The notes beneath the pieces are model-generated. The model worked only from the letters and a program-made list of their open reading frames with translations, did no database searches and was not told the origin of the DNA. Both the position numbers and the translations under genes were made by a program. Source: an uncultured cyanobacterium (GTDB lineage Bacteria > Cyanobacteriota > Vampirovibrionia > Vampirovibrionales > JAGQHJ01). Taken from it: a stretch of DNA of 37,408 nucleotides. The stretch covers positions 1 through 37,408 of the forward strand of contig CALAJO010000081.1 of assembly GCA_937922745.1 (NCBI GenBank), written 5' to 3'. Shown here in pieces: positions 1-37,408 of this stretch (the first letter of the stretch is position 1; each line of letters starts with the position of its first letter).

Positions 1-1
1 G

Positions 2-136
2 GTTGTCGAACGGACGTTTGCCTGGATGGGAAAATTTAGAAAATTGGAAATCCGCTATGAACGATATGCCAAGTTCTATGAAGCCTTTTGGCAACTCGCT
101 TCTGCCGTTCTGATTCTGAAGAGAATTACCGGATGA
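2..136 (+). CDS. IS5-family transposase, C-terminal end (cut by window edge)
   Basis: An open frame enters from the left edge and stops with TGA at 134-136, giving 44 residues. It begins VVERTFAWMGKFRKL and continues with RYERYAKFYEAF. The VVERTFAW-x-G-(K/R)-(F/Y)-R-(K/R)-L block is the well-known C-terminal signature of DDE transposases of the IS5 group, and its Glu is normally the last residue of the DDE triad. The rest of the enzyme lies outside the window, so I cannot tell whether the element is intact. The right inverted repeat should lie within a few tens of bases after the stop. I could not identify it without the left end, and the next gene's start codon at 152 may lie inside or directly beside the element's end. 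Confidence 0.75.
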   Translation, partial: VVERTFAWMGKFRKLEIRYERYAKFYEAFWQLASAVLILKRITG

Positions 137-151
137 GTTCAAGTTCATCAG

Positions 152-1180
152 GTGATGGGTCGGTTTAACGTTGACGGCCTGAAACGTCAGTCTCACCGGG
201 TTGTTACACAATCAAAAGACACTCAAGCACATAACAATGCGGATATTTTTCCAAGTCGCCAATCCCAAGAGGATTCTGTAAGGTTCGGCTTAAAGCGTAG
301 AAGATTTTTACAGGGTGTTGCCGCTGCCATTGGTGCGCTTCCCTTCCTGGCAGCCTGCGGTGGTGGCGGACAGCCTGCACTGCCGCCCCTGGTTCAATCG
401 GATGTTAATTACATAACGTCTCAAATAAAGCAACGCAAGCCGAAGAGCGCTTTCGAAGCGGTGATTATCCAGGGCGCCGGCAGCACCCAGCAGGCCATCC
501 CGCGTTTTAGCCTGGTTGCAGCCTTCATCAAGACCATCTCTATACAGGCTGGCGAGACCCTGGCAGCAACCGAAGCGGAAAGGCTAGCGCATCGCGAAGG
601 ATTGGAAGAGAGTTTAAAGCGCTTCCAAGCCAATGACTATACCGCCGATGATAAACAGCAAAAAATTGCCCAAACCCAAGCTGCTTTGAGACAATTAACG
701 AACCAGGAACGACAGATGGCCGCTGTCAGAGATTTTGCTCCGCTGGATAATCGTGATGATTACCCGGCGGACAGGATACAGTTGGGTGAAAAGACCGAAG
801 CCGGGAGAACTGTTGATTTGCAAACCAAAAATGGGTTATTCCTGATGGCGCAATCCATTAACAGGCTGGTGGGCGCTGCTTTAGAGGCTGTCCCGGATGA
901 GAAAAACGCCATGTTGCTTGTGTTGGCGCAAACCAGTGGGGTGCCTTTGCCGATAGTTCTCCAGGATCCGGAATCGCTGGAACGGGCGGATAAAATCCTG
1001 CAAACTGCCCAGGAAAGCCGTCACCTGGATATTGTGCCTTTCAGGATGCCTTCAAGCCCGCTGGATCGGAGCGGTTCGCTCGAGAATAGAATGACCGGGG
1101 AGGCAGCCCGCGCTGCTTATCAGCCGATCCATGATTATAGTAAACAGGTAGCGGCGAATAAGTTTGCCGTAACCGCATAA
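152..1180 (+). CDS. Tat-signal lipoprotein of unknown function
   Basis: The 342-residue protein carries a twin-arginine motif (KRRRFLQG, residues 48-55), a hydrophobic stretch and a lipobox LAAC with the acylated Cys at about 69, followed by a Gly-rich linker. It should therefore be exported folded by Tat and anchored as a lipoprotein. The mature part is Gln/Ala-rich and largely helical by composition (about residues 120-220 look coiled). I recognise no catalytic motif and do not name a function. The start is unsure: GTG 152 and ATG 155 are the only good options and leave a long 48-residue n-region. The AGG at 150-152 is too close to serve as a normal ribosome site. The unusual 5' end may reflect the IS end just upstream. 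A strong terminator follows 22 bases after the stop. Confidence 0.65.
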   Translation: MMGRFNVDGLKRQSHRVVTQSKDTQAHNNADIFPSRQSQEDSVRFGLKRRRFLQGVAAAIGALPFLAACGGGGQPALPPLVQSDVNYITSQIKQRKPKSAFEAVIIQGAGSTQQAIPRFSLVAAFIKTISIQAGETLAATEAERLAHREGLEESLKRFQANDYTADDKQQKIAQTQAALRQLTNQERQMAAVRDFAPLDNRDDYPADRIQLGEKTEAGRTVDLQTKNGLFLMAQSINRLVGAALEAVPDEKNAMLLVLAQTSGVPLPIVLQDPESLERADKILQTAQESRHLDIVPFRMPSSPLDRSGSLENRMTGEAARAAYQPIHDYSKQVAANKFAVTA

Positions 1181-1202
1181 TTACAGCAGCACTCTTTTCA
1201 AG

Positions 1203-1235
1203 GCACGCTGAAAGTTTACTTCAGCGTGCTTTTTT
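1203..1235 (+). terminator. Rho-independent terminator after the lipoprotein gene
   Basis: A perfect 10-bp stem is formed by GCACGCTGAA (1203-1212) and TTCAGCGTGC (1220-1229) with a 7-nt loop. It is followed by six T residues at 1230-1235. It isolates the lipoprotein gene from ilvD. Confidence 0.92.
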
Positions 1236-1243
1236 CAAGGGGT

Positions 1244-1274
1244 TTTACAAAACGCCCCGCCTGCGTGCTACCAT
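1244..1274 (+). promoter_or_regulatory. Possible ilvD promoter
   Basis: TTTACA at 1244-1249 (or TTACAA at 1245-1250) lies 18-19 bp from TACCAT at 1269-1274, directly after the preceding terminator and 40 bp before the ilvD start. The -10 match is mediocre. The position, between a strong terminator and the gene, is the main argument. Confidence 0.3.
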
Positions 1275-1314
1275 ACAAAAAAACGTACCCTTTTTCAGAT
1301 GAGAGAAACCGATT

Positions 1315-3027
1315 ATGACCCAACAGGACTTGAGACATCGCAGCCGCAATACGATTGAAGGCCCCAGCCGCGCCCCGCACCGCGCCTTTTACCGCGCAAT
1401 GGGGATGCAGGATGCCGATTTCCAGAAACCGCTGATTGGTGTCGCCTCCACATGGAACGAGGTCACGCCGTGCAATATGACCTTGCATGACCAGGCGATG
1501 CGGGTGAAAGAGGGGGTTCTGGCGCAAGGGGGTATTCCGCGGGAGTTTACGGCAATATCCGTGAGTGACGGGATTGCGATGGGACATGAAGGGATGAAGG
1601 CTTCGCTCATCAGCCGGGATATCATTGCCGATTCCGTTGAGCTGGTGATGCATGGTCACGCCTATGATGCCCTTGTTGGGATTGCAGGCTGCGATAAGAG
1701 CCTGCCGGGGATGATGATGGCCATGGCCCGCCTGAATGTTCCCAGTATTTTTCTTTATGGCGGCACGATCATGCCGGGCAGCCTGGATGGGAAGGATCTG
1801 ACCGTGCAGGATGTGTATGAAGCCGTTGGGGCGTTTGCCGCTGGCCACATAACCGAGGACGAGCTGTACAAGATTGAATGCGCCGCCTGTCCTGGCGCGG
1901 GATCCTGCGGTGGGCAATTTACCGCCAACACCATGGCCTGCGTCGCGGAGGCGATAGGGTTGGCCTTGCCGGGCAGCAGCGCTTATCCGGCCCTTCATCC
2001 CGGCCGCGACGAGGTGAATCGCAAAACGGGCGAAGCCGTGATGAACCTGCTTCGGCTCGACATCCGCCCACGGGATATCCTGACCCGCAAGGCCTTTGAA
2101 AACGCAATCCGGATTGTGGCCGCCACGGGCGGATCGACCAACGCCATCCTGCACTTGCCCGCCCTGGCCAACGAAATTGGGCTCGAACTTTCCCTCAAGG
2201 ATTTTGAACGTCTGTTTAATGAGACGCCGACCTTGGCCGATCTCAAGCCCGGTGGCCGCTATGTGATGAACGACGTTTTCCGCATCGGTGGCGTGCCGGT
2301 TATCCTTAAGGCCTTGCAGGAAGCCGGTTTGCTTCATGAGGACTGCCTCACCGTATCTGGAAAAACCCTGGGCGAAAGCCTGGAAGAGGTGTTTATTCCG
2401 GATGGGCAGGATGTGGTGCTTCATCCTCAGAATGCGTTGAGCAACAGTGGCGGCTTGAAGATGCTTTTTGGCAACCTGGCCCCGGAAGGCGCAGTGGTGA
2501 AAGTCGCCGGTATGAAGCGTTTGGTCCATCGCGGCCCGGCCAAGGTATTCGAGGGAGAGGACGCCTGCTTTGCCGCCATTGAGCGTAACGAGATTGTGGC
2601 GGGCGATACGGTTATCATCCGGTATGAAGGGCCCAAGGGCGGCCCCGGTATGCGCGAGATGCTCAGCGTAACGGCGGCCCTGTATGGCCAAAACCTGGGT
2701 GATAAAGTGGCATTGTTGACGGATGGTCGCTTCAGCGGCGCAACCCGTGGCCTGATGGTGGGCCATGTTTGCCCGGAAGCTTACGTTGGCGGCCCTATTG
2801 CCCTGGTCGAGCCTGGCGACATGATCCTGGTAGATGCCGAAAACGGCGTGCTTTCCATTGAGGTGGATGAAGCCGAACTCGCCCGGCGTCGCTCAAGCTG
2901 GCAACCCCCTGCCATGCTGTATCCTTACGGCGTTTTCTATAAGTACGTCCAGGCGGTGGGCCAGGCCAGCACCGGCGCGATTACCCATCCCGGCCAGCCT
3001 TCAGCCCAGCCTGTTGCTGCGAATTAG
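1315..3027 (+). CDS. ilvD: Dihydroxy-acid dehydratase
   Basis: This enzyme dehydrates 2,3-dihydroxy-isovalerate and 2,3-dihydroxy-3-methylvalerate, the third common step of valine and isoleucine synthesis in the cytosol. The protein has 570 residues, the usual family length. Three cluster cysteines are visible: PCN (C53), GCDKS (C126, with K128 as the probable carbamylated Mg-binding Lys) and GSCGG (C198). The SDG motif is near residue 85 and TGGSTNA lies mid-protein. This Cys pattern fits the IlvD/EDD family; the [2Fe-2S] type is likely, but the cluster type cannot be proven from sequence. ATG 1315 is preceded by a weak GAGAG site. The gene stands apart from ilvBNCA, which has its own promoter and leader. 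No strong terminator follows, so read-through into the leader region is possible. Confidence 0.96.
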
Positions 3028-3061
3028 ACATTATTGAAGGCCGTAAATTTATTACAGATGT

Positions 3062-3087
3062 AACGATTTGTGAATGGGGTAATCGTT
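3062..3087 (+). other. Small inverted repeat after ilvD
   Basis: AACGATT (3062-3068) and AATCGTT (3081-3087) form a 7-bp A/T-rich stem with a 12-nt loop 34 bases after the ilvD stop. No T-run follows directly. It could be a weak 3'-end hairpin of the ilvD message or an operator ahead of the ilvB promoter. I cannot choose between these. Confidence 0.3.
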
Positions 3088-3127
3088 TCAGGCAATCCTC
3101 TTTTTTGAGGTGGTTTTCAAAAACATA

Positions 3128-3156
3128 TTGAACCGTTATAAAAAATATGCTACAGT
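3128..3156 (+). promoter_or_regulatory. Promoter of the ilvB leader and operon
   Basis: TTGAAC (3128-3133) and TACAGT (3151-3156) are separated by exactly 17 bp in A/T-rich DNA. Transcription would begin near 3163, about 45 nt before the leader peptide ATG at 3207. The expected short leader RNA ends at the terminator at 3314-3350. Confidence 0.6.
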
Positions 3157-3206
3157 CAGAAAAATCAAAAGTGTTCAATCAACACAAAGGTCAAAGACAC
3201 ACTCTT

Positions 3207-3275
3207 ATGTTTAACCCAATGAACAGCATTATTATTCTCGTGGTGATTATTCTCAGCGGTTATGCCGGTGGGTAA
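3207..3275 (+). CDS. ilv operon leader peptide (attenuator peptide)
   Basis: This is a 22-codon ORF, ATG 3207 to TAA 3273-3275, between a promoter and a rho-independent terminator upstream of ilvB. Residues 8-16 read IIILVVIIL, a run of nine consecutive Ile, Leu and Val residues. These are exactly the end products of the pathway encoded downstream. That is the hallmark of ribosome-mediated attenuation, known from the E. coli ilvGMEDA and ilvBN leaders: shortage of charged tRNA stalls the ribosome in the run and prevents the terminator forming. The ribosome site is poor (AAAGG lies 16 nt upstream), so start efficiency is uncertain; ATG 3219 is an in-frame alternative. The peptide itself is not expected to have another role. 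Confidence 0.8.
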   Translation: MFNPMNSIIILVVIILSGYAGG

Positions 3276-3350
3276 ACGAGACTGTTCATAAAAAAGCAAA
3301 GCAGAATCTCAACAAACCGCCGGCCCTCCAAGGACCGGCGGTTTTGGTTT
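3264..3350 (+). terminator. Attenuator: terminator with competing antiterminator pairing
   Basis: The terminator stem is AAACCGCCGG (3314-3323) with CCGGCGGTTT (3335-3344). It continues past a C-A mismatch by two more pairs to a small loop, and is followed by TTTTGGTTT (3342-3350). The 5' arm CCGCCGGC (3317-3324) can instead pair over 8 bp (one G-U) with GCCGGTGG at 3264-3271, which encodes the last residues of the leader peptide. A ribosome that finishes the peptide would cover 3264-3271 and allow termination. One stalled on the Ile/Leu/Val codons (3228-3254) would leave it free to form the antiterminator. The structure is read from sequence; the mechanism is inferred from known ilv/leu/his attenuators. 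Confidence 0.8.
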
Positions 3351-3398
3351 AAGCCCCCATCACACCCAAAAGCAAGTAAACACAAAGGAGTTAAATCG

Positions 3399-3533
3399 AT
3401 GCAAGCCACCCTTCAAGCCCTTAACAGCCTTCTCAACCAAGTTGCCCTGCTGCTTGGCGTGCGAGTGGGCCTTGAGGTGGTGGTGGCGCCTGTCGGCGTC
3501 GCTCGGATGGAGGGCCGAACCCATGGCCGCTAA
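3399..3533 (+). CDS. Leu/Val-rich 44-residue ORF overlapping the ilvB start
   Basis: ATG 3399 has the best ribosome site of the region, AAAGGAG at 3384-3390 with 8-nt spacing, directly after the attenuator terminator. The ORF runs 44 codons to TAA 3531-3533. It contains 8 Leu and 8 Val but no Ile, concentrated in LLNQVALLLGVRVGLEVVV (residues 11-29). Its last codons overlap the start of ilvB (ATG 3523) by 11 nt in another frame, so translation of ilvB is probably coupled to it. It may be a second regulatory leader acting on ilvB translation, or a real small protein. Its N-terminal half could form an amphipathic or membrane helix. I recognise no family. The start, ribosome site and overlap are seen; the role is inference. 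Confidence 0.65.
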   Translation: MQATLQALNSLLNQVALLLGVRVGLEVVVAPVGVARMEGRTHGR

Positions 3534-5259
3534 TATGCACTCGCCCGAAACCCAGACGAAAACGTTGAACGGCGCGAATATCTTTCTCAGCGCCCTGGTT
3601 GCGGAACAGGTGGATACGATCTTTGGCTTGCCCGGGGGCGTTATCCTCCCCATCTACGATGCCTTGCCGCAGTATCCTTCATTGCGCCATATCCTCGTTC
3701 GTCACGAACAGGGCGCGACCCATATGGCGGAAGGGTATGCCCGCGCCACCGGCAAACCCGGCGTGGTTCTGGTCACTTCCGGGCCTGGCGCCACCAACGT
3801 GGTGACCGGGGTTGCGGATGCGTACTATGACTCCGTGCCGCTAGTGGTGTTTACCGGCAATGTCGCCACCGGTATGCTGGGCAACGATTCCTTCCAGGAA
3901 GCGGATATCGTCGGCATGACCCGCTCCGTGACCAAGCACAACATTATCGTCCACCGGGTTGAAGAACTGGCCGCGGCTATTAAGGAAGCCTTTTACGTGG
4001 CCCGCACGGGGCGTCCCGGCCCGGTACTGGTGGATATGCCGAAAGATGTCCTGCTGGCGACGGCCGAGTTTGATTATGAGGCCACTCCAATCGATCTGCC
4101 GGGTTATGAGCTGAATGAAACCTTTACCGATGCCGATTTGAACGCGCTGTTGCAGATCCTGGGCGAGGCAAAACAGCCGATGATGCTGATCGGCGGCGGT
4201 GTCGTGACTTCCGGTTCCCATGAGGAAGTGTTGGCCTTCGCCGAGCGTTTCAATCTGCCGGTTGCGTCTTCGCTCATGGGCCTGGGTGGGTTCCCTGCCA
4301 ACCATCCGCTTTACCAGGGATTCGCCGGGATGCACGGGCATTACTGGACGAATATTGCCATTGCCAACGCGGATGTATTGCTGGTCGTCGGCAACCGATT
4401 GAACGAGCGGCAGACCGGGAAGGCCGACCGGTTTGCGAAGCACGCCCGCATCATCCATATCGATCTCGATCCGACCTCGCTGAACAAGAATGTTTTGTCC
4501 ACGCTGCCCATCCAGGGCGATATCCGGAACATCATGACGCGTTTGCTGGAGCAATCCAGCCAGATGACACTGGATGCTGAAATCCATGCATCCCGCCAGG
4601 ACTGGTTCCGGATGATTGAAGGCTGGAAGTCTCGCAAGGAAACCAAGGCTTCGCCGGACGGGTTTTTGACCCCGCAGTATGCTATTGAGCGCCTGTTCCA
4701 CTGGTTGCCGCACAATGCCTTTGTGACCACGGAAGTGGGGCAGCACCAGATGTGGACGGCCCAACGCTTTAACCTGTCCCGCCCCAGGAGCTTCATCTCT
4801 TCCGGTGGCTTGGGCACCATGGGGTTTGGCTTCCCGGCGGCCATCGGCATACAAACCGCTTTCCCCGAAGCCATGGTTCTGGATATCGCCGGCGATGGCA
4901 GCTTCCAGATGACGCTGCAAGAGCTGGCCACGGCCCGTGACTACAATTTGCCCGTCAAGGTCGCCATCATCAACAACGGCTACCTGGGCATGGTGCGCCA
5001 GTGGCAAGGGCGCTTTTTCCAGGGTGAGTCCGAAACCCGGATGACCTCGCCCGACTACATCAAGCTGGCGGAAGCTTATGGATGCAAAGGCTTTGTCGTC
5101 GAGCATCCCGAGCAGGTGGATGAGGTTATCCGCCAGGCCTACGCCATTACCGACTGTCCCGTTATCATCGACTTCCGCGTGCAGGAAAAGGCCGATGTCT
5201 ACCCATGGGTGCCGGCCGGGGGCAGTAACGACACCATGCTGACCGAAGATACAAAGTAA
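3523..5259 (+). CDS. ilvB: Acetolactate synthase, large (catalytic) subunit
   Basis: This ThDP-dependent enzyme condenses two pyruvates to acetolactate, or pyruvate with 2-oxobutyrate to acetohydroxybutyrate, the first committed step to Val, Leu and Ile. It has 578 residues from ATG 3523, which has GGAGG at 3509-3513 with 9-nt spacing. An in-frame TTG at 3442 lacks a ribosome site. Visible motifs are the catalytic Glu in HEQGATHMAEGYA (E62), the ThDP/Mg motif GDGS near residues 457-460 with NN at about 484, and MVRQWQ, whose Trp lines the herbicide/FAD region in known AHAS enzymes. Lengths and order match IlvB/IlvG/IlvI. The gene lies behind the attenuator and overlaps the small ORF at 3399-3533. 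ilvN follows after 19 bases. Confidence 0.96.
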   Translation: MAANMHSPETQTKTLNGANIFLSALVAEQVDTIFGLPGGVILPIYDALPQYPSLRHILVRHEQGATHMAEGYARATGKPGVVLVTSGPGATNVVTGVADAYYDSVPLVVFTGNVATGMLGNDSFQEADIVGMTRSVTKHNIIVHRVEELAAAIKEAFYVARTGRPGPVLVDMPKDVLLATAEFDYEATPIDLPGYELNETFTDADLNALLQILGEAKQPMMLIGGGVVTSGSHEEVLAFAERFNLPVASSLMGLGGFPANHPLYQGFAGMHGHYWTNIAIANADVLLVVGNRLNERQTGKADRFAKHARIIHIDLDPTSLNKNVLSTLPIQGDIRNIMTRLLEQSSQMTLDAEIHASRQDWFRMIEGWKSRKETKASPDGFLTPQYAIERLFHWLPHNAFVTTEVGQHQMWTAQRFNLSRPRSFISSGGLGTMGFGFPAAIGIQTAFPEAMVLDIAGDGSFQMTLQELATARDYNLPVKVAIINNGYLGMVRQWQGRFFQGESETRMTSPDYIKLAEAYGCKGFVVEHPEQVDEVIRQAYAITDCPVIIDFRVQEKADVYPWVPAGGSNDTMLTEDTK

Positions 5260-5278
5260 AAAGGAGCGATTGACTGCA

Positions 5279-5617
5279 ATGAAATTCACCTTGTGTTGTC
5301 TGTTACAAAATCGCCTGGGCGCGTTGGATCGCGTTTTGGGCGCACTGACCTACCGCGGGTTCGTCCCCGACAATTTCTATTCCACCTTTGATCAAAAGGC
5401 TGGTTGCCTTCAGGTGGTCGTCACCTTTGAGTGCCAGGAGGAATCCACCTGCCAAAAGCTCGTCAAGTTCCTCGAAAAACAGGTTTACGTCCTTGAAGCC
5501 CGCGCCGAAGCCATGCAGCCGACGGAAAACGTTCAGGTGGTTTCGCTGGCGGACTTCGCCTCATCCGTATTGAATCCCGTTGTTGTAAAAAGGAGAGTTT
5601 CCAATGCCCACAGTTGA
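5279..5617 (+). CDS. ilvN: Acetolactate synthase small (regulatory) subunit, short ACT form
   Basis: This 112-residue protein begins MKFTLCCLLQNRLGALDRVLG and has the ACT-domain layout (RxGxLxRVLGxLTYRGF, then the second beta strand LQVVVTF). It should bind the catalytic subunit, raise its activity and perhaps mediate valine feedback. It is close in length to the E. coli IlvN/IlvM forms and lacks the long C-terminal domain of IlvH-type subunits of about 160 residues. ATG 5279 is chosen over TTG 5270, because AAGGAG at 5261-5266 gives 12-nt versus 3-nt spacing. The last 14 bases overlap ilvC, whose ribosome site lies inside this gene. Whether this short form is inhibited by valine cannot be read from sequence. 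Confidence 0.88.
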   Translation: MKFTLCCLLQNRLGALDRVLGALTYRGFVPDNFYSTFDQKAGCLQVVVTFECQEESTCQKLVKFLEKQVYVLEARAEAMQPTENVQVVSLADFASSVLNPVVVKRRVSNAHS

Positions 5618-6647
5618 TATGCCCCAGAAACTGACGATGTATTACGACAAGGACATCGATCGCAGCCTGCTCCTGTCGAAGAAAATTGCCGTTGTTGGCT
5701 TTGGAAGCCAGGGTTACGGGCAAAGCCTCAACCTCAAGGAATCTGGCGCAAACGTTAAAGTTGCCCTGAGAAAAGGCAGCCCGACCGAGGCTAAGGCAGA
5801 AGCCGCGGGCCTGGGCGTGGTTGCGCTGGAAGAGGTTGCCGACTGGGCTGACGTTGTTGTGTTCCTGATCCCGGATGTTCACCATGGCAAGGTGTACAAG
5901 GATTACTTCGAGGGCCGCCTGAAGAAGGGGCAATCGCTGGTATTTAGCCACGGCTTCAGCGTGCATTACCAGGAAGTGGTTCCGCCTGCGGATGTTAACG
6001 TCTTCCTGATTGCGCCGAAAAGTCCGGGACACCTCGTCCGCTCCGAATATCAGCGGGAGCGCGGCGTACCGGCGTTAATGGCGGTGTACCAGGATGCCAC
6101 CGGCGAAGCCCGTGAGCTGGCGCTGGGTTATGCGGCATGTATCGGTTCCGGCCGCGCAGGCATTATTGAAACCACCTTTAAAGATGAAACCGAAACCGAT
6201 CTCTTCGGGGAGCAGGCCGTGCTTTGCGGTGGCGCCACCTCGCTAGTTAAAGCCGGTTTTGAGACACTGGTTGAGGCCGGTTATCCGCCGGAGCTGGCCT
6301 ACTTTGAGTGTCTCCACGAGTTGAAACTGATTGTGGACTTGATGTACGAAGGCGGCCTGGAGGATATGCGCTATTCTATCAGCGATACCGCGCGTTATGG
6401 CGATGTGACCCGTGGCCCGCGTGTGGTTGGCCCAGAAGTGAAGGAAGCGATGAAAACGGTTCTTGCGGAAATCCAGTCCGGCAAATTCGCCAAGGAATGG
6501 ATTGCCGAGTTCCACGCCGGCCAGCCGAACCTGAAAGCCCTGGTCGAAGCCGATCGCAATCACCCGTTGGAAGTGGTTGGCCATAAACTCCGCGGGATGA
6601 TGACCTGGCTCAAGGATTCCCGCCTCGTCAACCGCGATCGCAATTAA
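5604..6647 (+). CDS. ilvC: Ketol-acid reductoisomerase (class I)
   Basis: This enzyme isomerises and reduces acetolactate and acetohydroxybutyrate with NAD(P)H, the second common step of branched-chain synthesis. The 347 residues fit the short class I form. Domain one is a Rossmann fold with GFGSQGYGQ (residues 32-40) and SHGF with H116. Domain two holds the Mg ligands in DETETDLFGEQ (about D199, E203) and YFECLHELKLIVDLMYEGG (about E235, E239). GRAGIIETTFKDE is typical of the family. GGAG precedes ATG 5604 and the start overlaps the ilvN end, so translation is coupled. A hairpin lies between it and the next gene. Confidence 0.97.
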   Translation: MPTVDMPQKLTMYYDKDIDRSLLLSKKIAVVGFGSQGYGQSLNLKESGANVKVALRKGSPTEAKAEAAGLGVVALEEVADWADVVVFLIPDVHHGKVYKDYFEGRLKKGQSLVFSHGFSVHYQEVVPPADVNVFLIAPKSPGHLVRSEYQRERGVPALMAVYQDATGEARELALGYAACIGSGRAGIIETTFKDETETDLFGEQAVLCGGATSLVKAGFETLVEAGYPPELAYFECLHELKLIVDLMYEGGLEDMRYSISDTARYGDVTRGPRVVGPEVKEAMKTVLAEIQSGKFAKEWIAEFHAGQPNLKALVEADRNHPLEVVGHKLRGMMTWLKDSRLVNRDRN

Positions 6648-6668
6648 GAAGCATTTGAATAAGGAGTG

Positions 6669-6694
6669 GTGCAGGGCAGGAAAAAGCCCTGCAC
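6669..6694 (+). other. Intercistronic hairpin between ilvC and ilvA
   Basis: GTGCAGGGC (6669-6677) pairs perfectly with GCCCTGCAC (6686-6694) around an A-rich 8-nt loop. It lies in the 86-base gap between ilvC and the threonine deaminase start. There is no T-run, so it is not a classic terminator. It could protect the upstream message from 3' exonucleases or set the relative levels of the two genes. Confidence 0.6.
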
Positions 6695-6733
6695 TCCGAC
6701 CAACACCGTATGCAACCCAAGGAGAAGCAGAAC

Positions 6734-7915
6734 ATGCCCGCACAAACGGAAGACCCCAACCTTTCGTCCTATCGCTCACCAGTCGTCACCCCGGCATCCT
6801 CCATGCTGGATCTGGCGATTGATGAGAAGGGGCGAATTCGGTTGCCGGGTTTCCCGGCGGGCTTATCCATCAACGAATATCTTCCTTTGGTGCATCTCTA
6901 TGCTTCAGTCTTAGAAGCAGACAGGCTTCTGGATTGTTACCGGCCTGTGTTGGGCATGCGCCCGACGAATTCGTTGCAAGCCCCGCTGACGGATTTGAGC
7001 CCTTCCACGCGCACGCAGAACCTCTTTTACAAGCGGGAAGATCAGACGGTGACGCGGGCTTACAAGGTTCGCGGCGCCGTTGTAGGGATGGCCAAGGTGA
7101 TGGAAAGCAATCCGGCGAGCGGCTTCCTGGCCGTATCGACCGGTAACCATGCGCTGGGCGTGTTAAAGGCTGCCGAACTGCTTCGGCCTGACTCCGTACG
7201 GATTGTGGTGCCGGCCAATACGGCGGCGGCAAAAATGGATAAAATTACGGCCCAGGTACAAAACCTGCTGGAGCAAGGCGTCCGGGCGTCGCTGGTGTAT
7301 GCCGGTGAAACCTTTGACGAGGCGCGCGACTGGGCCATGACGTTGAGTGATGGGGAATACTATCTCGATCCCTACAGCGACCCGTGGGTGGTGGCTGGCC
7401 AGGGAACCATCGGCCTGGAGTTGTTCCGGCAGACACGGGCCCTGGTAGCGGATCGGGATATTGAGGAAGTGATGGTGATTTCGCCTATTGGGGGCGGTGG
7501 TTTGCTGGCCGGCACGGCAACGGCCTTTAAAATGGCCGCGGCCTGGGATCAGCGTTTCCGCAACGTGGATCTCCGGTTTACCGGCCTGCGTCTTGAAAAC
7601 CAGGAAACGCTTTATGGCGATGCCATCCGCGTGAATGATGTTGCGGAGGTGAACCGCAAGCTGTTGGATTCGTTAAATGTGGCCGTGATGCCCATTAACG
7701 ATAACATGATGGCCGAAGGCATGCTGGGTGTGAAAGACGACCTGGGTGTTACCGTGGAAGGCCCGAGCGGCGGGACGCTCTATCCTGCACTGCGCTTTGG
7801 CGCCTGCATGCCCACCCGTAAGCGGATGGTGGTTTGTATTCTCAGCGGAGGCAATGCATCCGCGTTTCCCAGCCCGGTGATGCAGCCCCGTCCTTTGGCC
7901 GTATCCGGCTGCTGA
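6734..7915 (+). CDS. ilvA: Threonine ammonia-lyase (threonine deaminase) without regulatory domain
   Basis: This is a PLP enzyme of fold type II. In this operon it most likely converts threonine to 2-oxobutyrate, the isoleucine precursor. It has 393 residues from ATG 6734 (AAGGAG 6719-6724, 9-nt spacing); ATG 6710 is in frame but lacks a ribosome site. Visible features are the Schiff-base Lys in AYKVRGA (K111), the substrate/PLP loop STGNHALG (135-142), the phosphate-binding PIGGGGLLAG (251-260) and a C-terminal SGGN. The N-terminal 90 residues before the catalytic core are longer than in catabolic TdcB-type enzymes, while the C-terminal ACT-like domain that gives isoleucine inhibition in E. 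coli IlvA is absent. Serine dehydratase or serine racemase activity is possible from sequence alone; the ilv context favours IlvA. Confidence 0.85.
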   Translation: MPAQTEDPNLSSYRSPVVTPASSMLDLAIDEKGRIRLPGFPAGLSINEYLPLVHLYASVLEADRLLDCYRPVLGMRPTNSLQAPLTDLSPSTRTQNLFYKREDQTVTRAYKVRGAVVGMAKVMESNPASGFLAVSTGNHALGVLKAAELLRPDSVRIVVPANTAAAKMDKITAQVQNLLEQGVRASLVYAGETFDEARDWAMTLSDGEYYLDPYSDPWVVAGQGTIGLELFRQTRALVADRDIEEVMVISPIGGGGLLAGTATAFKMAAAWDQRFRNVDLRFTGLRLENQETLYGDAIRVNDVAEVNRKLLDSLNVAVMPINDNMMAEGMLGVKDDLGVTVEGPSGGTLYPALRFGACMPTRKRMVVCILSGGNASAFPSPVMQPRPLAVSGC

Positions 7916-7955
7916 AGATTCGATTTTCACACATTCTCGTATAATTCGAGTCATA

Positions 7956-7983
7956 GCCGGGCATTCGCCCGGCTTTTATTTTT
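7956..7983 (+). terminator. Rho-independent terminator of the ilvBNCA operon
   Basis: GCCGGGC (7956-7962) and GCCCGGC (7967-7973) form a perfect stem with a 4-nt loop. TTTTATTTTT follows at 7974-7983. Confidence 0.93.
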
Positions 7984-7999
7984 CGATAACCTGCATTCA

Positions 8000-8179
8000 A
8001 TGCGTCTGATGGCAAGACTTCGCATAAAAAAACGGCGGGAGAAACATGGGCTTGGGGCCTATTGGTTTCCTGATCCGCCTTGGGAGAAGTTGGTATGGGT
8101 TGAGTTTGTTAGAGACTGGGAACGATACCAACTGCAAAAAATAAAAAAGAGAAATGGGCCAGGCAAGCGTGAAGATTGA
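8000..8179 (+). CDS. Possible small basic/aromatic protein (59 residues)
   Basis: ATG 8000 to TGA 8177-8179 encodes 59 residues, with a very basic start (RLRIKKRREKH) and a Trp-rich middle (WFPDPPWEKLVWVEF). The composition looks protein-like, but I see no ribosome site; ATG 8009 is an alternative. The last third overlaps the terminator that I assign to recT on the other strand. It could be a remnant of a longer gene or simply an accidental ORF. I recognise no family. Confidence 0.3.
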   Translation: MRLMARLRIKKRREKHGLGAYWFPDPPWEKLVWVEFVRDWERYQLQKIKKRNGPGKRED

Positions 8180-8201
8180 GAGTCAAACGTTTGGCCCATT
8201 T
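8136..8201 (-). terminator. Terminator of the recT gene
   Basis: On the minus strand a long stem pairs 8187-8201 with 8152-8170. AAATGGGC/GCCCATTT contributes 8 bp. After a 4-nt bulge, a further 7 bp form with one G-U pair. Next on this strand comes a U-rich tract (A-run on plus, 8136-8149). It lies about 42 bases beyond the recT stop. Confidence 0.75.
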
Positions 8202-8242
8202 CAGGGTTAGGCAGCACAGCCTGTTAAGGTAGTAAAAAAGGG

Positions 8243-9082
8243 TTAACTAACTTCCTGGTAAGGGCTCCGAGCCAGGCAGTGTTCCTTCAAGGCTTCTGTC
8301 GCCCGTTGAAGCAGTTCCAACTCAACCCCTTTAAAGGTGTCCAGCCCGGTAATCCACTGGATTTCCTCTTTGCTCAGGCCGTATTCCTTCTGAAGGGTTT
8401 TGATGGAAGCCAGGCAGCTTTTCATCGCCTTCTGCTCTTCCTTTAACTGCTTGTCGGTGGTTTCATCCAGGGCAGGCACTGAAGCCACTTCCTCAGCCAT
8501 CCGGGGCGGCGGGGCAACCAGGGCGCGTTCTGCGACGGGCTCGGTCTTATCTGCCTGATCCATCTCCTCGTGGGCATACAGGCCGCTCAGATCTTCCGGG
8601 AAGGCCATGCGGAGCGCGGCAACCTCGGCGCACTTCTTCAGCATCTGCTCCGGCATACGCTGCCAAAGTGCCGTATCGCCTTTGTACTCCTCGAGGGAGA
8701 CTTCCTCGTAAGCGGGATATTCCCAGTCCTTTCGCCAAATTCGGGCCCAGGCATAGAGGCGGCCTTTTTCATCGCGCTTCAAGCCCCGTTCGATGCCCTT
8801 GAGTTTGTTGGTCCGGTTGGCAATCAGGCGGAAGCCATCAATGCCGGTCTGGGTTGTGCCCACGTCCACCCAGCGATCGCCTCGGCGCTGCTTGCGCTTG
8901 ATGAAGTAAATCTGCTTGAGTAACGGGTTAAGGCCGCGGGCGTTGGCCGTATACAGGAACAGCCGAAGCTCATCATCGGAAGCGCCTCTGGCAACGGATT
9001 CCTGGATCAGCTTAAGCTCTTCCGGGGACCATTCGTCCATTACGTTTTTCGGTTTGGTTTGGGTCTCTATTTCCTTTGTCAC
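8243..9082 (-). CDS. recT: RecT/Bet-family single-strand annealing protein
   Basis: The 279-residue protein (GTG start at 9082, with GGAGG seven bases upstream) matches the phage recombination protein Bet/RecT layout: LFLYTANARGLNPLLKQIYF (residues 41-60), then TQTGIDGFRLIANRTNKLKGIE, and later a Tyr/Trp-rich segment with KKCAEVAALRMAFPEDLSGLYAHEE. Proteins of this family coat single-stranded DNA and anneal complementary strands, normally together with a 5'-3' exonuclease. No exonuclease, SSB or other phage gene is beside it, so it is an orphan. The C-terminal 100 residues (charged, helical) are less conserved in the family. A longer in-frame start at 9166 has no ribosome site and would run through the likely operator. 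A palindrome at 9113-9132 suggests damage-inducible control. Confidence 0.88.
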   Translation of the reverse strand: MTKEIETQTKPKNVMDEWSPEELKLIQESVARGASDDELRLFLYTANARGLNPLLKQIYFIKRKQRRGDRWVDVGTTQTGIDGFRLIANRTNKLKGIERGLKRDEKGRLYAWARIWRKDWEYPAYEEVSLEEYKGDTALWQRMPEQMLKKCAEVAALRMAFPEDLSGLYAHEEMDQADKTEPVAERALVAPPPRMAEEVASVPALDETTDKQLKEEQKAMKSCLASIKTLQKEYGLSKEEIQWITGLDTFKGVELELLQRATEALKEHCLARSPYQEVS

Positions 9083-9112
9083 AACAATCCCTCCGAGATG
9101 AAAAAATAATGC

Positions 9113-9132
9113 TATCGAAATTTTGTTCGATA
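9113..9132. promoter_or_regulatory. Palindromic operator candidate upstream of recT (SOS-box-like)
   Basis: TATCGAA (9113-9119) and TTCGATA (9126-9132) form a perfect 7-bp inverted repeat around a 6-nt A/T centre, 31 bases upstream of the recT start. The core reads CGAAC-N4-TTTCG on the recT strand. This is one base away from the Gram-positive type LexA box CGAAC-N4-GTTCG. A repressor site is plausible for a recombination gene, but the owner of the site is inferred. Confidence 0.4.
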
Positions 9133-9337
9133 TTTTTAGTATGCGATCTTTCATGGGAAAAGTCACATCATAGCGCTGAGCTTGTTTAACCAGGCGGATG
9201 CTCCGGAAAAGCTGTATAGAAAAGGCTTTTGGCTTTACGTTAAAAACCGTCGGTTTGCGGCTGGGAATCTTTATATTAATTTTAGAATGAAGGTTCGGAG
9301 AACCGGAAAAAGCACATCAGTGAATGAGGAGATGCAG

Positions 9338-9658
9338 ATGGAATTTGCGGTAATTGCTTACGACGCCACGGATGAAGGGGCGCTGGACAGACGCATGGCC
9401 GTGCGTGACGCCCATATGGCGCTGATTAAATCCCTGCGGGAAAAGGGCAATATGATCCACGGCGGGGCCCTGCTGGATGATGCCGGCAAGATGATTGGCT
9501 CGATTATCATCAGCGACTTTCCGACGCGGGAAGCGTTTGACGAATGGTATCGCCAGGATCCGTATGTGACCGGGAACGTGTGGAAGGATGTTCAAGTTTT
9601 TCCCTTTAAAACGGCCGAGCATTTTCGAGACAACATCCGGCAACCTGTAAACCGTTAA
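9338..9658 (+). CDS. YciI-like protein
   Basis: The 106-residue protein starts MEFAVIAYDATDEGALDRRM and ends in a ferredoxin-like pattern: a conserved His (RDAHMALIKSLREKGNMIHGG), GSIIISDFPTREAFDEWYRQDPYV, then a final strand. This layout is typical of YciI-like proteins, small dimeric alpha/beta proteins of mostly unknown function, some related to muconolactone isomerase-type folds. ATG 9338 is chosen because GAGGAG at 9326-9331 gives 6-nt spacing. Upstream in-frame starts back to 9182 produce an atypical extension. It is divergent from recT. No partner is evident. Confidence 0.82.
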   Translation: MEFAVIAYDATDEGALDRRMAVRDAHMALIKSLREKGNMIHGGALLDDAGKMIGSIIISDFPTREAFDEWYRQDPYVTGNVWKDVQVFPFKTAEHFRDNIRQPVNR

Positions 9659-9673
9659 TATAACTTGTCGTGC

Positions 9674-9702
9674 TTTACCTTCCTGGGCGTGTGGCCTACA
9701 AT
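9674..9702 (+). promoter_or_regulatory. Promoter of the small exported protein gene
   Basis: TTTACC (9674-9679) and TACAAT (9697-9702) are spaced by 17 bp, 50 bases before the start at 9752. Confidence 0.5.
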
Positions 9703-9751
9703 GGTAGCGTGTCCTAATGGTGGATCAGCAACCGATCGATAGGAGAATTTT

Positions 9752-10075
9752 ATGAAAAGACTCGCGACCCTGTCTCTGGCGGCTTTGTTTTTAACGCCCG
9801 GCGCCGCGCTTGCCGATGGTTACGTCTTTAACTGCAACAACTTTTGGCAACAAAGCGTAGTAATTACGGTTGAGGCCGATTCCAAAAAAGACGCCTGGAA
9901 AATAATTCGGACGGATAAGGACCTGAGAAACGCTTACAGCCTGGACAACAATTCCCGTTGTGCTTTTCGTGCCTCCGGTCCAAATATTAAGCAGAAAAAA
10001 ATGCAGCTGTTTAGCAGCAAGAAGGAAGGCGAGCAGGTGGAAGAGAATAAAGAGCCGGTTTCTCCTACCGAATAG
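9752..10075 (+). CDS. Small exported protein, unknown function
   Basis: The 107-residue protein has a clear Sec signal peptide: MKR, a hydrophobic core, and AALA cleaved near residue 21. The mature part holds two cysteines (C28 and C70) that could form one disulfide, then a Lys/Glu-rich tail ending in PVSPTE. AGGAG lies just before ATG 9752. It has its own promoter and is followed by a hairpin, so it is probably monocistronic. I recognise no family; a periplasmic protein is the safest call. Confidence 0.7.
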   Translation: MKRLATLSLAALFLTPGAALADGYVFNCNNFWQQSVVITVEADSKKDAWKIIRTDKDLRNAYSLDNNSRCAFRASGPNIKQKKMQLFSSKKEGEQVEENKEPVSPTE

Positions 10076-10082
10076 CAAAACA

Positions 10083-10111
10083 CTGCAAACTCGCCACAAT
10101 CGTTTTATAAT
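10083..10111 (+). promoter_or_regulatory. Possible promoter of the TPR gene
   Basis: A perfect TATAAT at 10106-10111 has CTGCAA (10083-10088) 17 bp upstream. Transcription would begin near 10118, about 65 bases before the TPR start. Confidence 0.4.
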
Positions 10112-10140
10112 GGGGGCAGACGCACTGCGCGCCCCCATTT
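10109..10140 (+). terminator. Hairpin after the exported protein gene
   Basis: AATGGGGGC (10109-10117) pairs with GCCCCCATT (10131-10139) around a 13-nt loop. Only TTT follows, so termination may be weak. It overlaps the candidate -10 of the next gene. Confidence 0.4.
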
Positions 10141-10182
10141 AAACTGTCTCCGTCATGATTGTCTGCCATATTGGTTCCCCGG

Positions 10183-12036
10183 ATGAAAAACAAGACGTTT
10201 AAAGACCTGTTAAGCCGTATCGGCCGCTACAACGCCGTGGTGGAATCGTATAAGAAAGCGGCGCAATCCTCGCCGGATCCGGCAATGGCATATGTTAACT
10301 GGGGCATCGATCAGGCAGAAGCGGGCGATATGGAAGAGGCCGTAAAAAGGTTCGAGCAGGCCGCGGCGATTTCTCCCAACCGCACGGAGCCCTTGAACAA
10401 CTGGGGTGTTGCGTTAGCCAAGCAGGGCGACTTTGATGGGGCCATCGAAAAGTTCAAGCAGGCGCTCAACGTGGAGCCGGATTCTGTCAGCAGCCTAATC
10501 CTGTGGGGCGCTGCCCTGCTGGAAAAAGGCGATTTTGACGGGGCGAAGGACAAGTATGAACGGGCGGTGCAGATTAATCCCGCCAACCCGGAGCCTTATG
10601 TCAGTTGGGGGATTGCCCTGGCGCGGATGGGGCATTACCTGGACGCCATTCGGCACTTCCAGGCGGCGCTGGCCATATACAACTACCAGCCGCAGGTTTA
10701 CTTTTTGTGGGGGGCGGTGCTTGCCGAGCTGGAGCGTTATGAAGAGGCGATTGAAAAGTTCAGGCAAACGCTTCGACATATGCCCAAACATCCGGAGGCG
10801 TATTATTTCTGGTCAATCGCACTGAACCGATTGGGGCAGTACGAAGCGGCCATTGAGAAATCCCGCAAGGCGCTGGAGCTGGATCCGGAAAACGCGGAAA
10901 TCTATCTCAACCTGGGGGATGCCTATGCGAACCTGGGGCAGTACGAAGCGGCAATCGAAAACTACCGCCAAGCCCTTGCAATGGACGACACCATGGTGGA
11001 TGCCCATATGAACATGGGGATTGCCCTTTGCAAGCAGGGCAATAACGAGGAAGGCTACCAGCAGTTCCAAAAGGCGCTGGAGATGGATCCCGAAATGATC
11101 CAGGTTCATTACTACTGGGGCGCCTCACTTAATGAGAACCGCAGGTTCCAGGAAGCCTTGGCGCACCTGGAGCAGGTGTATCAGCAAATGCCGGAGCATC
11201 TGGATAACCTCATTAACTACGGGCTGGCGCTTATCCATACAGGCCGGGTGGAAGAAGGGAACCAACTGCTGAAACAGGCCGAGAAAATCGACCCCTGGAA
11301 CCCGCAAGTCCATTTTCTGCTGGGAACCCAACTCCTGGCGCATGGGAACCCAAAGGTGGCTCTCAACCACCTGGAAAAGGCGCTGGACGCCAAAAAGGAC
11401 TTTACCGATGCCGCTATCAACATGAGCCTGGCCTTGTGCGAATTGGGAGATACAGAGGAAGCCGTACGCACGTTGCGTCCTTTTATCCGGCAGCACCAGG
11501 AATCCCCGGAGATTAACTTCTTTTACGGGATGATCCTCTATCGTCATGGGGATTTGAAGGAAGCAGCGCTCAAGTTTGAGAAGGCCTTATCGTTAAGGCC
11601 GGGGTATATGGAAGCCCTGCTTGGACTGGCGGAGATTGCCATCCAACAGGGTGCCCTGGAAAAGGCCAAAATCCATCTGGCAAGTTTATTACAGCAGCAT
11701 GCCGAGTTTATTCCGGCCCTGTTTTTGTCCGGCGTGGTTGAAGCCCGTTTGGGAGATGGCGATTCGGCAGGAAACCGGGTGTATTACCAACGTGCGCTCG
11801 CCTTTTATGATCAGATCATCCGTTTAGATCCGTATCACCTGGAAGCGCAGATTAATTATGCCTTTGTGGCCGGTAAATTAGGGGACTTTGACAGGCTAAA
11901 CCAGCAGTTCGAAGGGCTCCTGTCCAACCCGGTGTTTGAAAAGGACATGATTGCCAGGTTCTGGGTCCAGGCACTGGATGATCTGGGTCGGCTGGAGGAG
12001 GCCCAATCCTTGTGCCAACGGCTTGGGTTATCCTGA
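10183..12036 (+). CDS. TPR-repeat protein (about 17 repeats)
   Basis: The 617-residue protein is almost entirely tetratricopeptide repeats of about 34 residues with the usual W/L-G-Y/F-A-P positions, for example NWGVALAKQGDFDGAIEKF and NLGDAYANLGQYEAAIENY. I count about 17 units, the central seven closest to consensus; unit 15 carries a 9-residue insertion (GDSAGNRVYYQ). There is no signal peptide, membrane span or enzymatic domain, so it should be a cytoplasmic scaffold for protein-protein contacts. ATG 10183 is taken as start; a TTG at 10159 is in frame but has no ribosome site. Partners cannot be deduced. The neighbouring Ycf23-like gene has its own ribosome site 160 bases on. Confidence 0.85.
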   Translation: MKNKTFKDLLSRIGRYNAVVESYKKAAQSSPDPAMAYVNWGIDQAEAGDMEEAVKRFEQAAAISPNRTEPLNNWGVALAKQGDFDGAIEKFKQALNVEPDSVSSLILWGAALLEKGDFDGAKDKYERAVQINPANPEPYVSWGIALARMGHYLDAIRHFQAALAIYNYQPQVYFLWGAVLAELERYEEAIEKFRQTLRHMPKHPEAYYFWSIALNRLGQYEAAIEKSRKALELDPENAEIYLNLGDAYANLGQYEAAIENYRQALAMDDTMVDAHMNMGIALCKQGNNEEGYQQFQKALEMDPEMIQVHYYWGASLNENRRFQEALAHLEQVYQQMPEHLDNLINYGLALIHTGRVEEGNQLLKQAEKIDPWNPQVHFLLGTQLLAHGNPKVALNHLEKALDAKKDFTDAAINMSLALCELGDTEEAVRTLRPFIRQHQESPEINFFYGMILYRHGDLKEAALKFEKALSLRPGYMEALLGLAEIAIQQGALEKAKIHLASLLQQHAEFIPALFLSGVVEARLGDGDSAGNRVYYQRALAFYDQIIRLDPYHLEAQINYAFVAGKLGDFDRLNQQFEGLLSNPVFEKDMIARFWVQALDDLGRLEEAQSLCQRLGLS

Positions 12037-12195
12037 CACAACCATTTCTGTGGCAAAGTGAAAAGATTGACGGCTTTTTCGGTATATGCGGCTGCTTCAG
12101 CGTGTCAAGTGGCTTGCGTATTCGGTGCTATGGTTGTATGGTATTCCATACTTCCACTTCTTCGCAAAAGGTTACGGTAGAGAGGAGACAGAACG

Positions 12196-12963
12196 GTGAA
12201 CAAACAGCAAGAACAAGTTAAACAGCTTCTCCAGCAGAAGCGATTGGTAAAAGTGATTTCCGGTATTGATAATTTTGACCTGGACAAGGTGGCTCAAACC
12301 GTTAGGGCTGCAGCCGTAGCCGGTGCAGGGGCTGTGGATGTCGCCGCCCGTGCGGATGTGGTTCGTCTGGCGCGTCAAAGCTCTGATTTGCCGGTTTTCG
12401 CGTCTTCCACCAATCCGCAGGATTTGGCGATTGCCGCCGCCAACGGCGCCCACGTGGCAGAAATCGGTAACTTTGATGCACTTTACAAAGATGGTTTCTA
12501 CCTCTCTGCCGAGGAAGTGTTGAAACTGGCCGAGCAAACCCGTGCATTACTCTCCTCTGATACTCTGCTTTCCGTGACCATCCCGGGCTATCTTTCGGTG
12601 GAAGCACAGGTTCGTCTGGCTGAGCAACTTCAAGCCATCGGTGCGGATATGATTCAGACCGAAGGGGCGTCCCGAGTGATTACGCTGACCCGTGAAGTCC
12701 AGATCCTGGATGCGGAAGAAAAAGCCCGCCTGACGATGGAAAATACAGCCGCACTGTGCCGCACGGTTTCCATCCCCGTGATGACGGCCAGCGGTATCAA
12801 CGTCGACAATATCCAGGAGGCGTTCCGTTTGGGGGCGGCTGCCGTTGGTATCGGTTCTTCCGTCAACAAACTGGCTTCCGAGGAGGATATGGTTCTGGTT
12901 CTCTCGCAGATGATGCACCAGGTTGCACTGCTGGGCCAAGAAACCGTCGTACTCGCCTCCTGA
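12196..12963 (+). CDS. Ycf23/DUF561-family protein
   Basis: The 255-residue protein resembles Ycf23, also called DUF561, a TIM-barrel-like family known mainly from cyanobacteria and red-algal plastids. Characteristic blocks are LVKVISGIDNFD near the start, AGAGAVDVAA, FASSTNPQDLAIAAANGAHVAEIGNFDALY, VTIPGYLS, ADMIQTEGA and MTASGINVDNIQEAFRLGAAAVGIGSSVNK. The last block looks like a phosphate-binding loop of (beta/alpha)8 barrels. The GTG start at 12196 has AGGAG (12183-12187) at 8-nt spacing. Function is not established as far as I know; a role in nitrogen-linked regulation has been proposed in algae. Its presence is a phylogenetic hint toward the cyanobacterial group. Confidence 0.85.
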   Translation: MNKQQEQVKQLLQQKRLVKVISGIDNFDLDKVAQTVRAAAVAGAGAVDVAARADVVRLARQSSDLPVFASSTNPQDLAIAAANGAHVAEIGNFDALYKDGFYLSAEEVLKLAEQTRALLSSDTLLSVTIPGYLSVEAQVRLAEQLQAIGADMIQTEGASRVITLTREVQILDAEEKARLTMENTAALCRTVSIPVMTASGINVDNIQEAFRLGAAAVGIGSSVNKLASEEDMVLVLSQMMHQVALLGQETVVLAS

Positions 12964-12974
12964 TAAAGCATCGT

Positions 12975-13013
12975 GAACGCCGGGCGTTGTTTTACAGCGC
13001 CCGGATGACGTTC
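12975..13013 (+). other. Stem-loop after the Ycf23-like gene
   Basis: CCGGGCGTTG (12980-12989) pairs with CAGCGCCCGG (12995-13004), one G-U, around TTTTA. An outer GAACG/CGTTC (12975-12979, 13009-13013) extends it past a bulge. It sits 12 bases after the stop but lacks a T-run. It may be a 3'-end stabilising hairpin or a weak terminator. Confidence 0.5.
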
Positions 13014-13030
13014 ATCCATTGTTGAGATAA

Positions 13031-13036
13031 TATAAT
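13031..13036 (+). promoter_or_regulatory. Likely -10 element of the tRNA gene
   Basis: A perfect TATAAT lies 30 bases before the tRNA 5' end. No good -35 is visible at 16-18 bp; TGACGT at 13006-13011 is at 19 bp. Confidence 0.3.
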
Positions 13037-13065
13037 TCAACTATCAAACTTTTGAATATTCTTTT

Positions 13066-13139
13066 GCCTCAGTAGCTCAGTTGGATAGAGCAACCGCCTT
13101 CTAAGCGGTGGGTCACAGGTTCGAATCCTGTCTGGGGTA
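13066..13139 (+). tRNA. tRNA-Arg(UCU)
   Basis: A complete cloverleaf is visible. The acceptor arm is GCCTCAG with CTGGGGT (two G-U pairs) and discriminator A 13139. The D-arm is GCTC/GAGC, the anticodon arm ACCGC/GCGGT with loop CTTCTAA, and the T-arm ACAGG/CCTGT with TTCGAAT. The anticodon is TCT, reading AGA (and AGG by wobble). CCA is not encoded; TATTTTT follows, so CCA must be added by nucleotidyltransferase. It is a single gene. No duplicated 3' end or integrase is seen nearby, so there is no sign of an inserted element here. Confidence 0.97.
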
Positions 13140-13223
13140 TTTTTCTTGGTATAAACGCTGCATTGAGCTATAGCAATCCTTTAATGTCTGCTCGCCAAGA
13201 TGCTTTTGTTCTAACCGAAACCA

Positions 13224-14159
13224 CTAACACTTCACGCTTTCGGCGGCTTGTGCAATATGGGCTGTACGGGCTTCTATCGCTTTAATTACGGATGCCATGT
13301 CAAGCCGATCATTGCCAAGGCCAACGTTTTCGCCATACAACGCACTGCTCAAATCGAGGAGTGGTGTTGCTATTTCAGCCTTGCGCGCTGCATCGGCAAT
13401 CAGCAAGGTGCTGTTGTATGCATCGGACGTGGCAGCCTGGACCGTAAAGTCCCGGTTGATGAGCATAGGAATTTTAACGCGGGTGACATCGGAAGCCAGG
13501 GGGCCTGCGTTAATCGCGGCTTGAAACGTGGTGAGGTCTAGCCCGTTTTTGTCCGCAAAATGCACCGCTTCAGCCAAGCCGGCAATGGTGGTATTCAGAT
13601 AGAGGTTGACGGCCAGCTTCATTAGCAATGCATGACCAACCGGGCCGCAATAGAAGGCTTCCTTGCCCATGGGAGCAAGCAAAGGCCGAATTTCCGATAC
13701 AGTATCCAGGTTGCCACCCAGCATAAAGACCAGTTGTCCGGCTTCTGCCGGTTTCCGCGAACCGGATACCGGTGCTTCGATGTAACGGCCGCCGGCGGCA
13801 AGAATGTCAGCCTCAAGTTTGCGTGAGTATTCAGGCGAATTGGAGCCCATGGAAACAAGGATGTGCCCATTAAGGCGCTTTGCAAAATCCGGTGTATTTC
13901 GGCCCAGCACGGTATCGAGTACTGCTTCGTTCAGTAACATAACAAACACGATGGACGTGGAATCAAAAACATTGTCTACACTGGATGCAATCGTTGCGCC
14001 AACAGTTTGCAAGGGTTCACAGCGTTGTGGAGAGCGATTCCAGACAACAAGCTCAATACCGGCCCTGGCAAGATTCAGCGCCATGGGCTGTCCCATTACG
14101 CCCAAGCCGATAAACCCGATCTTCTGTTGTGGAGTAATGTCTTGGGATGCAACTGCCAT
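13224..14159 (-). CDS. NAD(P)-dependent beta-hydroxyacid dehydrogenase (3-hydroxyisobutyrate dehydrogenase family)
   Basis: This 311-residue protein has an N-terminal Rossmann motif GFIGLGVMGQPMA (about residues 15-27). The substrate loop is EAPVSGS, with S132. The catalytic K181 and N185 sit in GHALLMKLAVNLYLN, and a helical C-terminal domain follows. These are the signatures of the HIBADH/tartronate-semialdehyde reductase/GLYR family, which oxidise beta-hydroxyacids or reduce semialdehydes. The exact substrate is not clear. A valine-degradation role would fit the name of the family, but no other valine catabolism gene is near; detoxification of succinic semialdehyde or glyoxylate is equally possible. 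AGAGGAAA precedes ATG 14159. Confidence 0.88.
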   Translation of the reverse strand: MAVASQDITPQQKIGFIGLGVMGQPMALNLARAGIELVVWNRSPQRCEPLQTVGATIASSVDNVFDSTSIVFVMLLNEAVLDTVLGRNTPDFAKRLNGHILVSMGSNSPEYSRKLEADILAAGGRYIEAPVSGSRKPAEAGQLVFMLGGNLDTVSEIRPLLAPMGKEAFYCGPVGHALLMKLAVNLYLNTTIAGLAEAVHFADKNGLDLTTFQAAINAGPLASDVTRVKIPMLINRDFTVQAATSDAYNSTLLIADAARKAEIATPLLDLSSALYGENVGLGNDRLDMASVIKAIEARTAHIAQAAESVKC

Positions 14160-14298
14160 CTGGTTTCCTCTATATTGTCTTGCATAAGGGGTTCGTCTTT
14201 AAGCCAAACCTGGCCCGGACATTTGTTTGTTAACGATCATACCGAAAAAGCCTCCCGGAGAGGAGAGAGAATAACGGCGAACTATTTCTCTGTGTTAA

Positions 14299-14937
14299 TC
14301 AATCAGGCTGCGGCTTGTCTTCAATAAGTTCCGGTGGGGCATTAAACTGATTGGCAAAGGCTGCTTTATAATCCACCAGACGGATATCCTCTATCGACTC
14401 TTCGCTAAGCGGCACCGGGATGAATTGCTGAAAAGCCTTGATGACGGATAATGCCTTCAGTTCGCTTTTAAACGAGGTAATGGGATAAAATGTGCCGTCA
14501 TGTTGAATGAACTCGAGCATAAACCGCGAGACCCGTCCTTTAACCAGCACGCGTTTGAGTTTAAAGGATTGGATGGTGGAAAAGGGAATAGGCTTTTGAT
14601 AATACGGCAAGAGCGATTTTGCCCGGGATTGGATGTGAACTTCCTGCGTCAATCGATCGAAAATGTAGGTTATTTCCATTTGAGCGAGGAGTTTTGCTGC
14701 CAGTTCCATTATTTTCGAGAAGAATATCAGGGCGAAACCGGCTATAACACAGGGAAAGGGATTGTCTCCGGTGTGGATGCCGAATGCCTTGATATCTGTG
14801 AAAAACGGGAGAAAGACCATTGCCAGCCCACTGAAAAACACAAGCAACACGAATGTTTGAATGGCGGTAACAAGCTTTGGGACAAGAACATGAAATACCA
14901 AGCCATTTGGCTGTTGACGAAGAATATTGAAAAACAT
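14299..14937 (-). CDS. Two-span membrane protein of unknown function
   Basis: The 212-residue protein has two long hydrophobic segments near the N-terminus, LVTAIQTFVLLVFFSGLAMV and, after a short loop, FPCVIAGFALIFFSKIMELA. These are followed by a cytoplasmic domain of about 130 residues with several beta strands (EITYIFDRLTQEVHIQSR, FSTIQSFKLKRV, FMLEFIQHDGTFYPI). The layout recalls bacterial PH-like membrane-associated domains, but I cannot confirm this. ATG 14937 is preferred over TTG 14967. A terminator and a TATAAT on this strand (14971-14976) imply that transcription starts after 14967, and AAGGA lies 4 bases before ATG 14937. No functional partner is evident. Confidence 0.7.
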   Translation of the reverse strand: MFFNILRQQPNGLVFHVLVPKLVTAIQTFVLLVFFSGLAMVFLPFFTDIKAFGIHTGDNPFPCVIAGFALIFFSKIMELAAKLLAQMEITYIFDRLTQEVHIQSRAKSLLPYYQKPIPFSTIQSFKLKRVLVKGRVSRFMLEFIQHDGTFYPITSFKSELKALSVIKAFQQFIPVPLSEESIEDIRLVDYKAAFANQFNAPPELIEDKPQPD

Positions 14938-14970
14938 TTTGTCCTTGGGGTTGTGTGCTTGTTTCAAATC

Positions 14971-14976
14971 ATTATA
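14971..14976 (-). promoter_or_regulatory. Candidate -10 for the membrane protein gene
   Basis: TATAAT on the minus strand lies directly downstream of the terminator of the preceding minus-strand gene and about 35 bases before ATG 14937. No convincing -35 is seen. Confidence 0.35.
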
Positions 14977-14986
14977 AGGCTGTATG

Positions 14987-15016
14987 CAAAAACCGGCTGA
15001 AACAATTCAGCCGGTT
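14987..15016 (-). terminator. Rho-independent terminator of the 15041-15577 gene
   Basis: A perfect 11-bp stem is formed by AACCGGCTGAA (14991-15001) and TTCAGCCGGTT (15006-15016) with a 4-nt loop. Read on the minus strand it is followed by a U-tract (A-run 14988-14992 on plus), 25 bases after the stop codon. Confidence 0.9.
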
Positions 15017-15040
15017 CATCAAAACGTTCAGGAATCGCGG

Positions 15041-15577
15041 TTAAACCGTGACGATATCCCGGTATTGCTTTTCTGCGGGGCCTCTTTTTGCTGCCTCGGC
15101 CTTGGCTGCCTCCGCTACATGGGACAGGATTGACTGATGAATTGCATCTGGTAATGCCAGCTCCAAGCTCGCCAGGGAAGATTCCACGAGGCGTTGTTGC
15201 GCGGGGGTGTTGCCAGGGAAAATGGCTTTGGCAAACTGACCCAACTGGGCTGTGGCCGCGTCATTCGCCGCTTTTATAGTTGCTGCAAGCATATCCTTGT
15301 ATGTTTTTAATGCAGGTGGAATCCTGTTTGGATCAGTAATGGCCCCTTCTGCCTTTGAACTGAGCGCAACATAATGAATAAATTGCTGGTTTGGAATCTT
15401 TTCATCCGGCATTGCAACAGGGAATAACTCGAAGTTGGGTGCAGCCGGTCTTCTGTTTTGAACGGTGGCCCAGTGCGTTGCCCGATCATTATAATTGCTG
15501 GTTTGCTTGGGATCCGGCCTTAGATAGAGTGCTTCACCGAAGCGGGTTTTTGCGGCTGGAATAGCGTGGATAGACAT
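15041..15577 (-). CDS. Unknown protein, Ala-rich helical
   Basis: The 178-residue protein (MSIHAIPAAKTRFGEALYLRP at the start) has a Pro-rich N-terminal half containing the unusual string THWATVQNRRPAAPNFELFP, and an Ala/Glu-rich helical C-terminal half. There is no signal peptide or membrane span. ATG 15577 is chosen because GGAG lies 9 bases upstream; the in-frame start at 15658 has no ribosome site. Its own terminator follows and no operon partner is close. I recognise no family and assign no function. Confidence 0.6.
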   Translation of the reverse strand: MSIHAIPAAKTRFGEALYLRPDPKQTSNYNDRATHWATVQNRRPAAPNFELFPVAMPDEKIPNQQFIHYVALSSKAEGAITDPNRIPPALKTYKDMLAATIKAANDAATAQLGQFAKAIFPGNTPAQQRLVESSLASLELALPDAIHQSILSHVAEAAKAEAAKRGPAEKQYRDIVTV

Positions 15578-15883
15578 TAAAACATACTCCAAATTTAAGT
15601 GTTTTGTCGAAGTTATTAAATCAAATGCCTCAAGCCTTAAAATTGCGAAAGAAGACATGATGTTTAACAGTTCTTCATACCATATTTCGATGCTATCTAA
15701 AAGGGTATCGCCTGCTGACGGGAGAGATGTTCATTATTCAATCGTGGCTTGCCAAAATGTCCTTTCAATAGGCAAGATAGTGAAATGTGAATTTTTTTCG
15801 GCTTCTACCGATAACATGGGAAAGCGGGCATAATAGAAACAGGATGCCAAGCAAGCGACCGTTAAGAGAGGATGTGATCCGCG

Positions 15884-17068
15884 ATGTTGGAAATGAACAA
15901 TACCAACCACCTCGATATTCCCTGGGAAACCCTGGAAGGAATGGTTAAGGGCATATCCTCGATTGACTTGAACCAGATGAATTGCTTTACGGTGGAAGAG
16001 GCCGAGGCCTTTATACTTAACTATGGCTACGATTACGGCTCCCCAACGGATCGCGCCGAGGTCAAGGCCATCCAGAAGGAAGCAGTGTCGTTCATTCGCC
16101 GCAAGTTCCTGGATCCGGACATGGTTTGGGAGGACATTGGCGAAGAGAATCTGGGATTGGAAATCCCTGCGGATTTGATTGCCGACTGGGATGTCCGCAT
16201 CCTGATTGTGGAGGCGTCTACCGGCAGTGGACTTCGGCAGCGCTGGGCCTGCGCCATTCTCAAGGTGATGCACACTATCTGTCACATCAACAATGCGATT
16301 TTATTCCAGCATTTTAATGAGGCGCGAAAGCAGATTCTCTCGCGGTATGAGCCGGTAATCTCCCACACGGAGCAAGGCCAGGTTGTATTTGGGGGGAATA
16401 GCGGTCTTAAGCTGTCCTTGGCGGGGTTTGAAATCAAGGACGAAAAGTCACGCGACAGCATGATTATGAAACTGCTCTGCAAGCGGGAAAACGTGGCAGA
16501 GGAAGTTTTTGACATGGTGGGCGTAAGAATCATCACCCATACCCCGGCAGAAGCGATCCTGGCGCTGGAAGTCCTCCGGTCGAACCGGATTGTGATTTTC
16601 CCCAACATTATTCCCAGCCGCAGCCGCAATTCACTAATTGATTTTGACGCCTTCAAGCTCCAGTACGAGGAGTTGCTGGAAGAGTACCAATGGGGTCTTT
16701 CGGATTTAAACGAAACCATCGACCTGATCCGCAAAATTCCGGGTGGTACGCCTGCAACGGAAGGCTTTAATCCGCGCAATGCATCAACCATCCCCAGTTA
16801 TCAGTCCATCCATATTACGGAACGTCAACTGGTGCGGTTTAAACCGCCGGGCTGTGTCGATGAGGTGCGGTTCTTCTTCCCCTACGAAATCCAGATTGTG
16901 GATGAAGCCAGTTATTACAACAATATGGCCGGTAGCAGCGCCCATATGCTGTATAAGCAGAATCAGTTGATTCAGGCGCGCCGACGGGTGCTGGGGCCGT
17001 TGTTTATTGCGTTAAGGAGCCAGAAGCGTCGTGCAAATCAAACACTGGAGCCAGAACCCCTCCCATAA
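15884..17068 (+). CDS. RelA/SpoT-like nucleotide synthetase-fold protein
   Basis: This 394-residue protein has no HD hydrolase domain, but residues 180-360 follow the (p)ppGpp synthetase pattern in order. KDEKSRDSMIMKLLCKREN aligns with the GRxKHxYSIWRKMQKK segment. EVFDMVGVRII (D210) matches the FDxxxVRI metal-binding motif, and YQSIH (306-310) matches exactly. EIQI (E335) matches the second acidic motif, and AGSSAHMLYK (349-358) matches the GxAAHWxYK block. Both acidic residues needed by known RelA synthetases are kept. About 60 residues (240-300) are inserted between the first two halves, and the 150-residue N-terminus (with LRQRWACAILKVMHTICHI) is unlike RelA. Alarmone synthesis is plausible, but another nucleotidyl or pyrophosphokinase reaction is possible. 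A 38-base overlap links it to the next gene. Confidence 0.65.
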   Translation: MLEMNNTNHLDIPWETLEGMVKGISSIDLNQMNCFTVEEAEAFILNYGYDYGSPTDRAEVKAIQKEAVSFIRRKFLDPDMVWEDIGEENLGLEIPADLIADWDVRILIVEASTGSGLRQRWACAILKVMHTICHINNAILFQHFNEARKQILSRYEPVISHTEQGQVVFGGNSGLKLSLAGFEIKDEKSRDSMIMKLLCKRENVAEEVFDMVGVRIITHTPAEAILALEVLRSNRIVIFPNIIPSRSRNSLIDFDAFKLQYEELLEEYQWGLSDLNETIDLIRKIPGGTPATEGFNPRNASTIPSYQSIHITERQLVRFKPPGCVDEVRFFFPYEIQIVDEASYYNNMAGSSAHMLYKQNQLIQARRRVLGPLFIALRSQKRRANQTLEPEPLP

Positions 17069-17516
17069 GCTATGGCTGGATCAGATTTTGGAGACTGCGC
17101 ATCCAGTTGACGCTGTGGAGAATTGGCAATTGTATGATACTATATCGCTGAAAAATCAATCGGCGTTGCTCATTGCGTGGAGGCCTGAGCGTTATAAAGG
17201 CGCGCTGGTTGGTTCCACGGTTCAATATTTAAGCGCTGCATTAAAAAAACGCTTGAACCAAAATCCTGATTATCAATCCCTGTATCTGGTGATCGGGTCG
17301 GCCGGGGCAGATGTCCGCCAGCCGTTCGACTCGCTGGCAGCAATTAACGAGCTGATAATGTTGATCGCAGATTGGTCGCTGACCTTGAAACGTCCTGTGA
17401 TTGGCTGCCTCGTAGAGCCACCGGGGAGCTATGGCGGGGCCTCCTTGTGGTTGTCCACCCTATGTAGCGAACTCTGGTGCGAGGACGAGCAATCCTTCCA
17501 CTTGGTTGGTGTATAG
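17031..17516 (+). CDS. Small protein resembling part of a biotin-dependent carboxyltransferase (AccD) fold
   Basis: The 161-residue protein begins at GTG 17031, with AAGGAG 11 bases upstream inside the previous gene, and overlaps that gene by 38 bases. Its segments follow the middle of AccD in order. RYKGALVGSTVQYLSAALKK is like RFMGGSMGSVVGEKITRAIE; LYLVIGSAGADVRQPFDSL is like the oxyanion block ISFSASGGARMQEA; RPVIGCLVEPPGSYGGASLW is like LPYISVLTDPTTGGVSAS. It lacks the zinc ribbon and the C-terminal part of AccD (about 290 residues), so it should not be a working carboxylase subunit by itself. It may be a regulatory or partner protein of the upstream synthetase-like protein. The similarity is by eye only. 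Confidence 0.5.
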   Translation: MQIKHWSQNPSHKLWLDQILETAHPVDAVENWQLYDTISLKNQSALLIAWRPERYKGALVGSTVQYLSAALKKRLNQNPDYQSLYLVIGSAGADVRQPFDSLAAINELIMLIADWSLTLKRPVIGCLVEPPGSYGGASLWLSTLCSELWCEDEQSFHLVGV

Positions 17517-17634
17517 CTCACGATGCAGCCATGGTTTTATTAACTTCTTCACAGTTCCTAAGCATGGGTGTCTGCCATTTTACCGGGTGTTAGCGTTTAA
17601 AACAGCCGTATTATCAGCATTTTTCAAAAAAGGG

Positions 17635-17666
17635 TTGACCTATTTCTGTTGTTTTTCTGATAGAAT
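17635..17666 (+). promoter_or_regulatory. Promoter of the alpha-glucan operon
   Basis: TTGACC (17635-17640) is followed by TGATAGAAT. The latter is an extended -10 (TGN plus TAGAAT at 17661-17666), or TGATAG at 17 bp from the -35. It lies about 50 bases before ATG 17718. Confidence 0.5.
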
Positions 17667-17717
17667 AGGGCACAATTGTTACCACACCGTTTGATGTTGC
17701 ACACAGGAGATCGTGGG

Positions 17718-19412
17718 ATGGGCTTTGGTTCGTTTGTTTTGATGCTTCACAGCCACTTACCGTATTACCGAAAGCATGGGATGTGGCCCTTCGGCGAGGA
17801 AAACCTTTACGAGTGCATGGCGGAAACCTACATGCCGCTGCTCAATATCCTCAACGAGTTAAGGGATGAAGGGATCAAAGCCAAGATTACCTTGGGCATT
17901 ACCCCTATTTTAGGCGAACAGTTGGCCGATCCTCATTTGAACCAGGGTTTTGTGGACTTTTTGAATGCGCGCCGCAAGGCAGCCGAAGAGGATATGGCGC
18001 GTTATCCCGATCCGAAGGTACCGCATTCCGAGCATTTGGCTTACCTGGCAAACTGGTATGTGGATTACTACAGCACTTTGCTGGATGAGTTCGAAAACCG
18101 CTACAAACGTGATCTGCTGGCGGGCTTTAAATCCCTACAGGATGATGGGTGTATTGAAATTACCACCTCCGGCGCCACGCACGGGTTTTCTCCGCTGCTG
18201 GGAACGGATGAGGCTGTCAATACACAATTCAAGGTTGGCGTAGAGGCTTACAAACAACGCTTTGGCCGGGAGCCCAAAGGCGTTTGGCTGCCAGAGTGCG
18301 CTTATCGCCCTGAAGAGCAGGAAGTCCTTCCGTCCGGGCGTGTGCATGTTCGCCCCTCGGTGGATGCCTTCCTTTACGAGAACAACTTGAAGTACTTTTT
18401 TACGGAATACCACGCGATTGAAGGCGGTGTGTCCTCGGGTGCGCGCCGTGTCGTTGGGGTTTATGGCAACATTCAATATATTCCCCTGCCCGCGCGTCCT
18501 GCAACCGGCTTATCAACTTACGAAGCCTACTGGATGCGCAATTACCCCGTGGCCGTTATGGGCCGCAACGATCGGGCCAGCTTCCAGGTGTGGTCGGCTG
18601 CGCACGGCTACCCAGGGGATGGGGTTTATCGTGAATTCCATCGCAAAGACGAAAACTCCGGCTTGCACTACTGGCGTTTAACCTCCAAGGATGCCGATCT
18701 GGGCGACAAAATGCTGTACGATCCCGTATTGGCGACAAACCAGACCAAGACCAATGCGGATCACTTCTCCAACCTTGTATACCATCTGCTTAAGGATTAT
18801 AACCAGTCCACAGGCCGTCATGGCCTGGTGATGGTCTCCTTTGACACCGAGTTGTATGGCCACTGGTGGTTTGAAGGCGTAACCTGGCTCAAGCATGTCA
18901 TTAAGAACCTCCATAGTTCGGAGGGTATCGCATTTCAAACAGCCTCAGAATACCTGGAGAGCCATCCGCCGGACTCCGCGATTGAATTGCCTGAAAGCAC
19001 CTGGGGACAGGGCGGCCATTACTGGGTGTGGCAAAACCATCATACCGAGTGGATGTGGCCGATTATCCACAGTTGTGAATTCAAGATGCGCGAACTGGTT
19101 GAAAAATACCCGGATGAGACCGATCCGCTGAAGAAACGTTTGCTCAACCAGATTTTGAGAGAATTGCTTCTGACGGAAAGCAGCGATTGGCCCTTCCTGG
19201 TGACGACCTTCCAGGCGAAGGATTACGCCATCGAACGCTTTAACGAACATAAGGACCGGTTCTGGGAGCTGGTGAATATGCTGGAATCCGGTAGCATTGA
19301 TGAAGCCCGTTTCAACGTGATTGAGGAGGAGGACAATCCGTTCCCGCAAATCGATTACCGCTGGCACCAATACACCGAAAAGCCAGAGTTCCAAGTCCTT
19401 GTAAGACAGTAA
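17718..19412 (+). CDS. GH57 1,4-alpha-glucan branching enzyme
   Basis: The 564-residue enzyme (DUF1957-type GH57) starts MGFGSFVLMLHSHLPYYR. GH57 motifs are in order: HSHLPY (11-16), WLPECAYRP with the likely nucleophile E193, SFDTELYGHWWFEG with the likely acid/base D376, and LPESTWGQGGHYWVWQN near 450. The C-terminal helical domain follows. The layout matches known GH57 branching enzymes, which cut alpha-1,4 links and re-attach chains as alpha-1,6 branches in glycogen. ATG 17718 has AGGAG at 17705-17709 with 8-nt spacing; the in-frame TTG 17676 is rejected. It is first in a three-gene operon with 6 bases to the next start. Confidence 0.9.
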   Translation: MGFGSFVLMLHSHLPYYRKHGMWPFGEENLYECMAETYMPLLNILNELRDEGIKAKITLGITPILGEQLADPHLNQGFVDFLNARRKAAEEDMARYPDPKVPHSEHLAYLANWYVDYYSTLLDEFENRYKRDLLAGFKSLQDDGCIEITTSGATHGFSPLLGTDEAVNTQFKVGVEAYKQRFGREPKGVWLPECAYRPEEQEVLPSGRVHVRPSVDAFLYENNLKYFFTEYHAIEGGVSSGARRVVGVYGNIQYIPLPARPATGLSTYEAYWMRNYPVAVMGRNDRASFQVWSAAHGYPGDGVYREFHRKDENSGLHYWRLTSKDADLGDKMLYDPVLATNQTKTNADHFSNLVYHLLKDYNQSTGRHGLVMVSFDTELYGHWWFEGVTWLKHVIKNLHSSEGIAFQTASEYLESHPPDSAIELPESTWGQGGHYWVWQNHHTEWMWPIIHSCEFKMRELVEKYPDETDPLKKRLLNQILRELLLTESSDWPFLVTTFQAKDYAIERFNEHKDRFWELVNMLESGSIDEARFNVIEEEDNPFPQIDYRWHQYTEKPEFQVLVRQ

Positions 19413-19418
19413 CCCGTC

Positions 19419-21521
19419 ATGCCGCGCGACCTGGTTGTTGGCAACGGCAATCTGCTGATTTGCCTGGATAAGTACCTGCATCTTCGGGACTTGTACTATC
19501 CCCGCGTTGGGGAATTAAACCACGTTCTGGGCCACTATCACCGCTTGGGAATTTGGGTGGATGGCCAATTTAGCTGGATGAGTTATGCGGAATGGCAAAT
19601 TCATCCTGGTTATCGCCAGGATACGCTGGTGACGGAATCCATTGCGACGAACAACCTGCTGCAATTAAAGCTGACGGTTAATGACACGGTAATGCCGGAC
19701 AAGGATGTCTATTTCCGGCGCATTCTGATAGAAGACATGTCCAGCTCGGAGACACCACGGGAAGTTCGCGTGTTCTTCTGTCAGGATTACTACTTGCAGG
19801 AGTCGGATATCGGGGATACCGCCTTTTACGATCCCCATAGCGACGCCGTGGTGCATTACAAGCGCGATACCTACTTCCTGGGCTCGGGGTTGGTGGATGG
19901 CTGCCTGCCCTTAGCCGAATACAGTTGCGGCACCAAGAAGTTTCACGGAGCGGAAGGAACCTGGAAAGACGCCGAAGATGGTATTCTCTCCAACAACCCG
20001 ATTGCCCAGGGCTCCGTGGACAGCGCAATGTCCTTTCATGGCAAAGTGGATTCCCGGCATGAGATGATGGTGGATTTTTGGATTGTGGCCGGGCATACGC
20101 TCAAGGAAGTTCGGGCCATCCATCAGCAAATTTTGGCTGCCGGTTGCGAAACCTTCCTCAACCAGACGGAAAGCTACTGGCGCAACTGGGTCATCAGCCA
20201 ATTCCATCTCAACCTTACGGAGTTGCCGCCGTCGTTGGGAAGCCTCTTCAAGCGGAGCTTGCTTACGATTCGGACGCAGACCGATAATGGCGGCGCGATT
20301 ACCGCGGCCAACGATACGGATTACTTCTCCTTCTCCCGTGACACATATAGCTACATGTGGCCGCGTGATGGTGCGTTTGTGGCCTATGCGCTGGATCAGA
20401 CCGGGCACCAGGAAATTACGCGCCGGTTTTTCCGTTATTGCCATCGTATCTTCCGGGAGAGCTACGACCCGGCAATGAGCCAGGAAACGGAACCACGGGC
20501 ATTCTTCTACCATAAGTACACGCCAAGCGGGGCTGTCGGAAGCTCCTGGCACTCCTGGATGACTGTGGACGGCGATCCGCTGCTGCCGATTCAGGAGGAT
20601 GAAACCGCGCTGATTCTCTGGTCGCTGTGGAACCATTACCAGCAGTACCGCGATATCGAGTTCGTGCGGAACATGTACGACGATATGATTAAGCCTGCTG
20701 CCAACTTTCTCTGCTATTTTCGCGACGAGAAGACGGGCCTGCCCCTTCCCAGCTATGACCTGTGGGAAGAACGACTGGGCATCCATACCTTTACGGTTGC
20801 CACCGTTTATGCCGGGCTGCAAGCCGCGGCTAATTTTGCCACCGTGTTCGGCGATACGCAGCACTCCCTAAAGTACCGGGAAGTCGCCAAGCAGGTTCGC
20901 ATGGCGGCCGTTCAATATCTATGGTGTTCCGAGAAGAATTATTTTTATCGCCATATCAATTTCGACCCCAAGACCCACGAGGTCATCGGGGATAAGGTTC
21001 TAGGCAGCAGCTCTTACGCCATGTTCTTTTTTGAGCTGTTGCCGCCGGACGACCCGAAGATTATGGCGAATATGACGGCCATCAAGGAGAAGCTTTGGGT
21101 TAAAACCAATGTTGGTGGGATTTCGCGCTACCAGAACGACTATTACCACCAGATTTCGCACGATACGGAGCTGATTCCGGGGAACCCGTGGATTGTTTGT
21201 ACCATGTGGCTGGCGCAATGGTATATTGCGCTTGCGCACTCCAAGGAGGAGTTGATACAGGCGCTTGATTTATTAGAATGGGTAGGTGATGTGACGCTGC
21301 CCAGCGGCTTGATGCCGGAACAGCTGCACCCTTACACCGGCGAAGCAATTTCGGTTGCCCCACTCACCTGGAGCCACGCGGCGTTCGTTACCACACTGAT
21401 TATGTACCTGGATAAGTACAAGAAGATTTCCAAGCGTGAACGGTTGCGGAATATTACCAGCTCACGCTTTGACTCGATTGTTTCACCGACATCACTCAGT
21501 ACACAAGGAGAACTCTACTAA
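19419..21521 (+). CDS. GH15 glucoamylase-like glycosidase
   Basis: The 700-residue protein has the bacterial GH15 architecture. A beta-sandwich N-terminal domain (about residues 1-260) is followed by an (alpha/alpha)6 barrel. Barrel motifs are SYMWPRDGAFVAYAL (311-325), PSYDLWEERLGIHTF with the probable general acid at E450/E451, GNPWIVCTMWLAQWY, and PEQ with the probable base E634 followed by PLTWSHAAFV. Known members release glucose from chain ends of alpha-glucans or dextrins. No signal peptide is present, so it should act in the cytosol on glycogen or maltodextrins. It lies between two GH57 genes and its TAA shares a base with the next ATG. The exact linkage preference is not readable. 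Confidence 0.87.
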   Translation: MPRDLVVGNGNLLICLDKYLHLRDLYYPRVGELNHVLGHYHRLGIWVDGQFSWMSYAEWQIHPGYRQDTLVTESIATNNLLQLKLTVNDTVMPDKDVYFRRILIEDMSSSETPREVRVFFCQDYYLQESDIGDTAFYDPHSDAVVHYKRDTYFLGSGLVDGCLPLAEYSCGTKKFHGAEGTWKDAEDGILSNNPIAQGSVDSAMSFHGKVDSRHEMMVDFWIVAGHTLKEVRAIHQQILAAGCETFLNQTESYWRNWVISQFHLNLTELPPSLGSLFKRSLLTIRTQTDNGGAITAANDTDYFSFSRDTYSYMWPRDGAFVAYALDQTGHQEITRRFFRYCHRIFRESYDPAMSQETEPRAFFYHKYTPSGAVGSSWHSWMTVDGDPLLPIQEDETALILWSLWNHYQQYRDIEFVRNMYDDMIKPAANFLCYFRDEKTGLPLPSYDLWEERLGIHTFTVATVYAGLQAAANFATVFGDTQHSLKYREVAKQVRMAAVQYLWCSEKNYFYRHINFDPKTHEVIGDKVLGSSSYAMFFFELLPPDDPKIMANMTAIKEKLWVKTNVGGISRYQNDYYHQISHDTELIPGNPWIVCTMWLAQWYIALAHSKEELIQALDLLEWVGDVTLPSGLMPEQLHPYTGEAISVAPLTWSHAAFVTTLIMYLDKYKKISKRERLRNITSSRFDSIVSPTSLSTQGELY

Positions 21522-23692
21522 TGCCCCACGAAACCGTCTCGCTATTGCTTGGCGTACATAACCATCAGCCTGTTGATAACTGGGATCACGTTTTGCAGGA
21601 CGCAACGGATAAATGTTACCGTCCTTTCCTCAATTTGCTGTATCGTTACCCGGGCGTCAAAATGTCGGTACATTACACAGGGTATCTCCTGGATTGGTTG
21701 GCGCAGCACCACCCGGATCTGATCGCGCTGCTGAAGGAAATGGTAACACGCGGCCAGGTCGAAGTCTTTACCGGTGGGATGTATGAGCCCGTCCTGGCTA
21801 TTATTCCGGATGAGGACAAGCTGGGCCAGATTATGCGCCTGACCAACCGCATCAAGGAACTTTTGGGCGCTGCGCCCACCGGCATGTGGCTGGCGGAACG
21901 GGTTTGGGAACCCCATCTGGTTAAATTCCTGGCGGAAGCCGGCGTCAAATATATCTGTCTGGACGATTCCCACTTCAATTCCGTGGGCCTGGATGATGTG
22001 GAGCTTTTGGGCCGTTACACGTCCGAAGAGCAGGGCAACATGGTGGATATTTTCCCCATCAGTAAGCAGATGCGCTACCTGATTCCGTACGCGCAGCCGG
22101 AAGCCATTATTGAGTACCTGCGAACCATTGCCTCCTCCGATGGCAACCGTGCGGCCATTTATTACGATGATGGCGAGAAATTCGGTGTGTGGCCCGGAAC
22201 CTACAAATCGGTCTTCGAAGAGGGCTGGCTGGAGAAATTCTTCCAGGCGATTGACACCAACAAGGATTGGGTCAAGTGCCAGCTTTACAGCGAGTATGTT
22301 CAGCAATCCCCTGCATTGGGCCGAATTTATCTGCCCACCGCCAGCTATAGCGAGATGTTGGCTTGGGCTCTGCCGTCAAAACACATCAATGAACTGGATA
22401 CCGCCGTGCATGATGCGCCGAAAGAGTACCAGCGCTTCCTTCGTGGCGGCTTTTGGCGCCACTTTATGGTGAAGTATCCGGAATCCAACAATCTCCACAA
22501 AAAGATGCTCCACGTGCGCCGTAAAGTTTCCAAAATGACCACGAAGGAAACCGAAAAAGCCCTGAACCATTTGTGGATGGGGCAGAGCAACGACGCCTTC
22601 TGGCACGGTGTGTTCGGTGGTCTGTACCTGACCAATCTGCGTGCCGCCACTTACAAGCACCTCCTTTTGGCGGAAAACCTGGCGGATAACGCGTTGCAAA
22701 AGGATAAAAACTTCCTGCACATTACAACGACGGATTATGATTGCGATGGCCAAGTGGAAGTGTTAATTGAAGGCGCACACCAGAACCTGTATTTCGACCC
22801 GCAGGAAGGCGGCGGGATGTTCGAGCTGGATTATCGTCCCAAGGCCTTCAACCTGCTGGATACCCTGTCTCGACGTTATGAAGCCTATCACGAGAAGCTT
22901 TCGATCGCCGTACTGGAAGGTGAAGACGATGGCGCAGCGGCCAGCATCCACGATCGGGTTGTTGCCAAGGAGAAGGATCTTGACAAGCTGCTGCACTACG
23001 ATTGGTATCGTCGCATGAGCCTGCTCGATCACTTCCTTGCGCCGGATACGACGCTGGAAAATCTGTATCAGCAGAAATACGGCGAGCAAGGTGACTTTGT
23101 AAACCAGCCTTACACGGTTAAAAAGGCTGCTGACAACGAAGTGAGTATGGAGCGCCTGGGCCGTGTGTGGATTAATGGCCAGGAATTCCCGATTCGCGTG
23201 CATAAGCGCATTGTGGTTCGAAAGGATACTGCCGAAGCGCATATTGCCTATAGCATCACCAACGAGGCGGATGACACGGCACAACTTTGGTTCTCACCCG
23301 AGTTTAACGTGAACCTGCTTGCCCCGGATGCGCCGGATCGCTATTACCGTATCCTTTCTGCCCCGTTGGAAACCACTGGCGCTGCAAAATCCGGCAACGG
23401 CGTCGCCTTGGCGGAACGGACCGAAACCATCACGGACACCCGCATGGTTTCTCGTGGCGAACTGCATGGTATTCCGGGTATAGAGCTGGTGGATGAATGG
23501 ATGGGGCTGACCTACCAGTTGGCCTTCAACCGCCCCACGGATGTATGGCGTTTCCCAGTGGAAACCGTATCCCTTTCCGAAGCCGGATTCGAGCGGGTTT
23601 ACCAGTCCAGCGCCCTCTTCCCCAACTGGAAGTTGAGCCTGGCACCCGGTCAAACCGAGGAAATTGTGATTACCCAGCGCATCAGCGGTTAA
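21521..23692 (+). CDS. GH57 alpha-amylase/4-alpha-glucanotransferase
   Basis: The 723-residue protein starts with the GH57 motif GVHNHQP (11-17). It has WLAERVWEPHL with nucleophile E126, YYDDGEKFGVWPGTY with the acid/base Asp at 216/217, and a middle helical domain with LWMGQSNDAFWHGVFGGLYL. The C-terminal beta-rich domain (about 400-723) is typical of the 4-alpha-glucanotransferases and alpha-amylases related to the Thermococcus litoralis and Pyrococcus enzymes. It differs from the first GH57 of the operon, which is of the branching type. AAGGAG lies in the end of the GH15 gene and the start overlaps that stop by one base, so the three are co-translated. Transferase versus hydrolase activity cannot be separated by eye. 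Confidence 0.88.
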   Translation: MPHETVSLLLGVHNHQPVDNWDHVLQDATDKCYRPFLNLLYRYPGVKMSVHYTGYLLDWLAQHHPDLIALLKEMVTRGQVEVFTGGMYEPVLAIIPDEDKLGQIMRLTNRIKELLGAAPTGMWLAERVWEPHLVKFLAEAGVKYICLDDSHFNSVGLDDVELLGRYTSEEQGNMVDIFPISKQMRYLIPYAQPEAIIEYLRTIASSDGNRAAIYYDDGEKFGVWPGTYKSVFEEGWLEKFFQAIDTNKDWVKCQLYSEYVQQSPALGRIYLPTASYSEMLAWALPSKHINELDTAVHDAPKEYQRFLRGGFWRHFMVKYPESNNLHKKMLHVRRKVSKMTTKETEKALNHLWMGQSNDAFWHGVFGGLYLTNLRAATYKHLLLAENLADNALQKDKNFLHITTTDYDCDGQVEVLIEGAHQNLYFDPQEGGGMFELDYRPKAFNLLDTLSRRYEAYHEKLSIAVLEGEDDGAAASIHDRVVAKEKDLDKLLHYDWYRRMSLLDHFLAPDTTLENLYQQKYGEQGDFVNQPYTVKKAADNEVSMERLGRVWINGQEFPIRVHKRIVVRKDTAEAHIAYSITNEADDTAQLWFSPEFNVNLLAPDAPDRYYRILSAPLETTGAAKSGNGVALAERTETITDTRMVSRGELHGIPGIELVDEWMGLTYQLAFNRPTDVWRFPVETVSLSEAGFERVYQSSALFPNWKLSLAPGQTEEIVITQRISG

Positions 23693-23710
23693 ATCACCAG
23701 TAAAATCCTG

Positions 23711-23745
23711 AAAAGCCCCTTATTTGAAATGAGGGGCTTTTCTTG
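23711..23745 (+). terminator. Terminator of the alpha-glucan operon
   Basis: AAAAGCCCCT (23711-23720) pairs perfectly with AGGGGCTTTT (23732-23741) around an 11-nt loop. The T-tract forms the end of the stem and continues as CTT. Confidence 0.92.
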
Positions 23746-23808
23746 TTGAATACGGATTGGATGGGTTTGCCTGCTTATGAACATATGTATCAGTGATATC
23801 CTCAAGTC

Positions 23809-23837
23809 TTGTCATAGCCGCGCTTTTTCGCTAACAT
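23809..23837 (+). promoter_or_regulatory. Promoter of the HNH-like gene
   Basis: TTGTCA (23809-23814) and TAACAT (23832-23837) are spaced by exactly 17 bp. Transcription would start near 23844, giving a very short leader before GTG 23856 or ATG 23862. Confidence 0.55.
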
Positions 23838-23861
23838 GCCCGCAAGTCAGCGCAGGTGAGA

Positions 23862-24947
23862 ATGTACCTTTCTGCCGTTACGATCATCAAGCCGGCGATT
23901 TATCAAAGCCGTGCAGGTTGGGAATCAAAGCTTCATTCACCTTTAATGCATAAAGGTGGGTTAGTTTCTGATACGGTGCATTTTAGCGCTTCCGTCAAGT
24001 CTACAGGCTATAACAAATGTATTTATTGTGCCGAACCGCTTGAGAATGTCCGAAGGGAGATTGATATTAAGGACGTCATGAAGTCCCTCAAGACTCGCTG
24101 GGAACGCTATAAGTTACCGCCGCATGCGTCAGAGAAAGCTATCTTACGTCGTGATGCCGAATTGAATGCCGATTTGGATAACTTTGGCGACATGATCCGT
24201 AACCGAGAACTGGTTTACGAGTTATATGGCAAGATGGACGGCATTTATCAGCGATATGCCGGGACAGCGCAATTGGATGATGAGTTAGAGGAATTGGGGA
24301 AAGTCATGGCCCAGCGCGCTATCGTTTCCCGTTCCAAGGAACATATTAAGGCACAGGCATGGGGTGGGACGTGGAACAACGATAATATCTTCCCGGATGC
24401 GTGTAGTAAATGCAACGGCTCAAAGCGGGGCTTTATCCCTTTTCTTGATTTTGCAAACGGTTATGGTGGGGACATGGTAGAGCAGGATGGGGAAGTCGTG
24501 TTTAAACGGTCTGATCTCCCTGTGACAGAAGAGCCTGAGCTGAGTGAACGGCAGCGGAGTTTGGCGTTGTTTTTTTCCTACCTGATTATAAAAGATGTTC
24601 GGGTTCCGATTAGAGGCATCGTGCAGCATTCCAAGTTCGTGGCGGCCTTGCCTTATATGTTGCACCGACCGAATGATCCCCCCAATCTCAATCCCCAGGA
24701 GATTGGGGAACGGATGGCTTACCTGTTTAATCCTGTTATGTCCAAAATGCCCAAGTTTTTTTCCAACCCGGACGTTGAAATGTACCTTCAGGTGAACCGC
24801 ACTTTTTACGAACCGTATGTGGACGCCCTGATTGAAAAAGTGATACACCCTCTCCAGGAGCAATATCATCCGAAACTGGAATTGCCGCGTAAAGGAAAAA
24901 GGGCAAGGCATCCGGATCAAGGTGGCCAGTTTGTCATGACGGCCTGA
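23862..24947 (+). CDS. HNH endonuclease-like protein with long insertion
   Basis: The 361-residue protein carries a zinc/HNH signature in two parts. CIYC (C53, C56) comes first. About 100 residues later, SKEHIKAQAWGGTWNNDNIFPDACSKC has the catalytic-type E160-H161, DN at 174-175, C181/C184 and then CNGSKRG. This is the C-x2-C ... (E/D)H ... N ... C-x2-C-N-x2-K pattern of HNH nucleases. The region between the Cys pairs (residues 60-155) is charged and helical, much longer than in simple HNH domains. The C-terminal 170 residues are unassigned. Possible roles include restriction, mobile-element or anti-phage nuclease, but no partner is adjacent. The start is unsure between GTG 23856 and ATG 23862; neither has a good ribosome site. 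Confidence 0.7.
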   Translation: MYLSAVTIIKPAIYQSRAGWESKLHSPLMHKGGLVSDTVHFSASVKSTGYNKCIYCAEPLENVRREIDIKDVMKSLKTRWERYKLPPHASEKAILRRDAELNADLDNFGDMIRNRELVYELYGKMDGIYQRYAGTAQLDDELEELGKVMAQRAIVSRSKEHIKAQAWGGTWNNDNIFPDACSKCNGSKRGFIPFLDFANGYGGDMVEQDGEVVFKRSDLPVTEEPELSERQRSLALFFSYLIIKDVRVPIRGIVQHSKFVAALPYMLHRPNDPPNLNPQEIGERMAYLFNPVMSKMPKFFSNPDVEMYLQVNRTFYEPYVDALIEKVIHPLQEQYHPKLELPRKGKRARHPDQGGQFVMTA

Positions 24948-24952
24948 CGCCC

Positions 24953-25456
24953 CTATTCACCCCAAATGTTGAGGCCGTTTTGGCCGCATTTGCTGATCAG
25001 GGGCTGCAACGGCTTGAGTTCCGCCGATGTGTTGTTAAACCCATCGGGCCGCATCACGATATGGATGGCGCCGGTGGCATTCGTCATAATCAGATAGGGT
25101 TTGTTGCCGGCAGCCTGGCAGTACCAAATATCCGGCAGGTCCGCAAGTTGCCGCTCCAGAGGTGGAATCAACATTTTCCCTTCTTTTACCTTGTAATGCC
25201 GCTCGGCGGAAAGCAGGCAGCGATCCATAAGGCGTATCGCCTGTTGCCTGTTTGCGGCAGGTTTGGCATTTTCCAGCTTGGCGACAAACACTTTCAGTCG
25301 TTTCCATTGTGGAATCGGCTCCTGGAAACGCATCCTGACCGTCGGGACAAAAGCGTCCTGTCCATGGATTGGGCGATGGCTAGAACGAGGATGATCAGGG
25401 GCCGCCGTTTTCCAGGGTAAAATGGTGATGGATGACCGATATGGGCTAAGAAGCAT
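24953..25456 (-). CDS. Unknown protein of about 167 residues
   Basis: The ORF converges on the HNH-like gene (5 bases between stops). Residues 40-110 are basic and helical (WKRLKVFVAKLENAKPAANRQQAIRLMDRC). The C-terminal half looks like a small alpha/beta domain (PDIWYCQAAGNKPYLIMTNATGAIHIVMRPDGFN). The N-terminal 35 residues are low-complexity and the true start may be later, at ATG 25333 (MRFQEPIPQW). No ribosome site is convincing. I recognise no family. Confidence 0.5.
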   Translation of the reverse strand: MLLSPYRSSITILPWKTAAPDHPRSSHRPIHGQDAFVPTVRMRFQEPIPQWKRLKVFVAKLENAKPAANRQQAIRLMDRCLLSAERHYKVKEGKMLIPPLERQLADLPDIWYCQAAGNKPYLIMTNATGAIHIVMRPDGFNNTSAELKPLQPLISKCGQNGLNIWGE

Positions 25457-25523
25457 GATTCCCGATACAGCTTTCGCAATATACCGTGTAAAACCCCGGC
25501 AAGCCGTTTAGTTGCCAAGCAGT

Positions 25524-27626
25524 CTACGATGGGTAAAGCTGCTTGTAATTCCAGTAGTGGGAAAACACTTCCTTGATGTAATCGCGGCTTTGGGCATACG
25601 GAATGGATTCCACAAACAGATCCGGGTCGGTTTGCAAGCCCGGCAGCGTTTTGCTCCATCGGCCCATGGCGCCGGGGCCGCCGTTGTAACCGCCCACTGC
25701 CTGCATGCTATTGCCGTTAAACGTATCATGCAGGTAACGCATATAGCGGGTGCCGAGTTGAATGTTGGTTTTGGGATTAAACAGGGCAGGCGTATCAAAC
25801 CCCTGGAGCTTTTCCCACTCTGCGACGCCTTTGGCCGTGGAAGGCAACAACTGCATTAAGCCCATGGCCTGGGAGCTGCTGACCGCCATTGGGTTGAAGT
25901 AACTTTCCTGCCGCATTAAGGCTTGAACCAGGAAGGGATCCAGGTTGTTACGGGTGGCAGACGCCTGTATGTCATCGGAATAAGGCAAAGGGTACAGCAT
26001 CTTCAGCAGGTTTGCATCCTGGATAATGTTGCCTTTTTTGCGATACTCGTCCAGGTAGTCGCGGATGACCCGCAGGGACTGCGGATAGGATTGCTTCTGC
26101 TGATGAACCCATCCTAACAGTGGCGCAGGCGGCTTTTGCGAATACACGGTTTGCAACAACATATCCACGTCGTTGGCGCTGTTGGAGGCAATCAGTTCGG
26201 CCATAGTGTCTTCCAGGGTATCGTTGCCGCTGTACTGGGCAATGCCGGCCGCAGAAACTGCCTGTTGCTCCGGCGCCGGCGGATATTGCGTGCCGGGGGA
26301 GGTGGCCCAAGGCGAACGGTTATTCGCTAAAATCTGTTTTGCGCGAAACGCGTAATATTGCCCCGGATAGGTATCCGCCAGCTTCTGGTAAAGGCTGTTC
26401 GCAATGTCCCGCTTGCCTTGCGCGGAGAAGAGCTTGGCCTTCCAAAACATGACCTTGGGTGCTGACTTTGAATAGGGGTACAGTTTGAGGTGGCTGTCCG
26501 CCTTGGCCAGGAATTGGGCGTTATTGCCGCTCTTATAAACCGGCCACATAGCTTCCCACGAGGTTTCAGGGGCCCAGTTACTCTTGGGGTATTTCGTCAG
26601 CAGTTGTTGGCCGTAAGCCAGCCGCTCGCCACCGTCACTCATCTTCTGAAGCTGCCACAACAGATAATCCCCGCCGGATTTGGGATTGGTATTTAACAAC
26701 TGCTGCAACTTGGCCTTTTTCGCGCCGGTTGAGGGATATGTGCTGAGAATGGCGTCAATCCCTGCCTGGTAGCGATCCTCCGGGGTTGTCATGTGCAGGC
26801 CCTTTTCCAGCACTTTTAAGCCGGCAGGGCTTTGTCCGCTCCGAATCTGCGCCTTGCCCAGCTCCACCCACACCGTATTAAACGCGCCCTTCATTAAATG
26901 CGGGATGGCTTCCTTGTTCTGCCCGGCATGATAGAGCGCCAGGCCAATAACTTCATGATCCTTGCCGGTTTTGGGGCCAGGGAGTTCCAGCAAGCCCTTG
27001 GCTGCCGTGGAGCTGAATGTCCCGTCCGCAATGCCCTCCAAATACTGGCGCCAATGCTGGGCGGCTGAGGCGTTATCACCTTGGGCGCGGGCAATTTCGC
27101 CGAGATAATAGTGGCTTCCCAGTGTCAGGTTGGTTTTAGGCGCCATTCCTGCAATGGCTTCCATTGCCGCTTTTGCGTCTTCAGGCTGGCTGGCCCGCAC
27201 GTGGGACTTTCCTTTTTCGTAAAGCGCCAGGGCTTCAAAAGGCGTATCTTTATAGGTTTCGGCCATTTTCTTCAGTATGTCCTGGGCCTTGCCTTCGCTG
27301 CCCAGTTTAATATGCGCCTCTGCCTGGTGAAACAGGACCATGGGTTGCAGGGCCGGGTATTTTCCATTCATTTTTTCGTATAATGCCAGCGCTTCATCCG
27401 CACGGCCTTGCGCCAAGGCCGTGCCGGCTTGCCGGTAATTATCCCGGGCTTCTCCGGCATCCATCCCCAGCACCGGGAGGGAAGACAGCATGTTGCCGCT
27501 GGATGTAAAGCCCAGCAGGTTAAATCGCTCGGAGGCAATGCCAGCGACCCCTAAAAGAAGCAGCGCAAAGCCAAGGAATACCCAGAACCTGAATCGTCTC
27601 ACTTTTCTCTTACCTTTATTACCCAT
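25524..27626 (-). CDS. slt: Soluble lytic murein transglycosylase-like protein
   Basis: The 700-residue protein has a basic N-terminus and one membrane segment (FWVFLGFALLLLGVAGIA, about residues 14-31), so it is anchored or exported to the periplasm. Residues 60-530 are helical TPR/Sel-like repeats, as in the Slt70 superhelix. The C-terminal SLT domain has the catalytic Glu (E574) in RQESYFNPMAVSSSQAMGLMQLLPSTA and GGYNGGPGAMGRW. Such enzymes cleave peptidoglycan between MurNAc and GlcNAc with formation of 1,6-anhydro-MurNAc, for recycling and remodelling. The length is near that of E. coli Slt70 (645). It is divergent from the permease gene at 27771. Confidence 0.9.
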   Translation of the reverse strand: MGNKGKRKVRRFRFWVFLGFALLLLGVAGIASERFNLLGFTSSGNMLSSLPVLGMDAGEARDNYRQAGTALAQGRADEALALYEKMNGKYPALQPMVLFHQAEAHIKLGSEGKAQDILKKMAETYKDTPFEALALYEKGKSHVRASQPEDAKAAMEAIAGMAPKTNLTLGSHYYLGEIARAQGDNASAAQHWRQYLEGIADGTFSSTAAKGLLELPGPKTGKDHEVIGLALYHAGQNKEAIPHLMKGAFNTVWVELGKAQIRSGQSPAGLKVLEKGLHMTTPEDRYQAGIDAILSTYPSTGAKKAKLQQLLNTNPKSGGDYLLWQLQKMSDGGERLAYGQQLLTKYPKSNWAPETSWEAMWPVYKSGNNAQFLAKADSHLKLYPYSKSAPKVMFWKAKLFSAQGKRDIANSLYQKLADTYPGQYYAFRAKQILANNRSPWATSPGTQYPPAPEQQAVSAAGIAQYSGNDTLEDTMAELIASNSANDVDMLLQTVYSQKPPAPLLGWVHQQKQSYPQSLRVIRDYLDEYRKKGNIIQDANLLKMLYPLPYSDDIQASATRNNLDPFLVQALMRQESYFNPMAVSSSQAMGLMQLLPSTAKGVAEWEKLQGFDTPALFNPKTNIQLGTRYMRYLHDTFNGNSMQAVGGYNGGPGAMGRWSKTLPGLQTDPDLFVESIPYAQSRDYIKEVFSHYWNYKQLYPS

Positions 27627-27653
27627 ACCCCCATGGTAAGAGAATTAAGCGGC

Positions 27654-27682
27654 AAAGTAAAATGCGGGTTGGGCAATATCAA
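27654..27682 (-). promoter_or_regulatory. Possible slt promoter
   Basis: On the minus strand TTGATA (27682-27677) is 17 bp from TACTTT (27659-27654), about 30 bases before the slt start. The -35 is good and the -10 weak. For the opposite gene, TATGAT near 27735 is a candidate -10 without a good -35. Confidence 0.35.
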
Positions 27683-27770
27683 ACAATCTGTTTCTTCCAA
27701 CCTCAACTCTATCTTTTTTGGCAAAATGCGTCTATGATAGGGCCATCACGGATGTTTTGCACAAAGTTCA

Positions 27771-28868
27771 ATGATGTTAACCCTCCTCGATCGCTATATT
27801 GTTAAACGGCTGCTGGATTACCTGTTCCTCGGAATTGTTGTTTTCACGCTGGTTCTGTTCTTTTCGGACGCGTTGCTGGACTTTATGAAAGACCTCCAGC
27901 ATTACGGCATCTCTTGGGACATTGCGCTAACCTTGATCGGCCTGACCATTCCCCGGATTATCACCAACGTAATCCCGATGAGCGCGTTGTTGGCGACCTT
28001 GATGGTGTATAGCGCGCTCAACAATTACTTCGAGCTGATTGCCATGAGGACATTAGGCATTAGCCTGATGCGGCTTGCTATGCCCGCTATCCTGATCGGG
28101 GTCATCTGTTCGGCCAGCACCTTTATCCTTTACGATTACGTGGTTCCGGCGTGTAACCAGTATTCCAGGGCGCTGAAAACCTATGCCATCAACCAGCAGA
28201 ATTTGCCGATGACACACGAAAACTTTACCTACAAGCAGTTTGATAATAACCAGCAACTCAAGCGTCTGCTTTATATCTCCAGCTTTGAGGGAAAGAACCT
28301 GGGTTACACCACCCTGGTAGATTTAACCAACGCCAATACGTTGCAGATTATCCAGGCCCGCTCCGGGCTTTGGGGCCGCAATGCAATCCATTTAAAGGAT
28401 GCGAGTGTTTATACAGTCGCTTCGTCCAGCGGTTTATCCAATACCACGCACGCGTCGTCGTTGGAGCTTCAGCATTTTATTAAGCCTGAAACCACGGTAA
28501 CAGGGTTTAAGCCCAAGGAAATGTCTTTTATGCAATTGTGGGACTGGATTAAGACCGAGACTGCCAAAGGTAAAACGTTTTCTCCGGGCATCATCCTGGA
28601 GCTTTGGGAAAAGCTGACCATTCCGCTGAGTTCGATGGCCCTGGTGCTGATTGCCATCCCGCTGGCGATGACGCGGCCCAGAAGCGAAAACAACATGGGT
28701 TTTCTTGCAGCGGCAATGCTGTATTTTGCATTCTACCTCATCCGCCACGTTTCCGCCCAGCTTGCGGAAACCAGCATTATCCCACCGGTAATGGGCGCTT
28801 TCCTGCCGCTGCTGCTGATTGCGATTGCCGCAACCTGTTTGTATATTCGCAAGAATCGGGTTTTATAA
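27771..28868 (+). CDS. LptF/LptG-family permease (YjgP/YjgQ)
   Basis: The 365-residue protein starts LLDRYIVKRLLDYLFLGIVVF, the conserved opening of LptF/LptG. It has about three N-terminal spans (roughly 14-34, 52-75, 98-120), a soluble beta-rich middle (about 125-270, the beta-jellyroll position), and three C-terminal spans ending at residue 360. In the Lpt complex this permease extracts lipopolysaccharide from the inner membrane with the LptB ATPase. Only one permease gene is here, so whether it works as LptF, LptG or a single homodimer is open. It supports an outer membrane in this organism. Two small genes follow after 9 and 4 bases. Confidence 0.88.
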   Translation: MMLTLLDRYIVKRLLDYLFLGIVVFTLVLFFSDALLDFMKDLQHYGISWDIALTLIGLTIPRIITNVIPMSALLATLMVYSALNNYFELIAMRTLGISLMRLAMPAILIGVICSASTFILYDYVVPACNQYSRALKTYAINQQNLPMTHENFTYKQFDNNQQLKRLLYISSFEGKNLGYTTLVDLTNANTLQIIQARSGLWGRNAIHLKDASVYTVASSSGLSNTTHASSLELQHFIKPETTVTGFKPKEMSFMQLWDWIKTETAKGKTFSPGIILELWEKLTIPLSSMALVLIAIPLAMTRPRSENNMGFLAAAMLYFAFYLIRHVSAQLAETSIIPPVMGAFLPLLLIAIAATCLYIRKNRVL

Positions 28869-28877
28869 GGCGCTGTT

Positions 28878-29069
28878 ATGGCAGAAACGTTTTACTGTGC
28901 GTATTGCAGCCAGCCCAATGTCTTGTTTGTCGATCCCAGTGCGGGGCGGCTTCAATCGTATGTGGAGGATTGCCAGGTTTGCTGCCGCCCCAACGTCCTA
29001 ACGATAACTTGGGATGAAGCGCAGGAAACCTACTGGATAGAAAGTATGCCGGAAAGCGACTGGAGTTGA
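28878..29069 (+). CDS. CPXCG-type cysteine-rich small protein
   Basis: The 63-residue protein carries CAYC (residues 7-10) and CQVC near residue 32, the two Cys pairs of the small CPXCG-motif family, here as CAYC/CQVCC. They likely bind one zinc ion. It ends in an acidic tail. The function of the family is unknown. It starts 9 bases after the permease stop and ends just before the CDGSH gene, whose ribosome site (GGAG) lies in its last codons, so the three form one operon. Confidence 0.8.
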   Translation: MAETFYCAYCSQPNVLFVDPSAGRLQSYVEDCQVCCRPNVLTITWDEAQETYWIESMPESDWS

Positions 29070-29073
29070 AAAA

Positions 29074-29325
29074 TTGACGAACGAACCCAATATTGCCGAT
29101 ACCCAGCCCGCCATCCTGACTTTGGAGCCAGGCATCTACTCCTGGTGTACTTGCGGATACTCCAGCTTTGAGCCGTTTTGCGACGGCGCCCATATGGGCA
29201 AGGCGTTTTGTCCCAGCACATTTATCGTGGAGCAAACTTCGACCGTATCGCTCTGCATGTGCAAGCGTACGGAAAACGCCCCGTATTGTGACGGATCCCA
29301 TTGCCGCCTGACGCAGCAGGCTTAA
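29074..29325 (+). CDS. Tandem CDGSH iron-sulfur protein
   Basis: The 83-residue protein has two CDGSH motifs: [16 protein letters not shown] (about residues 25-40) and [16 protein letters not shown] (about 61-76). Each offers the C-x-C-x(n)-C-x3-H ligands that bind a [2Fe-2S] cluster with 3Cys:1His coordination. Two-motif bacterial forms are known as small electron-transfer or redox-sensing proteins. The start is TTG 29074, with GGAG 8 bases upstream. Its stop overlaps the stop of the convergent decarboxylase gene by four bases (29322-29325). Confidence 0.88.
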
Positions 29326-30299
29326 CTCCGGGCGGCAGACAGCGCCGGTTTATAACGCTGACGCATCAATTTGCTTTCGAAATAGGCAATGGTTTTCAGC
29401 AAGCCTTCCTCCAGGGCGATTTTGGGGTGCCAATGCAAGACATCGCGGGCCTGGGTGATGTCTGGGCGCCGTTGCCTGGGATCATCCGCGGGGAGCGGCA
29501 GGCAGATAATTTCCGAGGAGGAACCCGTGAGCTGGATAACCAGTTCCGCCAACTCCCGAATGGTGAACTCCGTAGGATTGCCTAAATTCACCGGCCCGAT
29601 AAACTCTGCCTGGGTCATATTCATCATCCGCTGTATCCCGTTCACCAGGTCGTCCACGTAGCAGAAGGATCGTGTTTGCAGGCCTTCGCCGTAGATGGTG
29701 AGCGGCCGGTTCATCAGGGCCTGGATGATGAAGTTGCTGACCACCCGGCCATCGTTCTCCGCCATGCGGGGGCCGTAGGTGTTAAAAATCCGAATGATCT
29801 TTACCTCCACGTGGTTTTGCCGGAAGTAGTCCATGCAGAGGGTTTCGGCCAGGCGCTTGCCTTCATCATAGCAACTGCGAATCCCGACAGGGTTAACATG
29901 CCCCCAATATTCCTCCGGTTGCGGATGGATCTGCGGGTCGCCATACACTTCCGAAGTGGAGGCTTGCAGCAATGAGGCCTTGACCCGTTTGGCCAGCCCC
30001 AGCATATTTAGCGTACCCATTACGTTGGTTTTAACCGTCTTCACCGGGTTGTACTGGTAATGGACGGGTGATGCCGGGCATGCCAGGTTGTAAATTTCGT
30101 CCACTTCCAGAATGATTGGTTCTATGACGTCGTGCCGGATAAGTTCAAAGGCTTCATGCGCCATCAAGTGTCGGATGTTGGCCTTGCTGCCGGTATAGAA
30201 ATTATCCAGGCAAAGCACCTCATTGCCATGGGCCAGGAGGGATTCGCACAGATGGGAGCCGATAAACCCGGCGCCACCCGTTACCAGAATGCGTTTCAT
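29322..30299 (-). CDS. UDP-glucuronate decarboxylase (UDP-xylose synthase)
   Basis: The 325-residue SDR-family enzyme has [10 protein letters not shown] (7-16), [22 protein letters not shown] (71-92), STSEVYGDP (114-122) and the catalytic pair Y144/K148 in RSCYDEGKR. This combination is typical of UXS, which oxidises and decarboxylates UDP-glucuronate to UDP-xylose with bound NAD. The substrate comes from the dehydrogenase encoded just upstream. ATG 30299 overlaps that gene's TGA as ATGA, with AAGGAGG upstream, so the two are translated together. UDP-xylose would feed the surface polysaccharide made by the neighbouring genes. Confidence 0.93.
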
Positions 30300-31651
30300 A
30301 CGTGTAAAACCTCCTTCTCCTCAATGGATACCGCTGCGCTTGGCAGATGGGCGTTGCGTCCCATGCAGAAATAAAGGAATCCCCGTTGCGCCATGCGATC
30401 GGTGTCATACTGGTTGCGCCCGTCGAAGATGACCGGGGAGCGCATTTTTTCTTTCACTCGCTCGAAGTTGGGTCGCCTAAATTCGTTCCACTCCGTAAGG
30501 AGAAGCAGGGCATCGGCCTTGTCCAAGGCATCGTAGGCGTTATCACAATAATCAATCATATCCGCGAAGTGATGCCAGGCGGTATCCATCGCCTTCGGAT
30601 CGAAGACCCGAATGCGGGCGCCGTGGGACAACAGGGTTTCCAGGATGGGGATGCTGGGGGCTTCCCGCATGTCGTCCGTCCGGGGCTTGAAGGCGAGCCC
30701 CCAGACGGCAATGGTTTTGCCGGTAACCGACCCGCTAAAATAACTGAAAATCTTGCTCAAGAAGCTTAAGCGCTGTTGCTGGTTGATGCTGTCCACCTCT
30801 TCCAGTATCCGCATGGTGGTGCCATTTACCCGCGCCGTTCGTATCAGTGCCCGCACATCCTTGGGAAAGCAAGAGCCGCCATAGCCTAACCCGGGGAATA
30901 GAAAGTGACTCCCTATGCGGGTATCGGTGGCAATACCGGCCTGCACCTGGCTGACGTCGGCCTTGACCCGTTCGCACAGGTTGCTGATTTCGTTGATAAA
31001 GGAAATCTTGGTGGCAAGGAAGGCATTGGCGGCATACTTGGTCATCTCTGCCGAGCGTCTGTCCATAAACAGGATGGGGTTGCCGGTTCGTAAGAAGGGC
31101 TGGTACAGATCGCGCATAATATCCGTTGCCCGTTGATCGGTGGTGCCGATGACCACGCGATCCGGCTTCAGGAAATCATCCACGGCTGCGCCCTGTTTTA
31201 AAAACTCCGGGTTGGAAACCACGGCAAAGGGGAAGCGCGTGGCTTGGGCCATCATGGTTTCAATTTCATCCCCCGTGCCCACCGGGACCGTACTTTTAGT
31301 GACGATAACGCGATAGCCATCCATAATAGAGGCAATGGCCCGCGCAACGCTCATTACGCAGCTTAAATCCGCAGAGCCGTCCTCGCCCTGGGGCGTACCC
31401 ACCGCAATAATGCAAATCAAGGATTCCTGAACCGCATGCGCCAGATCGGTTGTAAATTCCAGGCGGCCTTCGCTGGTATTGGACTGAATCAGTTCTTCCA
31501 GTCCCGGCTCGTAAATGGGGACATGGCCGTTTTTAAGCTTTTGTATTTTTTCAGGGTTATTATCAACACAGATCACCTCGTTTCCCATTTCTGCAAGGCA
31601 GGTGCCTGTTACAAGCCCAACATAACCGGTTCCAATTACACAAACTTTCAT
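30296..31651 (-). CDS. ugd: UDP-glucose 6-dehydrogenase
   Basis: The 451-residue enzyme has an N-terminal Rossmann motif [10 protein letters not shown] (7-16). Catalytic features are [22 protein letters not shown]206 in TKYAANAF and the catalytic Cys C261 in [10 protein letters not shown]. It oxidises UDP-glucose twice with NAD to UDP-glucuronate. ATG 31651 is chosen: GGGAGG is four bases upstream and [12 protein letters not shown] is the canonical start. A longer in-frame start would add 42 residues with a hydrophobic run. The ribosome site is predicted to sit in a hairpin (31657-31690). The gene overlaps the decarboxylase start by four bases. Confidence 0.95.
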
Positions 31652-31655
31652 ATGT

Positions 31656-31691
31656 CCTCCCATTATCAAATAAAAAATAATGAATGGGAGA
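31656..31691 (-). promoter_or_regulatory. Hairpin covering the ugd ribosome-binding site
   Basis: In the ugd message, CUCCCAUU (plus 31690-31683) can pair over 8 bp with AAUGGGAG (31664-31657), plus one G-U, with an A/U-rich 18-nt loop. The whole Shine-Dalgarno GGGAGG (31661-31656) lies in the 3' arm. Such a fold would hold down translation until opened by temperature, a ligand, a protein or a ribosome. Confidence 0.45.
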
Positions 31692-31845
31692 AGGTATAAC
31701 AATATCCATTTTTTAGCGCCATTGCCCGCCTTGGCAAATCGCGACATTTTCATTAAATTCTTCTGTATGCTTGTCACTCGGACAAGATGTAAAATTAATA
31801 TTGTCCTGTAGGGTAGATATTATTTTATAACTAGCCTGTTAGAGA

Positions 31846-31888
31846 GTGGCCCATCCAGCGTGAAGGTTTAGAATGGGCACGGCTTTTT
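31846..31888 (+). other. Hairpin with T-run ahead of the CelD-like gene
   Basis: GTGGCCCAT (31846-31854) can pair with ATGGGCAC (31873-31880), with one bulged C, and CGGC then TTTTT follow. It lies 50 bases before the next gene in a 280-base divergent region. It could be a leader terminator or attenuator. The stem is only moderate. The remainder of the region is A/T-rich without another clear signal. Confidence 0.25.
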
Positions 31889-31935
31889 ACGGAATGGAAT
31901 AGGCCGGTTTAGTATTAATGGTAAGGGCATCACAC

Positions 31936-33141
31936 ATGGTTTCATCAATATTAACCGCACCCGGGCGGTGCCGCAAATTACATCTACAAGTATTGGCAAC
32001 CATGCCGGAGTTTCTCGCTATTCGCGACGAGTGGGATGGACTGCTTGCCCGAAGCGGGATTGAGAGCCTCAACCTGTCCCATGCCTGGCTGTGGCAATGG
32101 TTATCTCATTTTCATTCGATAGGGCTTTTGGTCATTCTTATCCGCAATGAAGAGGGTGAGCTGGTGGGGGCGGCCCCGCTGAAGATTAGCCGAACCCGGT
32201 TTGGCCTGGCGCGACGATTGTTGCGGTGTGTGCAGTTTATCGGGAGCGAGCCCTATGTTTACGAGTGGATGCAGTTCGTGCATCTTCCGGAATATCCTGC
32301 AACCAGTATTCTCGGCAAAATTGCCGAGGCGTTGCTGGAGCATCGCGCACGGTGGGATGTGATGGATTTACGTTATGCCCTGGATAAAAGGCAGTTGGAC
32401 ATGCTGGCCTATGAATTGCGTTTTGGCATCCGGGATTTCCAGATATATACCACCACAACCAACCCCTATCTTGAATTGCCGCAACAGGTTGATCAGTATA
32501 AAAGCTGCCTGAAGCGAAATTTAAAAAATAACATCAATCGCCGCCTTAACCGGCTAAGGGAGACTTATCCTAATAGGCCCTTGCAGTTGGAAGTTATTCC
32601 ACCCGTGTCGCAAAACCAGGTTTGCCTGGACACGTTATTTAACGCCCATATTGCGTATTGGCAACAACGTGGCGTAAAGAGCAATTTTGCACGGTTTCCG
32701 CAGTTGCGGCAATTTTACCGAACCCTGCACCAGCACTTCTTCGATAGCGCCCAAGGTAAGGGAAAGATGGAATTAACCTGCCTGAAGTTGGGGAACGAAC
32801 CCATCAGTACGATACTGGCGTTATGGCAAGGGCCGAATTATATGGCCCAAATTTTAAATTATAATCAGCAGTATGCAGACTATGATCCCGGCACATTGCA
32901 TTTTGACGCGTTGATTCGTCATATTATTCAAAATGGCGGTACTTGCCTGGATTTTGGCCGGGGGGACGAAGTTTATAAATCCAGGTGGACGGATAAGGAA
33001 CAAACCTTGTGGAATATGTGGGTTTTTAAGGACGCCAAGGCGCTTCTGCACTGGCAATGCGATCGCTCCATCAAGACCTTGATGACCGCCACACGGCATC
33101 AATATCAATGTTATTTCAAAAACAGGTTATCCAAAAAGTAA
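31936..33141 (+). CDS. GNAT-fold acyltransferase, CelD/BcsL-like
   Basis: The protein of about 401 residues follows the CelD-like GNAT family used in exopolysaccharide loci. It has a start like FLAIRDEWDGLLARSG, NLSHAWLWQWLSHF, LLVILIRNEEGELVGAAPL and, near the C-terminus, TCLDFGRGDEVYKSRWTDKEQ, the family's most typical block. Such proteins probably acylate sugars or lipid-linked intermediates; the acyl group is unknown. ATG 31936 has AAGGG at 8-nt spacing and is preferred to ATG 31918, which has none. A second, related protein is encoded convergently just after it. Their stops are separated by 3 bases. Confidence 0.78.
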   Translation: MVSSILTAPGRCRKLHLQVLATMPEFLAIRDEWDGLLARSGIESLNLSHAWLWQWLSHFHSIGLLVILIRNEEGELVGAAPLKISRTRFGLARRLLRCVQFIGSEPYVYEWMQFVHLPEYPATSILGKIAEALLEHRARWDVMDLRYALDKRQLDMLAYELRFGIRDFQIYTTTTNPYLELPQQVDQYKSCLKRNLKNNINRRLNRLRETYPNRPLQLEVIPPVSQNQVCLDTLFNAHIAYWQQRGVKSNFARFPQLRQFYRTLHQHFFDSAQGKGKMELTCLKLGNEPISTILALWQGPNYMAQILNYNQQYADYDPGTLHFDALIRHIIQNGGTCLDFGRGDEVYKSRWTDKEQTLWNMWVFKDAKALLHWQCDRSIKTLMTATRHQYQCYFKNRLSKK

Positions 33142-33144
33142 GTT

Positions 33145-34149
33145 TTAATTTGTTGTGCCGGCGTCGAGCTCATTTTCCTTATAAAATTGGGCCAACTTGT
33201 TTTGCAGGTAGCGGCTATAGAATTGTCCTTTCCAGGAATGCCCGTTCGGGATAATCAAGCAGTAGCGCGGTATCGTTTGTGAGACTAACTGGGTCTTGTA
33301 AAATTCTTTTCCCGGGGAGAGCCAGTAGCGTTGAAGCCCAAGTTCATGCGCATGTTGCACTTCGTAAAAGCAACCCACCTGGCCGGGGAATAATTCCGGA
33401 TAAACACCCGTTACAATCGTGAGAATACCATACATACTATCTCCATGCAGTACATCCATACCCAGGCTGGCCAACTCATCGTTGATATATAAACTGTTTA
33501 AGAGAAGCTGTCCCTTCCGGTGCAGCATCCTGGCCCAGGCAACAATAAATTCCCGTTCAAGCGGATCGTTTAGATAAGAATACCCGATTTTTTGATCCCA
33601 ATAGGGGATGTGGTGCCGGAAAAACACCTTAAAAAAATCATCAATTGCATCCTCTCCGCTAAATGTTTCGAAGCGGGGTTTACAAGCTTCGACTTTAGTC
33701 ATCTTACGGCGGATGTTAGAGCGGGTGCTGCGTGTTCGCGTCTTTAAATACGCTTCCCAGGGAAGGGTTGTATCAATGACATATTCCGGCTCAATCGGGC
33801 AGGTAATGACTTCCAGGCCATAATCATTCAGGATGCGCATGGCTTCCCGCTCCTGGTCGGTCAGGAAACAGTTAATCCGGATATAATCCCACTTGAAGCC
33901 GGAAATGAAACGAGTCAACTGCAATGCTTTTTCTGGCGTAAACGCTTGGGTAATCGCGCTATTATTCCAGCCGGTCATTGTCACTTTTCGGCAGGTTAAG
34001 CCCTTTAGGACCTTGCGGTTCATCAGCATAAACGGGCCGCGTCGGCACAAGATGTCATAATTGTGGGCAAGATACTGCCACCAGCAAGCCAGGTAAGCCT
34101 CATCATCATAAGGACTGCTTGACATGGGTTTGTGCCTTGTTAGTTGCAT
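33145..34149 (-). CDS. Second GNAT/CelD-like acyltransferase
   Basis: The 334-residue protein has the same overall design as the gene on the opposite strand: RTRSTRSNIRRKMTKVE in the middle (compare CLKRNLKNNINRRLNRL), DDFFKVFFRHHIPYWDQKIG (compare NAHIAYWQQRGVKS) and a C-terminal block LGLQRYWLSPGKEFYKTQL in the position of DFGRGDEVYKSRW. It is therefore likely a diverged member of the same GNAT group. It lacks the first 50 residues of the typical N-terminus. ATG 34149 has GGGAG at 6 bases; ATG 34170 is in frame without a site. The convergent arrangement of two related genes suggests old duplication with inversion or independent recruitment. Confidence 0.68.
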   Translation of the reverse strand: MQLTRHKPMSSSPYDDEAYLACWWQYLAHNYDILCRRGPFMLMNRKVLKGLTCRKVTMTGWNNSAITQAFTPEKALQLTRFISGFKWDYIRINCFLTDQEREAMRILNDYGLEVITCPIEPEYVIDTTLPWEAYLKTRTRSTRSNIRRKMTKVEACKPRFETFSGEDAIDDFFKVFFRHHIPYWDQKIGYSYLNDPLEREFIVAWARMLHRKGQLLLNSLYINDELASLGMDVLHGDSMYGILTIVTGVYPELFPGQVGCFYEVQHAHELGLQRYWLSPGKEFYKTQLVSQTIPRYCLIIPNGHSWKGQFYSRYLQNKLAQFYKENELDAGTTN

Positions 34150-34170
34150 ATTATTCTCCCATTTAAACAT

Positions 34171-34392
34171 GAGCCGCTTTTCCTGGCCTGTTAACGTCGG
34201 AAAAATCCGGCAGACTCATGAGTTTTATAATTAAATTTAGGCCTGGGGATTTTTAGCACAACTCTATCATACAAAGATTAGTAATCTGGATAAAAAACCA
34301 TCCGGGGATTTATGGTTACTTAATTAACAATCTGCAACAGGGCCGGATGGAAAATGCGCTCTGGCAAATCCTTGGTATGAGGTAACTGGCTT
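34171..34392. other. A/T-rich divergent intergenic region with a long-range inverted repeat
   Basis: This 222-base gap separates the second GNAT gene from the O-antigen ligase gene. CCATCCGG (34298-34305) and CCGGATGG (34343-34350) are perfect inverted copies 37 bases apart, flanking TTAATTAA. They could form a leader stem or be a regulator site. I see no confident promoter hexamers. Confidence 0.3.
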
Positions 34393-35919
34393 GTGATAAA
34401 AAGCCTGGTCGTTAAAGGGTACTATTATCCCCATACATACCTGCTCGCTGTATTAGCGGGTTTATTCTGTGCCGTTGTTTTATATGGCGTCATGCCTCTG
34501 GTGGCGGGTCTTAGCCCGGTTTCAGCCCTGTTTTCACTGGAGCATTTTATTCTTCTGTTAATGGGTATTACCGGCATCACTGGATATTTGTATGTCCTGC
34601 ACACCGTTTTTAAACAGCCTCAACTCCTATTGTACTTTGCTGCATTCGGTTGGCCGGTTGCCGAGTTTTTAAAGGAGATCCTGTTTACCCATTACGGGAT
34701 CAATACGCATTTAACGTTAATCATATTTATGATTTATGCTCTTCCTGCCGGCCTGTTCGGGCTTCGCTACGTTATACCGATACTTTGGAACTTCCCGCAT
34801 TTTAAATATTTCTTGCTATTCTGGCTCTGGATTGTGATTTGCTACAAGTTCCACAATGTCCATGCCATCGATCCCCGGTTGGCCATGGAAAATGTCTGGT
34901 TTGAAGGATCGGCCGGGTTGACGCAGGTGCTTTCCTTAACCTTTAGCCTTTGTGCCGTCATCCTGGCCGCTGTTGCAACCATGAAACACCCGGATCCAAC
35001 ACATCTGTTTGATGGGTTCAATCGATGGCTGTTAGGCTTTACGGCAGTCACTGCCCTTATTGCAACAATCTGCTATCCGTTGGGCTTGCTGGTGCAGGAT
35101 GTTGATGGGTTTATCCGATTGCAGGGGCTTTATCTGCATCCCAATCTCTATGCACACTACCTGGCGCTGGTTTTGTTATATGGTTTCGGGTTAGTGGCCT
35201 ATTACCAGGGGAGTCGTAAGTCGCGTTTCCCCACATGGCTTCTTCTGCTCTGTCTTGGTCTGATATCGATTGCCTTTCTGCTGGCTTTGTCCAAAACCGC
35301 CATTGCGGCTCTATTACTCTGTATGGGGTTAATGTTTGTATTTAACTTCTTTACGCCCAGCTTCCGCAAAGCCATGCTGTGGCTCCTGCTGGGGATGGCC
35401 GTGCTGGTTCCGGCTGGTTTTCTGATTTTTGAATTGGTTTCGCAGGAGGGTTTCTTCAGCATCCTCCAATCCCGGGTGGATCAGATGGCCAGTTTCAACT
35501 GGAGAGTCAAGGTATGGGGCGATTTGCTGGGCAACATGGGTGGCGGATGGCTCCTTAAAGGGCATGGCCTGACGGCGGCCAACGAGCTGCTTTACCTGTT
35601 GAGCTATAACAACGAATGGAAGGCTCAGCCGCTTGTCCTGGTTCATAACGGTTATATCGGCCTGTTTTACGATTTGGGTTTGATGGGGCTTTTATTATTT
35701 ATTGGCGTGCTTTCCCTTATGTGGAATGCCTTTGTAAGCTGGTTTCGCCGTATAAGCCGCCTGGTTAAGCCTTTATACGCAACAATTATGGCCTTGTGCC
35801 TTTATTTCCTCATCGTCTGCGGTTTTGATGAGATGGTTTTTATGTTTAACGCCGCGCCCATGTTTTGGCTGTTAGGCACGCTGCTTTACGCCACAGCCTT
35901 GCGGGAGGTAAAGGGATGA
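34393..35919 (+). CDS. O-antigen ligase/polymerase-like membrane protein
   Basis: The 508-residue protein has about eleven to thirteen hydrophobic spans and the Wzy_C/WaaL-type marks. These are GLYLHPNLYAHYLALVLLYG, LALSKTAIAALLL, then a large periplasmic loop with Arg (residues about 350-410, including FNWRVKVWGD and GHGLTAANELL), and VHNGYIGLFYDLGLMGLLLF. Members join O-units into a polymer or attach polysaccharide to lipid A core or protein. Polymerase (Wzy) or ligase (WaaL) cannot be told apart here. The start is GTG 34393 with GAGGT at 9 bases. The TGA overlaps the next ATG as ATGA, coupling it to the flippase. Confidence 0.82.
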   Translation: MIKSLVVKGYYYPHTYLLAVLAGLFCAVVLYGVMPLVAGLSPVSALFSLEHFILLLMGITGITGYLYVLHTVFKQPQLLLYFAAFGWPVAEFLKEILFTHYGINTHLTLIIFMIYALPAGLFGLRYVIPILWNFPHFKYFLLFWLWIVICYKFHNVHAIDPRLAMENVWFEGSAGLTQVLSLTFSLCAVILAAVATMKHPDPTHLFDGFNRWLLGFTAVTALIATICYPLGLLVQDVDGFIRLQGLYLHPNLYAHYLALVLLYGFGLVAYYQGSRKSRFPTWLLLLCLGLISIAFLLALSKTAIAALLLCMGLMFVFNFFTPSFRKAMLWLLLGMAVLVPAGFLIFELVSQEGFFSILQSRVDQMASFNWRVKVWGDLLGNMGGGWLLKGHGLTAANELLYLLSYNNEWKAQPLVLVHNGYIGLFYDLGLMGLLLFIGVLSLMWNAFVSWFRRISRLVKPLYATIMALCLYFLIVCGFDEMVFMFNAAPMFWLLGTLLYATALREVKG

Positions 35920-37408
35920 GCCAGCAAAAACGGTTGATTCTGGGCATGGCCAGCGGTTTTGGCAACATCGCGCTGAAAACGGCCTTGAATATCCTGATGA
36001 TTCCCTTACTCATCAGCACCTTGGGCAGCGAGTTATACGGTTTGTACGTCCTGCTGATTGGGATGGTGGAGCTGGTCCTGATTCTGGATTTTGGCTTTAC
36101 CAGCAGCATTATCAGCATATTGGGGGCTTATCGCAGCACGCATCAAAACCAGGAGGCCCAGCATGTAATTTCCATGGGACATCTGCTGTATATCGGGCTT
36201 TCCCTTATCGCCTTGATGATTGGGTTGCTGGTGCTGCCGTTTATTCCGAATCTGTTTCAATTTCCGCAATACACACATCACTTGGCTTCTATCTGCCTGT
36301 GGATCATTCTTGGGGAATCCGTTTTAACGTTATACACCGCTTATTTTCGGGCTATCCTGGTTGCCCATTGCCTGAACCAGTGGACCAACCTGGCCGATAT
36401 GGTTTTTAGCCTCGCCGGGAATGCGGCCGGAATTGTGTTACTGCTCAACGGCTATGGTCTGGTGGGTTTCCTTCTGGGCAGGCTTGGGGCGTCCGCTATT
36501 CGCTCCCTGATGATTGTGGTTCAGGCTGTCCGGTTGGAGCCGCAACTCTTTCGTCTCCGGTTTCAATTCCATTTTGCCACGTTGAAGCGGATGACCCACC
36601 AGAGCCTGCACGCCATGGTGCTGAGCCTGAGCATTTTAATCTCGCATAAGATTGATAATTTCGTCATCGCGCTGTTTTTGCCGCTGACTTCGGTCAGTAT
36701 TTTCGAAATCGTCTTTCGTTTTCTCGGAATTGTTATGCAGTTGATTATCAAGATCAGCGAAGGGATTTTCCCGCTTTTTTCACAACTCGCGGCAAAAGGC
36801 GAATCGGATAGCGCCCGGCGTTTCTTTCTTCGCCTAAGCTGCCTCAACAACTTCGTGGTCTGTGTGCTGTTAATGCTTATCATCCAGTTTTATCCGGTTA
36901 TTTTCCGCCTGTTCAGCGCCGGGGAAATTCCACTCAACCCAACGCTGCCCATTCTGGCCATTGCGGTGCCATGCACCTGGAGCGGGGCGGTACAACTGCC
37001 CGCCACTTATTATTTGTTTAATGCCGGGCGCCAACACTATTTAACCGTAACCAGCGTGATTACGGCCATATGCAACCTGCTGCTGAGCCTGGTGTTGATT
37101 AAACCGCTCGGCTTGCCCGGAGTTGCCCTGGGAACGCTGATTCCCATGCTGGTTCAGCATCATGGTTGCCTGGTGCGGCAAAGTTGCAAGGATTTGAATA
37201 TTTCCATCCGCCATTATATTCAGTCTGTCCATTTGGTCATCCTCTTACCCATGGGGGCAAGCTATCTGCTGATGCATGCGGCACTGCCTCTGATGTCGCT
37301 GGCTTTGCATCCCATTATTCAATTGGCATTGATTGGCTCGTGGACATTAACAGGCGGATTGATTACCTGGTTTCTGTTAACCGCCAGTGAGGATGAGCGG
37401 GCTTTTGT
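35916..37408 (+). CDS. Wzx-like polysaccharide flippase (runs off the window)
   Basis: An open frame from ATG 35916 continues without stop to the window end, 497 codons, so it is nearly or fully full length for this family (about 420-500 residues). It starts MSQQKRLILGMASGFGNIAL and has 12 or so hydrophobic spans. TALNILMIPLLISTLGSELYGLYVLL and ILDFGFTSSIISILGAYR are typical of the Polysacc_synt/MVF flippase superfamily that moves lipid-linked oligosaccharides to the periplasmic face. Further support is ISHKIDNFVIALFLPLTSVSIFEI and the repeated internal halves. It overlaps the upstream ligase-like gene by four bases. The C-terminus is unseen. Confidence 0.8.
   Translation, partial: MSQQKRLILGMASGFGNIALKTALNILMIPLLISTLGSELYGLYVLLIGMVELVLILDFGFTSSIISILGAYRSTHQNQEAQHVISMGHLLYIGLSLIALMIGLLVLPFIPNLFQFPQYTHHLASICLWIILGESVLTLYTAYFRAILVAHCLNQWTNLADMVFSLAGNAAGIVLLLNGYGLVGFLLGRLGASAIRSLMIVVQAVRLEPQLFRLRFQFHFATLKRMTHQSLHAMVLSLSILISHKIDNFVIALFLPLTSVSIFEIVFRFLGIVMQLIIKISEGIFPLFSQLAAKGESDSARRFFLRLSCLNNFVVCVLLMLIIQFYPVIFRLFSAGEIPLNPTLPILAIAVPCTWSGAVQLPATYYLFNAGRQHYLTVTSVITAICNLLLSLVLIKPLGLPGVALGTLIPMLVQHHGCLVRQSCKDLNISIRHYIQSVHLVILLPMGASYLLMHAALPLMSLALHPIIQLALIGSWTLTGGLITWFLLTASEDERAF

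Follow-up and report, generated by a model that had tools for sequence, protein, structure and literature searches.

The 37,408-nucleotide stretch of DNA analysed here (the window) carries, in front of ilvB, an element that is very likely a ribosome-mediated transcription attenuator of the ilvBNCA operon. Judged from anatomy, helices, conservation and folding calculations, the mode of action, ribosome-mediated attenuation, appears near certain. A preliminary description had already proposed this mechanism, and the proposal is now supported by a codon run and a terminator stem that are conserved in nine genomes, as well as by a covarying antiterminator that competes with the terminator. The antiterminator, a protector hairpin (P1) and a second small open reading frame (ORF 2) were absent from that description and are all described here. 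On the + strand, to which all coordinates below refer, the order is ilvD (1315-3027, just 5' of the attenuator region), promoter-like sites, leader ORF 1, terminator, ORF 2 and ilvB-ilvN-ilvC-ilvA. The genes behind the leader make the amino acids that it would sense. The earlier assignment of these genes stands in full for ilvB (acetolactate synthase large subunit, 3523-5259, TIGR00118 above cut-off) and ilvC (ketol-acid reductoisomerase, 5604-6647), both of which meet curated models, whereas the ilvN-like small subunit (5270-5617, TIGR00119 with E 2.9e-6) and the ilvA-like threonine dehydratase (6710-7915, PALP in Pfam, with IlvA models as the best matches) are recognisable but fall below the curated cut-offs.

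Leader ORF 1 (3207-3275) runs for 22 codons from ATG 3207 to TAA 3273-3275 and encodes MFNPMNSIIILVVIILSGYAGG, with homologous peptides in eight other genomes. It contains nine consecutive Ile/Leu/Val control codons at 3228-3254 (ATT ATT ATT CTC GTG GTG ATT ATT CTC), and both the ORF and the run are read directly from the DNA as previously reported. A mechanical ORF caller opens this frame at ATG 3147, which lies inside the promoter, and 3207 (or 3219) is therefore the likely start codon; a good Shine-Dalgarno sequence is absent before both positions. Runs of at least nine Ile/Leu/Val codons in a short ORF occurred in 0 of 60 simulated window-sized sequences and at three places in 677 kb of real DNA from elsewhere, and our scan of ilvB upstream regions picked out none of those three as a leader with a terminator and ilvB behind it. 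The 188-nt leader was also more stably folded than all 200 of its shuffles (z -3.6). For the promoter, the sites named earlier are present in the sequence, as a -35-like TTGAAC (3128-3133) and, after a 17-nt spacer, a -10-like TACAGT (3151-3156) with TGC in front (extended -10), but the match is weak (8/12 to consensus for both boxes together) and use of this promoter is presumed. A 9/12 promoter scan of the window did not list TTGAAC-17-TACAGT; by eye, relatives have TATGAT, TATAAT, TACAAT or TATACT as -10-like sequences at a similar place.

The host belongs to the order Vampirovibrionales in the Melainabacteria, which are non-photosynthetic and form a sister group of the cyanobacteria; the window IlvB shares 72% identity with the one from a metagenome-assembled genome named Vampirovibrio chlorellavorus (L001) in the same order. 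The suggestion that the organism lies on the cyanobacterial side is thereby borne out. The leader was found in nine of the eleven ilvB upstream regions of the order (the window and ten others), beginning about 310-490 nt 5' of ilvB, and was missing from those of two genomes of one genus (G004 and G006). Three of the nine leaders are nearly identical and come from a single genus, whose three genomes encode MNILNSVVIILVVILSGPAGGI; seven distinct leaders were used in shuffle and folding tests. Other relatives encode MSFLNNVVIILLVILSGPAGGI, MQSPLNNIIILVIIILIGSPGG, MINSFVNSVVLLIIVLSGRPVSLESC and MKIASLHMLNPVFTRHALIILVVLLILPVLLMAR, and in one more the peptide MQFLNSVLVIILVILSGPLPV is part of a longer frame. 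The Ile/Leu/Val run is kept among these relatives while its codons vary, and the comparison proposed in the preliminary description gave a clear answer, as run and stem are conserved in nine Vampirovibrionales genomes while the flanks drift.

We scanned 137 ilvB upstream regions of up to 1 kb each for a leader plus terminator and found a strong combination only in Vampirovibrionales; none of about 125 regions from outside the order matched as strongly. Attenuator-type leaders at ilvB or other ilv genes are known from Alphaproteobacteria, and four alphaproteobacterial ilvB regions (L032, L038, L062 and L068) were recovered with shorter leaders, serving as a positive control of the scan. These have a short branched-chain amino acid (BCAA) ORF of the ILVLVGRP type and a terminator 130-310 nt before ilvB; their run is much shorter than that of the Vampirovibrionales leader, to which we noticed no sequence similarity. 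Since the same scan found no leader plus terminator at ilvB in the other Melainabacteria or the Cyanobacteria sampled, Vampirovibrionales appear to be the only order sampled in the phylum that has an attenuator at ilvB. A separate pattern search that combined the codon run with CCGGCGG hit unrelated places only.

Three helices, which are present in all nine leaders of the order, would make up the switch. The strong terminator reported between leader and ilvB is a stem-loop at 3314-3344 with a GC-rich 10-bp stem (3314-3323 with 3335-3344) that is kept in relatives, followed by a tail to 3350 that is T-rich but interrupted (TTTTGGTTT); a pattern scan for terminators in the window did not list it. 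The antiterminator pairs GCCGGUGG (3264-3271), in the last codons before the leader stop, with CCGCCGGC (3317-3324), which overlaps the terminator 5' arm, and forms 7-9 bp in all nine leaders. It is extended by pairing of GAGA (3278-3281) with UCUC (3307-3310), and the whole helix (3264-3281 with 3307-3324) is mutually exclusive with the terminator. In most relatives the extension takes the form TTGAATC:GATTCAA, and in L086 it is AUAAG:CUUAU. P1 pairs ATGAACAG (3219-3226), just 5' of the control codons, with CTGTTCAT (3282-3289), beyond the leader stop, and thus encloses the codon run. A further observation in this region is a perfect ten-base complement between the terminator loop region (3321-3330, CGGCCCTCCA) and the ilvB Shine-Dalgarno region (3508-3517, TGGAGGGCCG), which may be due to chance.

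Covariation is clearest for the antiterminator. In the alignment 92.8% of its cells are paired and four pairs have changed on both sides, a result that was equalled in none of 500 shuffles, and in each of the seven distinct leaders its complementarity exceeds that of shuffles (p 0.001-0.046). The sequences of the antiterminator and of the two terminator arms have shifted in concert in L090 (GGCTCGGT / ACCGAGCC / GGCTCGGT). Conservation of the leader peptide also constrains the 5' arm of the antiterminator, as this arm is coding sequence. Covariation counts are weaker for P1 and the terminator, since the latter is almost invariant across the eight sequences of the alignment (L090 left out); for P1, complementarity against shuffles gave p 0.001-0.075 in the seven distinct leaders, and its pairs are imperfect in some relatives.

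Our results lead us to propose the following sequence of events. RNA polymerase would begin near 3163 and a ribosome would read leader ORF 1. When charged tRNAs for Ile, Leu and Val are ample, the ribosome would reach the stop at 3273 and cover 3264-3271, which would prevent the antiterminator from forming and let the terminator (3314-3344) fold, so that transcription would end near 3345-3350. If Ile-, Leu- or Val-tRNA were short, the ribosome would stall in 3228-3254 and cover the P1 5' arm, leaving 3264-3281 free to pair with 3307-3324; the terminator would then be blocked and the operon transcribed. Folding calculations agree with both states: with a ribosome footprint masked in the codon run, each of the seven distinct leaders formed 7-9 antiterminator pairs in its nascent RNA, while a footprint masked at the stop left none in the six leaders tested in this way. 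Without translation, P1 would form first and enclose 3264-3271, and the operon would stay off. By energy alone and without a ribosome, the antiterminator beats P1 in six of the seven leaders, and superattenuation would therefore rest on folding order. The layout differs from the textbook one in that the codon run is enclosed by P1 rather than contained in it, and stalls early in the run should consequently matter most. We infer the use of the promoter, the start codon, the timing and the response to amino acids from these features.

Between the terminator and ilvB lies ORF 2 (3399-3533), which encodes the Leu/Val-rich MQATLQALNSLLNQVALLLGVRVGLEVVVAPVGVARMEGRTHGR, is preceded by a Shine-Dalgarno sequence AAAGGAG at 3384-3390 that is read directly, and crosses the ilvB start codon to stop inside the ilvB start region. 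It occupies this place in eight genomes, each with an AAGGA-type Shine-Dalgarno sequence and each with its stop 11-14 nt within the ilvB reading frame, and is missing from three of the eleven ilvB regions in the order. Counterparts lie at the matching place in L081-L086, L088 and L001. Each of the 15 pairs formed by six ORF 2 sequences gave a pN lower than pS (for example 0.069 vs 0.184 for L081/L083). ORF 2 is therefore very probably translated, and translational coupling to ilvB is the role that we consider most likely.

A more elaborate role, in which control is two-tiered and ORF 2 acts beyond the attenuator as a second sensor of Leu/Val supply, governing ilvB translation or blocking Rho, is in our view doubtful. 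The good Shine-Dalgarno sequence, the conserved place and the ilvB overlap of 11-14 nt, all seen in eight genomes, are in keeping with it, as is the core VV(V/L)LLLGTPP, followed by a VVV run, that five relatives have kept and at whose place the window has VALLLGVRVGLEVVV (VALLLG...VRVGLEVVV). Stalling that lowers reinitiation has also been proposed for leaders near genes (PMC4833913). However, Leu/Val enrichment is weak in two genomes, ORF 2 itself is not universal at ilvB in the order, and simple translational coupling accounts for it as well. No convincing consensus fold of ORF 2 emerged, and no consistent alternative structure was found around it. Sequestration of the ilvB Shine-Dalgarno sequence by ORF 2 codons, which is tempting by eye, exceeded synonymous-codon controls in 0 of 8 genomes.

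Attenuator-type ilv leaders are known from enterobacteria, where the mechanism is best known, and the ilvXGMEDA operon of E. coli has a comparable layout: a BCAA-rich leader ORF (ilvL, 3950322-3950420) and a terminator are followed by a small ORF (ilvX, 3950507-3950557) directly before the acetolactate synthase gene (ilvG, from 3950560). This is an analogy of layout only, between operons of different phyla and different content (ilvBNCA in the window). To our knowledge, E. coli ilvX has no BCAA run, whereas ORF 2 at 3399-3533 in the window is Leu/Val-rich and overlaps the ilvB start.

The attenuator reading is also supported by independent leaders elsewhere in the class, in each of which the codons suit the genes that follow. 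These were found with a covariance model built from eight leaders and searched without regard to ilvB, the genes being identified with Pfam and NCBIfam. In G009, a genome in which no ilvB was detected, a leader with an Ile run (MNTLINSIQIIIMLTASPVSSDCC; L207, G009:C12:62700-67600, reversed) precedes an IlvA-like dehydratase and an amino-acid permease. G003 has a Trp leader ending in SPQWTWWRLQNKRLQDWFLR (L226) before DAHP synthase and trpE, and a Phe/Tyr leader ending in NYFYYFFYPIEGFKRH (L246) before DAHP synthase and prephenate dehydrogenase (tyrA); in G007 the Phe/Tyr leader MIVHGQHPSFYYFSFTRPAGFVGLAV (L225) precedes DAHP synthase. Two genera in another family of the class, G038 (L218) and G055 (L219), have Asp/Asn-rich leaders containing CDRDNNNSDNDLWR and NNNDNDPSSDWW, respectively, before aspartate--tRNA(Asn) ligase, an enzyme that would be non-discriminating and charge both tRNA-Asp and tRNA-Asn. 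In each of these leaders a stretch near the end complements the terminator 5' arm (per-place p 0.001-0.014). As most of the weak model matches scored on their terminator, it is the codon match that counts as independent evidence here, and the way in which codon content tracks gene function is the best support that the leaders would act as amino-acid gauges.

Several other places in the class resemble these leaders in part. Met/Cys/Ile-rich leader ORFs (such as MFLTAYNFAGMMMCPMLPRRIG) with a terminator were seen at L209 (G000:C48), at L247 and L250 (G012, G014) and at L213 (G016); the proteins behind them form a homologous family, for whose L209 member NCBIfam gave no family match, and antiterminator support at these places is weak or absent. 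L215 (G009:C5) has a leader with seven His codons, then a terminator and a protein without a Pfam match, while the leaders at L214 (G009:C11) and L216 (G016:C140) contain MMMCCMMC and CCCCACM, respectively, each followed by a terminator. In a search for His-run leaders in the order, those clear long runs that were translatable within a large ORF proved to be His-rich stretches of cation-transporter-like proteins. No cognate codon run accompanies the weak model matches in G096, G098, G065, G111 and G026 or several of those in G001, G014 and G015, which resemble chance matches or ordinary terminators. One might speculate, very tentatively, that Vampirovibrionales use tandem BCAA control, with the attenuator followed by a Leu/Val-reading ORF 2 that adjusts ilvB translation, and that the class uses an unusually broad set of leader peptides, including Asp/Asn leaders before non-discriminating Asp-tRNA synthetases and Met/Cys leaders before an unknown family of proteins.

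The pathway-specific residues bear on another view of leader ORF 1, namely that its product is a small, hydrophobic membrane peptide with a function of its own, the terminator just ending the ilvD transcript. IIILVVIIL is hydrophobic and resembles a short membrane segment, and ilvD does lie upstream of the terminator. Leader residues in other operons of the class, however, track the pathway (Trp, Phe/Tyr, Asp/Asn) and not hydrophobicity, and a plain terminator needs no second partner, whereas the 5' arm of this one has a conserved and covarying partner in the last leader codons; we consider this explanation very improbable. Even less probable is a ligand-binding riboswitch or T-box with an incidental leader ORF: ilv operons elsewhere are under ppGpp riboswitches and T-boxes (PMC10272879), but in our Rfam search of the leader no cis-regulatory family (ilv/leu leader, riboswitch or T-box) reached its gathering score, the best sub-threshold match being a rhizobial sRNA with 18.3 of 40 bits, and the codon run is kept though its codons vary, with short helices arranged around the ORF.

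A ribosome-mediated attenuator at ilvB thus remains the preferred reading, and the mechanism as such is a classic one. Its presence on the cyanobacterial side had been called unexpected and possibly undescribed. The second point stands insofar as we found no earlier report of leader-peptide attenuation in cyanobacteria, Melainabacteria or Vampirovibrio in the open-access literature, but the mechanism is not confined to enterobacteria, as descriptions exist for Firmicutes, Actinobacteria and further Proteobacteria (PMC2965389, PMC1262725, PMC5794164, PMC10272879). According to a 2010 survey, which added Firmicutes, leader peptides had up to that time been known from Proteobacteria and Actinobacteria alone (PMC2965389). 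In the actinobacterium Corynebacterium, the ilvB-II motif comprises a BCAA-rich uORF, a terminator and an antiterminator before ilvBNC, and a reporter was regulated by the medium (PMC10272879); one uORF is described there, whereas the leader in the window has P1 around its codon run and a second ORF behind it. The ilvB-OMG and Leptospira ilvB motifs may be further leaders of the attenuator type. In Staphylococcus aureus, a Leu-rich attenuator peptide and a terminator in the ilvD leader control the ilv-leu operon, and the antiterminator proposed there sequesters the poly-U tail, while that of the window pairs with the terminator 5' arm as in the classic model (PMC5794164).

A classic mechanism would thus occur in a lineage for which we found no earlier report, with ORF 2 as a possible new twist. 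Attenuation on the cyanobacterial side, at ilvB apparently in one non-photosynthetic order, bears on the question of its repeated origin. The Asp/Asn leader before an enzyme that would charge both tRNA-Asp and tRNA-Asn offers a natural check of the codon-to-gene logic. A largely uncultured lineage would gain a readable regulatory code, in which leader codons name the controlling amino acid, including that of genes of unknown function.

Follow-up and report, generated by a model that had tools for sequence, protein, structure and literature searches.

A putative ribosome-mediated transcription attenuator ahead of ilvB in the Vampirovibrionales

The ilvB operon and its leader

The window analyzed here, a 37,408-nucleotide stretch of contig CALAJO010000081.1 from an uncultured member of the Vampirovibrionales, carries ilvD and, downstream on the same strand, ilvB, a short ilvN-like gene, ilvC and an ilvA-like gene (Table 1). 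The ilvN-like gene (5270..5617) had no match in a Pfam search. For the ilvA-like protein, the top NCBIfam matches are threonine ammonia-lyases, below cut-off, and the PLP domain is the only domain found by Pfam. Between ilvD and ilvB lies a short leader ORF whose control codons, at 3228-3254, read ATT ATT ATT CTC GTG GTG ATT ATT CTC, and whose last three codons, GCC GGT GGG (3264-3272), encode the residues AGG ahead of a stop codon at 3273-3275. There is no clear Shine-Dalgarno sequence ahead of its ATG at position 3207, alternative in-frame starts are present at ATG 3147 and ATG 3219, and a promoter scan of the forward strand returned nothing above threshold for the leader. The ORF is followed by a terminator hairpin, in which 3314-3323 pair with 3335-3344 around a 3-bp inner stem, and then by an imperfect T-tract, TTTTGGTTT; the generic terminator scan did not list this leader terminator (3314-3349).

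Table 1. Positions of the leader elements and of the neighboring genes in the window.
Feature	Position	Strand	Sequence	Evidence or remark
ilvD, upstream gene	1315..3027	+		TIGR00110, above cut-off
Leader peptide ORF	3207..3275	+	MFNPMNSIIILVVIILSGYAGG, then stop	22 codons; I/V/L-rich leader in 9/9 ilvB-linked loci kept
Outer protector strand	3219..3226	+	ATGAACAG	Pairs with 3282-3289 in the full-length fold
Segment 1	3252..3260	+	CTCAGCGGT	Begins within the final Leu control codon; pairs with 3264-3272
Segment 2 core	3264..3272	+	GCCGGTGGG	Pairing, folds, shuffles, covariation
Antiterminator extension, 5' strand	3278..3286	+	GAGACTGTT	Pairs with 3300-3304 and 3307-3310 with the ribosome on the control codons
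Outer protector partner, directly past the stop codon	3282..3289	+	CTGTTCAT	Folds, consensus, covariation
Antiterminator extension, 3' strand	3300..3310	+	AGCAG..TCTC	Fold, covariation
Segment 3, terminator 5' arm	3314..3324	+	AAACCGCCGGC	Pairing, folds, consensus
Segment 4, terminator 3' arm and T-tract	3331..3349	+	AGGACCGGCGGTTTTGGTT	Folds, consensus
Second small ORF	3399..3533	+	MQATLQALNSLLNQVALLLGVRVGLEVVVAPVGVARMEGRTHGR, then stop	SD AAGGAG, strong; 11-nt overlap with the ilvB start
ilvB, acetolactate synthase large subunit	3523..5259	+		TIGR00118, 721 bits vs cut-off 538
ilvN-like small subunit, short	5270..5617	+		115 aa; TIGR00119, E 2.9e-06, below cut-off
ilvC, ketol-acid reductoisomerase	5604..6647	+		TIGR00465, above cut-off
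ilvA-like PLP enzyme, threonine ammonia-lyase-like	6710..7915	+		PF00291

The end of the leader ORF pairs with the terminator arm

The original prediction held that GCCGGTGG at 3264-3271, within the end of the leader peptide, pairs over 8 bp with CCGCCGGC at 3317-3324, the 5' arm of the terminator. The pairing was recovered at exactly these coordinates and includes one G-U pair (3269:3319); its 5' strand falls within the final three leader codons and its 3' strand within the hairpin described above. Taken alone, the complementarity is modest and only suggestive evidence: when the leader was dinucleotide-shuffled, 47 of 2000 shuffles (2.4%) reached an 8-bp run to the terminator arm. The 8-bp pairing forms the base of a longer antiterminator, which is found in each of the nine ilvB-linked leaders and which contains a second stem, missed in the original prediction, formed by the two extension strands. 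Folded to the end of the arm, the window leader has an energy of -23.0 kcal/mol, which 1 of 300 shuffles reaches (z -4.4); for each of the other eight loci, the whole antiterminator fold was reached by none of 300 shuffles.

The response to translation was modeled by blocking all RNA located 5' of the front edge of a ribosome. With the ribosome on an Ile or Val codon in the middle of the control run, pairing of segments 2 and 3 (2:3) is the best fold in all nine leaders, at -21.0 to -28.2 kcal/mol, whereas with the ribosome at the stop codon the energy of the antiterminator is 0 to -1.2 kcal/mol, i.e. it is gone, again in all nine. The proposal that a ribosome reaching the stop codon masks the antiterminator thus agrees with the folds. 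By folding, the antiterminator is also exclusive with the terminator and is open on a stall. At four loci (L003, L004, L005 and L007), a ribosome on codon 22, an Ile codon that adjoins the stop codon, also abolishes the antiterminator in the model, so that a stall at that Ile would leave the switch closed.

Conservation and covariation among relatives

Among the 18 genomes of the order Vampirovibrionales, 11 were found to have IlvB, and in nine of these 11 the gene is preceded by an I/V/L-rich leader ORF, an antiterminator and a terminator; the leader is absent ahead of ilvB in the other two, G006 and G004 (loci L099 and L101). Two of the nine, L100 and L102, were recognized by reading the upstream listing and not by the scan, whose rules are crude. 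All nine loci kept contain a short ORF with codon runs for a product of the operon and, between the leader and the first gene, an intrinsic-terminator hairpin, with the T-tract imperfect in the window. The C-terminus of the peptide varies while the RNA is kept, ending in AGG in the window and in LPV in L006, each directly before the stop codon, and reading RPV... in L100. The elements, their folds and their conservation are computational results, with the following scope. Alignment-based covariation covers eight of the nine loci, L102 having been dropped as misaligned, while the strand-pairing and permutation counts cover all nine, using strands hand-set from the folds; the leader ORFs of L003, L004 and L005 are identical, which makes the effective depth small.

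The core pairing between 3264-3271 and 3317-3324 is retained in relatives: it occurs at the same place in 9/9 ilvB-linked leaders (window included) and runs uninterrupted for 7 to 9 bp. Across the eight aligned leaders, 93.3% of antiterminator cells are paired and 6 of 17 pairs have changed on both sides, a level of covariation that none of 500 shuffles attained; slid controls are 21-44% paired. Most of this compensatory change lies in the extension helix (5/9 pairs), and the core helix contributes only 1/8 pairs, where G-C is replaced by C-G and U-A. Wider support for the core pairing comes from this extension helix and from L102, in which the core is wholly replaced (GGCTCGGT/ACCGAGCC) and 8 bp are still paired. 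When the 3' strands were permuted among the nine loci, the observed core pairing was reached in 13 of 2000 permutations.

These comparisons bear on whether the hairpin could be an ordinary terminator of ilvD, with the short ORF and the complementarity arising by coincidence. Such a terminator would fit the placement of the hairpin between ilvD and ilvB in the window and the frequency with which shuffled leaders reach an 8-bp run. However, ilvD does not precede the leader in the relatives checked by position: ilvB and ilvD are located on C172 and C94, respectively, in G002, on C9 and C12 in G013, and on opposite strands of one contig, 3.5 kb apart, in G012. As the leader, segment 2 and the terminator arm nonetheless stay complementary in 9/9 loci, we regard an ilvD terminator as highly improbable.

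A conserved protector predicted to sequester segment 2

The original prediction had further described the leader as a simpler, three-element version of an attenuator, which was not borne out, as a 1:2 protector was found that is conserved with compensatory changes. Segments 1 and 2 pair (3252-3260/3264-3272) in the full-length fold and in the consensus of eight leaders, forming an element of CTCA.CGGT with GCCG.TGGG that is closed by an outer stem spanning from near the ORF start to just 3' of the stop codon. Together, the 1:2 and outer stems constitute the minimum-energy fold of the full-length window leader as well as the RNAalifold consensus of the eight. In the aligned leaders, 6 of 22 protector pairs have changed on both sides, and 1 of 500 shuffles scores as high. 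Counted over nine loci, the outer stem has 69/72 cells paired and 4/8 columns changed on both sides, and permutation of the 3' strands reached the observed pairing in 2 of 2000 trials. The outer stem is kept with different letters in both L100 and L102; in L102 the protector is weak, and the outer stem alone is clear.

Since the protector is present and conserved, the classical 1:2, 2:3 and 3:4 pairings all exist. A reduced attenuator with no protector, in which only 2:3 and 3:4 compete, would be in keeping with one feature of the window: in the ribosome-free RNA, before segment 4 has been made, the lowest fold is 2:3 (-31.6) and not 1:2. The protector may therefore be weak at equilibrium, and protection of segment 2 would depend on the order of folding. 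Set against the consensus structure, the two-sided changes in the protector and the retention of the outer stem in divergent loci, the reduced form is improbable.

Proposed mechanism

The leader is very probably a classical ribosome-mediated transcription attenuator that controls the ilvB-ilvN-ilvC-ilvA-like operon. Here we infer leader translation, stalling, termination and the amino acids that are relevant. When charged Ile tRNA (also Val or Leu tRNA) is short, the ribosome would stall at the control codons, leaving 3264-3272 (segment 2) and 3278-3286, past the stop codon, free to pair with 3300-3324; with this region paired upstream, the terminator would be blocked and the operon transcribed. 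When the tRNAs are charged, the ribosome would reach the stop codon and cover segment 2 together with some of 3278-3286, whereupon 3314-3324 would pair with 3331-3344 and transcription would end. With no ribosome on the leader, the protector (3219-3226:3282-3289 and 3252-3260:3264-3272) would hold segment 2, and the terminator would form.

A structured leader that ends in a terminator (fold z -3.9) might also be a T-box or a riboswitch, which binds tRNA or another ligand instead of relying on a ribosome. Contrary to such a reading, the conserved part of the leader is an ORF with I/V/L codons, and a search of the leader against Rfam 15 yielded no family at gathering score, the match to Atu_C9 being sub-threshold (22.1 bits vs a cut-off of 40). 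A ligand- or tRNA-binding element is accordingly hardly credible here. Homology to Atu_C9 itself was rejected, as the base pairs of the match are confined to the terminator.

Comparison with known attenuators

The ribosome-mediated attenuator proposed here resembles the E. coli ivbL-ilvBN and ilvL-ilvXGMEDA leaders (NC_000913.3), which likewise encode an I/V/L leader peptide; the likeness is one of layout and folding, not of sequence comparison, and the leader in the window, with 22 codons vs 32 in E. coli, is the shorter one. The same computation applied to E. coli places the antiterminator strand of ivbL, GCGCCG, in the last two leader codons, and that of ilvL, GTGCGGGG, at nt 66-73, inside the ORF. 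In both leaders the antiterminator is open on a control-codon stall and gone at the stop codon, as in the window. A segment 2 located in the leader codons is thus normal for ilv leaders, and the contrast that the original prediction drew with the enterobacterial ilv leaders was mistaken. The window differs in this respect from E. coli trpL, where the same method places the antiterminator strand directly past the stop codon.

Similar arrangements have been described in other bacteria. The Corynebacterium ilvB-II motif or ilvBNC attenuator is described as combining, ahead of ilvB, a uORF rich in branched-chain amino acid (BCAA) codons, an antiterminator and a terminator (PMC10272879, PMC11857589), and a 2025 paper on Corynebacterium argues for an anti-antiterminator, antiterminator and terminator (PMC11857589). 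This motif belongs to another phylum, and its leader peptide is given as usually 15-17 aa (PMC10272879). The ilvB-OMG and Leptospira ilvB motifs are also reported to have a BCAA-rich uORF before ilvB, with attenuation proposed (PMC10272879); they are like the window by description, not by alignment.

The mechanism proposed is the textbook one, with a layout as in E. coli, and the novelty lies in the lineage and in the retuned copies described below. A 2010 survey states that, before its own case in Firmicutes, it knew of no leader-peptide system beyond Proteobacteria and Actinobacteria (PMC2965389). No leader-peptide attenuation in Melainabacteria, the group in which we place the window's order, or in cyanobacteria more widely that would cover this group was described in the openly licensed literature searched, an absence that carries little weight; one paper that mentions both Melainabacteria and a leader peptide appears from its abstract to concern a modified peptide. 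With leaders before ilvB, ilvA-like and trpE genes, the range of classical attenuation would come to include the non-photosynthetic sister group of cyanobacteria.

A second small ORF and retuned copies of the leader

A second small ORF lies between the terminator and ilvB in eight of the nine loci and in every case shares 11-14 nt with the start of ilvB; its Shine-Dalgarno sequence is purine-rich in most of the eight. Runs of V and L occur in six of the eight, reading VVVLLLG...RVVV in the commonest genus, and are not clear in L098 and L100. In the closer pairs, changes fall most often at third codon positions, consistent with an ORF that is translated. Its position equals that of ilvX, the small ORF that follows ilvL and precedes ilvG in E. 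coli. The plain reading is translational coupling to ilvB; that the ORF acts as a sensor of Val and Leu is conjecture.

A covariance model built from the eight leaders was run on 382 genomes of the class, including those of L103-L121, and gave matches in 11 of them; it missed L102 (G008) and so does not reach every member. A strong match (E 6e-9) was obtained on the reverse strand of L224 (G009), where a leader beginning at about base 1501 of the reverse complement, MNTLINSIQIIIMLTASPVSSDCC followed by a stop codon, has a run of Ile only and sits directly 5' of an ilvA-like gene; no ilvB was detected in this genome. Weaker matches include L227, in the window's own genome (C48 12884-13033, reverse strand), with the peptide MFLTAYNFAGMMMCPMLPRRIG, also closed by a stop codon, and a Met/Cys run, MMMCPM, ahead of a 443-aa protein for which a Pfam search gave no match. 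L226 (G276, from another family; E 0.0016) has an Ile-rich leader before an uncharacterized protein, and L009/L225 (G001) lies ahead of an uncharacterized gene and has an attenuator-like fold. The folds of L225, L226 and L227 are all open on a stall and closed at the stop codon. The further entries are L228 and L229, the latter being the opposite strand of G013's own leader.

Among 20 trpE loci scanned, four from one genus (L177, L179, L180 and L181) have trp leaders with WWW and a terminator; their folds are also open on a stall and closed at the stop codon, and the antiterminator has its 5' strand (GGCCTG-like) within the leader codons. Among these 20 loci, none with a trp leader of this kind comes from the window's own genome, and inspection of 14 leuA and 20 ilvD loci in the order revealed no leader-peptide attenuator. 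The codon run seems to track the downstream gene (ilvB, ilvA-like, trpE), giving a natural series. A more elaborate scheme, which we consider doubtful, would stack two steps at ilvB, an Ile-weighted attenuator and a Val/Leu-rich ORF that couples ilvB translation to Val and Leu, and would have the module re-used, with its codon run retuned, before ilvA-like, trpE and some unknown genes.

A wider ORF-only scan, crude in its rules, considered ATG starts and dense I/L/V within 600 nt upstream of ilvB at 80 loci, ignoring terminators (L025, L051, L071 and L077 had <600 nt of upstream sequence). It gave one accepted leader, L012, which belongs to a Vampirovibrio MAG; the ORFs listed at 19 further loci were not taken as leaders. 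Forty upstream regions from the class contained no leader followed by a terminator, and a wide distribution of the ilvB leader was rejected on these two counts. In some Rhizobiales among the 80 loci, Rfam Atu_C8 occurs before ilvB (L070, L072 and L074), which may be another leader system. In large genomes from another family of the class (L150, L152 and L156), a strong hairpin, CGCTGAAC..GTTCAGCG, with a T-run is located 14-89 nt before ilvB and is possibly another attenuation system.
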